Source of the DNA: Mortierella sp. BCC40632
Lineage: Eukaryota > Mortierellomycota > Mortierellomycetes > Mortierellales > Mortierellaceae
Assembly (NCBI GenBank): GCA_011634665.1
Contig: WAEK01000005.1
Location: 3,109,001-3,173,000 of the forward strand
Direction: 5' to 3'
DNA: 64,000 bases
Shown: piece after piece, positions 1 through 64,000 of the stretch
Position numbering within the stretch: the first letter of the stretch is position 1
How the letters are laid out: every line of letters begins with the position of its first letter
Translations under genes and position numbers: made by a program
The notes under the pieces: model-generated
What the model saw: only the letters and a program-made list of their open reading frames with translations
The model's database searches: none
Told to the model about the DNA's origin: nothing

Positions 1-154
1 ATAAATACAAAAAAGAGTAGAGGAAAGAAAGCACATCTAGGAACAACTATCCACCATTATATAATAGACGCAGCGTCATTGGCTGTTGAAACCAGATAGA
101 GGACGTAAAGAAAAGAAAAAAAAAAAAAAAAAAAAAAGAGAAAGAGCAATATGT

Positions 155-2976
155 CTATTTCTCGGATTTGAGATCATCTAGAGTGTTCTTCAGTTTCTCA
201 AAAGCATCAACATCTTCCCAGGTATCTCTTGTCCTAGCCATCAGACTCTTAATCATCTGCTTTGACCGGTAGGCCCAGTCCTTAGCGACCAATTGCTCCT
301 TGCCTTCGGCATCATTATAGGACAAAGGTCCCAGATTACGGTACCAGTCCACCATCTCGATCGCTGCCTCAACAGCCTTTTCAAATTCTGCCTGGTCAGT
401 CTCAATCTTTGGGTTGTGGATAACGGCTCGGTAGGCCTTGAGGTGACATTCGAGACATTCGGGATAGTTCTTTTGCGAAAAGTAGAAACTTCCGCAAATC
501 TTCCAAATTCTAGGGTCTGTCGTGATTCTGTTGGTGATTCCCAAGAGCAACTCCTCGATCCTCTCAGCCTGGAATGCGACTCTTCGCGAGTACAGATCCT
601 TGAGATCCCTGGTCACACCCTGGACAATCCTGTCAAGAGTGACCACATCCACAATATCCTCATGTCCCTGATCTTCCTTCTTGCTCTTCCATCTCAATTC
701 AACCACCTGACCCATGCCTCGGATTGCCTCAGTAAAGTCTCCGATATCCAAGGAGCAGTACATGTAGTTGGACCAGATCTTCCAAGACTCGCGCTTTTCC
801 TTGAGTGCCTGACGGAGGGCATGCTGTGCATCAAAGTTGTTGTTGTTGTGCATATGAATGGCCGCCAAGTTGTTCCAGGCCTCTCCATTGTTCTGATCCA
901 AAGAAACGACCTTGGTAAAGGCCTCCACTGCCACTTCAAAATCCTCAAGCTGCATTCCAATGCATCCAAGGACAAACCAAGAGTTCTCGAACAAGGGGTT
1001 GATCTTGAGCGCAAGCTGATAAGCGACCTTGGCTTCCGCAAACTGCTCACGCTTGAAATAATAGGTGCCCAACGATCGCTGAGCACGAGCAAAGCGGTGG
1101 TTCGAAACCTCCCAGGCCTCCTTGTACTTTTCGGGGTCCTCATCTAGATCACCGAGAATGCAAAGGAGCTTGGCATTCTTGGGATTCTTTTCCAAAAGTT
1201 CTTTGCAGAGGGCCTTGGCCTTTTCGGGCTGACTCAAAAACTGATGACAAGCGATCACATCCTCCCACAACTCCAGGCGCTCGAAAATGTCGAGAGCCGA
1301 ACGGATGACACCAAGGGCCATGTATTGCTCCGCCAATTCCTTTTCCATTTCCCATTTAGAGGGCAATGGGACGGAGAAGAAGTGATCCATTCGTTCACGC
1401 GTCGTTGAGGTCTCGTCTTGGATCCTGGTCTGGTCCACAAGTGCCTGCAACTGCAACGCTCCACGTTCGACTGTCCGAGACTTGTCCGACTCGAGTCGTG
1501 ATCTCAACAAGAGGGCCATTGTGTAGACTGTCCAGTTGTTGGGGGTCTCGAGGACACGGGTCACAAAGGGAAACATTTGTTCTACAGTCAATCCATGGGC
1601 TGGGTTCGTGTTCTTGATGTTGAGACAGAAGGCGAGGAGCAATGCATGGTCGATGGGATGCAAATCCGTGATTTCCTTAGAAGGGTCCAACTCCAGATCG
1701 CCCAACCTTGCACGATCCTCCTCTGACAACTCTGTGAACTGAATCCTTTCCAATACTGTGTCATCGTTGTGAGTGAGGTTCTTGGGACCATTGCCTGCTT
1801 GGGAGGTGTAGGCAGAGGGTCGGGAGCTAGCCATGTCTCGACTACTTTCGGCCACGACCACGAGTTGGGAGGTGTCAAACTGTTGGAACTTTGTTCGTTT
1901 ACCGAGCGCGCCCGTGACCTTGAACCGGAATCCGGATGTTTCCTGAGCCTTTTGAAAGACTGAGTATGCTTTGGTGTCCTCTGTGTACCAGTGCAAGATC
2001 ATACCCTTTTCGATCCAGAACCGAGTCAGGGCTTCCTTTTTGTCAATTGCTTCCAATGCTCCCTGTTCTGCCTCGACCTGGAAAGTCAGATGGATAGGTG
2101 GAAAAAAAAAATTGGTCAGAGACACTTCTTCTTTTTCTTTCCATGTCTCTCTCTGTATACCCACGGTCTCTTGTGCTTGTTACGATGAACACAGGAATAA
2201 GGTTATTAGACAGAGCATATGCTTTTTTTCGTTACCTCCTTATTCAGGATAGCCTCTTGCTCGTCAGCCAACGTCAACATCTGCTCTTGCAATTCACCCG
2301 TGGGACCATCTAGAATCCTCTGTTGCAAGAATAGTGTACGCATGGCCCACCAAGGGGCAGTCTTGGCCACTATAGCCTCCTGAGCCTGATCCTTTTCTTG
2401 CTTCAATTTGTTGAAGTCTGAATCCCGACCAAGTTCGACCAAGAGGATCCGTGCCATGTGGAGGAACAGGACCTGGGGCGTGAGATGGTAGGCAGTTTCT
2501 CCTCCGACCGAAAGCGCATCCAATGCCTTTTGCTTCAGATCCAAGGAAGATTGAGAGGAGCGCAACAATGCTGGCAAGAGGTCTGTTGGTTCAAATCCTA
2601 CACTGGGACCTGTCCAGCCAGCCTGAACAAATGCAAAGAGGGCAGCAATACCAACGGACTGAATATCCTGCACGACTGATGTCGAAGACGCGGTGGAAAC
2701 ATATGACTTGGCTTGGCGAGTCAAATAGCTCGTGAGATCAAGTGTGGAAGCCAAAGCGACGGCTTGGTCTGTTGTGTCGGCCAAGTCTGTACCAAAGACC
2801 TGTGTAGCGACTGGCGACTTGAGAACCTGGCTGTATTCACCCGCGACAAGCAATTGTGTCAAAGAGGACGACGACGGGTCAACTGTGGCTGCGGCAGGGG
2901 CAGTATCTGTTTTAGGGTTGAGAAGGTCATGTCCTAGGATGACACTCCATTGTTGCTTATCGATAGTTGTGGCCAT
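155..2976 (-). CDS. TTC27: TTC27/Emw1-type tetratricopeptide repeat protein
   Basis: Two exons, 2976..2236 and 2077..155, joined in phase 0 across a 158-bp intron (donor GTAACG, acceptor TTTCCAG) give 887 residues, close to human TTC27 and yeast Emw1. The N-terminal half is helical without clear repeats. TPR-like repeats run at about residues 555-705, with typical spacing such as LGTYYFKREQFAEAKVAYQL followed by NPLFENSWFVLGC. Family members are essential cytosolic or nuclear proteins linked to assembly of large RNPs and, in yeast, to cell-wall integrity; that role is known from relatives, not seen here. The start is the only in-frame ATG in front of the first conserved block. The gene is divergent from the RRP3 homologue, with about 750 bp between start codons. 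Confidence 0.9.
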
Positions 2977-3466
2977 GACTGGTCCTTCTTCTTTTTATGG
3001 TCTGTGCTGGACTGGAGGAAGGTGAGGAAAAGAGAAGGCTTGCCTGGGAATGGGGCGGGGGCAAGGCAGCAATGGGCAATGGGGTCACACGAAAAAGAAT
3101 GAAGCAAAAAGAGAGAGAGAGAAGAGAGAGAGAGAGAAAAAAAAAAAAAAAAAAAAAAAAGGGAGAGAGAGAGAGAAGTGGACTAGAAGGAGATGGAGCA
3201 AGAGTCAGAGAGAGACAAAGAGAAAGAGAATGAGAGAATGAATTTGTTCTTTGAGATTCTTTTGATTGTTAAGCAAAAGAGAGAACAGACGCGGTTCCGC
3301 TGTACGACGCAGAGGCCAACTGAACTGGTAGGGAAACCCGTAGAACAAGGTCTCTCTCTCTTTCCCTTGAAGAAAAAAAAAAGACTGGTTTTCGAGAGCA
3401 ATGTTTTCTCTCTCTCTCTAGACAGCAGTCACTATTTTTTTTTCTTTTTTTTTTCAGTCTCCCAAG

Positions 3467-3511
<45 letters not shown>

Positions 3512-3727
3512 TACATACACAGAGCTGCGCTCTATTTTTTTTTTTCCTTCTTCATTGATTGAACCCCCTCTCTTTTCCCCATCTCTCTTCCTCCAACATA
3601 CACACTCACCATCTCTCCTCCTCACTCCCCCTCCCCCCATACACTCACCACCTACCACTCATCCACCCCATACCTTCCTCCTCTCCCATCTTCTTCCCCT
3701 ACCACTAAAACACACTCCCACCACAGC
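2977..3727. promoter_or_regulatory. Divergent promoter region between TTC27-like and RRP3-like genes
   Basis: The interval separates two start codons that point away from each other, so it must hold both promoters and 5' UTRs. It is strongly asymmetric, GA-rich on the TTC27 side and CT/CA-rich on the RRP3 side, with an A tract near 3138-3160. No clear TATA box was found. The role is inferred from position only. Confidence 0.4.
3468..3506. repeat. (CA)n microsatellite
   Basis: About 39 bp of uninterrupted CA dinucleotide lies in the CT-rich 5' region of the RRP3-like gene. Length polymorphism is expected. Confidence 0.9.
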
Positions 3728-5623
3728 ATGGCCGTCAAAGCAAAAAAAGGAAACAGGGCTGCTGCTGCTGCACCAGTTCCTCCTCCCAAGGTCCATCCTG
3801 AAGAGTCATCCTCATCCGACAATGAAGAAAGCGACAATGAAAGCCAAGACGAGGAACAACCAGAAGAGCAAGAAGACAGCGGCGCTGACGACTCAAAGGA
3901 AGAAGGCTCTGATAAGCCTGTCACATTCAAAGACCTTGTAAGCTGTCAATGCATGCCCATGCTCTCTTACAGGCGTCTTTTCCTTGGACTGCCCCTGAAA
4001 ACTGTAGCACTGACGATTGTTCACCATTTGGGGGGGATATCAATTAGGGTCTGATGCAACCTCTGGTGGATGCTTGCGACCAACTCAAATTTAAAGCGCC
4101 CACAGAGATTCAGAGAGAGTCGATTCCCTGGTCACTTCAGGGCCGAGATATCATTGGACTTGCCCAGACTGGTTCAGGAAAGACTGCTGCCTTTGCTCTC
4201 CCCATTCTTCAGGCACTCTGGAATAACCCATCTCCTATGTTTGCCTGTGTCATGGCACCCACAAGGTATAGAGCAACGGAGACATCGACTCGACAGGAAA
4301 ATAATAGGCGACGAAAAAAAAAAAAAAAAAAAAAAAAAGTCCATTTCCACTGACACTCCACCCTTTCGATTTGCGGGTACCTGATTTATTTCTCTCTTTC
4401 TAACCTGATCATAGAGAATTGGCAGTGCAGATCTCGGAAACATTCGAATCATTGGGAGCCAACATTGGTGTTCGTTGCGCGGTTATTGTGGGAGGCATGG
4501 ACATGATGGCTCAGTCGATTGCGCTTTCCAAGAAACCCCACGTCATTATCTGCACACCCGGTCGTCTTCAGGATCATCTCGAGAACACCAAGGGATTCAG
4601 TTTGAGGACACTAAAGTACTTGGTTCTGGATGAGGCTGATCGTCTTTTGGACATGGACTTTGGACCGATTATTGATCAGATTCTCAAGGTCATTCCCAAA
4701 GAACGCAACACTTTCTTGTTCTCTGCCACGATGACCACCAAGGTCGCTAAGCTTCAGAGAGCCAGTTTGAACAACCCCGTCAAGGTGGAAGTCGCTACCA
4801 AATATTCGACTGTCTCTACCCTGTTGCAGTACTATCTCTTTTTCCCACTCAAGCACAAGGATTCGTACCTGGTCTATCTTTTGAACGAGCTTGCTGGCAA
4901 CTCGACAATTGTCTTTTCGAGGACCTGTAACGATTGTCAGAGGATTACTCTTTTGCTCCGTAACCTTGGTTTCCCAGCGATTCCCTTGCATGGACAGCTC
5001 ACTCAGGAAAAGCGTCTCGGAGCCTTGAACAAGTTCAAGTCAGGCAGCCGGAATATCCTGATTGCTACTGATGTTGCTAGCAGGTAAGAGAGGAAGAGAA
5101 GAAGAAGGCCTAAAAAGTAGAAAAGAGTAGTTTTTCTCGCATCATACTCTTACTAACACATCCTGTTTTTTTTTTTTAACAACTCTGCAGAGGTTTGGAT
5201 ATTCCTTCCGTCGACATTGTCTTGAACTATGATTTGCCCTCCAACTCCAAGGATTATATCCATCGTGTCGGTCGTACTGCCCGTGCAGGCCGATCCGGTA
5301 AATCCATCACGTTTGTGACCCAATACGATGTCGAGGTCTATCAACGGATTGAACAAGCTTTGAGCAAGAAGCTGGAAGAATTCCCCGCTGACAAGGATGC
5401 CGTCATGTTGTTGCAGGAGCGTGTCTCGGAAGCTCAACGAATTGCTGTGACAGAACTCAAGGAACAACATGCGAGCCGTGGCAAGAGTGGTCGTGGAGGC
5501 AAGAAGAGAGTCTTTAACTTGGATGACCGTGATCGGGATGATGACTCTGTTCAAGCAGGTGGATATGCTAGTAAGAGTGCATCTGCAAAGGGCAACAGAG
5601 CTGGCAAGAGGATGAGAAAGTGA
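3728..5623 (+). CDS. RRP3: ATP-dependent DEAD-box RNA helicase Rrp3/DDX47
   Basis: Four exons (3728..3937, 4048..4265, 4415..5083, 5191..5623) keep frame and encode 509 residues, against about 500 for yeast Rrp3. An acidic Ser/Glu-rich N-terminus (1-65) precedes the helicase core. Visible motifs are the Q-motif region APTEIQ, Walker A AQTGSGKT (109-116), PTREL, GG, TPGR, DEAD (about 214), SAT, and the helicase C motifs ATDVASRGLD and [11 protein letters not shown] (about 390). The tail is basic. Rrp3/DDX47 acts in the nucleolus in early pre-rRNA cleavage leading to 18S rRNA. The assignment over other DEAD proteins rests on the flanking motifs and on length. Intron 2 carries an A homopolymer of over 20 bases. 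Confidence 0.93.
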
Positions 5624-5911
5624 GGCAGCAATAGAGAAGAAAGGGGAGGAAGAAGAGGAGGAAAAGGATAACCCCCTCACTGATGAGCAAAGAACCACCA
5701 CTACCACCAGCATATATTTTTTTTTTCTTTTCTTTCTCCATTTCGCATTGTCATTTCGTAATAAATAAACAGAAGAAAATAGCCTTCCCCCTTTTTGGCC
5801 CCGAATGCCTTGGATCTGTTGCTCTTGGCCGCTGCTTGGTACACGTGTCCAAGAATGCAGTAATGGTGTCACAGACTTTGGCTCTTCTCCACAGAGAGAG
5901 AGAGAGAGAGG

Positions 5912-5943
<32 letters not shown>

Positions 5944-6790
5944 AGAGAAAGGCAGCAGAGTGTCTGGAAAACTTGGATGGTAGGTCCTCCCAGAGATGTG
6001 GATTTGGTCAAGGTACAATAGTGCATTTTTTTGGGGGAAAGGCAAAGGGAGGAGAGAAATATATAAAAAAAAAAAAAGAGCTCAGAGACGTCCTTTTTAG
6101 CCCAACATGGCAAACAATTGGCCCAGTTGTCCCAAAACCCAATCTGGAGCAGAAGCAGGAGTAGAAGCAGGAGTAAAGAGAGGAAGAGGAAGAAGAAGCA
6201 GGAGCCGGGGAGGACATGGCAGGCGTGGACGGTGGTGTGTGTGTACTGTACACTTGAACGCTGGTGCAGTCGCGCTCCGTGTTACCCAACAATCCTTCAC
6301 GACTCAGTTTGGACAAGACTCTCTCAGGCCAACAGCAATCGGTCGAGTGGGGATGAGCGGACGACAAAGACAGGAGGTACAAGCCAAGGGCGACTGAAAA
6401 AAAAAAAAAAAAAGTGGACGTGGTTTGCTTGCCCACCTTGTTCGCCCTCCTCTCCATCCCAGAGTCATGGGTGGGTGCCTACACACACAAAAAAAAACAA
6501 CATTTGCAACGGTACCGATCGAGACACGGAACGGGTCGTGACAGGCCAGGGAATGGCCGGACCGAATACACGCGGCGAGTGCACCCTGGGCTTGTCCATG
6601 CACCCTGTTTTCTGTCTCTCTGTGTCCGTTCTTCATTGGGAATGGGGAGAGCCTTCTCTCTCCTGTAGTCATCCCCAACGAGCGACGGAGAAGGGCGGGA
6701 ATAGGGTTACTCCAATAATGCACCACGTCCCCAGTCGATGGCTCACCGTGGACCTCGTTGCTCTATTTTAGAGAGAGATTTCGCCCAACC

Positions 6791-6824
<34 letters not shown>

Positions 6825-7907
6825 GCAGCGCTACCCAACGCTTCTCATTCCAGTCTGGCGACCCGCCTGACTTGCACAGTTAAACCATAGGGCTGCCTTG
6901 CGGGACATCGTACGATTGGAGCAGGCCACTGCAGCACGACACTGAAAGCGATGTGTCATCGTTTTGTCTGCATCCATGGGTCCATGTCCATTGTCGAGAG
7001 CCCCCTTCTATTCTTGCGAAAAGAGTCCGTGGACAAGAGTGGAGGAACCTGCCTTGCCCCGTCTATTCTGGACAGACAGTCGTCGACTCACTCTGTCCCA
7101 TATTTCTACGAAATGGACCCCAACATGCACCCTCCGCTCTGCCTTTCTCATTCTTTCTCTCACTCTCTCATCTCTCGCCTTTGCCAGCGTTGCCGCCTCT
7201 TCTCCTTCTCACCCTTCTCCCCTCTCCCCCAGTTCTATGACCTGCACTTGGCATAGCTCTCTCTCTTTCTCTCGACTGTCAATCTGCAGGGTGGATCAAA
7301 AGGGGGAATTGACGAGAAAGAAAAGAAAAGAGATGAGAAGGGGACGGAGGGGGGGGCGAGAGCTTGTGGAAATGCTGCAATACCCCCACGGGAGTGGTCT
7401 GAACTCTTGGCAACTCGACAAGCAGGCAGACAAGCAGACAAGCAGACAAGCAGACAGGGCTGACAGAAGCAAATATATGCCCAACAAATCAGACCAAGAG
7501 TGCAAGAAGGGGTTGACCTTTGAGAGTCTCTTGGTCATGTATTTCCCCGGGTTCTGCACGAGTGAGCTGCATCGGCTGCAGGCATGAAGGACGGCATGGA
7601 GGCAAACATACCCAAGGACCCCACGATCCAAAGCCATGGACAAGAGACCAAGAAAGACGGAAACGACGGAAACAAGAGAAGCGTGTTTGTGTGTTTGTTC
7701 AGCAAATAGGCAAAGGCAGGCCTGAGGTGCAGAATGGTGGGACAAGACGAGGGCACGCGGAGGGTCCATAGGACGGCGACGAGCGCATGGCTCTGGACAG
7801 ACGAGACAGCCTGCTTGCGGCCACTGTCATGCCCATTGGTTTGCAGGAGGGTTTTCCTTGTCTCTCTCTGGGTGGGTGGGTGCTGTGGCCCCTCTCTCAA
7901 TGTGCCT
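5624..7907. other. Gene-poor low-complexity interval
   Basis: No reading frame here has protein-like composition; the long frames read Arg/Lys- or Ser/Leu-rich translations of simple sequence. Contents seen: a (GA)n block at about 5892-5940, A tracts at about 6066-6077, 6398-6413 and 6791-6822, an 8-bp tandem repeat at 7418-7457, and long CT-rich runs after 7130. A short polyadenylated 3' UTR of the helicase gene probably occupies the first few hundred bases. Confidence 0.5.
7418..7457. repeat. 8-bp tandem repeat (AAGCAGAC)n
   Basis: Four near-perfect copies of an 8-bp unit stand between the helicase gene and the small mitochondrial-type gene. No function is visible. Confidence 0.75.
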
Positions 7908-7914
7908 TATAAAA
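7908..7914 (+). promoter_or_regulatory. TATA box of the 8321 gene
   Basis: TATAAAA is set in a GC-balanced context directly before a CT-rich leader of about 380 bp that runs to the ATG at 8321. Position and sequence match a fungal TATA element with a pyrimidine-rich transcription start region, typical of strongly expressed genes. Confidence 0.6.
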
Positions 7915-8320
7915 GAGACCCCGTCGCCCCTTGTTGTCTCTCACTCTTTTTCGCGCTCTCTCTCTTTCTCTCTCGCTTGCTCTCACTCTTGCTCGCTCCA
8001 TCTCGTTTTCCTCTTTATCTCGCTCTTTTGCTGCCGCGCATACCGCTCTCTCTCTCTTTCGGACTCGTCATACCGCTTCTCCCAAACAGCCGAACAGCGA
8101 CAACACCGCCTTGTACCGTCCGTCTCTTTCGTCCAGCCAAGCCAAGCCAGCTCGATTTTTTTCGGATTTAAAAGGACCACTTTTTGCACGCGCTTTTTCT
8201 TGTTTTCCATCGTCTCTCTCTCTCTCTCTACGACTCTTCGGACAATATACATTCGCACCCACCTCTGCGCACATCCATCTACTCTCACCCACCTACCCAC
8301 ACACACTCATACACACTATC

Positions 8321-8685
8321 ATGTCGATTTACATGCGTTCCGTCTCCAAGATCGCCCTCCCACGTGTTCCAATGACCCGTATCCCAATGGCGGTCTTTGC
8401 GAACAACACTCATCCCTCCGCATACTCTTCAAGCGCCTGGGTCGAGTCAAAGGGTACCGACAAGCTGAATGTTCCTGGCACGACTCCTGGCACGACTCCT
8501 GGCTCGGTAAGCAAAAGAGTTCAACTCTTTCCTCCCTCATTTCCTTTTGCCTTCGCTTTAACAGTGCAGACAAGAGATTTTGTTATCGGGTTCTTTGTTC
8601 TTGAAGCAGAAAAAAGAAAGAGATAGAATTAGAACCCTTTTTCGGCCACCGTGCTGCACGTGTGTTGAGGGAGGATCCGTTCCGG

Positions 8686-8722
<37 letters not shown>

Positions 8723-9477
8723 ACAATGGATTTCACGCGTGCACGGGAGACCTCCTAGAGCTACAGTTCGAGAGAATCAAGTTGGATTGCTTCCTTCTCG
8801 ACCGGGCCCTTGCTCACCCTAGAGTGACACGGGATGGCTGGCAAGTCGATGGGCAGTCTCTTCAGAGAGATTGGGCCATTGAGTTGGAAACATGCGCATA
8901 TCTCTTTGACTGGTATTTGCAGACAGGTGCATGATCTCTTTGCAGTCGAGATCGTGAACTATCTCAGCCAGCTGAGGAAGCTGGGGAGGAGGAGGATGGG
9001 GGAGAGACCGGACTGTGTAAGCATGGTGGGGTCTGCGTCTGACTCTGCACCCTTTGCCATGTGCCCTCGGCCCGTCGTTCCCCTCCTTGCCACATCCCAT
9101 GCATGGCCGTCCTTTGTCTTTCTTTGAAAAGACAGGGTAAAGTGTAGAGCCAAGGCCCTTTCCTGGACAGGCTGCAGCAGCACTCGCAATGGCTCCTTTT
9201 GCGTTGAGAGGGCGACTACAGGGGCCCGGACCTACACTTTCCCCTCACCCTTTTTTTTTTTTTTTTTTCCAATACCCACTCTTCATCTATCCTCTTCCTA
9301 ACCATTTTCTTTTTCAATTGTATCCTTGTCATTTAGATCGAGGCCTCCAATTTGAGCCAGTACGCTTCCGACGCCATCCGCATGCTCGAGTCACACAGCG
9401 TCCTCAAGCAGGACAAGGCACCGATCCACGCCTACCGTGATGTCGATCATGGTGAGGCCCGTTTTGCCAAGCACTAA
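8321..9477 (+). CDS. Small putative mitochondrial protein, unknown family
   Basis: Exons 8321..8506 and 9337..9477 join in phase 0 (donor GTAAGC, acceptor ATTTAG) into 108 residues. The 830-bp intron is long for this window and includes a (CT)n tract. The first 35 residues are basic, hydroxylated and free of acidic residues (MSIYMRSVSKIALPRVPMTR), as in a mitochondrial presequence. A short PGTTPGTTPGS repeat follows, then a polar helix (SQYASDAIRMLESHSVL) and a charged end. I do not recognise the family. The TATA box and long CT leader suggest high expression. Exon 2 could have a different upstream partner, but frame and splice consensus agree with this model. Confidence 0.6.
8688..8720. repeat. 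(CT)n microsatellite in intron
   Basis: About 33 bp of CT dinucleotide lies inside the long intron of the small mitochondrial-type gene. Confidence 0.85.
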
Positions 9478-11243
9478 GATCCGGAAAAAAAAAAGACTAA
9501 GCCCAAGAGGAAGGAAGAATTGGCCGCTATATTTGCTCTAGGCCCTTCAATATCTTTCTTTTCTTTATTACCCTCCTCTTGTCTCCTACATTATCATCCA
9601 GTATTTGTCAGTTTAGTTCTGTACTTCTCTTTTTGTTGTTGTTGTCCTTTTTCTTTGCCTGTCTTTGTATATATGCCTTCCGTCTCGCCTTGACGAGCCA
9701 AAAGAAAAAAAAATGTACAAGAAATTACCACCAACGTTTTGATCGCTCCACAGAATGGTGGCCAGAGAGAGAGAGAGAGAGAGAGAGAGAGTGTGTGTGT
9801 GTGTGTGCGTGTTTGTATCTGTGTGCGCGCGTGAGTGGATTGTTGGCACTTTTCTCTATCTATCTTTTCTTTTTCACACGGAGCAGTGATTGGGCTTATC
9901 AAAGCCTTTTGTGGAGTGAGAGAGAACCAGTTACTCGCGCACGTCGATGCACTGTAGAAGCTCAAGCACGCCCTCCTCAACCCTTTCTCCTCCAAGAGAC
10001 TTAGCCCAACAAGCTTGTTTGCTCTATCGCTTTCTCTCCCTCTCTCTCACACTCCCTCCCCCTCTCCCTTCAGTGCATCCATCCAATGAGAGCAAAAGGG
10101 GAAGGGAGGGAGGGAGGGAGGAACGATGGCAGAGCGAGTCCATGGGAGGTAGAAAAGGTTGAAAGAAGGGAGGGATAGAGGCGAAAGTCGCCATGGTTCT
10201 TCCAGAATTATCTGTTGCCCAGCTCATGTGCCCCCACGTCTGAGAGGATCTGAAAAAAAAAAAAAAAGAGGAAGATGAGGCCGACCCATTCTTACTTTCC
10301 TCACGGACCCTTAGGCGTACTCTGTCCACCTGTCCACGGGAGAGAAGAGACGTTTTTTTTTTTTTTTTTTTTCTTTCGCCACACCACACGCATGTCCAAC
10401 AGTGTCCTTTGATAGAAAACACAGAGGGATGCGAGCCTGCATACATGTAGAGCCTCATACACGAATGGCCAACGGGTCCCTCACGACCACATTTAGGCGA
10501 GGGGGGTCTTTCGCCAACAAAGGAAAGCACAAAACAAACGCCCTCCTCTGTCTTCTCTTTCGCCCAATAGGGCGCAATACCTGCATCCTCACCTCCCCTG
10601 GCCCTGAATTCGGAACCATGCGGACCGAAATCGCCTTTGCTGCCACACAAAGGTCCAGATGGAGAGCCATCATCGGCTTTGTCAGAGGAGATGCCTGTGG
10701 TCTTGTCATCCCAATATAACACTATCTCGAGGAGTGAATCTCTTTGCTTCAGGCGATCTCTCTTTTTTTCTTTATTTGTCGCTTCCCCTCCGAGTGGAGC
10801 CTCCCCCGCTCTCTCATCTTTGTACTTGATGGACATGCACAGGCATCAATGCTCTGCCTTGACCCCTTCCAAAGAAATCTACCATTGCCAAGAAATGCAT
10901 AGAAGAAGAAGGAAAAGAAAAGAAAAGGCAAGTGAGATGATCCTGCTGCCTCTCCCTTTCCTTTCCTTGCTTTCCTTGCTTTCCCTTGCTTTTCCCTTTC
11001 TTCCCTTCCTTTTTCTTCTTTCTGTCCGTCTCCCTTCCAATCTCTGGTAGACCCCTAGACCACATGGGCATCAATGTCCATTCTTGACCAGTACCTTCAG
11101 TCTCTCTCTCCCTCTCTTCTTCCGTCTCCCCTATTTTACCAAAGATTTGGTTGGACCAAATGCTCAGCATCAGTCTTGCGTTTATTGAATCTGTCCCCTA
11201 CTTCTCCCTCCCCTGCCATGCCATGCTATCGAAAACGCTCAAC
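9478..11243. other. Intergenic, low-complexity, no supported gene
   Basis: This stretch lies between two convergent gene ends. It holds a (GA)n-(GT)n compound microsatellite at about 9765-9812, A and T tracts near 10254 and 10353, and C/T-rich sequence. The longest frame, on the minus strand at 10024..10836, translates homopolymers into Lys and Phe runs and has no domain, so it is not called. Confidence 0.5.
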
Positions 11244-14200
11244 TCAGTATGGCGTGGCGCGGTCCGTGAGTGTGTATCGCCGGACATCTTGCGCGCCCTG
11301 CATTTGGACATGTACATTCGAATAGCTACCATTACTACCTGCCGTCATCCCCATCATATCCAGTCCCTCATGACCATGTCGAAAAGATTCATCCGGTTCA
11401 AAATAACCTTGCTGTGCGTACTGCCTCGAGTATTGTCTTGGCGGTAGTCGTCCATGTTCATCAACGCCTAGGTCATGCTCCATCTCTCGACCCTCTCCAT
11501 CTTCATCTTCATAAAAAAACTCTGCACCTCGTCGCCCTCTACTACCCATATTTCGACCTTCATCTCCTTCATGATATCCTTGGTACGATGAATAGTTCAT
11601 ATAGCGCTGCGGAGGTTGCTGTGGCTGCAATAGAGATGGAGGTGGGAAATGTTGACCTGGTTGACCTTGTTGGAGCTGTTCCTGTCGATAGCGACGATAG
11701 TACTCTTGTTGCATCACATCAAGACTGTCATTTGTACAATTGTCTGCTCCATCTTTGCCTCCTCCTCCAACACCACTATTAACGGTAGGTTGGCTCTCCT
11801 TGGATCCAGAAGGACCCTTTTCCTTCTTCTTGTTGCGGCGGCTTGCCCATCGCTGAAGTCTCGACATGGGTTTTTGGTCCGAGGCTGCTTGAGGAGCAGC
11901 GTGTGCATTGGTGAGGGATCCACCTGAGGTACTGTTCTTGACACCCTCTTGGTCGATAGCGGCTTGACTCGAGCCATCTCCCTTCTCTTGGTCTTCTTCC
12001 TCATCCTGACCATGCCTTGGTCGAGACTTGGAATCCGAGATCATTCCTTTGGCGACTGTGCTGAGTCGACGCTTGACCTTTTGGATCACGGTCTTGGTCC
12101 TCCGCAACTTGACTCGTGCACTCTTGAGTGAGGAAGAAATCGAGAAAGAAGAAGAGGCAAACCGGACATGCTTCTCGTCCCGGAGATCAATGTCGATCTC
12201 TTCCTCGGACTGACCTTGGTAATAAAGCAACTGTTGCCGTTGCTGATGCTGCAAGTCCGTGACTGAGGTCACCATCACCCCAGGATCTCGTTCGTCGTAC
12301 CGTCCCGAACCAGTATGGCTGCCGCTGTCGTTGACGGGGCGATGCCGTTGGATTTGCTGTAGATATCGCCTATCTTGGTCCAAGTACTGTTCACGACTAC
12401 CTGCCCGCAGGTCCTGCGACTCGTAGTTCAGATGATACGTGTCCGAGATACAGTCTCCGCCCGAGCCAATCTGTCTGTCTTGAGTTTTTTCTCTAGACCC
12501 TGTTGGGTCTTGGAGTAGGAGAGGCGGTTGTTGTTGGAGTAGGTCTCGTTCTTTTTTGTCTTGGCGTTTCTTTTGTTTCGTACCTTGAAAGGCTCGGTAG
12601 ATCTTGGTGGTCGCTCGACGAAGACTCCGGCCCCGTGCTCGAGTCCCCGACAGCTTGAGCTCCGATGACCCCTGCGAATCCCGGTCATTCCTGTCTAGGC
12701 CTTCGTTCTCTCCGACCCCACGTCTCGAACCGCCTTGAATTGGATTGCTTTGACCGTAGCAAAAGCTATTGTTCCTGTGAAGACCTCGGACCAACAGCTC
12801 TTGACTACTTGCTCGATAGAGACCTTCTTCGGGTTGTTGGTGGTCAAAGTATCCACGATTGCAGCTGGTACTACCATGGCTTGCTGATCCAGCTTCCTCA
12901 TCCAATGCAGGGTTGGATCCAAAAGCCCTTAACGACTTCTCCATGTGTCGAACAAGCGCATCCAGGTTGTCTTCTTCTTCATCCTCAGGTGAATGATCGC
13001 CTTCGTCCTCGTCCTTGTTCTGAATGTCTTGACTGTGCAGTCTCTCTCCATGCTCTTCTTCCTCTTCCTCTTCCTCTTCCTCCAAGTCGTCTTCATCTTC
13101 CTCATCCTCGTCTTCTTGACCATAGGGTCGCATATGGACTTCCTTCATGCTTCGGAAGGTTGACACGGTTCTTCGACTACTGAGACTGGTACTGTCTCGA
13201 CCACCACGGCCGTGTCTTTTCAACCGACTACTGCTCTCACTCACCATCCCAGATCGTTCACTACAGACGGAGCTTCGACTCGTGTCATCGCGTGTATCCC
13301 GTCCGTTCCCATGTTGACTCTCTTGATCAAAGGTATATCCCGACACGGGTGTGGAAGGGATGGAAGAAGGTGGGGGAGCACAGGCACCCCCTGCACTGGA
13401 TTGGGACATGGTACTGAATGAATAAGCCGAATCCGTATGGCCCTTATGAGTCCAAGGAGGTCGTGGAGCCCTCACCCCTACTCGATCGTTCCCCATTCCA
13501 AGACCTACCCCCGTGGCCCCCATATTGCTACTTCCAAGACTACTCATCCCAGCACCACTGCCTGCCTTCATGAAATCCTGTGCATATGACTGAGAACTCC
13601 GTCGTGGAAGAGAGCGTTGTGAAAGTTCAGAGAGTAAAGGAGCTGGTCCATTGGCGGTGGATGGGGGTGTATGTCCAGAGAAACCTTGACCATGACCAGT
13701 GGGTCCATGTCGTCTCCATGACTCATTCGAGTCCTGTGGGTGAGGAGAGGTCCCATAGTTGTGGTGATGGTGATGATGAGAATGGTGGTAGGTATCTTCG
13801 CGAAGGGTGTGCTTGGACCCCGAATAACCCGAGATGGGACCAGTGTCAGGGTCGTGGCTATAGGGGTCCTGGTTCCGTTCGTACCGGTCATTAGGCGCAT
13901 CCTCCCCCACGTTCCAGCGTGGGGCACGTTTCCAGGGTGAGAGCGGTGCTGCTGTCTGTCCGTCGTTCGGACGGTATCGGGTGGAACCGTGTGGGGGTGC
14001 TGGTGGGTGATGTGGATGGTAACTGTGGCTGTCCAGGGGTGGAGGCAGTGGAAAGGCGACACCACCACTATGACTACCGCCATACATGATTGAGGTGGAC
14101 GGGTTAGCGCGGGTATGGCTGGGGCGTGATGCACCCTGGGGGAGGGCAGGTGGGCGCTGGTATGTGTCCTGTGCGCGGTCGAGTGGGGGCGATGGTGGTG

Positions 14201-15741
14201 GATAAGGGTGCTGCATGGAAGAGTGTCGTCGATGAGCACCGTTTTGCCCATGTTGTTGCTGCTCCAGCACCGAGTCAGCAGTTGAACGTGTCAAGGAAGA
14301 ACCTGAGCCAGTTAGCTATGAGTAGGCAAGTAATTAAAATAAAAAAAAAAGATGAGTGTCCTGTCATGTACTGGCAGACTTGCGTTATCCTTGTTAGCAT
14401 GCTCTTTACCTGGTCTGGACGGTCATCGTTTGGAGGTGGCCTCCGGTGGTTATTTAGGGCCACGCTTCGTTGACGTGGAGACGTGTCCGCCGGCCAGTCA
14501 GAAAGCTCGCTATGGCGTCGGCGTGGTCGCAAAGGATCGACTACACTCTCGATCGATGTCTCACGCTGTCGCAGACGCTGCAGCGATTGTTCAGGCGACT
14601 GCGTGTGCTGGGCTAGCGATCGTTGTTGTTGGCGGGGCGAATCTGCATTGCCATACTGAATTTCACGCTCCCGCCTCACGCCTTGACCATGGTCCTTGAG
14701 TATACTCATAACAACATCTGGCTCTCCTCGGCCTCGATAGTCATGCTGCTCATGCAGTCGCGTGTCGTCGTCGTGGCCGCCGACCCCAGCAGCATTGTCG
14801 TCATCAGGGTTGTACCGTGACGACTTTAGAATCTCCTCTCCACCATTCATACGAACGGTCCGCTTCGAGTCGAGCGTGGTATGTCGATGCTGCTGTGAGT
14901 AATAATCGATCGCATCGTCGATCGAGGGTTTGGAGTAGACTTGCATCGAAACAGGTCGCGATGTTCTGGGCTGCAGAGGTGCTGCAGGCGACGGTTTCGA
15001 CTCACCCTTCACGTCAATGGCCGCACAAGTAGCACGACGTCGGCGGTTCCAACCAAAGGGTGTCTTGAATAGATGATCGATCGATATCCGACGGGACCGC
15101 TCCTGACTAACAGTTTGACTATCGTCGCTGCTACCAGATTCGCCATCCAGTCTCATGGCTGCTGTTGCTCCACCCGAGTCGAGTACATCCTCTTCCGTGT
15201 CATCTTCTTGGCCGAGATCATGTCGGGATCGCTGCCGTCCTTCGGGGGGTGCCATGCATTGGCCATGGCGGTCCCAGACATCGGATGACCGGTCGTAGCC
15301 GCTGTTATGATTATTGGCACTGCCTGGGCCGTCCCCCCAACGGGGTTCTGCTTCAGCACTCCGCTGGCGGTCATGATTGCGACCATGACCTCCAGAAGAG
15401 CCATAGATGGAGGACTCGTACATATAGGCATGTCTCGACTCTGGGTCGGCCGCCATCATTGATGGTCGACTGTGGTATCTGCTACCTCCTCTAGACAAGG
15501 TTGTAGAGGAGAGAGCGAGCATGTCATCATGGGATGTGCTGGAGTTTAGAAAGGGGTTGGTAGATCCAGAAGACTGTGGGCGGGACTTTTTAAGACAAGA
15601 GACAGGATGGAGGGGTGGCGAAGGCGCAAAGGGGTTGTCATTGGATGTGTATCGACCATGCTGCTGCTGCTGTTGCTGTTGTTGGCGTGGCCGCGACTGC
15701 TGTTGGTGTATGGTGTAGCGTCGGTGAAGTAGGGTTGACAT
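11244..15741 (-). CDS. Very large intrinsically disordered protein, unknown function
   Basis: Exons 15741..14410 and 14315..11244 join in phase 0 over a 94-bp intron (donor GTAAAG, acceptor CATAG) to give 1467 residues. Composition is extreme: poly-Gln near residue 25, His/Pro/Gly/Ser-rich stretches, an almost pure Glu/Asp block around 845-870, and a strongly basic helix-prone segment near 1180 (SARVKLRRTKTVIQKVKRR). A second basic patch lies near 1260 (RLQRWASRRNKKKEK). No globular domain was recognised. The start at 15741 was chosen because the frame upstream only translates a CT-rich leader. If the intron is retained, the reading frame closes after a hydrophobic C-terminal segment. Possible roles such as cytoskeletal or membrane scaffold are guesses. 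Confidence 0.65.
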
Positions 15742-16184
15742 TGTAAAAGGCGAGTCCGCAGGATGGCGGGGCAGGGGTACGGGAGGAGAGAGGAGGAGGA
15801 AGCAGGGGAGAGGAAGTGGCGGCAAAGCGCCGGGAGAGGCAGGGGTCGATAGGAGAAGAGGGGATGTAGGGAAGGGAAGGAGGAATAGTGCAGAGATTGC
15901 AGGAGAGCAAGAGCAAGAACAAGAGCAACAGCAAAAGAGAGGGGGGGGGAAGGAGAGTAAGAAAGAGAAAACGAGAAAGAGAAGGCGAGCAGCAGCCAAA
16001 GTCCCGGAAGGAGCAGACAACGGCAGAGGTCGCGATTGATATTTCTGCAGGCGGCCATGCAAGCGTGTGCAGGTCCCTTGGGGAGCGTGTCCAGGCCACT
16101 GGCCACCAAACAGGCATGGTGCCAGCCAAAGGACGAACTGCAGCGACTGTGACGCGTGTTCATTCTACATCCTGATCCTCGCTG

Positions 16185-16225
<41 letters not shown>

Positions 16226-18106
16226 GTGTGTGTGTGCGCCGCTGAATGTCTGTGCTGACCTCCTGCGGACCCCTCCTGTTGCTTGGTCGTTTCAACGCCA
16301 ACCGTTGCTTAGGAGCAATAAGAATCAGCGCATAACCGTCGCCATTGTTCGCCGTATTCCTGATGGTGATAGCCATCGAGGCAGTCCTTTGGTCAGAAGA
16401 GGGTAACTCCATCGCACCTGGGCCACCCTCATTTTCTTTAAAGGATATCTGTCTGCACGGCAATAGAGCTTGGCACTCTTTTTCTCTTCCCAAAGATCTG
16501 CATTTTGGTCATTCGTGCCCAAGGTGAATCCTGGGACCAAAGGAGCATTTGGATTCCCAGGGACAGGCAAAAGATTCTTTTGGCTTTTAATTAGTCCCTG
16601 GTATGACCGTTGATGTGTCAGCGAGGTGCATGCAAAGAAATGACAAGTACTGAGGTGCGTCCTTGAATGTCCTAGTGTATAAACTAGAAGCCCGTCCCCC
16701 CTCCCCCTCCCTCTCCGCTCAATAGTAGCCAAGGCAGTGACTGTGCTCCATTGATGGTGAGCCACACAATCCAGGGCAGGGGATCAGCAAAAGGATCAGC
16801 AGAGGATCAGCAGAGGATCAACAAGGACCGTCGATCCGATCCAGATCTCGGGAAGGATCTCTTGTGCTACAGGCTCGCTCACACTGCATAGGATAGGATA
16901 AGTGGGATGATGCATCTGTGCATGTTCTCATTTCTGGCCAAAAAGATCTATATCTTCCTATACTATCATCGCATTGCACTCCTCTCTCTCTTTTTCTTTC
17001 TTCTCCTTCCTTGGATTCTGGCTCCACCACACATCAGGCGATTCGTCCACGCTGATCTGCTATAAATACGGTGTGGTCCTCGTCTGTAGGCTCCGCTTGT
17101 GCCTGTCTGCTTCTCCAGACATCCGGCTCGTGTCTGGGCAGGACAGGGACAAAGACGTCCCCTCTTTTCTTTGCTTTCTCTTCTTCTCGAGATTCGGTCG
17201 CATGTGGATTGGGAGAAGGATGTCAGGCCGAGTCTCTTGTACAAACTGTCCTCTCTTGTTCATTCCAAGTCCACAAACGCAACGTGACATTTCAACCGAT
17301 AGAGCTTTCCCACACTCTCCCTCTTTCTTGGTCGTCGTGGTGTGATGTTCGGGAGACCACCTTGGACTAACAGCGAGCGACGCCGCTGGGATTCAAAGCC
17401 GCGCGACCTCTTGGGTCGCAGCCAATCATCGGCCGGGCACCTTCGCCGGGCGCCTCCGCCGGGTTCTTGCTTGTCGTCTCTCCGGAGGGAAAGGAGAGAT
17501 GCAGCCCATCGTGGAATAGAATCTGGTGCATTGCATCCGTCATCAGTCCTTGACATTGTTCATTTGCTTCGAGAAGATTGCTTATCAAAGAGAAGAGAGA
17601 GACACACTACCTTTTTTCTTTCTTTCTTTCTTTCTTTCTCTCTCTCTCTCTTTCTTCTCTCTTTCTCTCTCTTACTCTCTCTAGTCGAGTGTAGTTCCCT
17701 CCAAAAAGCAACGTCCCAGAAGCTACTTCCGGCACACCCGCTCTAATCCGTCTGCATCCGCATCTGCCGCCATTTCCATCCTTCTCTTTTCTCTCTCTCT
17801 TTTTCTCTTTTTCTCTTTCTCATTCTGTCTGCTTGTTTGTTTGTTTGTTTGTTTGTTTTTTTTGTCCGACTATCATCATCTTTTACCATTCGTTAAATCC
17901 GCTAAATCCATTTTTCATTTTTTTTCATTTTTCCATTTTCCATTTCCCATTTCCCATTCCATTTCCACTTTCATCCCATCCCATCCCATCCCATCCCATC
18001 CATCTCTTTTTTCCATCCTTCGGCGTCTGGCCTTTTCTTTCCTCCATTCTCTCCCGCTTTGTAGCGGATCCCTTCTTTTCCTTCTTCTCCATCACCCCAG
18101 TAACAG
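15742..18106. promoter_or_regulatory. Divergent intergenic region with promoters of two genes
   Basis: These 2.4 kb separate the start codons of the disordered protein gene (-) and the SFP1-like gene (+). Features seen: (CT)n at about 16190-16221, a tandem repeat at 16781-16823, a TATAAATA-like site at about 17061-17068 on the plus strand, (TTTC)n near 17617-17640, (TTTG)n at about 17830-17857 and a CATCC repeat at about 17974-18002 in the probable SFP1 leader. No coding frame is convincing. Long upstream regions are usual for fungal regulator genes. Confidence 0.4.
16781..16823. repeat. Short tandem repeat, GGATCAGCA(R)A unit
   Basis: Four consecutive near-copies of a unit built on GGATCAGCAGA occur in the divergent promoter region. 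They could be repeated binding sites; that is inference. Confidence 0.6.
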
Positions 18107-20819
18107 ATGCCCGCCACGATCCCCACTCCGAGCATCAATATCTCGCACAGCACCAGCGGTCGTCCTCCAGCACACGCTGGCGCCAGTTTTGGGAACAGCA
18201 TCGGCAATAATGCATCTCTCTCAAGCTCCATCCCTGGAGCTGGCCTCGCCTCCTCACCTTTTAATCCCGAGACCCTTGCCGCGGCAGCCGCCCTTCGTCG
18301 ACCTTCTCTCGTGCTCTCTGTTGGTTCGTTCCACTCGGCCCAACTGCGGCGGCCGTCCTTCTTTGCGCCTTTCCCATACAGCCAGTCGCCACAGTTCACA
18401 GAGTAAGTGTCTTCTGTCTCTCTTTATCTCTCTCTGACTGCTACTGTCTGTGCCTGCTGCCACTGTTTCCAAAGGCTTCCCTTCCTCCCCTTGGCTCCCT
18501 GCGGGCCTTCCTTGAGCCGTGTCGAGCCTCGTTCCCCAGGCAACGGAAAACAGTCCGACGGGGCGAGTGCATCTCTGCAGGCAGACATCGTTCGTTCGTC
18601 GTCGTCGTCGTTGTCGTTCGTCGTCGTCGTCGTCTCCTGTAGGCCTGCCGATTTGACTAACCCTTGCCTCCCCTCCTCACTCATCTTGTCGTTCTTGGTT
18701 CCCTTCCTCCTTCATGGCTCTTTCCGTTTGTTTGGCTGTGGTGCTTAGTAATGCCATCCCTGACTACAGCTCATCGCCACGCCGAGGAGCACAAGGTGGG
18801 AGCGATGTCTACCAGCGCGAGCTCGAAGTCAACTACTGCAAAAACTTTTCGTGCTGCGGCCTCAACCTGAACGATCTCCATGCACTCTTGCAACACTACG
18901 AAGAGGCCCATGTACGGTTCGAGGAGGAGGACGACAACGGCCATCCAATCCCTGCTGCAGGCTTCACAGACGAAGAAGCCTGGTCCACCAGCTCCGACTC
19001 ATCCCCACCCATGGTCACTACAGGAGCAAGCGCCAGTGGGATCGGAAGACTCCAGCAGTTGGGGAATACGTTCCGGAGCTCGCTGTCAGGACCCTCCACT
19101 TCGACACTTGCCTCGTCACCTATGGCCTCTCCGACCTCGGCGGCCCATGCAGCTGCAGCCGCCACCGCCGCGGCATTAGCAGCGAGTCACCACCAGCAGT
19201 ATCCATACAAGCATACGCCGCTCTCACTCCTGAACGCCCGGCGGAAGAACGGCGGTGGAGTGGCTCTTGCAGATATTTACTCAGAGGACCTTTCAGGATA
19301 CGACACAGTGGCCGCCCAGGACGACTCGCTCTTTGCCGTCTCGGCCTTTCCCAACTCGGTCCTCAAGCCAACCACAGGGGGTGCACAGGACGCGGCCACA
19401 AAGAAGCGAGACCTCGCGGCATACTCTACTTCGTATGATACCCATAGCCCTATGGCCAAGAAGGCCTCCGGCCAACAGAGCTCGACCCAGCCCAAGGCAA
19501 ATGGGTCTGCGACCAAGACAGGCGGCATTATCGAGGCCAAAACCACCTCCTTCAGTGCCCTTTCCGGGACCAGAGGCAGTGACAATAGCAACAGTCATAA
19601 TCCCAATAGCATCAGCAACAGTACCCTGAGCGGTTCAGCATTGCTCAAGTCAGCAGCTCAGGATGAATTGCTCCGCACGGTCACTGGATACCTGGAGCAT
19701 GCTATCCAACAGGGAATGCTACCCAATTGTGGCGAGGTGGGTTCACCTACCTATCTCCAGGCAGCCGAGGATTTGATCCGCAAACGTGAAGAGATTGTCA
19801 GCCTGATGGAGAGCATTGGGCGCTCGAATAACACCTCGAACGCGGACAAACCCTACCGCTGCACTGTCGCCGGTTGTGACAAGGCCTATAAGAATCCCAA
19901 CGGCCTCAAGTACCATAACCAACACGGCCACTGCACGCAGCCAGGGATGAGCGAGGACGAAAAGTTGAACGCAAAGCCTTACCGATGCACCTTTCTGGAT
20001 TGTGGCAAGTGCTACAAGAACCTGAACGGCCTCAAGTATCATATCGAGCATTCGCACCCGAACCTGGCTGCTGCCCTACATGCACACATCCCTGGATTTG
20101 CGACCTTGGACGGAACAAATGTTAGCCAGGCTGCGATTGCTGCCGCAGCAGCTATTGCTGCTGTTCAGGCAAACCCAATGATGATGGCTGCTGCCAACGC
20201 GATTATGGCCTCGGCTGCGAACAACAACAAGTCAGCTGCCGCCCGACTCTCCCCTCCAAGCGATGTGACTCCGGACTCGAGCCCTAATGCGAGTCCTGTG
20301 TTGGCGCCACAGCGCTCCGCTGCCGCAGCCTCTAAATCTGTGTCTGCCTCGACTGCATCCACTGGACCTGTCTCTGCAGCTTCTATTGCATCGACGACAA
20401 CGGCAATCCCTTCTACTGCTGCCACAACTACCTCCATCCTCACTCCTGCCCCCCAAGTTCAGATCCAAACTCACCTCCAACCTCAGCCTCCCAACATGAC
20501 CGCGTACCGTAGCAATGACACTAATCCCTTTTCTGCTGATGACACGCCAATGACTTCGCCCGTCCTTGCCCGAGCTACCCTTCCAGGCAGGAGTGGATTG
20601 ACTATTCAGACATCTGCTGGTGTTTTGGGCATGGCGACACCATCTTCGCTGTCTCCCACTGTGCCTACATCTGGAATCCCCAAGTCTCCAACAGCCACAG
20701 CTCAAGTCTCGTCGCTCACGGCCGCCCTGGCGGCGGTTTCTGTGGAGCAACAACAACAGCAGCAACAGCAACAACAACAGCAGTTTTTGCAGGTCCAACA
20801 ACCGCAACAGCCAATGTAA
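18107..20819 (+). CDS. SFP1: Sfp1-type C2H2 zinc-finger transcription factor
   Basis: Exons 18107..18402 and 18749..20819 join within an Asp codon and give 788 residues. The N-terminal conserved block (about 128-155) contains CKNFSCCGLNLNDLHALLQH, the family hallmark. Two C2H2 fingers follow near 470-493 and 512-535, both of the KPYRC(T)...C...LKYH type with an insert between them, as in yeast Sfp1 and animal JAZF1. The rest is low-complexity Ala/Ser/Thr, and the last 35 residues are Gln-rich, encoded by a CAA/CAG repeat at about 20749-20782. Yeast Sfp1 controls ribosomal protein and ribosome-biogenesis genes downstream of TORC1; the same role here is inferred from family. Intron 1 (346 bp) carries a (GTC)n repeat. 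Confidence 0.88.
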
Positions 20820-22194
20820 AAAGAAAAGAAAAAGAGAGTAATAAGAACAAAGTGGAAGCCCACGAACCAGAAGCCAACATTCTTGCTCGTGTTTCCCTTG
20901 TTTGCTTGTTTGTTTGCTTGATTACCCTTTTTTTTCTCCCACCCTCATGGCTCCTTTGTACACTTTTTTTTTGTCATGCTCTCCCTTTTCTCGGCCGTGG
21001 GGGGTGGGGGCAGGTTGGTCTTTTGCCGCCACTCCTTCCCGCACGATCCCCCACCCCTGATGTCTGTACTTGCTCTTTGTACCTTTTGGCTCCCTTTTCA
21101 CATTGGCATTATATCCGCTTGTTTATCCTCACCCTTTCTCCTCTTCCTCTCACCTTTCCCCCCTTCTTCTTGCTCCATTTCCTTGGAGGGTTTTATTCTA
21201 CATTCATCTTTTTTTTTCCCTCTCTTCACTTTCATTCCATTTACGCATAGTTCATTGTCCACTCTCTTGCCCTCACCCCCCTGTTCCACTTTTTTTTTCT
21301 TCCCCTTTCTCTTTCTCATTGACGTGTTTTATATCTCACTCATGAGCAAATCTGCTCTTTCTCTTTCACTCACTCTCCTCTCCATTCACTTTACAGCCTC
21401 CTCTTCTTTCTTTTGGATAGAACATAGTATATACTTTGATTAAAACAAAACAAGACAAAAAAGACTTCCTTCCCGCCGAATCTAAGTGACGTTTTATCCA
21501 CTCAAACGGCAACCTACGCGTACTGCTGAAAATTTAAAGCACTTTCTTTCTTTTTTGTCGTTGTTCCACCAAGTCCTGAGTGGTGTGTCTAGCGCATGAG
21601 TGCGTGTGGGGGAGGTGTCTTCTTGGATCGGGATAGAATCTCGGATTGTCCTGAATGTACGTTCTGCACTTCACATATCTCCCCCTCCCCCTCCTGATGC
21701 AAGTTCACCGCTATCTCTCTCTCTCTCTCTCTTCTCTTGCCTCAAATGGATCTCATGGACACGCACAATAATTGTCAAGGGTCCACTCAACGGCCAATAG
21801 AGTTAGCCAGTTAAGCAGTCCTACATGAGATAGGTTTGTAAGAGGTTTTATTTAGCAGAAGTGGGATGATACACTAGGACAGGGGAGAAGGAGGATAAGG
21901 AGATTATGAGGTTGTCTAGATTCAAGAATCGTATCTATATCCTGGAAGAGAGTGAGAGTGAGAGTGAGAGAGGGAAGGAGAAGGTTCAAAGACCTGAAAG
22001 AAACGATAGCATGAAGAGGCCTTCAGAGATACTACTGGGCGACGAACAGTTCTCGAACGGCTAGAGTTTCGGCGCGTGGATGGAAGAGATATACATAAAA
22101 AAAAAAGCCCGAGACCAAGACCGAGGTATTATGAAAACGTGCGCACAAAGGAGATAATGCGAGAGGCGGAGAGATTAATTTGCAGGCGGAGACG

Positions 22195-22254
<60 letters not shown>

Positions 22255-22558
22255 AAGAAAGAGGGAGAAGGTGAGGGAAGAGAGGGAAAGTAGGTAATCA
22301 GAAAGCAAAAAGCATAGGAACGGCAGGCGGTAAATGGATTACAGTAGCTCACTGCTCGACCATTGGACACTGGACAAAAAAATCTGTCCAATGGTTTAGT
22401 AGGATGCCTTAGTCCATTTAGACGGTCCTCCAGGAGACTTCTGACCTTCAAGGAGGAAGGTAATTTTCCTTGAGCTGTGCTGCTAGTGTCAAAAATGTCG
22501 TCTCTTTCTGTCTTTGTCTGTCGGAGATGCTACACTTTTTTTTTTTTTTTTTTTTTTT
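20820..22558. other. Intergenic with 3' UTR and simple repeats
   Basis: The first several hundred bases are extremely T/C-rich and are probably the SFP1 3' UTR. The remainder contains no supported gene. A (GA)n block lies at 22200-22250 and a T tract at about 22538-22560 abuts the stop of the next gene. Frames across the repeat read only Arg/Glu or Ser/Leu. Confidence 0.5.
22200..22250. repeat. (GA)n microsatellite
   Basis: About 50 bp of uninterrupted GA dinucleotide lies downstream of the first Ifi-6-16-like gene. Confidence 0.9.
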
Positions 22559-23055
22559 TTAATGAGGATAACTGTTCACCAATCTGCAGACTCCTTCCAT
22601 AGTTGTTGCCATGTAACCTCCAATGAGGAGCCCAGAGATACAGCCAAGGATGGCAACAATCGGTTTAAAGCCCACAGAGAGTCCCATTGTTCCAACTGAT
22701 TGCATCACGGCCATAAAGCCACCGATAGGGATGTATCCAGCATGACAAGACATCATAATGGCTGCAAGAGATCCAGAAACGACCCCTCCTACTGTGAACC
22801 CGAGCAAAGGTGGAATGAGCGCCACGGTGATGGGGAGGCCGATCACTCCAATGCATGCTCCAATTAGAGCATACTTGCAGACCTCGCCAACGCACATCAG
22901 GAAAGGTGTAAGCATATCTAAGTGGATGGTTGATAGTTAGCTAGTCTTTCCGTGAATCCTTTTGTACGGGCAAAGGTAGGAGTAGTTGAAGGAAGAGAGA
23001 GCGATGTGATTCACAAATCAAGGGCATCCCAAAAGGCGATGAAGGACTTACCCAT
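22559..23055 (-). CDS. Ifi-6-16/ISG12-like small membrane protein (copy A)
   Basis: The main exon, 22917..22559, encodes nearly the whole protein: repeated Gly/Ala-rich hydrophobic segments with the family signature GFTVGGVVSGSLAAIMMS followed by QSVGTMGLSVGF, as in the Ifi-6-16 (ISG12/IFI27) family. The best in-frame first exon is only ATGG (23055..23052). The donor GTAAGT sits inside what would be codons 2-3, and the joined protein is 120 residues starting MDMLTPFLM. Translation could instead begin at the ATG at 22915. In animals these proteins sit in mitochondrial or ER membranes and affect apoptosis; the fungal function is unknown. Copy B aligns over the whole second exon, including the same phase-1 acceptor. 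Confidence 0.7.
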
Positions 23056-23319
23056 CGTAATTAAGGATTGTTGTAGTCGTAAGGAGAGAGAGAGAGAAAA
23101 GTCGAGATAAATGGGTTCTTGTAATAGTTCCTTCGTAAAAGAAATTGGTAAAGAAATGCAATACCAAAGTATGGAGGATAATGGAAGTAGGGGGTGGGGG
23201 TGAAAAGGTAAAAAGAAAAAGAAAAGGAAAAAGTCAACAAGGGCGATGATAAGAAAAAAAAATGAGAAAGAAGAACAAGACCTGTTTTTTTTGTCGATCT
23301 TTGGGATCCGCTGCCTCCT

Positions 23320-23455
23320 TTTTAATGGGATGGTGACAACACAGCACCGACACCACAAGAATCAAGGGCGAAGGACGAAGGGCGAAGGGCGAACGGCGAT
23401 CGGAGGGTTTCAGGTGGCCAATCATCCGTCTGTGCAACAAGGCCAAAAGAAAAAC
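23320..23455 (-). promoter_or_regulatory. Upstream module of copy A
   Basis: This block shares ordered elements with 24540..24680 and 28715..28860: a short T-rich motif, GACACNAC-like elements, GGGCGAA(G)CGATCGGAG, then CCAATCA and CTGTGCAACAAG. It lies upstream of copy A with a local expansion of the AAGGGCG element. CCAAT-type sequence within a conserved block suggests promoter function, but this is inference. Confidence 0.5.
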
Positions 23456-23482
23456 AAATCTTGAGTTGGCACTCGAAAAAAA

Positions 23483-23576
23483 ATGCTCAAATGTTGTTGA
23501 GCATCGATACACAGCAGATTTCATGCTCAAATGTTGTCGAGCATCGATACACAACAGATTACATGCTCAAGAGCAT
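23483..23576. repeat. Tandem 40-bp hairpin repeat
   Basis: Hairpin-forming units begin at 23483, 23523 and 23563, exactly 40 bp apart. The first has a perfect 8-bp stem (ATGCTCAA/TTGAGCAT) around ATGTTG. The second has one stem mismatch, and the third is ATGCTC-AA-GAGCAT. They lie just beyond the stop of copy B on its strand, so they would be in or after its 3' UTR. Confidence 0.75.
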
Positions 23577-23600
23577 TTTCTTTTATTGAGGAATACCTTT

Positions 23601-24315
23601 CTAAAAGTTACAAAGTCCATCCATGGCGATCGCCTTGTAGCCTCCCATGGCCATTCCAATAATGCAACCGACTGTGGCTACATGGCGATTAAAGCCAGCG
23701 CCGACTCCCATGGTCCCGGTAGATTGCATGAAGGCAAAAAGACAACCGGCAGGGACGAATCCGCCATAAAGGGCCATTATAATTGCTGCGATAGATCCGG
23801 CTCTGACTCCTGCTACTCGGAACCCAAGTACGGGTGGAATAATGGTTACGAGTGTAGTGAGCGTGCACGTTCCTATAAGTCCACCGATTACGACATTCCT
23901 GAGCACGCCAACTACGCATAATGAACCTGTTGTAACTAAAGCTAAGTGGGGTTAGAGAGATGGTTGGTTAGTTTCTTCTTTCTCAGATACTTGTCGAGTA
24001 AAGTAAGAGCACAAGGAGGGGCTATTAGGTCAACAGGCTATGATTTCTGGTGTATTGTAAAGTGTTCAGTGCAGCATAATAGGTAATGAGAGACCTACCC
24101 TTTGTGTTAGAGGGGTTATTCATGATTTCCCGGATTTTATCCGCCGTGGTGGAAGATTCACTAGAGGTCTTTAGGAGTTCACTCGTCACGGCGAAGAAGG
24201 CAGTAAAGGTTCTTTGGAAGAGTTCATTCGCCGTTATAGAGAGCTCATGTAGGACTTTCTGAAAGCCATCCTTCTCGATGGAGGGGTCGTATTTGATGTC
24301 AAAGGATTTACCCAT
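23601..24315 (-). CDS. Ifi-6-16/ISG12-like membrane protein with extra N-terminal domain (copy B)
   Basis: Exons 24315..24099 and 23941..23601 join in phase 1 (donor GTAGGT, acceptor CACTTAG) to give 185 residues. Residues 1-72 start MGKSFDIKYDPS and are polar and helix-prone (VLHELSITANELFQRTFTAF); they match no family I recognise. Residues 73-185 are the Ifi-6-16 domain with LGFRVAGVRAGSIAAIIM and QSTGTMGVGAGF, very hydrophobic and Gly/Ala-rich. Copy A lies about 550 bp downstream on the same strand and aligns through exon 2, so this is a tandem duplication. The N-terminal part is missing from the coding region of copy A. Confidence 0.72.
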
Positions 24316-24539
24316 CGCGGCGAAGATTTTTTATAGTCTTTAGGAGAGCAAGAGAAAAGTGGAGATGGTTTGAGACTTGGAGCGATTCCTGGTAGCGTTC
24401 TAATGATTTGTTTCGCAAGTATGAGTGCGAAGTGATTTAATGCTAATTGAAGAGGGTAGAGGGGGCAAAGAAAGAATGACAGCACGAGGCATGGGAGGGG
24501 GGGGGGGTGATGATGAGAAAGAAGAAGAAGAAGAACAAA

Positions 24540-24680
24540 GCGCTGCTGTGTCGACTTGGGGGACCTTTCCACTTTTTATCGTAGGGGACGACGATACCAG
24601 CATTGACACGACATAAAATGCAGGGCGAAGCGATCGGAGTAAGGTCAACCAATCACCCGCCTGTGCAACAAGACCAAGAC
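24540..24680 (-). promoter_or_regulatory. Upstream module of copy B
   Basis: This is the second instance of the shared block. It contains TTTTTATCG, GACACGACA, GGGCGAAGCGATCGGAG, then GGTCAACCAATCACC and CTGTGCAACAAGACC. It begins about 225 bp upstream of the copy B start codon. Conservation between diverged paralogues argues for function, though recent duplication could also explain it. Confidence 0.5.
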
Positions 24681-24699
24681 AAAGTCACAAAAAAAAAAA

Positions 24700-25220
24700 A
24701 TGCGAGCACAGGCCGGGACTACTAAGGTTCGCGTGCATTGGCACTAACAAAGAGAGGGCTCAATATCCTTGATTTCATGCTGGGCCGAGAGTGTAAGTAG
24801 GATAATCCAGACTTTCAAGGTATATTGACCTTCCGTCTCAAAAGGTCTATTCAACCCTGAGCACGCATGACGATTGCCAATGCAATAATTGAGGTTGTAG
24901 GAATCGTAACATTTCACTCCGAGCTGTCTCATCGCAGACATCGCCTTCCTATGAGACCACGTCTTTTAACTCGCCAAGATCACAAGAACTCCGGAGTTTT
25001 GAGATGGCTAGACCAAGGGCTGTGCGTATCGATTCATCCCCCCTCCCTTTTTGGTCCGTCCACTCGACACAGCCTTTTTCTCAGAATCGGAGCTGGTTAA
25101 ATCCATTAAGAGCCTCACATGATCGTCAGACTGAGGATGAGAGTCCAGCTGGATCGCAAGAACTCGGGTCCAAGATCATTCCTATTTCACTTCATTGTTG
25201 GGTAGCAAAAGTGTGAGACT

Positions 25221-25254
<34 letters not shown>

Positions 25255-25975
25255 TAGGAGCAGGAACAAGCAAAAAATAGAGCTTTTTTTTTTTTTTTTG
25301 CCTAAATAGGGACTTTATCACTTTGCCTCCTCTTCCTCACTACCCTCTCGCCTCACCTTTGCCTTGTCTCCTGACTCTCATAAGGTTTTGGTAGACAACA
25401 AGTGCCATGAACGCTTTGCCTATCCCAGTGTCTGGATACGATCTATTCAGGGTCTATTCAGGGCAAAGACTTCTACAGGACAAATAGTCAAGCTGGATAC
25501 ATTGCAAAAAAAGGAGAAAAGAAAAGCACAGGTTGACAGTTCATCATAACAGTTCATGGGGCGGACGGCGATATAATATATTCTGGATTTGTGGGAGCAT
25601 TTGAGCATGGAGTCCTTTGGAGAGCTCCTGGAAAAGCTTGCTGTGGTGACCAGATCTGCCTCGCTTATATCTGGAGTACAAAAAGAAGGATAGAAATTTC
25701 CATCTGAGCTTGTGTTCAGGTCGCGTGTTGAAGTTTTGGGTAAACTGCTCGAGCCTGCGAATTGAACAAAGGCTGCATTGTTTACTGTTATCACTCTGCG
25801 CGGTTTTCGCTTCTTGGACACACCTCCGTTCAAGGAAAAAATAGGGTCGCTGTGATATGATTCGTTGACAACGGCGAGGCAGTCTGGACACTTGTTCTTT
25901 ATTATTTAACAAACTGTTGTAAAGTCAAAGCTAGTGGTAGGTCTCACAGGATGTGCCTGAGAGGGCGTGAGTAAC

Positions 25976-26011
<36 letters not shown>

Positions 26012-26523
26012 TTTTGAGGAAAGGGGATATGGTCCAATACAGTCGGCAAGCGGAGTGGGTACAGCGCCTACCTTCTGACGAACACATCCTCTCTAGCCAT
26101 TGCTATCTGCCCTTCCTGTCGTCCTGTCGGCATGGCCATTCGATGGGAAGTTGGTGGAGACACTACACCCGTTTCTACCAGTCACGAGACAAGCCACAGA
26201 CTCGACTGAGGAAGGGAATAGTCTCTTTTCCATTTCGCATGAAAGCCTTGTTGAAGACTGCGGCCCGAAAAAAGCCTGCGCATGATGTCTCTTACCTTTT
26301 AATCTTCCATACTCATAGCACAACTATAGATGGTGAAATTACAAAGGAAAGACAAGGAAGAGGAAAAAATTCGACACCAAAGGATCAAAAAGCAACATTG
26401 TTATCAATCCTTGAATACCGCAGACTAGTAGTCCGTAAGCTCATAGTCGACTCCAAGTTTTGTGCAAATAAAAAAGAGCGACGTTTATTTATCACGTCCT
26501 GCAGCGCCAAACGCAAATCAGGG
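24700..26523. other. Intergenic, degenerate, no supported gene
   Basis: The sequence is AT-richer than the gene regions. It holds an A tract at about 25220-25252, a T tract near 25284 and a (GA)n block at about 25979-26008. Minus-strand frames at 25447-25912 are uninterrupted for 120 codons but have no recognisable domain. The region may contain decayed mobile-element sequence; I see nothing specific. Confidence 0.4.
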
Positions 26524-27051
26524 TCAGAAATATGAACCCTTGGGTGCAAGTTGACCGTTCTGAGTCTCAAAATGCTGCACTATGAAATCATATTCATCAT
26601 CAACACTCACATAACAATGGCCGCTGTGAGCGAAGTTGTGAACATCGTCGAATATGTGAAAGCCTTCTCTACTGATCTCCACTTCTCTCGTGTAGAAATA
26701 TTCACTGCGTCCTCCTTGTTTAATATAACGTATCATAAAACGCCTTGTTCGGTCCCCCTTATTGCGCACCGCAAGTAGACACTTTGTCCAATCTTGCCAT
26801 TCGATATAAAGATAGGCAACTAGGTCATAGTTCGTTTTGTTCCAGAGGGCTTTCGCCCGATTTCGTGCATCTGGGTATGTTGTCAAGTTGGGGGGCCGTT
26901 CGTCATATATCGGATAGGTTATCTTGAATGGATCCATTTGAGCAAGAAGGAGGAGGGGGTCTTGCTCTGTCAAGATGTTTGAAATGCAAAAAGTGAAAAA
27001 AAGGTGTGATAAGAATATACAATAAATTGCGAGAGACCAAATGGCATCCAT
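26524..27051 (-). CDS. Unrecognised 175-residue protein, possibly secreted
   Basis: A single open frame has protein-like composition. It starts with a 24-residue hydrophobic segment (MDAIWSLAIYCIFLSHLFFT) that could be a signal peptide or anchor. A globular-looking, aromatic and charged part follows, for example LVAYLYIEWQDWTKCLLAVR and EGFHIFDDVHNFAHSGHCYV. The internal Met at about residue 39 (MDPFKITYP) is an alternative start giving a cytosolic protein. No family was recognised. It stands alone between the Ifi-6-16-like genes and the inverted repeat, in a region with relics of mobile elements. Confidence 0.45.
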   Translation of the reverse strand: MDAIWSLAIYCIFLSHLFFTFCISNILTEQDPLLLLAQMDPFKITYPIYDERPPNLTTYPDARNRAKALWNKTNYDLVAYLYIEWQDWTKCLLAVRNKGDRTRRFMIRYIKQGGRSEYFYTREVEISREGFHIFDDVHNFAHSGHCYVSVDDEYDFIVQHFETQNGQLAPKGSYF

Positions 27052-28439
27052 CAGTATTTTTTTTTCTCACGAGCATCAGTTGAAAATCCAGCCTTTTCTT
27101 TAAGCAACATGGTGCGGGAGGGTGAAATAAAGCAATTGTTTACAAGTAAGAGATAGGCAGAGTCTATTTGACTGGAGTGATAGTCCACCCATTGCTATCG
27201 ATTTCCAACCGGCCAAAGCATGACGTCGAAGCCATATCATTACTGTCAAGCAAACCATGCTACATAAGCGAAAGGGAGAGTCTCAGCCCTTTGGAGAAGG
27301 AGGAGGGAGGAGAGCAAGTTTTGACCCAATCATTGGTCACTACCCATAATCTTTGAATGATTCAAGAGAGCTAAGGGAACACGTGCTTTCGACTGCAAAT
27401 TGAGAGTTGACAAAGACGCCCACCGTCCACAAGACCTGCTCGGGGATAATTGGAGTGTTATCCACACGGTGTTTTCGGCCATTGCTACACTTTTGTTTCC
27501 TCTGCTTATTCCTCGAATGGACAACAGCCAACGCAGGTTAGCTGATTTATTAATCGCTCACTTAAATAGACCGCATCACCACATTGTCTTCCGGCTTCCT
27601 TCCATCCTCATTGCGTATCTGCCGACACCGCGATGCAAGTACCAGACTAGACATTCTTTAATGCAATCAGTGATAGGAGTTCTCTGTCACGATTTGTCCC
27701 TTCCTATCATCCTGGCTCGCAGACCATTGGCTATCCTCCCTCCTTTTTTTCTATTTACCCAACTTCGTCAGTTGGAGATTTGATGGATAATTCATGTACT
27801 GAGGTATCTCCACCCGAGACTGTCTTCCTAGCAATCCCAGCTGTGTATACTGTGGGGTAGCGTTCTTCAACAAGTTTGGCATTTGCAAGGACAATGATGA
27901 CTATTGCAGACATTCAAGAGCTCTCCACCATCCTGTTTTCTTTTGAGAGAAGGAGCAGAGACAGTACTCTACTGTGGTAACCAACACGCTACTATTGACT
28001 TCGAATATATTGCATCGTACTGGCGCAGGGCATTTACCATAGACATCAGGTCAGTGGGAAGAATCAACCATGACAAGAAATTGACCAATGAAAAGAATGT
28101 GACTCCAAGATCATTGACGCAACTTGAAAAAATGTCTTCGTCTGTCTGGTAAGAGCTCTGTTTTGCATCTACAGGGCCATCTAAAAGTTGTTAAGATGAT
28201 TCAATGCCAACACTATTTTTTTTTTTTTTTTTTTTTTTTTTTTGAAAATGAATATCCGTATACAAACAATTCGCTTATAGTTGACGCGTTGTAAGTTACC
28301 AAGATCAAACCAAGGATGCAACAAACAGTGGTGATACCTGTACGCTAAATCTAATGTAAGCATTAATGAGTGGATGGGGGTATTAGTCGACTAACATTAC
28401 ATTCCTCTATAGATTCCTTTGAGCAATATAAGTAAGGCG
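27052..28439. other. Intergenic, no supported gene
   Basis: Short frames occur on both strands without domains or splice partners. A T tract of about 27 bases lies near 28216-28243. Part of the sequence may be decayed mobile-element or duplicated material, but no identity could be assigned. Confidence 0.4.
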
Positions 28440-28553
28440 TTAGAAAGAGCAATGGGGCTCACAAGCCAAGGCGATCGATTTTTCATAGAATGCCAATAGC
28501 ACTGGGAGCCAACAGGACTTGTCCATCCTGATGAAGGAGTCTTTGCAGCCTTT

Positions 28554-28649
<96 letters not shown>

Positions 28650-28860
28650 GAAGGAAAGGGTAGAAAGGAAGGACGGTGAAATCAAAATAGAAAGGATAAA
28701 AAATCGACTCTAGTCTTTTCGCCGACTTGGAATTCCTTCCTTTTATAGTTATGTGGCAACGACACAGCAACGACACGATACACATGCTGGGCGAAGCAAT
28801 CGGAGGTCAAGATCAACCTATTCTTTGTCTGTATGACAGGACTGAGACGACACATAGTCT
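28440..28860 (-). pseudogene. Orphan third copy of the Ifi-6-16-like gene 5' region
   Basis: The upstream module (about 28715-28860: CGACTTGG, GACACGATA, GGGCGAAGCAATCGGAGG, then CTGTATGACA) is followed by a GA-rich leader and an ATG at 28526. The start reads MDKSCW, comparable to MGKSF of copies A and B. The frame stops after 28 codons at 28440, and no Ifi-6-16 domain is found downstream, so the copy looks truncated or replaced. A microsatellite has expanded inside its leader. Confidence 0.4.
28556..28639. repeat. (GA)n microsatellite
   Basis: About 84 bp of GA dinucleotide lies at the position of the GA-rich leader of the Ifi-6-16-like copies, which carry only short GA runs there. Confidence 0.9.
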
Positions 28861-29579
28861 AAAGCTGGGGTCGAAAAAGAATGTCGAGCTGAACAAAGAT
28901 ACGCAAAAAAAAAAAAAGTTTCTTGGATAAGAAGAGTCCTTTGGATGCATTGCCCTTGACTGGCCAACTAATAAAGGTACTGGCACTGGCTGGGACGTAC
29001 TGTAGGTTCTCACGTCTTGTTGGTAGAGGCTGGTGTTATTTAAACTCTTTCTAGGGTAAGGACTGTTCTCTTCCGTACGCATCCATGTTGGCGAAGAGAG
29101 GAGAGGACTCACTAGTGCCCCCCTCCCCCTTTTACTTTCTGTGTTGAAATGGGAGCCCTACTCTCCCTATATTTTGAGAAACAATCAAGTCTATGTTCAT
29201 GTCAAGTCAGGTGTAAAGGGATATCTAACTTTGCCCTTCCATTTTAACCATTCATCTCAAAGAGCTCACCTGACTCTGAACATGCATGGTTATCACCAGC
29301 ATTACCAAGGCCAAAAGGACCCTCGCGTCTTATTTTAGGCCATCCAACCGTATATACTGCCTTCCTTCGGAGCCACGTCTTTTTCACTCAAGACTAGACT
29401 AAGTGGGGCCAACTATAGGAAGTTGAAGGATTATGCCTGTTTTTGAATTTGTCCAATATCAACAGTTTTAATAGGATGGGGAAGGGAGGAGGGCCTGCTG
29501 GATACAACTAGAACAATCATATGACAAGCTCTCGTCAACTGTAAAAACTGCGATTTAACGAGTTTGTCGCCTTGGATGC

Positions 29580-29786
29580 TTAGCAGCAATACTGCCAGAC
29601 ACCATCGACGTAGCATCCAATGAAGCAAGGGGTGTGGTTGCAGCATCCCATGGATTCCTGCTTCAAGCGGTTCTCATGGAATCGGTATGGGGTCGTGTCG
29701 GATTCACCACATGGGACGGCGTTGACCATGGTCGAGGCAATGATGACAGCGACCAAAACCGAAAGCTTGGAGCGAAGGGCAATCAT
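29580..29786 (-). CDS. Small secreted cysteine-rich peptide (left copy)
   Basis: A single 68-residue frame. Residues 1-23 form a classical signal peptide (basic start MIALRSK, hydrophobic core, cleavage expected after VNA). The rest is a 22-residue linker with one Cys (VPCGESDTT...) and a compact cysteine module CC-x4-C-x3-C-x8-CC ending at the stop (GCCNHTPCFIGC, then YVDGVWQYCC). The spacing CC/C/C/CC resembles disulfide-rich defence or toxin peptides, but homology is not implied and the function is unknown. Upstream in-frame codons lack an ATG. A TATA box lies 223 bp before the start. The right copy differs only in the last loop. Confidence 0.72.
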   Translation of the reverse strand: MIALRSKLSVLVAVIIASTMVNAVPCGESDTTPYRFHENRLKQESMGCCNHTPCFIGCYVDGVWQYCC

Positions 29787-30008
29787 GGCTGAGTTGAGAG
29801 TGGGGGTGCTAAGAATGTTGGATGAGATGAGGAAGTAGATATGATAGATTTGGTTAGATGAAGCCAAGAAGCTGACAAGCTGAATTGAAGTCACAATTCT
29901 TTACTTTACAGAGTTAAGTGGAGAGTTGAGAGTAGGGTTGGAGGTCTGAAGTCTTTGAGAAGTGGTCAGAAGGCTGGAGATACAGGATATCGGAGAGGCG
30001 CGGCCTCT

Positions 30009-30015
30009 ATTTATA
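30009..30015 (-). promoter_or_regulatory. TATA box of the left peptide gene
   Basis: TATAAAT on the minus strand within GCATATAAATAGAGGCCG lies 223 bp before the ATG. The same element stands at the equivalent place in the right arm, so both copies keep a promoter. Confidence 0.6.
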
Positions 30016-30314
30016 TGCGATGAGGATGTTCAGAAAAAGTAAGAGTTGCGTGTAAAATCAAAGAGAGAGAGAGAGGTAGGAAGGAGTCGAAGCGTGGGTA
30101 ACAAAAAATCAGGAGTGTGTAAATGCATGCATGAAGCATGAATAACGAAGATGATCTTGGAGTGACCCGTGGTGGTGTGGGAACTGAAGATGCGAGGGGT
30201 AAGGCGTGTTGTGCAACAGGTTTTCGGCTGGGTGCAATTCCATCTGGATTATCAACTTACACGGGATTCCCTATAAGCTTGCACGGGTTTCTTGTAAGAT
30301 AGTCTACTGCAAAC

Positions 30315-31005
30315 AAATGCTTCTCATCCATTAGCATAGTGAGCCAAATCACGAAAGTCTGAAAGAATAAAATGCTGATCTTTTTGATAAGTGGTTTTTG
30401 TGCATGGACCGTCTATTGGACAGGTTTCCTTAGGTCCCTAGGATATTGGACAGGTTTCCCTAGGTCCCTAGGAAATCCTGATTCTTCTTCCTATCAGCAT
30501 AGTGGGTTGAACCGCAGACAGTTCTGACCTGCCAAATATAAAGTCTAGCCAGTGTTCTCGCGTCATCTGACAAACGTGCAGCGGCTGGACAGACTACCCT
30601 ATTGACTGTGCAGCTCAGAGCTGTTTGTGGTTTGATCCACGCTAACGGATTATTGAAAGTGCTTTTCTTTATTTTTTATTCTTTTTTATTTTTTTTTGCA
30701 GGATTTCCTAGGGAAAACTATGCAAATAGATGGTCTATGCGCAAAAACCACATCTCGAGATTGAAATTTTCTGCAAGTCGCATGACATGCAGACTGCTTA
30801 GCGTGAGCCAAACATCAGTGACTTTTTTATGTAGCGTGCATGACCGGCAGTCCATCATGCTTCAAGGCACTTTTTTTATCTTTTTAGCAAGTGACTGCTA
30901 CGCATGGACCATCTGTTTGGTTTGACTAGGAAATCCTGCAAACACACGTTTTTCATTCATCAGCATGGATTGAACTGCAAACATTTCTATGTTGCCAAAT
31001 AAAGT
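30315..31005. repeat. Cluster of degenerate ~150-bp repeat units in both orientations
   Basis: A unit built of GCATGGACC(A/G)TCT, CTAGGAAATCCTGCAAAC and a tail CATCAGCATGGATTGAAC..GCAAAC..TCT..GTTGCCAAATA occurs as copies or partial copies. They lie at about 30315-30370, 30386-30545, 30563-30754 (reverse orientation) and 30880-31005, and are mirrored in the right arm. A more diverged copy is at about 31285-31395 in the spacer. A 30-bp piece, GGACAGGTTTCC(T/C)TAGGTCCCTAGG, is doubled at 30417-30473. Confidence 0.6.
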
Positions 31006-31008
31006 TCG

Positions 31009-31610
31009 CTTTTTTCCAGTTATGAACTTTCGCGGCAACTTAAGGGAGGGGGGTTTTTTTTGCTTGTGTTACCAAGAACGAAGCGCACCTGGGTTTATTC
31101 ATTTCCTTTAAAAATGTTGTTGGACAACACATGGCGCACCAGTGCTATACTTTAAAATGTGGTTGTTGAACAATCCTGTTGCAATGTCCCCAGAGCAACA
31201 CAAGTTTTCCTTCGCATTTTTTTGTCCTCGGTTGATTATTTTGCATTTCAGAAATCTTTGTTCTTTTCGACGGAGGAGTTATTGAGCATGGACCGCCTTT
31301 TTTTTGCTTGACTTTCCCCATGGAATCCTACAGACAAGCATTTTCTTATCAGTCAATATGGCGGGCAAGGCTATAAACACTTGTGAAATGACTCTACACA
31401 CAAGAAATGCTCAAAAACTTATACAAGACTAGAAATGAAGATTCAAACTTGAAGAAACAAATTATATTTTTGTTCTCGAAGTATAGTCTTCGACAAAGGT
31501 TTGAGCTTAATTGGGGACCCTGCTCTAATAAGTGGTCTTTGCGCAGATCACACCTTCATATTGGGATCAGCTTCACCCTGTCAGATGACGCGAAAGCTGA
31601 AGCTGAACCT
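31009..31610. other. Spacer of the inverted repeat
   Basis: About 600 bp of non-palindromic sequence separates the arms. It contains one diverged unit of the internal repeat family and no coding frame of interest. Confidence 0.5.
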
Positions 31611-32680
31611 TATTGGGCAACATAGAAACGTTTGCAGTTCAATCCATGCTGATGAATGAAAAACGTGTGTTTGCAGGATTTCCTAGTCAAACCAAACAGA
31701 TGGTCCATGCGTAGCAGTCACTTGCTAAAAAGATAAAAAAAGTGCCTTGAAGCATGATGGACTGCCGGTCATGCACGCTACATAAAAAAGTCACTGATGT
31801 TTGGCTCACGCTAAGCAGTCTGCATGTCATGCGACTTGCAGAAAATTTCAATCTCGAGATGTGGTTTTTGCGCATAGACCATCTATTTGCATAGTTTTCC
31901 CTAGGAAATCCTGCAAAAAAAAATAAAAAAGAATAAAAAATAAAGAAAAGCACTTTCAATAATCCGTTAGCGTGGATCAAACCACAAACAGCTCTGAGCT
32001 GCACAGTCAATAGGGTAGTCTGTCCAGCCGCTGCACGTTTGTCAGATGACGCGAGAACACTGGCTAGACTTTATATTTGGCAGGTCAGAACTGTCTGCGG
32101 TTCAACCCACTATGCTGATAGGAAGAAGAAGCAGGATTTCCTAGGGACCTAGGGAAACCTGTCCAATATCCGAGGGACCTAAGGAAACCTGTCCAATAGA
32201 CGGTCCATGCACAAAAAACCACTTATCAAAAAGATCAGCATCTTATTCTTTCAGACTTTTGTGGTTTGGCTCACTATGCTAATGGATGAGAAGCAGTAGA
32301 CTATCTCGCAGGAAGCTCGTACAAATTCATAGAGAAACTCGTGTAAGTTGACAGTCCAAGTGCAATTGCGCCTAGTCGAAAAAAGATAGAAAGGGGAAAA
32401 AAAAAGCCAAGTGTACAACGCGCCTCAATCCCCCGGCATCTTCAGTTCCCACACCACCACGGGTCACTCCAAGATCATCTTCGTTATTCATGCTTCATGC
32501 ATGCATTCCTGATTTTTTTGTTACCCTATGCTTCGGCTATTTCTTAGTCACCTGAAGTCTGTTCCTACGCTCTCTCTCCCTATCTCTTGCTCTACCTTCG
32601 GTCTTCAACCCCTAGAAAGTCCCTAGTCCGCTTCCTTTGAACTTACACGCAATTTTTACTTTTTCTGAACACTCATCGCA

Positions 32681-32687
32681 TATAAAT
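32681..32687 (+). promoter_or_regulatory. TATA box of the right peptide gene
   Basis: TATAAAT in GCATATAAATAGAGGCCG lies 229 bp before the ATG at 32910. It mirrors the left copy. Confidence 0.6.
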
Positions 32688-32909
32688 AGAGGCCGCACCT
32701 CTCCGATATCCTGTATCTCCAGCCTTCTGACCACTTCTCAAAAACTTCAGACCTCCAACCCTACTCTCAACTCTCCACTTAACTCTGTAAAGTAAAGAAT
32801 TGTGACTTCAATTCAGCTTGTCAGCTCCTTGACTTCATCTAACCAAATCTATCATATCTACTTCCTCATCTCATCCAACATTCTTAGCACCCCCACTCTC
32901 AACTCAGCC

Positions 32910-33116
32910 ATGATTGCCCTTCGCTCCAAGCTTTCGGTTTTGGTCGCTGTCATCATTGCCTCGACCATGGTCAACGCCGTCCCATGTGGTGAATCCGACA
33001 CGACCCCATACCGATTCCATGAGAACCGCTTGAAGCAGGAATCCATGGGATGCTGCAACCACACCCCTTGCTTCATTGGATGCTATGTCGGTGGCACCTG
33101 GTACAACTGCTGCTAA
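32910..33116 (+). CDS. Small secreted cysteine-rich peptide (right copy)
   Basis: A 68-residue paralogue of the left-arm peptide. The first 177 coding bases are identical to the left copy, covering the signal peptide, linker and first four cysteines of the module. In the following 24 bases there are nine differences, which change four residues in the last loop (YVGGTWYNCC here). All cysteines are kept. The 5' leader and 3' flank are again very similar. Both genes therefore look intact and expressed from equivalent promoters, with change confined to one loop. The function is unknown; a secreted effector, antimicrobial or toxin-like role is inference. Confidence 0.72.
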   Translation: MIALRSKLSVLVAVIIASTMVNAVPCGESDTTPYRFHENRLKQESMGCCNHTPCFIGCYVGGTWYNCC

Positions 33117-33246
33117 GCATCCAAGGCGACAAACTCGTTAAATCGCAGTTTTTACAGTTGACGAGGGCTTGTCATATGATTGTTCTAGTTGTATCCAGTA
33201 GCTCTTCTCCCGCCTCCCTATCTCATTAAAACTGCTGATATTGTAC

Positions 33247-34001
33247 AAAAAAAAAAAAAAAAAAAGGGAGAAGGGGTGGTGTGGAGTTTTACACAGTGAT
33301 TTTGACCAAGGTACTCCTTTTCTTTTCTTTGGGAGTTTTCTATACTGGGGCTACAGATCAACAGTACTCGAGGCAAGTCCACGAAAAAAGAACGCGTCTT
33401 GATGGGGATGGGGAGGGGGGGAGGTGGGGAGGAGGGGGGAGGTGGGAGGTAGAAAATAGGTATTCCAACCAAAGATTTGAAAAAAGTGGACTGTGTAGTA
33501 AAAGAGGCGTGCAAGTCAAATAGGGTCGTGTTCAAGGTGTGGGGTTTATAACGAAAAAAAAGTTATGAAAGAGTATTCATTATACTCGAGAGAGGTGTAG
33601 TAGATTAACCATGTTTCAGACTTATGGGGGGACTAGAGAGCATGTACAAAGCGAGAGCAAGTGTAATGACTCTGGGAATACTAAGGCATAGGTCCGAAAA
33701 GGAGATTGATGAGCTTTATATCGTGCATCTTTGTAGAAGAAGGTGTTAGAATATGTCGTACGTTTCTTTATTCTTTATTAAACAACCGCCCCTTTCATAC
33801 GCATTCAGAAACTATCCAGGACAGTGTCAGTAGTATTCGAAGAAGTTCTATATTCGAAAGCTAGTAGAACTTTGAGAACACAATGCTAAAGTGCCAGCTA
33901 TCTTGTGTAAGTGATCATTGGAATGAAATTCAGATTGAGGTGAATGCTGCAGTATAGCTCGTTCGCTCGGAGGGTCGTGGAAAATTGGCTGAATTTGGGG
34001 C
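33247..34001. other. Intergenic flank of the inverted repeat
   Basis: An A tract at about 33247-33264, a G-rich block near 33405-33445 and AT-rich sequence. No gene is seen; the 3' end may belong to the decayed element that follows. Confidence 0.4.
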
Positions 34002-34313
34002 CTACACGAAACAGTCAAGTTTCTTGGTAGGGGGGTAGAATAACTGCGTGCAGTAACTATCGACTGTCCCTGCCTTCCAGTCAAAAGGTTTGTATCCCCA
34101 AGTCGGGAAGTTGAGAGTACTTGCTGGGTATAGCCTGGCAAAGTCGATGTTGAGCTCTTGACACCATTCTATGAAGTATTTCTGAATACCTCCATATATC
34201 TTCCATTTAGTTGATTTTGCCGCTGCTTCCTGCATCAGATTGATGGTGGCGCTGTCTAAACCCTGATTACTCATTTCAAATCGTTGTTGACTCTCCGTGC
34301 GTTTTAGGATCAC
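34002..34313 (-). pseudogene. Relic of a tyrosine-recombinase N-terminal domain (DIRS/Crypton-like)
   Basis: A 103-codon frame reads LDSATINLMQEAAAKSTKWK, then IYGGIQKYFIEWCQELNIDF and a Pro/Phe-containing end. This matches the SAM-like core-binding domain of fungal tyrosine recombinases from DIRS-type retroelements or Cryptons. The frame opens without a good start and closes before any catalytic domain. Sequence on both sides is non-coding, so this is a fragment. Assignment to a specific element class is uncertain. Confidence 0.5.
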
Positions 34314-35699
34314 GTTAGGCTCTTCGACGTAATCCCAGGGTCGTTTGGTGGTACGGATTGGAGAGTGTTCCTATGAAGTATCAGCGGTTGCTGTTTGGCC
34401 ATGATCTGGAAATTTGGATACAAAATTGCTCTTGTCTAGTTGAGATGACGACTATTGCTGGTAATCTTTGTCAGCGTAGTCGTTCCAGAACTATTGGAAA
34501 TAAGTTTCATGGTGGATAAATGTGCAGTCGACCCAACCCCTTCCACTCTTGTAGTAGGACGTTCTACGCTGTCGCCCCTGGGTCGAGCATTTGACTCATG
34601 AGTAGAGTAGTCTTGTTGTTCTTCTGGGTAGCGAAGAGTTTATGTGATGAGGTCCTACAGTGTGTCCAACTGTCTGCTCGGAGGGTTCACGGGGTTGAAT
34701 TGCGATGCCACGCAGTATGTGTTGATAATTGCGTCCATGGCTAGGCAAGGTCCTTTTATCCTGTTAGCTAAGTCCATTAAAGTTGGTTACCGGACCCCTT
34801 CAAAACGGGCGATGTAACTGTGTAAGCAATCGTTGAATTGTTGTTGTCATAGATATGAAGGCACCGGCCTTGTAAATGGGGCATAGTTACCATGCTCCAC
34901 ATGACTATTAACTCCTTCAAGCTGATGTACATTTCGAACTCAGATTGGGTTGTTGTGGATCACAACACACGTCCTGTATTAAGGTTTTGGTAGGACTTGG
35001 TTCCGGTTAGGTGAGAAGCCTAACCTGTCAGAGTGCTTCTCCCTTTTTTATTATAAATTTTGGTACCACTTCATTTCAATCAATGCAAATTCACGCTCGC
35101 TACAGACGATCCCTTTCATTATCTATTGCTTTCAAGCAACCATGGGTATCGATGGCCATTGGCAGTGGACAATAAATCAAGGGTATTCGCCGAGTGATAA
35201 AACTCTAGGAATAACTCAACTCTCGGACTCTGCCAAAAAAAAAAAAAAAAAAAAAAAAAAAAAGCCAGAAATTCAACAGTCGCCTTAATTTGCAACTCGT
35301 GCACACCAACTATTCAAGGGTTGCCTGCCACCTAGAATTCGCCTGCCACCCAAGGGTCGCCTCTACTTGCTCTGTATGAACTAGCAGCTGCGCAGGAGGT
35401 CCTTCCATCTCTCCATCGGGTCCTCTATCAAAGTCGTACTTGAAACCTTCAAACGACAGTGTGATTACGACACCCTAGATCAGTGAGGCTTCGTTCACAA
35501 GAATGAATGCTTGCAGACGCGAGATGCGACTGCGAAGGGCTGGGAATTCTCTTATTCGCGAGGCGTTGCAAGGCCTCTCAAAGTATGGGTAGGCTTTCCA
35601 AACGACTCAGAGTATGAACGAGATCGACAAGCCGCATCGTCACCTACGAGAGTTCAGAGAGGTCCTAAAGAGCTTTGAGAGTTCTAAGGTGCGGTTGAA
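34314..35699. other. Degenerate region, probable mobile-element debris
   Basis: No long frames. Contents: an A tract at about 35234-35263, short direct repeats GCCTGCCACC near 35328-35352, and an inverted GGTTAGG/CCTAACC pair near 35007-35026. The region lies between two mobile-element relics and probably derives from them. Confidence 0.35.
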
Positions 35700-36180
35700 A
35701 GACTTGTGCAACCAACGTCTGTGACCAAAGAGTACATGGGCTGAGTTGGATCCTGTTGAAAGAGAATTTATTCAGGATCATGCACACGGATCACAGGGAG
35801 CCACAGTAGGCAAGCAAGGCTGCTTTCCAATTTTTCTGTATGGGTCGGCAGGGACTGGAGTTAGTAGTAGGAATCGAGATTCGGCAAGGAGAGAAGGAGG
35901 AAAGATGAGGAAACAGCACATGTGGCACGTCGTTGTCAGAATGACTAACGAGTACCGTACTTCGCAGACATGCTCCTGTTGCCTCGAACAGCTTCGCGAG
36001 CTCGGACCGGCGTGCAGTGAATGACAAACGGAGGTTGCAAGGCTGTATGGAGCAATGGAGTGCCTTAGCACATGCTGTGAATCCGTCTAGGCTGAGCAAA
36101 CAATCAAGTCTCAAGACCTGAACGCTGCGATATGCATTGCTATTGCCTGTAATTCAGTGGCTCTCCAGAGTTCAATCCTT
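35700..36180 (+). pseudogene. Relic of a Fanzor (TnpB-like) RNA-guided nuclease C-terminus
   Basis: The frame at 35746..36024 contains PIFLYGSAGTGVSSR, then VVVRMTNEYRTSQTCSCCLEQL. This resembles the (D)EYRTS..C..C zinc-knuckle block of Fanzor/TnpB proteins. After a stop, a shifted frame gives STCCESV and SQDLNAAICIAIACNS, equivalent to the second CxxC-like pair and the terminal NRDVNAARNI motif. Stops and frame shifts show a pseudogene. Upstream sequence to about 35450 may hold earlier parts but is too decayed to read. Confidence 0.55.
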
Positions 36181-36601
36181 TTACCCTTCTCGTCCAGTTT
36201 TTGGCCCTCAATTAACACCAGTCATTTAGCATTGGAAAAGTCGAATATGTCCTCAACATCCAAGTCGTTTGATGCAAGGGTGGTCTCCGCAGGGCACCGT
36301 GGGTTAAGCTTGCTTTTCGTAATCTATTTCACGACGAGCAGCTGGGAGATGCTCTGAAACTCCTTGATTCATATCATTAACGGAGCCACGGTTTACTGAC
36401 TGAAGGCCAGACAGGCAGGCAAGCAAGCCATTCCTTTCGCCCGTCACATTAGTTCATTCACAAAGGCTGGGCTGGAGCATCAGAGCTAGTTAATGCAATG
36501 GAAGTAATGGGAGCCCAACATCGCCATTTGGAAAGGGGAATTCATCGGAACTCTGAGAACATGAGTCAATTTGTTCTTTTTTTCTCTTGCACACAATCGA
36601 G

Positions 36602-38641
36602 ATGGATGGAGACAGGAAAGTGAATATCGCCCTCGACCCAAGTGCACGACAGCCTTCCACGTCTCCACTCGACATTCCAGAAATTCTGGCTAATGTATTC
36701 GCCTTCATCCCGCCAGGCGAGCGCCTTCATGTGTTATCCTTTGTCTGCCGACAATGGCGTCTTGTCTCCTTGTCAATGGTGCACCGAAAGGCTCGCTGGA
36801 ATGCTTCTGTCAAAGAAGGCCCACTCAGAGACCGTTTCTACCACAGCCTCCTCCAAGCTCATTCTCTGACCTGCGAACGACCCAGGCAACCCAAGCCAGT
36901 TGGGAATGAACAGAAGAATTGGGAAATGCTTCTAGACCAGCTGTGTGTCATGTCGAAGACGGACAAATTCAAGCTTAGGGAGCTTATGATGGAGGATCAT
37001 TTCGAATGGCTACCACAGATACTTTTGTGTCTGGGGCCATGGCTTACTACACTGCACATCGGCAATGTCGCCAGTGGCGTGTCCAGTTTGTTGAGCGACC
37101 TGGTAGCAACATGTCCAAGCCTGCTGCACCTGCAGGTCGTTGGACACAAGGTTCTCTTTCAAAACTCTGAACCAACTTGCCTCGCATGGACCAGCCATGA
37201 CGTCTCTCCCCAGCTCTCGCTCTCCATCAGGACGGTCACACTCCAGGATGTAGCCTTCAGCCAGCACTGTCTCGACTCGTTCTTGCAATGCTGCCCTCAA
37301 CTGTCCACGCTTAGGCTCGTCTCCATCCGCCCTACCCATGCTGCTGCCAAAGAACCTGCCACCATGTTGGAAACCGACGCATTGTTTGACGACCACAGCC
37401 GGGAAATCTTTTTCGAGAAGCTTGTGTCTTGGTGTCCACTTTTGTCAACCCTTCATGTATCCTTGGAGGAAAAAGTTCAGTCTTCAGGAGAGTTTCTCAT
37501 TCACTTGATAGCAAAGTTCCCTGAGATCCGCAACTGGGGATTCTCGATCGGAAACTTTAGCTTGATGCTGCTTACGAACCTGAAGAGCCTTTATCAGGAA
37601 AATCGATTGACCTCACTCGAGATCACAGGTTGCTCCAAGATTGACATTACTTCACAGGACCGACATCTTTTTACGCACACAATCGGAGATCGACTTCATC
37701 AGTTCCTCTGCGAGTCACCTAACCTCTTGCATCTCAAGGCACCTCATCTCAAAATGCCACTTGAAAATATTCTTCCAGCTTATCAAATTGGCAACCTTTC
37801 TAGGAAAGACCCACGACTTGGACGTGTGGAACAGCCGAGTGGAGAGATCACCGTCTGGGCTTGTCGTAATTTACAAACACTTCACCTGATGTTTGATGGC
37901 CGAGCAGGACGAACTGGTGGCGAAGAGATGAGTCGGATCATCTTTGGCTACATTAGCAGGGTTTGTCCCTTACTCGAGGACCTCAGTGTGGCCAAAAGTA
38001 TGCTTTATCTGGACCTACGGAGTGGCCTTTGTTTATTGACACGACTAAACCGATTACGCAAATTAAGGTTATGGACTTATTCTAAGATATCTGTAAGAGA
38101 AGACGACTTGGATTGGATATGCAAGGACCGCCATTACTCTCCACCCTCCGTAATTCCATACGTGAATCATGCCAAAAGCACTACACTCAAGTCAGATAGA
38201 TTGGCTCGACAGATTATTGAACGGGATGAAGCCCTGAGGAAGCTGTGGGTTCGTAAACGGCGGCCAAGAGGAGTGGGTCCTTCCTTTTCAAGAGCTTATA
38301 GTAGTTTCGAGAAAACGACTGAGAGGGTACTTCATGGTCAATTGAGACGTCCTGAAAAGCCTCGGTTTGTGGTTCAAGGCATTGACTGGACCCACTACGG
38401 ACGACTGCTCGACATTTTTGAATATTTCCAAGAACGTCGTCGTCAATGTCAATACTCTACCAGCACAATAGACAAAGCTGGGCCACACTCGCCACATGAA
38501 AAGACCCAATGCTGTCAACCGTGGCCATTACTCGAGTCATTCGAGATCGCCTACCCTTGGCTCTATTTGTCTGGAAGCGATGCAGATAAGGATCTAGGTA
38601 CAGTTTTGCAGAGTCTTCGTCGAGATTTCGAGATTATATAG
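36602..38641 (+). CDS. F-box protein
   Basis: A single exon of 679 residues from the first in-frame ATG. An F-box lies near residues 21-65 (PLDIPEILANVFAFIPPGER, then VCRQWRLVSLSMVHRKARW). A long helical region follows, with Leu-rich segments spaced like degenerate leucine-rich repeats (LSTLRLVSIRPTH, LTSLEITGCSKI, LRKLRLWTYSKI). Such proteins are substrate adaptors of SCF ubiquitin ligases, the F-box binding Skp1. The substrate is unknown. Fungi of this group have large families of such proteins. The gene marks the end of the accessory stretch; the codon pattern and lack of introns are unremarkable. Confidence 0.8.
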   Translation: MDGDRKVNIALDPSARQPSTSPLDIPEILANVFAFIPPGERLHVLSFVCRQWRLVSLSMVHRKARWNASVKEGPLRDRFYHSLLQAHSLTCERPRQPKPVGNEQKNWEMLLDQLCVMSKTDKFKLRELMMEDHFEWLPQILLCLGPWLTTLHIGNVASGVSSLLSDLVATCPSLLHLQVVGHKVLFQNSEPTCLAWTSHDVSPQLSLSIRTVTLQDVAFSQHCLDSFLQCCPQLSTLRLVSIRPTHAAAKEPATMLETDALFDDHSREIFFEKLVSWCPLLSTLHVSLEEKVQSSGEFLIHLIAKFPEIRNWGFSIGNFSLMLLTNLKSLYQENRLTSLEITGCSKIDITSQDRHLFTHTIGDRLHQFLCESPNLLHLKAPHLKMPLENILPAYQIGNLSRKDPRLGRVEQPSGEITVWACRNLQTLHLMFDGRAGRTGGEEMSRIIFGYISRVCPLLEDLSVAKSMLYLDLRSGLCLLTRLNRLRKLRLWTYSKISVREDDLDWICKDRHYSPPSVIPYVNHAKSTTLKSDRLARQIIERDEALRKLWVRKRRPRGVGPSFSRAYSSFEKTTERVLHGQLRRPEKPRFVVQGIDWTHYGRLLDIFEYFQERRRQCQYSTSTIDKAGPHSPHEKTQCCQPWPLLESFEIAYPWLYLSGSDADKDLGTVLQSLRRDFEII

Positions 38642-40065
38642 AGGGCAGATACTAGTGAAAAAAAATACAGAGCGAGTATGTCTTGTATGCCTGTGACCAA
38701 TCCCTTGTGTGCCCTTGACCTCTATTCCTAACTTGAAAGCATAGCATTCTTTTCTGTTGGAATGGAGCTGCGACAGGCCGAGAGAGAATGAGAGAAGTGG
38801 AGAATGTTTCTACCTAAAAAGGGAGGCCGTTGTGTGCTGAGATTGTTTGGTGCCTAACTCTATAGGATGAGAGATACCATGACCTATTAGATCGATGTAG
38901 GCTGTTTGTACTCTTCATTGTCTTATTATCGAATTAGCAGGATCTCATCCAAGCTCTCTAAATCTCACTGAACGAAGCTTGGGTAGTATGCTCTTTGGAT
39001 ATAAACAAGACTTTTTGATCCCTTCTCAAGACGACCTCTTGGTTCAATTGGTGATGAATCAAAGGAGAAGCTTTTCAAGCATTTCAGCCCTCTTTTTTAT
39101 ACATGTGCTGCGGCAATCAGAACTTGTCAAATGCTCCCTTGGAAATTTTCCGCATAAATAATTTTGATCCCCGACATGGTGGCGATAGTCGTTTAGTCTG
39201 GTGGCGTAAGTCAGATGCTCTCTGGGGGAAATTCTGTAGTTCAATTTACAGTATAGTCGATGGTGCGCAATTTTATTCGACTTCTACTTAAACCCCTTGG
39301 TTAGACACTTTGATATGTAAGGTTGATTCGATTTTGGGTGCATCCACCAATAGATCCATGCTCCGTTGGTTTTGGTCTTCGACTTACTACACATATCTCC
39401 CACAATTACTCTTCCATCTTTCGCACTATGTACGATGAACGCTCTTTTTGTTCTGAATGACAAGCTCGGTTTTCCTTGTCTAGGTGCTTGATTTCCTGAT
39501 TCAAGAGTTAACGTCGTTAAATATGAGACTGGCAACCTTGCGATCCGACTCGCTCACATCACCGTGCTCCTCTACCCCTAAGGCCCCAAACTAAAGCTCC
39601 TATAAGCCTCTGTAGCAGAACCTCTATCGCTTATTCCTAATAGTTTATAGTCTCGAAATCTCATGGTTATTTTCATTGCTGATTTGGAGATCTCTAGCTT
39701 CTTTCGGTCTTTGTCGCCGTTTATTGGCTATTTTTTTTTTATTGAACATCTAGCCTCCTTGTCTCTTAAAGATATCGTGGCTAGATTGATCAAATTCAGC
39801 AATTCGTGGCTGGATGTTCTCATTTTGCAAGAGATTATGGCGAGGAGTGGATCGTCTCGTATTAAGAACTCATATCTACTCTCATATGCGACTCTAGAGC
39901 CCCCAAAAAAAAGATAATCAGTTATGGAGTGCAAGCATATGCCATATGGCAGCAATCCTCAAGAGTTTCAGTACGACATGACCGACTTTCGTGTGCAAGT
40001 AGTGATTTAAGTCAGTAAGGCTACCTTTTGATTGCGGAGCGGTTTGTTTTTGGCAAAAACCCCCA
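38642..40065. other. Intergenic between F-box and SnoaL-like genes
   Basis: The 3' flanks of two convergent genes. Short frames at 39284-39535 and 39663-39955 have no recognised domain. The sequence is AT-rich and looks degenerate. Confidence 0.4.
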
Positions 40066-40584
40066 TTACATATGCTTGGACGCGTGTTGTGCAACACCGG
40101 CTAGAACAGCTCCGACGCTCAGTCCCAGCCAAAACCGATATCCCGAGAGCCACATGGATACAAGACGGCCTGTAGATAGAGCACCTATCTGCCTGAGCAT
40201 AGTTACGCTATCAGAGCAGATCCACTCTTCCGCAATCTTTCCGTTCTCGAATCGATATATTTCATGACTGAGATAGTCGATTTTTTTACCCGTAGGGGAG
40301 CAGCCAAGGAACTCACCCAGATGGGTACCTTGGATTCTCACACGCACGGCCACCTTGTCGTCTTCTGATACGGCATCCTCCACATGAACTTTAACATCGG
40401 GAATAGCTGTAAGGAGTGTCTTGGCATGCTTGCGCCAGGCATCATGGCCACGCTTTTGGTGGGGCATCTCGGCAATATTGATGATAAAGTCGGGGCGCAT
40501 CAGGCTGAGACAGCCATCAATGTTTCCAGCATTCAAATGCTTGAAAGCCTGCTTCAGGATGCTAAGATTTGTTATGGGTGGCAT
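40066..40584 (-). CDS. SnoaL-like (NTF2-fold) protein with C-terminal hydrophobic tail
   Basis: A single exon of 172 residues. Residues 1-125 fit the SnoaL-like ester/polyketide cyclase fold: helical start (LKQAFKHLNAGNIDGCLSLM), the HDAWRKHAKTLLTAIPDVKV block, VRIQGTHLGEFLG and SHEIYRFENGKIAEEW. The last 30 residues hold a hydrophobic segment (FWLGLSVGAVLAGVAQHA) suggesting a tail anchor, unusual for this fold. SnoaL-like proteins include cyclases, hydrolases and non-enzymatic members, so no reaction is assigned. A TATA box lies about 140 bp upstream. No biosynthetic neighbours are seen. Confidence 0.75.
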   Translation of the reverse strand: MPPITNLSILKQAFKHLNAGNIDGCLSLMRPDFIINIAEMPHQKRGHDAWRKHAKTLLTAIPDVKVHVEDAVSEDDKVAVRVRIQGTHLGEFLGCSPTGKKIDYLSHEIYRFENGKIAEEWICSDSVTMLRQIGALSTGRLVSMWLSGYRFWLGLSVGAVLAGVAQHASKHM

Positions 40585-40723
40585 ATTGACTCGATTGGTA
40601 AAACGGTTGAGATGACTGGAGTATGGAGTAATGAGTAAATGGAGAGTATAAGTGGGTGAGGGGGGAGTGTAAGTGAGTGAGGAGGGTATTGAACCAGTAA
40701 GAAATGTTGGAGAGACTAGGCTA

Positions 40724-40730
40724 TTTTATA
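40724..40730 (-). promoter_or_regulatory. TATA box of the SnoaL-like gene
   Basis: TATAAAA on the minus strand lies about 140 bp before the ATG at 40584. The position is suitable for a core promoter. Confidence 0.5.
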
Positions 40731-41204
40731 CCAAATTAAATTTGGGAGAAAGTCACAGTGATGCTTATGTGACAATGTGATCGACTGATGGGTCTCTTGT
40801 CCTCTTCCGGATGTGCAGTGTGAACTCGCTAATCCATAGCCATTATCCTGGTCCAAATATAGTGATTTTCAGTTATCCGTGCCAGGAGCTGGAGATGTGC
40901 ATGATATTCATTTTGGATAATTGGCTGCGCTAGGCTCTTGACCTCGAGCGTATTCTGACGGATATCCGTCTTTTTTTTTTTTTTTCCTGTTTGGATGGCA
41001 CTCCGGGTAGGTTCAGTCCGAAATGTAGAATAGGAGTGTCCGATCCATTTAAATCTGATAAAAACTAGACTCGCCGCAGTAATGAGTGACAAGAAAATTT
41101 GCTGTATATGGTAGCCAAGCATTCATTGCGATGTTGTTTTTTGATCCTTCAATGTATTTGTGTATGAGTGTATATGTTTGTGCATGATAGGCTAGCTTAA
41201 AATT
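40731..41204. other. Intergenic
   Basis: Upstream sequence of the SnoaL-like gene and the 3' flank of the carrier gene, both on the minus strand. A T tract lies at about 40972-40985. No gene is seen. Confidence 0.4.
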
Positions 41205-42174
41205 CTAGTGCTCTGACTTCATGTACCGGACTACCTCTTCGTAAACAGTCCAAGAGATAGCTGAGTGGATAGATTTACGCATTGTCCTGACCATGATTCC
41301 ATCTAAAAATCCAACCATTCCTTCTTCCTATAAAGGTCGTAAAGAAAGACGTGGTTAGAAAGAGAAAGAAAGAGAAAGAAAGAGAAAGAGAGAAAGAGAG
41401 AGAGAAAGAGAGAGAAAGAGAGCACAGAGATCAGTGTGTTCCTAATGGATCGAATAAAACGTACTAAAAAGACTTTTCGCGCCGCCTGTACAACATTTCT
41501 ATAATCCGCTGGTTTGAGCTGCATCCGAGTCTTGAGCATATCAAAAGGGTGGGTTATTGTGGTTGATAGAAATCCTGCTAGCATTCCTGATATCATATGT
41601 ATTGTTGGAGTGCTCAAGTCAAAGTGCGAAGACGTTGATCTCAGCTCTGTAGGAGAAAAGGGTAGAGTAGAGACAGTCTGTAAGTGGGGCTGTCCTCCTC
41701 TCTATGAAAGAAACCTCGCAGTGAAATCACATCTAGTCCATTTCGTATTTTACCTCCGAGTCGTGTTTTTGATTGTTCATAAAATAGGACGTATAGACCA
41801 GCCAGGGGTGCATCTCTCATTGCCGTTGCACCGAATCCTGCCCAAAGACCTAGAACCAGAAGGAAGGTCGCACTTGATATGTTAGAATTCTGTGGATCGT
41901 CTTAGAAAGAGCACCAAGGGAGGAGTGGAGTAGTTTTAGGAAATACCTCGAACGCCCTCAGTCCGCAAAATAGAAGAGAAGGCTTGTGACATGCTCTTGT
42001 AGTTGTACAAGTCGCTCTAGCAAGGAAGAAGAGTGAGGGAAATGGAGGGAGGAAGGAAGGTACAAGTCAAAAGTGAGCATTCTCTAGGCCCGATCCAGAC
42101 ACATTGCACCCCCGACTCCGCCATGTAACGCCTCTTCTGCTCCACCTGGAGTCGCTCTCAGTGCAAGTCGATGT

Positions 42175-42270
<96 letters not shown>

Positions 42271-43201
42271 TTCTTTCTCTCAGGCACAGGGAAACTTACC
42301 TCATATCGGACTTTGATGACGGTGGCAGGCATCATGAGAAAGCCAATGGCGGCTCTTGAGGCCCCTCCAGCGATCAGATTTTCGGTATTACTGAGTTTAG
42401 GCAAGGAGCTTGTCCCGGATACTGTGTCTGAGCGCTCCACTCCATTAACCTTGCGCTTCGCCATCAGTATCCGTGCCTCGTTCAGTACAGTGAAATACAT
42501 GGCAGCGCCAGGCACATTTCTAAGGTTTGCACGCGGGATTCGGCGGAGCCGAGCAAAAGCATCAACAAACAATATCCCCCTTGACAGAGAAAGGAGGGGG
42601 AGAGAGGAACTGCGCGAGTGCCAAAAATGGAAAGATGGATCGGGCGAGTCGACTTTTCCGATGCCTCGGCGCCGAGTATCGGAGAAGTCGCTTCTTTCCC
42701 ACCCATTACTTTCTATGACAAACGGCAACAATAACCAATGGGGTTCAGCTGCTTTGGATGACTCTTGGGAGTGCTGCGCTTACCTGACCACGGTGGGTGC
42801 GGTTCCTCTCCAGAGACTGAAGACGGAACCCTCCTTGACGATTCCTACCACTGTCTTCCATATCGTACTGTTTTGATAGACAGGGAATCATTAGACCCCA
42901 TGAGGGAGTGGAGGAGAATTAGGGCCCGTTCCATGAAATGTCCTGCATTCGTTCCAAAACAGAGTTGCTCTGAGAATCATGCCCAGGTAAGGGGATGGGG
43001 ATGGGGGTACCTCTCCAATGGTGCAATGGTTAAGCCTGAAGCGCCTCCCTGTTTAATGAAAGCAAGGTGGGCTTGCTGCTGCTGCTGGAGTCGCGTTTTG
43101 ATCAGGTCCAGAGGTTGAACAGCGACACATGCACAAAGCCCAGAGACAGCTCCTCCGATCAAATGGGTCTTTGGATCGCTCGATTTCTGTTTTGAGGGCA
43201 T
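41205..43201 (-). CDS. HEM25: Mitochondrial glycine carrier SLC25A38/Hem25
   Basis: Seven exons (43201..43011, 42867..42784, 42519..42300, 42016..41947, 41849..41754, 41646..41465, 41327..41205) keep frame and give 321 residues. Three carrier repeats are visible. Signature motifs are [11 protein letters not shown] (about 29-39), [12 protein letters not shown] in repeat 2 and [11 protein letters not shown] in repeat 3. [41 protein letters not shown] and [20 protein letters not shown] match SLC25A38 rather than other carriers. The protein imports glycine into mitochondria for 5-aminolevulinate and haem synthesis. An internal insertion ([20 protein letters not shown]) precedes repeat 2. An alternative start 15 codons upstream exists. 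Intron 3 contains a long (TC)n repeat. Confidence 0.88.
42174..42267. repeat. (TC)n microsatellite in carrier intron 3
   Basis: About 94 bp of TC with one interruption near its start lies inside the intron between carrier exons 3 and 4. On the gene strand it reads (GA)n, so it does not serve as a polypyrimidine tract. Confidence 0.9.
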
Positions 43202-44176
43202 GAGGGAATGAGAGAGAAAAAAAAGGAACACGGCTGCATGCGGCATCTAGCAAACAGCGTTTTTGTGCCTCTACATCTCTTTAAATCCTAGAATATTCCC
43301 TGGTATTAAGGGATTCCTAAAACGGAGAACAAAACCTAGCCTAGGAAGGAAGGTCCTTTTCCTGGATCGGGAGTTTTCACTTTTACCAAGTGGGTCCAAA
43401 CGGAAAAGGATCTAGAAAGCAAAGGAGAAAAACGCGTGTGAAGGAACCCTATAGAAAGAGAAACAATAGTAAAGGCTGTTTGCGGCTCAGTGTCAAGACC
43501 TTTTGTTATTATTCTTTTTTTTTTATTTTCTCGGGTATTACACATTGGAGTGTCTTTGACTACTGTACTCTACAGAACAATTGCTCCTGTTCGCGTCTGC
43601 GGCGTTACGTTCTACCGTGTTTCTTGTACCCCATTTCAAGCCTGAATCTGCAACACGACTCTCTTATCGATGCACTAGGTGTGGCGTGCGTTATCGAGAT
43701 TATGTGTGGCCAACCACCACACACCTTTCAACTACACGGACTGTTCAGACGCGCAAACGTGCCTGTCAACGTCCAGAAGTGCGCAGGCTAACAACCCGCA
43801 ACGGATTGGGAATGCGGGTTAGAAAAGATCTTCGGATTTGTACTCGCTGGAGTGATGCTCGTATAAAAAGACCACAGATCCTGAGTCTTGCACTACCCAG
43901 CCAAAGATCAGGACGGACACACAAGACACTTGGCTCACTGAACGACGCGTCCTTTTCTTCTTTTTTTGGCTCTATTCCTATCGAACTCTCCTCTTTGGTG
44001 GAAGGCGATTCTATTCCGTACTGGTTTCCTTTCAAGGCTAGGTGGGTCTTTGCTCCGTCATCTTTGTTCTTCGCAGTGACCGAGGAAGATCCGTGACTGT
44101 AGAGTGAACGTATTGCACGTGGCGTCTAACTGCTTCTGCTCCCCTTCCACTCCTGAACTCCTTTTGATCCCTTTGA

Positions 44177-44236
<60 letters not shown>

Positions 44237-44395
44237 TTGCCTGAATCCTCCTTCAGTGAACTCTTTCTTTCTTTTTCACTCACGCACTCCCTCTCACATT
44301 GGTCGTCTCTCTTTTATCACTGGCCGCCAGGACCTCTCCCCCCCCCCTCACTCTTCCCCAATCTTCCACAGCTTGCCAATTGCTCTGTTGCCACC
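43202..44395. promoter_or_regulatory. Divergent region between HEM25 and NAGLU genes
   Basis: 1.2 kb between two outward-pointing starts. Plus-strand frames at 43390-44096 have no domain. A (CT)n block at about 44181-44232 and a further CT-rich leader precede the NAGLU start, as before other genes here. No TATA box is evident. Confidence 0.35.
44181..44232. repeat. (CT)n microsatellite
   Basis: About 51 bp of CT dinucleotide lies in the probable 5' UTR or promoter of the NAGLU gene. Confidence 0.9.
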
Positions 44396-47300
44396 ATGAC
44401 GGCTGTGCTCATTTTAGCTCTCCTGGCTGTCGCAAGCACCGCCTTTGCTTCACCAATCCGAATTGAGGCTGCGCCGCACCTTTCACAGATTTCCAAGCAG
44501 AGCACTGGTCTCCAGCCTCCTTTGCCTCTTTCTTTTGTAAAGTCACCATTCTCTTCCTCTTCTTCCACTTGGTCACTCTCACACCCAGCTCAGGACTCGT
44601 TATTATCCTCGCCCTCAATTGCCATGTCGTCCGAGTCCCCAGAAAATACCCCAGACAGAACGTCATCCCCGGCACTGCGCCTTGACAAGCGTCAAGCGCC
44701 CGCCGCAAGCGAGGAGCCCCTTTATGCCCTCGTCAAAAGACTCTTGCCGGCCCCTTACCACTCTGCTTTTCTCTTCAGGCTCACGCCTGGCCTGACCTCT
44801 CCCTCTACAACCCATGTCCATGATACCTTTCGTATCTCCAACAGCAACGGCACTGAGGCTCGGATTGTAGTCGAGGCCAGTACTCTATCTGGGCTGGGTG
44901 CAGGCCTGAGCTACTATCTCAAGCAAGTCTGTCATGTAGAGATGACGTGGAGTGGCGACCGATTCAACGAGCTTCCACTGGAACCCCCCGTTATCCCTGA
45001 AGGTCTGGCGGGGTCCGATGGAATCATGCAAGCAAGCTTTGTCCCTTGGCGTTACTATATGAACGTGGTCACATATGGCTATTCGTTCGCCTTTTGGGAC
45101 TGGACTCGATGGGAGCGAGAGTTGGACTGGATGGTACTCAGTGGAGTCAACATGGCTCTGGCGATGGTTGGGCAGGAGTATGTACTACGACAAATGTATG
45201 AGAGTATGGGATTAAGTCGAGAGCAACTCAATGGGTTCTTTTCTGGTCCGGCGTTCATGCCATGGCAGCGAATGGGCAACATTCAAGGCATGTGGTCAGC
45301 TAACCAGAGTAGCATTCTGTTCAACAACGACTGGATTGACTCGCAGTGGGAGCTCCAACAGAAGTGAGTACTTTTTTTTTTAAAAAAAAAAAAAAAAAAA
45401 AAATTGTAGCACGAGAAACAGTGACCCAGAAAACTCACAGGCTTTGCTCAAAATATGGCTTACCCCAAATAGGATCATGCTAAGAATGCACGAGTTCAAT
45501 ATCACGGCCATCATGCCGGCCTTTAACGGATTCGTGCCAAAGGATATGGCGGTGCTCTTCCCTGAATCCAAGTTCAGTAAATCGTCAGGCTGGATTGGCT
45601 TTGCAGAGGATTATACAGGATTGACCTATGTTCCACCAACAGAGCCACTTTTTGCCAACATCACTCAAAAGTTTATCCAACTCCAAAAGACTTTGTACTC
45701 TGACGTTTCACCTTCCAACTATTATCTATTGGATCTTTACAACGAACTTCGTCCATCCTGTACCACAGAGGAGTGTCTAAAGACGATCACCAAAAATGTC
45801 ATGACAGCCTTAAAGACAGCGGATCCCGAGGCGATTTGGGTGATGCAGGGTTGGTTCCTCGTGACCCGGGATATCTGGAAGCCACCTCAGACAAAGGCTT
45901 TCTTTGACGGCATTCGCGAGGTCAACGGAGGACGGGACGCATTTGTGATCGACCTGTTCTCGGATGTTATCCCTATCTGGAAAGAAACTGATGCGTACTT
46001 TGGCATTGACTGGGGTTGGAGCATGTAGGTTCGGGTTGGGGAATGAGTATGGGTTTTTTTTTTGTTTGTTGACAATAGTTGAAATTGCTCTATTTTTACT
46101 TTTCGTTAGGCTAAACAACTTTGGCGGAGGGCAGGGTCTCTACGGCACACTCCCAACACTCCTTACAGAGCCACTCGAAGGCTTCAAACGCTATCCAAAG
46201 ACAATGCGTGGAATGGGCATCACTATGGAGGGTATCAACAATAACGAGTTTCTGTATCAGATCATCCTTGACATTCCTTGGCAAACCGTAAGCTCTAACC
46301 CTAGTACGCACGAACTTCAGCCAATCAATGGCCAAGAGCGCCTCGAGGCCTATATCAAGCGTCGCTATGGTCCGAAACAGACCTCCTCTACCGTGCTTCA
46401 GGCGTGGACGACTCTCAGTCAGACTGTTTGGGATTGCCGAACAAAGCAAATGAGCCAATCAAAAACTTTCCTGGAGAATATACCAGCGACCAACATGACA
46501 CGGCCAGGATTCATGACTACAATGTTCTGGTACGATCAAAATAAGGTCGTTGAATCATGGCGTTTACTCGTCCAGTCTACAGAAACAAAAGAATCAAAAG
46601 CTCGTCGAGGCAACAGTGTGATCCAGAATGCATTCAAGGAGGTCTTGTTGGTCACTAGTGGAGCCAAGCCCGCCACTGTCAAGAGATCCATCACATTGAG
46701 CTCGGCCAAGAAAATGTTTTGGGATGCGTTCAGAAGGTCCCCGGTTCAAGTGCAATCCACGGCCTCCTCGGTACTGTCCCTTTCAACCGTCAAGAGAGAC
46801 GATCCGACTCCACAGTCACTCCCAAGTGAATCTGAGCTCCCTCTGAATGTCTCTAGCTTCCGATACGACCTGGTCGATGTTTCCAGAGAAGTGATGTTGG
46901 CCATTGTTCTCCCTGGTTTGCATAGAGAAGTGATGGATGCTTATTTTGAGAAAGATAAGGCTCGACTTCGATCTATGGGAGATTTGCTTCTGGAGGCCAT
47001 TCTTGACACAGACCGGATCCTTTCCACCCACACCCATTTCATGCTTGGTGCGTGGATAAACGAGGCCCGTGTCTCTGCACAAGTGGTCTCTGGTCGAACG
47101 ACTGATTCAGCATATTTGGGTGAGTATGCAGATTACCTCGAGCACAATTCCCGGAACCAGGTCACTTGGTGGGGCCCAAGAGGTCAAAAAGTCCTGGCCG
47201 ACTATGGTTCGAAGCAATGGGGTGGACTTGCGAAGGAGTATTATTATCCACGATGGAAAATGTTTGTGGACGGATTGAAGAATGCTGTCAAGAATGGTCA

Positions 47301-47532
47301 GAGATTGGACTATGATCAGTATCTGAGAGATGTGCTTGTGATGGAGACCCGATGGCAAGAAGAAACTTGGAACAGTACATCGGAAAAGTATCCGATCAAG
47401 GCTGTGGAGAGGACAGTCGATGTTGCACAGGACCTTTGGGATCGTTGGGGACAGGCTGCGATCCGGCTCGCTCGGGACAGTATCATACCCAAAAACGGAG
47501 CCATGCCCAATGATTTTGTGATGCCATCTTAG
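44396..47532 (+). CDS. NAGLU: Alpha-N-acetylglucosaminidase, GH89
   Basis: Exons 44396..45363, 45473..46024 and 46110..47532 keep frame and encode 980 residues. The ATG lies in GCCACCATGA and starts a signal peptide (MTAVLILALLAVASTAFASP), so the enzyme is vacuolar or secreted. After a Ser/Pro-rich stretch to about residue 110 come the NAGLU N-terminal domain and the GH89 catalytic domain. Visible blocks are YYMNVVTYGYSFAFWDWTRW, WMVLSGVNMALAMVGQE, FSGPAFMPWQRMGNIQG, LYNELRPS (Glu about 414) and GITMEGINNNEF (Glu about 547); the two Glu fit the catalytic pair of the human enzyme. It releases terminal alpha-linked GlcNAc. The protein is longer than human NAGLU because of the N-terminal stretch and an insertion around 690-770. 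Intron 1 carries a T10A22 tract. Confidence 0.92.
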
Positions 47533-47770
47533 AAACCCGTATTGGGTTATACTACATGTGCCTGTAAATAAATTTACAATTAATCTATTCGGAACCTGAC
47601 GAGTCAACGGGGGATAGTTGTCTTCGATAGGACAAGCCCAGGGGCGAGCCCTTGGAAGTCCAGGGCTCATGAATGCAAGAAAAAAAAAAAAAAAAAAGGG
47701 ATGCGGATTCTTTCAGCTACAAGTACAATGGTTCTAATCTATCTGAGAACAGCTTTAAACTGTCAGACAT

Positions 47771-48423
47771 CTACTCAATCTCATCTTGTCTCGTTGGTAG
47801 ACCCCGACGTTTAGAATGTACGCTTTTAACTCTTTCGAGTTGCTCTGAGATTGAATCGACTAAAAAACCCAAAAAGAGTAAGTCCATCGTGTTAGCGAGA
47901 GTAATAATCATCGGAATAGGAGTCGATATAAGCGATTCAAGGGGAATTAATTTACATACCATATCCAATATCGTCTACACCTAGATTTTTCATCATGTTT
48001 TCTTCCACTTTCATCATAGCATGCAACTCCTCAAGTTCTTTCCATTCATTGACTCTCTTGACAGAGACATTGACACGATGCTTCAGCATCATACTCAGCC
48101 AGGTCGGTTGTGTTCCGCCGCGGATTCTTGGGAACCGGGATCCTTCCGAGGTCGTCACTTCTGTCAAAAAGACGCCTCCCGAGGCTTTGAATTTGCCTAG
48201 TTGGTTCTTGAGTTGATTAGGGTACTTGCTTGGAGGATAATAGTCCAAGTCTTTGGGAAACTTGAACAGAGATGGCTTGAGGGGGATACGGTAATAGATA
48301 TCAGGGTCTTTGGCGATAGACGTTCGTGTCCGAGTGTCCCAGACAAGTTCATGTGCGCGTTTCAGACGAAAGTAACGCGTGCGCTGTGTTGTCGTCCCTG
48401 GTTCCCAAGTGATCAACTCGCGG

Positions 48424-48459
<36 letters not shown>

Positions 48460-49062
48460 TAGAAAATTGAGGTTTGTGGGAGAGAGAGAGGTGTGCCGGC
48501 TAGTTAATAACCATCTCAGAGTATCTACATTTCAACCTATGAATTAGTCTCCAAGTAGGGCGCTTACATGATCAATAGTCTCTTTAAGCCTCCCGGTGCG
48601 ACCATTGACCAAGTCCTTCAACTCCTTACGGATCTCCTCATCTCCTTCCTTTGCGCGCTTTAACTTATCGTACGCCTCTTCCGCTTCTAGGAGATATCCT
48701 GCGGTGATACGGGGGGAGGTACTATGTCGGCGGATCCGGAACTGTTCACGGATCCACTGAAAGAGATAGGGTCGCTCAATGCTCGGCAAAGCAGCAGCAG
48801 ATCCTGGAGGACCATTCTTTTTCCCAGGGATGGGCTTTCGTCTCCGGCCTGGTTGGTCATTGCAGACCTTTGGGAGTTGAAGACAGAGGCGTAGGAGGTC
48901 ACGATAGAGCCCAAGGGTAGGGAGTCGATGATCGGGATTCTTCCAGAATGGGACCGATTTGACGCCAGCAATTCTTGGGCCATTCATTCTTTTTCTTTGG
49001 CCTGATCTGCAAGGGATGAAACGCCCAAAGGGCGTTTTGGATGAGCGGAATTGTTCTGACAT
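47771..49062 (-). CDS. LYR-motif mitochondrial protein (Complex1_LYR/Cup1-like)
   Basis: Exons 49062..48568, 48425..47960 and 47859..47771 keep frame and give 349 residues. The LYR motif stands in LPTLGLYRDLLRLCLQLP, followed by a Pro/Arg/Lys insert and helices (WIREQFRIRRHSTSPRITAG, AYDKLKRAKEG). The C-terminal half (ITWEPGTTTQRTRYFRLKRA onward) has no domain I can name. LYR proteins bind the mitochondrial acyl carrier protein and help assemble respiratory complexes or mitoribosomes. The second acceptor follows 32 A residues directly, with no pyrimidine tract, yet the join is in frame. The donor of intron 2 is GTATGT. Only 120 bp separate this start from that of DCTN6 on the other strand. 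Confidence 0.7.
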
Positions 49063-49182
49063 CCACGAGACAAGAAAAAGACTTTTACCCCTTAACCTCT
49101 CTTTCAGGAAAAATCACGAGCACAAAGGAGGAGAAAGGGAGGAGGAGCCCTACATGCATGTCGCCCAACACTTTTCGCCAAG
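49063..49182. promoter_or_regulatory. Compact bidirectional promoter
   Basis: 120 bp between the start codons of the LYR gene (-) and the dynactin p27 gene (+). Both transcripts must start in or beside this segment unless their leaders overlap. No TATA element is seen. Confidence 0.45.
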
Positions 49183-50596
49183 ATGATGACCAGGTATTTA
49201 GGACATGAAAGCAGAGTCCCCTTCTTCTCTCCGGTAATCCCAAGGAAAACTCTCTAATCGATTCTTTGGGGAAATCTCACACCAATGACCCAAACAGGCC
49301 GAAATTAAGGATTAACAGCAAGGCTCTAGTTTGCCAGGACAATGAGCTGAGAGGAGATATTTCAGTTGGTGAGTGGTACTTCTTTCATATTCTATCTTCA
49401 TTGTCGCGTCAGCTTACGTTGGACTGCAGAAGTTTCCTCCGGAGAGTCAAAGAGACTAATCGATCGGCTTACTTGGTCCTCAACCTGCTCTTCTAGGTGC
49501 TGGTAAGCAAGAAATGTGTCCTTTTTTCGCCTTGTGTTGCATAGGATGGGGTACCAGGAGAACCTTTGGCGCTCCAGTAGGAGACCAGATGACTTCGAGA
49601 AGTTGCTCCAATGAGCAAGTCTGCCCAGGTCTGACAAAATGAGTTCGACTTTTCCCTTTGGATCAGGAACCGTGCTTCACCCTCAGTGCAAGATTTGGGC
49701 AACAGGAGGACCTATCATTTTTGGAAAAGGCAATGTCGTTGAAGAGAATGCAATGATTATCAATAGGTAACGGAGTCTTGCTTTACTTCCACCCCCACCC
49801 GCCCTCTTCTCTTTGAAGGAGGGAGTTTCTTCCGCAAACAGCAATTCATCGCCTGAGCCAATGACCCTCGAGTATACTAACACTCTTTTTCAAACCCCAA
49901 CGAACAGAGGCCCCGAGGCGTTGATCATTGGTGACAATAATGTCTTCGAGGTAGGGAGCGGTAAGTAGTCATTGCGCTTGAGCTGAGAAACGGAAAGGAA
50001 GAAATAATGTGTTTTTTGAAAATGCTTCCCATGTATTAATTGCCTTTGCGCTCTTTGAATCCTGTTTTTAGTGATGGAAGGCGTCAAGATTGGAGATAGG
50101 AACACCCTTGAAGTTAAATGTAAGCGGATATTCTCTGCTAGAGTAGAGCAGGAGCATCCACAGCAAAGTCCCTGAAAAGATTGTATTCCCTAGAAGCCTA
50201 ATTGATTCCGGGTTGTTCTGTATGTTAGCACACGTCAAGAGCGGGACCTGGGTCGGAGACGAGTGTGTCATTGGAGCTGTCTGCACAACCAATGAGAATG
50301 AGATCCTCTCGGACCGGACGGTGATCTATGGCGCCAAGAATGAAAGAAGGATATATACAGGAAGCCGTATGGTATGGCTTTTGGATCCCTCGCCTTGAAT
50401 TCGTACCAGCCATATCTTTGACAAGGAAATCATGAACTCACCTCTCTTTCGCTTTGTCTATCTTTTTTTTTTTTTTTTTTTTTTTTATCAAACCAAACTT
50501 TACTGTTTCCAGAGTCATTTTGCTGTCCATGCAAGGCACCTCGAATACCTTATGCAGATGCTGCCTAAATTCAACCATGCTAGATCCTCGTCTTAA
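49183..50596 (+). CDS. DCTN6: Dynactin subunit 6 (p27)
   Basis: Seven exons (49183..49193, 49298..49368, 49667..49766, 49908..49960, 50072..50119, 50229..50371, 50513..50596) keep frame and encode 169 residues, slightly shorter than human p27. The hexapeptide-repeat left-handed beta-helix reads KALVCQDNELRGDISVG, GPIIFGKGNVVEENAMI, ALIIGDNNVFEVGS, GVKIGDRNTLEVK, TWVGDECVIGAVC and TVIYGAKNERR. A C-terminal helix follows (HLEYLMQMLPKFNH). p27 is in the pointed-end complex of dynactin, the dynein cofactor. The first coding exon has only 11 bases (ATGATGACCAG), chosen because it supplies a start and the correct phase. Intron 6 contains a T tract of about 24. Confidence 0.88.
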
Positions 50597-50784
50597 TTGA
50601 GCCGTTTGGAACTTCCTCCTTGGACGCTTCGGATGTTGCAGATCAGAAACGGGCGCTGACTGGTAGTCATTAAGACGGCTTAAAACCTTGAGCTGAAATC
50701 AAAGGAACAGAAAAAACACCTGAGCGAAGGCGGATCAAATAGTACGGATTGCATTGAAGCTTCATAATCAGAAGAAGATTTATA

Positions 50785-50825
<41 letters not shown>

Positions 50826-51057
50826 AAAGATAGAAAAAAGACCCACAGAATTCTCTATTGCCCCAAAACTTTCACTTTACTTCCTTGTTTTTTTCTATAC
50901 GTGTTTCATTGCGCCTGTAGAGTCGACAGCAAACAAAGGCTGATACTGTTATGGCGTGGCAGGGTATTTCTATCATGAGTGTTGGTCGATTTCTTGCTTC
51001 CTAACCTTTCGCCTAATGCTTTCTATAAGGGCTCAAAGAATATGTAGGGTTCGCCGT
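50597..51057. other. Intergenic between convergent genes
   Basis: 3' flanks of DCTN6 and the F-box/WD40 gene. A T12A28 double homopolymer (50785-50824) could fold into a hairpin. Confidence 0.5.
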
Positions 51058-53615
51058 CTATTCATGCTGCGCTTTCCACCCAATCCAGACCTTGCCAGTG
51101 ATCCGCGCCTGATGTAGTTGATGAGTGGCAGTCGAATCAACTTGTTGCATTATTATACCGTTAAGTAAATGGTCAACATCCGAGTTTCCTTTCTTGCTCC
51201 ACTCTTCCACATCAGGACTGACCGAATAATTCTCAGATCCACCGTCAGCTGTCTTATTATTAAGGAAGGTGCTGGGGTCTGTTCCATCCTCATTCAGCCG
51301 CGGCACTCTGCTTTCCACTGAGATCACAGTATTTTCTGCTCGGCTGTCGTCATCAAAAGTATTCAAGTGTGGTTCTGTAAAATCCCATGCGTACACACCT
51401 TCACGGCCACTTCCATACTGCTCACACACTGTGACCACCAATGTTGAATTATCCGGGGTTACAGCCATATCGAGCAATGCAAGTGGAGCAGAGATAGGAG
51501 TAGCATGAAAAGAGGAAGAGTCTCTCAGAACAGACTTGGGGAGCGTTGAAGAAGTATCATGTCTCTCGCCTCCGTTTTGTCTGGCCCTGGTCGAGATTGG
51601 GCCTCGGTTTGTACAAGCAGATTCCTCAGCGATGGTGGACTCCTCGGTAGCTTCTCTCATCTGATCGGATAAATGTCGAGTGCTCCCATGTGAAGTGGAG
51701 AAAGTGGATCGAGTTTTCGTCAATGTAGTCATCCCGAGAGTCTGCTGGCTACAAATAGAGGGCTGCGGAACTAAAGAGTATAGTTTTTGTCCTGTCCTCA
51801 GGTCCCAAATGTCTATACAGCAACTCGTAATGCCCTCCGTGTCTGTTGTAGTGTGAGCGTGTCCTTGACCAGATCTGCCATAATCAGATCGAAAAACTTT
51901 TCCTTGGCCGATTTGTGTACGGCCTCCAGTCAATAGAAAGAACTCTGTCATGCAAATCTTAGACCGCTGATACATGCCAGAGATCTCATAAACAAGACTT
52001 CCTGTTGCTAGTGAGAATACCAAGATCGATCTTGAATTCTCCATCGAGCATGCAAGCAATGATTCGCCTACACAGATATGCTCAACTCCCGATACCCAAT
52101 CTCCATGACCAGAAGAGGATCCCAAAGTGGCGTAACTTGCAGTGTGGATTGTGCCGAGTGAAGTAGCTGACGAGGAGTCATTGTCAACATCCCATACACA
52201 CAAAGTAGAGTCCTAGCAGTAGAGAAGGAAGATGATGAAAAAAAACCCCCTCTCCATTCTTGGTGAAAACATGAACGAGTACCTAGCTCTTCCTAAAGTA
52301 GCCCCCCTCCAAATATAATACTGGGACTTACAGAATTCCCACAAACGACCACCTTTGAACTCATGCTCACGCAGAGAACTCGTCTTCGCGAAGTAGAACA
52401 CCAGTGCCGTATGCATCGCTGATCCGATTGTCGGATATTCGTATCCCATAGTCGGACACTGCCATCCATGTGACCAGTGACAAGGAATGAATGAAAGATG
52501 GATGAATAGTGACAGGTGACGTCGTTTGCAGAGTTGACTGGAATGTGAGTATGGACCGTCGAATGTTGCTCCGTCGGCAAGGGGGTGGTTGGGGAAATGG
52601 AAGCGCCCGCACTCACACTTTCCATGGTTGCTGGCAGCTCAGGATCTGTACCGGTTGATAAAGACACCGCACTGTTGCTCAGAGTCGCCGATCCAACAAC
52701 AAAGGTCAGATCATGGTGTTGCAAAGGATCCTGAGCAATAATATTGGGAAATCCACCAGACGATTGGGGAGTGAGCCCTGGCCTGGACAAGCGATAGTGA
52801 GGGTTGGATCGGAGAAGTTTCACTGACTTTCGAGATATGAGACTGACCTCAGTGAGTGCCGATCCTTCATGCTGTAGTCCGACAACTGTGACAGGTTTGC
52901 ACCTTTGGAGGAGCTGTTTAGTCGCTTGGTGGAGAAAGACAGGGCTTGGCTCTGTTGGAGAGGCGGTGAACTGTGTGGGAGTGAAGGTCGGTGTAGAAAG
53001 AGATGGAAGGATGAGAGGCACATAGCCTCTTGCACGTCGGCGATACCAATTGCTTGTCACTTGATAGACAAGTCTCCAGTCTCTCTTTTTGCAGGTTCCA
53101 CAGGTGTTTCTGTCGCAGATGGTTTCTCGGTGGTCTCCTGCGCTGATGTGGGTGGCATGGGGTGGAGCACCATTTTGGAGATCTCTTGGAGTTGTAGCAA
53201 TGGTTGCGGCAGTAGTGGTTGGATTCACAAGATCATCCTGGTTGACATTGTACCATGCTTTTGGTCCACAATGATGACGATGTAACCGCGGAACAGGATC
53301 ATGAAGAATATCCAGTTTCCATAGTCCGCGGGGGGCAGTAAACAAATAGTCGCGTAATGCAAGATGCCTCCAAAGGTATTGTCCGTGCCGCTTGACAAGG
53401 GCCCTCCAGTACCTGCAAGTGCTGGCTACATGCACGAGAGTTTGGTGGTTGAGGTGGATGAAGATGCTCAGTAATACCTCTGTTGGTAGTTGGATTGATG
53501 GCCGTTTCTCTTGGTGCTTGAGATGGGTTGGCAGACTACTGCCTATGAAAGGCGCCGGTTCGATGGGCAGATGCATGAGGTCCGTGCCGAAGAGGACTGG
53601 AAAAGGATGTAGCAC
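51058..53615 (-). CDS. F-box/WD40-repeat protein
   Basis: Exons 53615..52332 and 52212..51058 join in phase 0 over a 119-bp intron and give 812 residues. The F-box is near residues 40-85 (IQLPTEVLLSIFIHLNHQTL, TCRYWRALVKRHGQYLWRHL). WD40-like blades are visible as FLVTGHMDGSVRLWDTNI, VLCVSMSSKVVVCGNSDSTL/CVWDVDND, GVEHICVGESLLACSMENSR/SILVF, and CIDIWDLRTGQKLYSL further on. The blades are interrupted by Ser/Thr-rich linkers. Such proteins recruit phosphorylated substrates to SCF ubiquitin ligases; the substrate here is unknown. No close match to Cdc4, Met30 or Pop1 was recognised. The gene is divergent from the Atg22 gene. Confidence 0.78.
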
Positions 53616-54060
53616 CCAATGGAACGTCTCATTATAAAAAACGCCAGAAAAGCGAAGAGAGAGAGAAAGAGAGAGAGCACAGAGAGCACAACTAGGGAAA
53701 GGAAGGTCACCTGTCCATGAACGACGGGGACCGAGCGTCGCATCTCTCCATGAGCTTTTCTTTTTTATTTGCGGAATAACCCTTTGTCATTCCATCTCCA
53801 CTTGTTTACATTGCACAAGGGACAACAACATGGACACTATTGGCCGTCCATGTCAAGTGTCGATTGTACCCAATAAGCTAATCTCTATCCCCGCTGAGTA
53901 AGGCCAAAAAGGGCTTGTGCTCTTATAAGTAGGCGACAGCTGTGACCTTCAAGCCAGCCTGTTCTTCACACTCTGCTCATGGTATGTCCTTGAACCCAGC
54001 TCTCACAAGCAGCTTGTCTTCCAACTCAACATACGTCCACCAAGCGAACCTCTGGTGATA
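53616..54060. promoter_or_regulatory. Divergent promoter, F-box/WD40 and ATG22
   Basis: 445 bp between outward-pointing starts. On the plus strand, CTTATAAGTAGG at about 53922-53933 is a possible TATA-like element for ATG22, about 135 bp before its ATG. Confidence 0.4.
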
Positions 54061-55892
54061 ATGACAACTGTCAATACCTCAGACACACCTACACCTCCCC
54101 TATCGCGCCTTCAGAAGCTGAAGCAGCGGCTCTGGCTGGACGATCAGAATCTCCTTCAAGAGCTGCAGCCTCACCTCTTAGAACCCCTCACAAAAAAATC
54201 CGAGCTCTGGGGCTTCTTTGGCTTTGGCTTTGGCTTCTACTCCTATGTCAACGTCTGCTCCTCCTTGCTTCTCCCGCTCCTAATGCAAGGTGTCGCCCGA
54301 GAAGCATCATATCTAGAATCTGATCCCTCCACAAGGTGTCCTGCAGCCGACAATGACATTCCCCCGGGTGACCGGTGTTTGGTACCTTTTGGGTGGATTC
54401 ATGTCTCTCCAACGTCTTATGTGCTTCTGGTCAATGTCGTCGCTGTCTGGTGTACCATTTTTACCACACTGGGCATCTCAGCGCTTGCTGATCATGGAAG
54501 AATGTCGAATAAGCTAGCTATCGGCTTTGGTATTGCCATGTCTCTTATCACATGCTGCTTCTTTATTGGCGCTGTTGTTCCGAGTGCATGGTGGATATGT
54601 GGACTCTTTTTTGTAATCGGTAAGGTGATGAATATCAATGACCTTTATCAATTGACCGTTTTGACCAGGCTTTTAGAGAATGGCATTAACATACCCAGCC
54701 CGCGTTTTAAAATAGCTGGTGTCTTTAATGGAGTCACTCTCAATTTCTACGACGCAATGATCCCGAATCTCACGCGGTTCCATCCAAGCGTGGTGCAGGC
54801 TTCCACTGAACATGGGACCACCTCTATTGAAGCCATTGAGGCCAGGATCAAGATGCAAACGTTTCTGTCGGGAGGCGCATCCGCTGCTGGATATGTTGGA
54901 GGATTGCTCTTGACCATTGCAGCTGCCCTAGTATTACTGTTCACGGAAGCATCTCTACAGGTGGTTGGGTTTTGCACGATTCTTGTTGGAGTTCATATCA
55001 TTATCTGGCTTTGCTTTTTTGCCAAGTTCTCAGTTCAACGTACCTCACCCCCTCTTCCGCCAGATGCAAACTGGGTAACCTATGGTTACAAACGGATTGG
55101 CAAGACTGTCAAGAAGGCCCGTCGACTCAAGACTCTATTTTACTTTCTTTGCACTTGGTTGGTCCTTGGAGATGGTCTGAGCGCCACCTCGAATATGGCC
55201 ATTCTAATTGCTCAGGATCAACTAAAGCTCGACAACACTTCTCTAATTGGCGCTGCTCTAGTCCAGTTTGTCTTTGCAGGAGGCGGGATGGCCTTTTGGA
55301 TCTGGATGCAGAATTCAAAGGGTCTATCACCCCTGAGAACAGTGATCCTCAACTCGTTCCTGTTTGGGTTGATTCCTGTCTATTGTCTGTTTGGGTTGAT
55401 CGAGAGCTCTCCAATCGGGCTAAAGTATGAATGGGAGTTGTATATGTTGGCAGCGTTTTTTGGACTGTTCATGGGGGCCATCTACTCTTCCAATCGAGTG
55501 GTGTTTGCACAGTTTATCCCCATTGGCCATGAAAATGAGTTCTTTGCCCTTTACGAAATGTCTTCCGTCTCGTCTTCATGGATTGCCCCTCTCGTCTGTT
55601 CAGCCATTGTCGAACGTGTTGGTGTTCGGCACACCTGGTGGTTCCTGGCCTCTCAGTTTTTCATCCCCGTTGTTTTGCTGGCATTTGTCAATGGTAATAC
55701 ATTTTATATTTCACGACGGTGGTATTGTACATTTTTTTTTTCATTGTGTCTATTGAACGCGGATCTCTAACACCACTGTCTACTTTTTTCCTTTTTCTAG
55801 TTGACAAGGGACGCACCGAGGGAATCGCATTCCGTGATCAAGAGTTTGAGAGTTTAGATCCTCAAGCGAAACCACTCCCATACTCTGTCTAA
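54061..55892 (+). CDS. ATG22: Atg22-like vacuolar amino-acid effluxer (MFS)
   Basis: Exons 54061..55693 and 55801..55892 join in phase 1 (acceptor CTTTTTCTAG) and give 574 residues. About 12 hydrophobic segments are visible. Family blocks include LWGFFGFGFGFYSYVNVCSS, the long loop after helix 1, ALADHGRMSNKLAIGFG, FNGVTLNFYDAMIPNLTR and SNMAILIAQDQLKLDN. NRVVFAQFIPIGHENEFFAL and YEMSSVSSSWIAPLVCSAIV fall near the end. Yeast Atg22 exports leucine and other amino acids from the vacuole after autophagic breakdown. The C-terminal exon adds a polar tail (VDKGRTEGIAFRDQEF). Length and topology match the family. Confidence 0.9.
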
Positions 55893-56058
55893 TTACCCCG
55901 ACTCCCGCTCCCTTAGCTCATCCTCCAAACTAATGAAGTGTAAAAACCTTGGCTGTTTTGTGTAATTATCGCAGTACAAGTTTATAGACGGGTGCTCCTA
56001 TGCCTATATTTTTTCTTTTTCATTTTTTTTATCCACTGTTTGACATTTCACTTCTGTC

Positions 56059-56907
56059 TCAAGAGTTTTCATTGTTCGGGGTGCTTCCCGCATTTGCTTC
56101 GGCACTCGTTTCCTCTTGATTCGGAGCGGGAGGGGCCTCTTCATCTGCAACAGGCAAAGGTCTATATCCTTCGACTTTTCGAAGCTCCTTGACTAACTCA
56201 TGAACGGCAACCACGGTCAATGCGCAAAGAAGTACTAAACCAAGCATCGAAAGTAGGACAATGATAATCAAGTACCAAGCTTGCCCAAATCCTTCTGCAT
56301 CGCCCGGAAGGAGAACCCGATCAATGACATAGACAATTCCACCAGTTTGAGATACTGAGTGCTCATATTCATCCCCGTTGGACTCGGCGCCTGCCGATTG
56401 AGCATAAAGGCCATTGTGAGACTTGAAAGCTGAATCGTCATTGTCACGCGACGCTGGGTGGGCACGGCCCATATCGACAATTCGAGCCTCTTTCTTGGGG
56501 CGAGCTCCCTTCACACGCACACCAAACGCTTTACCATCTCCATAGACATCCCTGAAAGAGAGTCGAGCGTCGCTGTTCAACATACTTGATTCTTCTTCGT
56601 ACGCATCTTCGTCGGGTTTAATAATGCGTCCAGGGACAACATGGAGCCTAACAAGCTGGGCCATAAAGTCCTTGTCATTCCATGCGCCTTCTAGGTTGGC
56701 CTTCTCGATAGCTTCATCCGTAGGAGCAAAGATGGTGTAGTCCTGATCCCAGCTGGTAAGAATCCCGGTGATGTTTGATGCTCGAATGGCCTCGACAAAG
56801 ACTCCAGTACCGGCTCCCTGAAGAACGTTAAGAAGAGTGATGGAAAGAGTCGGTGGGAGGGCAACTGCTGACACAGTCTGGATACTTCCAGATTCGACAA
56901 GAATATC

Positions 56908-56945
<38 letters not shown>

Positions 56946-58960
56946 TACGAATAGGTTAGAAGGATGCGAATAATTTCTCTGCCAATTTGATAGACAGAGA
57001 CCATAAGTCACGATTTGTTCATCCTACCTTTGTTCGTCACCAAGCCTCCAACCTGAGCAGACTGATCCAGACGGCCTTCACCAGCATAGAGCGTATTTCC
57101 ATTCTTTTCCACAATCAAGTCACTGCCTTCAGAAGTTTGCAATGCAGTTCTACCAGGTTGAAGCTCGGGGGTGTAAAAGACTTTGTTGATGATTGAATAC
57201 AGCACCACAGCTTCCAACGCTGCAATGGACTCTTGGTTGTCTTCAAGAGCCAAAAAATCTGTAACCACACCAAGCTTCTCCCAGGCAACGTCTGTGGGTG
57301 CAAAGACTGTTACTCCGTGTGCATCAGAGAGACGTCGACCAAGTCCTGTTGCAGACAGGGCATGGTTAAACCCAACAAGAGACAGATCCTGTCGAATCAC
57401 TTTCTGGATAGAAAGGGGTTGCTCCAAGGGCTTGGAAAGAATATAGATGATCGACTTTCCAACCACGACTACAAAAAAAATAAAAAATAAAAAAAAATAA
57501 AAATAGAGGAATAATAGACAAGATTGATTAGTAAATAAAGTGCAGCTTCAATAAACCTCAGGTAGGTTTAGTCAACACACTAGTGTTACCTGGAGCACCG
57601 ACTACAGCTACGTCGTTAATGAGAAGGGTCTCTTTCTTGAGCGTCACCTTGGAACGCTGCGCACCTCCGTTCAGTTGTTCGGTACGAAGCTCGGTCTTGA
57701 TGAGTTGACCATTTGCAAGTCGATTGTGCATCAAAAGACCGGAGACGATGTGGTACTTGAGAGTATCGGCACCCATGGCATGGACAGCACCATGCTCTCC
57801 GCTCAAAAGGGAACCATCTTGGGGGGCAAAGATAGTGTAGCTTGCCTCAGGGTCATCAATATAATGGTCCAATCCAGCTTCACGGAGCTGATCCACAAAG
57901 ATGGAAGCATCCAATCCAATAAGGTACTTGGCCACAGTCCAGATCAAGGCGCTAGGCAACAAAGGGCGAGAGACGGTGTGGATCACTCCATTGGAAGCCA
58001 AGATATTGAGCTGCTCCACTTCAGCATTGTCGACCAATAGTTTATCGGCATTGCTCACTAAGAGATCTTGGCCTTCCAAAGTGGAAAGACTGCTCGATCC
58101 CTTGCGGATGTCATCCTTGTAGACTAGTCCCGAGTGAATATGGTGATGAAAAGTAATTTGCAGATCTTTGGTACCCTTTTCATGTTGCAAGTAACGCAGC
58201 TGGATACTATCGAGTTTTTCGACCGCGTTTTCGGTTGGTGCGAACAAGGTGAAGGGCTGGCGCTGTTTCAGGAGAGCATCCAGGCCCGCTCTAACGACAA
58301 TATCGTGAATCTTTAGCAGCTTGGGATTCTTTTTCATCACTTCCACTAAATCATGTCCGAAAAGAAAAGTCAGTCAAGCGCTTTTTCTTCTTCTATTGAA
58401 CGAGGAAAAAAAAAAAAAAAACATATCGTCCTAGACAGTAACGTACCAAGGTTCTCAGGAGGAGGCGTCAACCGGCTAATGACATGAACTATACCATTAT
58501 CAGCCTTCCAATCCTTCTCCAGCAGCTCACCATCACCGACCACGATCTTGGCCAACGGATTCCAACGTGACTTGGCAACCGCAATCCGTTGACCCTTGTC
58601 CTCTTCACCAAAGTCGCCTGGCAAATATGTCTCGAGCAACATCTGGTCCTTCATATCCTCGGTGTGGACATTGTCGGGCAAGACGAGGTATAGCATCACC
58701 TCTTTTGTTACTTTTTGCCCTGGGTGGTCTCGTTCCCAGGCGGCAAAGGCTGCGTTTGTGGGAGCAAAGAATGTGCAGGTCTGACGACGATTGAGAAAGG
58801 GAATGAGACGATGTCGCTGAAGTTCCTTGACTAGTCGTGAGAATCCTGGATCAGACGAGACCAGGTCCACGACCGTCTTGGATGCAGCGACGATGCCCAA
58901 CAACACGCTGAATAGAATCAGCTGAAGGAGGAGCATGGGGACTATCGATCGGGGTAGCAT
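56059..58960 (-). CDS. Membrane-anchored protein with five fasciclin (FAS1) domains
   Basis: Exons 58960..58447, 58345..57590, 57468..57028 and 56906..56059 all join in phase 1 and give 852 residues. A signal peptide covers about 1-26. Five FAS1 repeats follow, marked by TCTFFAPTNAAFAAWE, FTLFAPTENAVEKLD, YTIFAPQDGSLL, VTVFAPTDVAWEKLG and YTIFAPTDEAIEKAN, each ending in a GxxHVISR/VIDRVLLP-like strand. One transmembrane segment lies near 777-805 (YLIIIVLLSMLGLVLLCALT), before a short Glu/Pro-rich cytosolic tail. Fungal FAS1 proteins act at cell surfaces or vacuolar membranes in adhesion and membrane turnover; the role here is not known. The last intron ends T25-A13-AG. Confidence 0.87.
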
Positions 58961-59611
58961 GTTGAGCAGACCGAAAGAGAGAAGAGGAGAGAATGTGTGG
59001 AATACAAAAAGGAAAAGAAGAAGAAGAAGAAGAAGAGAGAAGAGAGAGAGGAGGAGGGAAGGAGAGGAGGAGGAGGAAGAGGAATGGGTTGTGGGAAATG
59101 GTTGGGCCACCTTCTCCTTTATTGGTTGCGACAACCAAGGTGAATTGCGCGCATCATATAGCTTTCCCAATGTCCTTTCTGCCCCACTGTACCATGCCTC
59201 ACACTTTGTCATGTCAGAAACTCAAGGCATTTCTCGTCAGAATGGCAATCATTGTCTAGCTTCCCTCTGCATTGACACAAAGTGTTCATGTAACAAAGCT
59301 TTAAGCCCGACTCTCTCACTCGCTCACTCGCACTCTCACAGACACACACACGCCTCCAGTATGACGACTCCTTTGGACTGCAATTGACACAGTGGCCCAC
59401 GCAAAAGTGACTTCTGTCTTAATCGTGTGGTCCAGGGATTACTACAGTTCTACTTGTGTGGACACCATGCTCCGTTCTCAAAAAAAAAAAAAAAAAAAAA
59501 AGAGGGGCATACAACAGTGCTCATCCTCTGATTATCTGCTTGGACGACCACCCTCCGTCTTTCTTTTTACTGGACTGACTTGCCCGCCCCCTTCAACCTG
59601 TGAAGCCCAGT
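58961..59611. other. Intergenic, FAS1 gene upstream region
   Basis: The GA-rich block at about 59010-59090 is a CT-rich leader on the FAS1 strand. An A tract lies at about 59480-59501. No coding frame is supported. Confidence 0.4.
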
Positions 59612-62600
59612 CTACAGCTTTCCAGTTTTGAGATCACTCATGGCAAGTCCAATGGCTACCATCTCATCCCCACGCGCTCTCTGGAGGTATATCGCAAGTC
59701 GGTCCCGGTCGACATGAGGCAGGATATCGCTCAAAGCATTGAGACTTTGTTCTGACAGGTACTCGTTCGACTGAGCAGACACGCCTGCAAGGGTCTCAGA
59801 CGCTACAGAGAACCGCTGGTCTGCTTGTTTCTCCTGATCGGCCTCTGATTTAGGTAGCTTTTTACTTAGCCGTGCTTGTGACATGCTGAAAGAGCCAATG
59901 GAGTATCGATGAATAGCTTTTTTCACCCCTTTGACGCCCTTCTCCGGCACTGGAGACTTTCCAGATAATGGAGATGAACTGGCTTGTGAAGGAAGTTGTG
60001 GAGCCTCGACTGGATTAAAACTAGGTCTTGGAGGCGTATGTGCTTGACCGACACTCGCATTGATCCTACTCAAGGCTGACGTCGAGACCTTGTCATTCTC
60101 TGGGAAGCCACCGAGAGGGATCATGATAGGAGAGGTCAAAGGAGAGTAGGGCTCCTTACTCGCTGCCTCATCGGCAAGAGGAATATGTAGCCCAGTCAAG
60201 TTACTGATAATAGATAGGGGGTTGGCGAATTGTTTAGGGTCATAACTAACTTGGGTCGTTCCGCTGACACCGAAGTTACTCTCTTGTCGATTTTGATCAG
60301 GATATACATCCTGCTGCTGGTGCTGCTGGTGCTGTTGTTGTTGCTGTTGTTGCTGTGGGTAGCGCTCTTCAACTCCTACTGTGGATGGCATCTGGCCAGA
60401 GGACAGCTCTGTGTTGGAATAGCCTGAGAGCGAACCCAATGAAGAGGAAGACTGAGAGGCGAAGCTAATCCTTGAAGATGAACGACTTGTAGTCTCGACA
60501 GTCTGTCCATTCAGCCCGTTCTTGCTTGAGCTGACTGCCTGGCCAATCGGTCTTCGAGAATACTGTATTGAATGATTCCGACTAATAGGTCGAGCAGAAG
60601 TTGAGCTTGTAGTCGTTGAAGGACTCATCCCCGGACCTGGGTATGAGCTGGCCACCAAACCCTGGGACGATTGCATTAGCGTATCTTCAGCGGGTGTGGT
60701 AGCGTCCTTTACCACACCAGATAGAGATGATCTTACGATTTGTGGTGAATACTGAACATCAGATAGGGTACGGTTCCTTGATATGCTCCTCTGAGTACCA
60801 TTTGTGTACGATTCACTGGTGAACGCCAAGCTTGGGTCCGTCGGTGGGTGCATAGGGAAGCTAGAAGGCGATCTTCCTGCGAATGAGGAGCTGAGTTCAC
60901 TGACACGCCCTGGAGACCATGAGCCCAGCTCGATCGCTGATTTGGCGCTTGACTGCTTATAGAACTGGGGCTCTGTAGCGTGTAGCCCAACTGTGTCAGT
61001 AGAGTTGTGTGCTTCTGCATTACTACTAATGCCTCCATGAACTCCATTCGATATATCAGCCGAGAATCGTTTCCCTGTCCTCTTGGCCCTAGCCCCGATA
61101 CTTTGTCCGCCACTGCTTGAGGAGCTGTTGAGTGGATGCTTAGGTGTTGTAGGTGTTGTGTTCCCAGCAACTGTGGATTTTGGTCCGGTTTGTGTATTAG
61201 ACCGGGATGTTACTGAAAATATTCCAGATACAGCTTTCACTTTTGCTGGAGGGTCTATTACAATCGAGAATTGATGGAGGAAGCATTGTTCATTTTATGG
61301 TTCTTTTATATATATATAAAAGAGCGAACAAAATATGCACAGACTACGTTCGGGTTCACGTTACCTTTCAGTAGAGCAGGAAGCTCCTGTGTAGTGAATC
61401 TTAGAGCCCACACATTCAGTCCTGTTTTTGCTTTAGTAAAGTCGTGGCAAGCTTGGGCTAATAAAATGGGTTATTTGGTTGTTAGAAGAGTATACATCCT
61501 TGCTGTAGTATTACAATGTCGACAACGAGAAGTATCGCAATCCATACCATAACTCGAGTTTCTCTCTGCTCTTGTTAGTTTCCGAGTGCGATACGACCTT
61601 AGCGGGACTGGTCGGAGGCTCAGGTCCGGGAATGCGACTTTGCCGGTTCCAATGTCTTCAAATCCTTCTCCCTCCTTGATGAAATGGCTACCGGCGATTG
61701 AAGGGGCCTTTCTGGTGGACGGACAGACACTGCCACTTCGTCGAAGAGATGCTACAGAGTTCATCCTGCCTGGCTCTGACTCGAGTACAAAAGAGTTCCT
61801 GGACGAAATCGACGCGGAGGGTGGAAGGAGGTCGTTCAGCGATATCTTTTCGTCCTGGGAAAAAGTAGGCGGGATTTTCAACGAAGTTCCAAGTGTATCA
61901 TTCTGTGCCATCCCTGTAGAGGAAATAGCTAACGCTACTGATGATAACCCGGCTGGGTGATCAGTTCCGTCGCTTGAAGAGGATCTAGCGTTACTACCTT
62001 TGATTCCAATTGCTGCTGATAACAGAGAGGATGACTGAGACACTTCCTTGACTTCGACTGGGGGCGACATAGGTGCAAGTTCCCAGCTTGGCAAATCAAG
62101 TGGGTTTCTGTCATCCAGAGCTGACGTTTGAATAGTACTAGCCATAGTCTTTGATGGCGCCAACACTTTCAGAGAGGACGGGGGATCCGACATGACAAGT
62201 CCTGTCTGATAGGTATCATACGGCACTCGGCCCTTTGATAGCGGACCAATAGAGTCGAAGCCCTCTGCGCTCTCCACCGCTATAGCACTCAAGTGGAGCG
62301 AATCTCGTTGAGTAAGTGCCTGCTGTTGGGTATTGCCTGGATGAGAGTGCTTCATAGGTTGTCTTGGATGTCTAAATGCGCGAGGTGCAGATCCGAGCAC
62401 TAATGTAGAGGTTTGATGTTGTGAGGCGACCGCCCCTGTGTCGATAGGCGAGGTCCCATTCTCTTCTACAGAAGTAACCAGGCCCTCGAGATCGCAGCTT
62501 GAGAATGAAGGGCTTGGAAGCTCCAGAGGAGCGATTGGTACACGACAAATTGTGGCCATGCCGCCTGGTGCTGGGCTATCGTTATCTGGAGACTCTTCCG

Positions 62601-63494
62601 GCAGCTGTCGATATGGGGCGGAGGTTTTGATTGGATACGGATACGCCCCAGACTGGCCAAAGTTATTGTAGAGGTCTGTTACGTCCACCTTGATATTGTC
62701 GCTTGCTGAGTGGAGTTCCCCAGTACTGGATATTGAACTCTGAAGTCCTGAGGACAAGTTTGTTTCTCGTGAAGAGTATGCTGCCGTATCCGCGCTTTCG
62801 AGTGATTGTGACAAGTATGCATCCTGGATCGAAGTATAGCCTGGGCTAACGTTCAAATTTTCAGAAGTTCCGTTATCAGAAGAGATGGGTGATGGTATTG
62901 GAGATGGGATGTACTGTGGGGCACGAGGTAACGTATCCATGCCATTCTCTTGAGCGCAAGTTGTCGCCCCAGGCTTTGCTATTGGAAACTGGCTGAGAGA
63001 ACCAAAGATTGCTGTGGTTGTGGCCAAGTGGTACTGATTGGGTGCAGGACTTGAAGAGCGTTTGACTATCAAGACTCCAGCAACAGCAACGGACGGTTAG
63101 ATTACGAAAGAGCTGGCTACAGAGGCCACGGACTGGGTGCCGACAGGAGCCCAGATTGTCTCAAACAAGGATAAGGTTACCTTCAGCACCCTTCTGGGTA
63201 TTGACACTCAGCTTTGGCTCTTTTAGACTGACATTGAAGGTTGATGCTTAAACGAAGAATAAAAAAAAAAAAAAAAAAAAGTAAAGTGCTCCCAGTTAGA
63301 ACAGAGTGAATGCCATGAGCAGCGCGCCTTGAGGCAGAATACTTACATTCGCCTTCAATTTGCTCCATTAGTTGTTGGAGAACAGAAGAGTCTAGCATTG
63401 GTCAAGGCCATGGTCGAAAATCACATTAGTAACGACAACATTGATGTATGAGGAGCACACATTTGATACTCAACGTACTGTCTAGACTAGTCAT
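59612..63494 (-). CDS. Long Ser-rich disordered protein with C-terminal CUE-like segment
   Basis: The best in-frame model has exons 63494..63479, 63391..63347, 63074..61548, 61457..61365 and 61254..59612, giving 1107 residues. The N-terminus is helical (SSVLQQLMEQIEGE). A long Ser/Pro/Thr-rich region follows. A small conserved-looking block sits across exon 5 (AQACHDFTKAKTGLNVWALR, then FTTQELPALLKDPPAKVKA), and a Gln tract lies at about 60323-60355. The final 45 residues (LNALSDILPHVDRDRLAIYL, then QRARGDEMVAIGLAMSDL) resemble a CUE ubiquitin-binding helix bundle. Function unknown. A candidate small exon near 63183-63193 could not be joined in frame, so the 5' structure is the least certain part. 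Confidence 0.65.
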
Positions 63495-63667
63495 GGTCAA
63501 CACAACGGAAAATGGGGATGGGCGAGTGAGGTAAAGAGTAGAGAGAGTATCGTTTTGCAGCAGAGACAGACAGCGGAGAGAAAGCCTTTCCCCTTCTTCT
63601 CCTTCCCCCCTATTCGGAGGTCACGCAGCTTGGATCCAGTCTGCACCGATTTTTTTTTCTTCTCGTT

Positions 63668-64000
63668 TTATTCGCTTTCCAAAAATTCCCGCAGCTTGGC
63701 CAAAGCACGGGATCGATGAGAAATGGAGTTTTTGACGTCCTTGTCCATTTCGGCATATGTGGTTTCAAACCCATCAGGCAAGAAGACAGGATCCCAACCA
63801 AACGTTGTGGGGCCACGGGCCGGCACAATAGATCCCTATCGGATATATATTACAGGAGTAGGCTATCAGCACCATTATAAAAAAAAAAAAAACCTAGCAA
63901 TAGCAACAGCGCTCAATAAGGATCATCCGTTAACTTACATCCGTCCGTCCTTCAAATAAGATAGGCTCGGTGCCTGGGCCTTTTGAAAGAGCAAAGGTGC
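63668..64000 (-). CDS. HAM1: Inosine triphosphate pyrophosphatase ITPA/Ham1 (3' part)
   Basis: Only the C-terminal portion lies in the window. Exon 64000..63939 (incomplete at the window edge) joins exon 63835..63668 in phase 0 across a 103-bp intron. It reads [20 protein letters not shown], then [20 protein letters not shown] and [20 protein letters not shown], followed by [15 protein letters not shown]. These are the signature blocks of the Ham1/ITPA family (FxWDPxFxPDG, TYAEM, SHR). The enzyme hydrolyses ITP, dITP and XTP to monophosphates and keeps them out of nucleic acids. The stop lies 173 bp before the start of the CUE-like gene on the same strand. Confidence 0.93.

Follow-up and report, generated by a model that had tools for sequence, protein, structure and literature searches.

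A mirrored pair of cysteine-rich peptide genes in Mortierella sp. BCC40632, with a diverged last loop that has probably escaped patchy homogenization of an old inverted repeat

Two Divergently Transcribed Peptide Genes and Their Products

The window, meaning the whole 64,000-nucleotide stretch of DNA that was analysed (C5:3109001-3173000), belongs to a genome assembly of 49.9 Mb in 62 contigs. It contains two copies, A and B, of a short peptide gene, which lie on the same contig in inverted orientation and are transcribed divergently (Table 1). Residues 1–23 of the product were read as a putative signal peptide, by eye and with a hydrophobicity filter. The remaining part, of about 45 residues, contains seven Cys (26, 48, 49, 54, 58, 67 and 68), and the last six of these, between residues 48 and 68, are arranged as CC-C-C-CC. 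From this odd number of Cys, a dimer, an unpaired Cys or processing behind Cys26 would be expected. The initial annotation had proposed a secreted, disulfide-rich peptide, and the sequence read by eye fits this description. It also fits the small secreted cysteine-rich type of protein, which would be taxonomically restricted as far as searched. Most likely, the product would be exported as a disulfide-stabilised peptide, about 45 residues long, that targets another organism or works at the cell surface, and the two copies may supply two variants of the last loop.

Upstream of copy A, the motif TATAAATA at 32681..32688 (+), 222 bases 5′ of the ATG, was noticed by eye and may be its TATA box; the mirror position in copy B is given in Table 1. 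Structure predictions for both copies were too poor for use, with mean pLDDT values of 45.8 and 51.0. Both low-confidence models draw strands near residues 57–60 and 63–66, to which no weight can be given at that pLDDT.

Table 1. Positions of the peptide genes, the inverted repeat and its segments (window coordinates).
Feature	Position	Strand	Description and basis
Peptide gene, copy A	32910..33116	+	68 codons and stop; translation
Peptide gene, copy B	29580..29786	-	As copy A except G61D, T63V, Y65Q and N66Y; translation, base-by-base comparison
Copy B mirror of the possible TATA box TATAAATA	30008-30015	-	By eye
Diverged tract of copy A	33084..33107	+	Codons 59-66, last inter-Cys loop; nine differences to copy B
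Diverged tract of copy B	29589..29612	-	Codons 59-66, last inter-Cys loop; nine differences to copy A
Arm A of inverted repeat	31605..33246	+	BLASTN, repeat finder; limits as used in the model
Arm B of inverted repeat	29451..31007	-	BLASTN, repeat finder; limits as used in the model
Diverged segment, non-coding	32306..32436	.	30 events in 107 columns; two-state model
Diverged segment, non-coding, poorly alignable	32507..32656	.	38 events in 83 columns; two-state model
Diverged segment, the loop tract	33085-33108	.	9 events in 24 columns; two-state model
Diverged segment, 3′ flank, outer arm end	33198..33246	.	13 events in 49 columns; two-state model
501-base identical run, non-coding	31630..32130	.	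Run that long in 0 of 10,000 shuffles
Identical run of 253 bases, covering the leader region and codons 1-58	32833..33085	.	Run that long in 0 of 10,000 shuffles

Mosaic Structure of the Inverted Repeat

The likeness of the two copies reaches far upstream of both genes, beyond what the initial annotation described, in the form of an inverted repeat of about 1.6 kb with 597 bases separating its arms. The repeat finder reported complementary blocks of 613 nt at 99% and of 530 nt at 97%, together with shorter ones, and the sequence beyond the arms aligns poorly between the two sides. This layout also bears on the reading of the pair as an assembly artefact, in which two alleles or a chimaera would have been written as two genes. 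No supporting sign of such an error was found. The copies are inverted and their surroundings align poorly, substitutions as well as indels separate the arms in several segments, and the contig reaches at least 3.17 Mb, all of which makes an artefact extremely improbable.

Along the arms, stretches of identity, the longest of 501 and 253 bases, alternate with segments that differ at 27–46% of columns. A two-state model of the differences along the arms scored −286.7 against −386.9 for a single rate, a gain of about 100 log units. This model places 90 events in the 263 columns of four diverged segments and 16 events in the remaining 1290 columns. The loop tract is one of the four diverged segments and the other three are non-coding. 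For the poorly alignable one, the event count (38/83) is uncertain because of the quality of the alignment there, and the segment was left out of the density comparison given below. The largest identical run obtained among 10,000 shuffles was 174 bases. Since the 501-base run is non-coding, protein constraint is no explanation for its identity. For individual blocks, local constraint may be an alternative cause, by making the rate of change heterogeneous.

A 72-base run that is identical between the arms (32436-32507, mirror 30122-30193) lies upstream of each gene, with a diverged segment on either side. A search of the whole genome with the 81-base stretch 32430-32510 found it in the two arms only. 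Its identity may reflect conversion or a regulatory function.

Differences between the Two Coding Sequences

Base-by-base comparison showed no difference between the copies in coding bases 1–176. The identical first stretch described in the initial annotation was thus confirmed in kind and corrected in length, which had been given as 177 bases. The nine differences described there were all recovered, at coding bases 177–198 in codons 59, 61, 62, 63, 65 and 66, and they change four residues between the last single Cys and the terminal Cys-Cys pair, also as described. The count of two silent changes is right at the level of codons (59 and 62), and the Nei–Gojobori pathway count, in which codons with two changes are split, gives 3 silent and 6 replacement changes. 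The return to matching sequence after the tract was found as well: codons 67–68 (Cys-Cys) and the stop codon do not differ, and the 58 bases past the tract (33108 to 33165) are identical up to the next difference. The reading frame, all Cys and Trp64 are retained in both copies. When the nine differences were shuffled over the 207 bases, all of them fell within 22 bases in 0 of 100,000 trials.

Silent and Replacement Change

In codons 59–66, the differences affect about 3 of 4.67 silent and 6 of 19.33 replacement sites (Nei–Gojobori), compared with 0 of 40 silent and 0 of 134 replacement sites in codons 1–58. Silent change is thereby higher in the tract than in the rest of the gene (Fisher's test on rounded counts, p 0.0007). 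Within the tract, pS is 0.64 and pN is 0.31, corresponding to a dS of 1.46 and a dN of 0.40 on very few sites. Replacement divergence is therefore not above silent divergence in the variable part, and the difference between the two is not significant (p 0.33), a comparison with weak power because only 4.67 silent sites are available in these codons. The tract is also not denser in changes than other diverged parts of the arms, with 9 in 24 columns versus 43 in 156 for two other diverged segments together (p 0.34).

The position of the island was evaluated with 20,000 arms drawn from the fitted mosaic. An island of 10–30 columns fell anywhere in the coding sequence in 13% of these arms and within codons 58–67 in 0.8%, a post hoc figure by which a purely neutral placement is somewhat unlikely. 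As many as 33% of the islands in the fitted mosaic are as short as the loop tract.

The initial annotation had compared the burst of change in one loop with the pattern of diversifying defence or venom-type peptides. On such a reading, the duplication would be recent and diversifying selection would have driven new point mutations in the loop to fixation. Such selection is consistent with the 6 replacements among the nine changes by the pathway count, with their confinement to one inter-Cys loop whose Cys are retained, and with the rarity of a simulated island in exactly this place. It is nevertheless very unlikely here, and the claim was not supported, since silent change in the tract is no lower than replacement change and segments diverged to a similar density also occur in non-coding parts of the arms. 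Selection for new loop residues alone would not raise silent divergence. The simplest reading is that the tract is as old as the duplication and that what calls for an explanation is the identity on either side of it, which conversion between the arms would provide. In addition, the non-coding arm segments are diverged by 27–46%, and therefore the duplication is not recent.

Probable Patchy Homogenization and a Retained Island

The two genes probably descend from an old inverted duplication that was patchily homogenised by conversion between its arms, with the loop tract as a segment that escaped. The duplication would have given two divergently transcribed copies of one peptide gene. Conversion between the arms would then have homogenised long blocks recently, namely the region just upstream, the leader, codons 1–58 and part of the 3′ flank, and the escaped segments, the last-loop tract among them, would keep the old divergence of roughly 27–46%. 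The observations behind this account are the inverted repeat with its mosaic, a high divergence at silent sites within the tract, and the lack of a third copy in searches of the assembly. The locus holds two inverted copies on one contig in which near-identical blocks alternate with divergence, silent and non-coding sites included. Silent divergence inside identical DNA points to a tract with an older history within recently homogenised DNA. We infer that the mosaic is a product of conversion and the tract an old island that was retained, not imported. A 24-base island within identical DNA requires two conversions, or one patchy conversion. The comparison rests on two sequences, from which neither the dates nor the direction of conversion can be read. 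The pattern is real, and its cause appears mostly ordinary.

Since the island matches one Cys loop closely, there is room for selection that may keep the two loops apart. Conversion would then produce the mosaic while selection removes the conversions that overwrite the loop, so that two loop forms persist. The sole coding island does fit one inter-Cys loop, at a place reached far less often in the simulated arms than the coding sequence as a whole, and the reading frame, Cys and Trp64 have been kept. Against this, the simulated frequency for that loop was obtained post hoc and neutral islands of this length are common. Taken together, we regard this combination of conversion and selection as rather doubtful, and the fit of the island to the Cys loop merits attention in sister strains.

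Search for a Third Copy and for Other Mechanisms

Local gene conversion from an unseen third copy had been offered in the initial annotation as another origin of the same picture. The part that concerns gene conversion is supported, and the third copy or donor was not found in the assembly. Searches of the genome with the full protein, with its mature and its signal-plus-linker parts, and with the gene DNA recovered only copies A and B. Each 24-base tract occurs once genome-wide, with up to 3 mismatches allowed. Where a family of paralogues with a constant signal and a variable mature part would have many members, two copies were found in the genome. The protein and gene-DNA searches score the best candidates only, which means that a strongly diverged paralogue may have escaped them, and the assembly of 62 contigs may be incomplete.

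The corresponding explanation holds that a third, diverged paralogue, which has been lost, is unassembled or resides in another strain, donated the tract to one copy through a short conversion. Silent and replacement sites diverged alike in a short tract within identical DNA are the trace expected of such an import. On the other hand, protein-part and DNA searches returned only the two copies, each with a unique tract, and the three non-coding segments that have diverged likewise would need a separate explanation. An import is for these reasons unlikely, and the sequence data are most simply read as supporting conversion between the two arms.

Three further mechanisms were considered and rejected. 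For a local template switch, stretches of 10–20 bases from the tracts, short flanks included, were absent elsewhere in 28900-34000 on either strand, and the next-best ungapped match to each tract within the whole window covers 17 of 24 bases. Repeat-induced point mutation left no directional signature, since copy A has the C or G in 27 of the transitions and copy B in 26. In transitions, the base after C made a CpA in 13 of 53 cases and a CpG in 9 of 53, versus 34% and 14% in the arms, which is no strong excess. As for a mobile element, no full copy of the inner part of the repeat (31630-32300) was found elsewhere in the genome; the one match outside the locus spans 35 bases, in an A-rich stretch on C3.

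The substitutions between the arms are mostly transitions, a high share without clear sequence context or direction. Transitions account for 53 of 66 substitutions outside the poorly aligned 32499-32635, for 74 of 98 when it is included and for 7 of 9 in the tract.

Homologue Searches

A search of the protein collection with the peptide returned no homologue, though many fungi of this kind are covered. This negative result is weak because three shared 5-residue words are needed for a match and short genes are often unannotated. Pfam gave nothing for either copy. In the PDB, the full peptide had one chance-level match to a kinesin (E 0.37) and the C-terminal 28 residues had none. Pattern searches fitted 29 stretches in viral contigs and 63 in prokaryote contigs, none of which was a relative. 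Among the papers listed for secreted or antimicrobial peptides of Mortierella and relatives, none was found on this peptide. The peptide is thus an orphan as far as these searches reach, and they would overlook unannotated or diverged fungal relatives.

Comparison with Known Systems

Inverted copies with homogenised blocks have been described at other fungal loci. In Candida tropicalis, the inverted repeats of centromeres are homogenised (PMC4741521), and for the pheromone gene copies of Cryptococcus, repair by gene conversion has been proposed, with human Y palindromes as a comparison (PMC12510652). In both papers, homogenisation is inferred or proposed, at loci other than this one. The arms described here are alike in combining inverted copies with homogenised blocks and differ in being patchy, with old divergence between the blocks, and in lying around an orphan peptide gene.

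The CC-C-C-CC arrangement is pattern III of the M-superfamily conotoxins, whose groups M1–M5 are named by the residues in the third loop (PMC4278219). Conotoxin precursors of this kind share with the present peptide a signal sequence, a linker and the C-terminal Cys pattern, and a constant precursor beside a variable mature loop is comparable to what was found here. Unlike conotoxins, the peptide is fungal, has an extra Cys at residue 26 and a third loop of 8 residues, gives no PDB or Pfam match, and has changed at silent sites too. The likeness is at most convergence, and no membership is claimed. Fungal small secreted cysteine-rich proteins of the effector or antimicrobial type show the same shortness, signal peptide, Cys richness and, as searched, taxonomic restriction; no sequence relative was found.

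A more speculative view, to which we give little credence, is that the mirrored genes serve to diversify the peptide into two variants, in which conversion between the arms keeps expression, export and scaffold identical and selection shields one binding loop from being overwritten. If true, the pair would parallel, in a fungus, the constant/hypervariable layout known from venom precursors of animals, and the peptide family would be new as far as searched. More generally, a loop that differs strongly while the rest of the gene is identical need not have evolved fast: silent sites and the surrounding repeat indicate here an old divergence that conversion has not erased. If strains repeatedly keep their loops apart, this uncharacterised secreted peptide of Mortierellaceae would provide a clean natural case in which to test whether selection acts against gene conversion.

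Other Features of the Window

Both arms contain a 30-base unit in head-to-tail repeat (30414-30473 and 32136-32195, 97% and 90% alike), which is rich in CCTAGG-type palindromes. Relaxed self-comparison of 30300-32310 also revealed older, weaker internal repeats, such as 31579-31686 versus 32040-32144, with 68% over 114 columns. Judging from these letters, the spacer between the genes looks as if it had grown from a repeated unit.

Comparison of the whole window with Rfam gave 0 matches, and a 5.8S rRNA model had no match in the genome. Among the neighbouring genes, Atg22 has its best match in Lunasporangiospora selenospora (Mortierellaceae), with 78% identity over 95%, followed by 65% for the next one (60 matches listed, 7997 candidates scored). 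The other named matches belong to genera of Mortierellaceae, and the host is accordingly placed in this family. A SnoaL-like protein with the polyketide cyclase fold is encoded at 40066-40584 (-). Pieces of an alpha-N-acetylglucosaminidase (NAGLU), comprising the N-terminal, barrel and C-terminal domains, lie at 44237-47532 in two reading frames and are probably exons.
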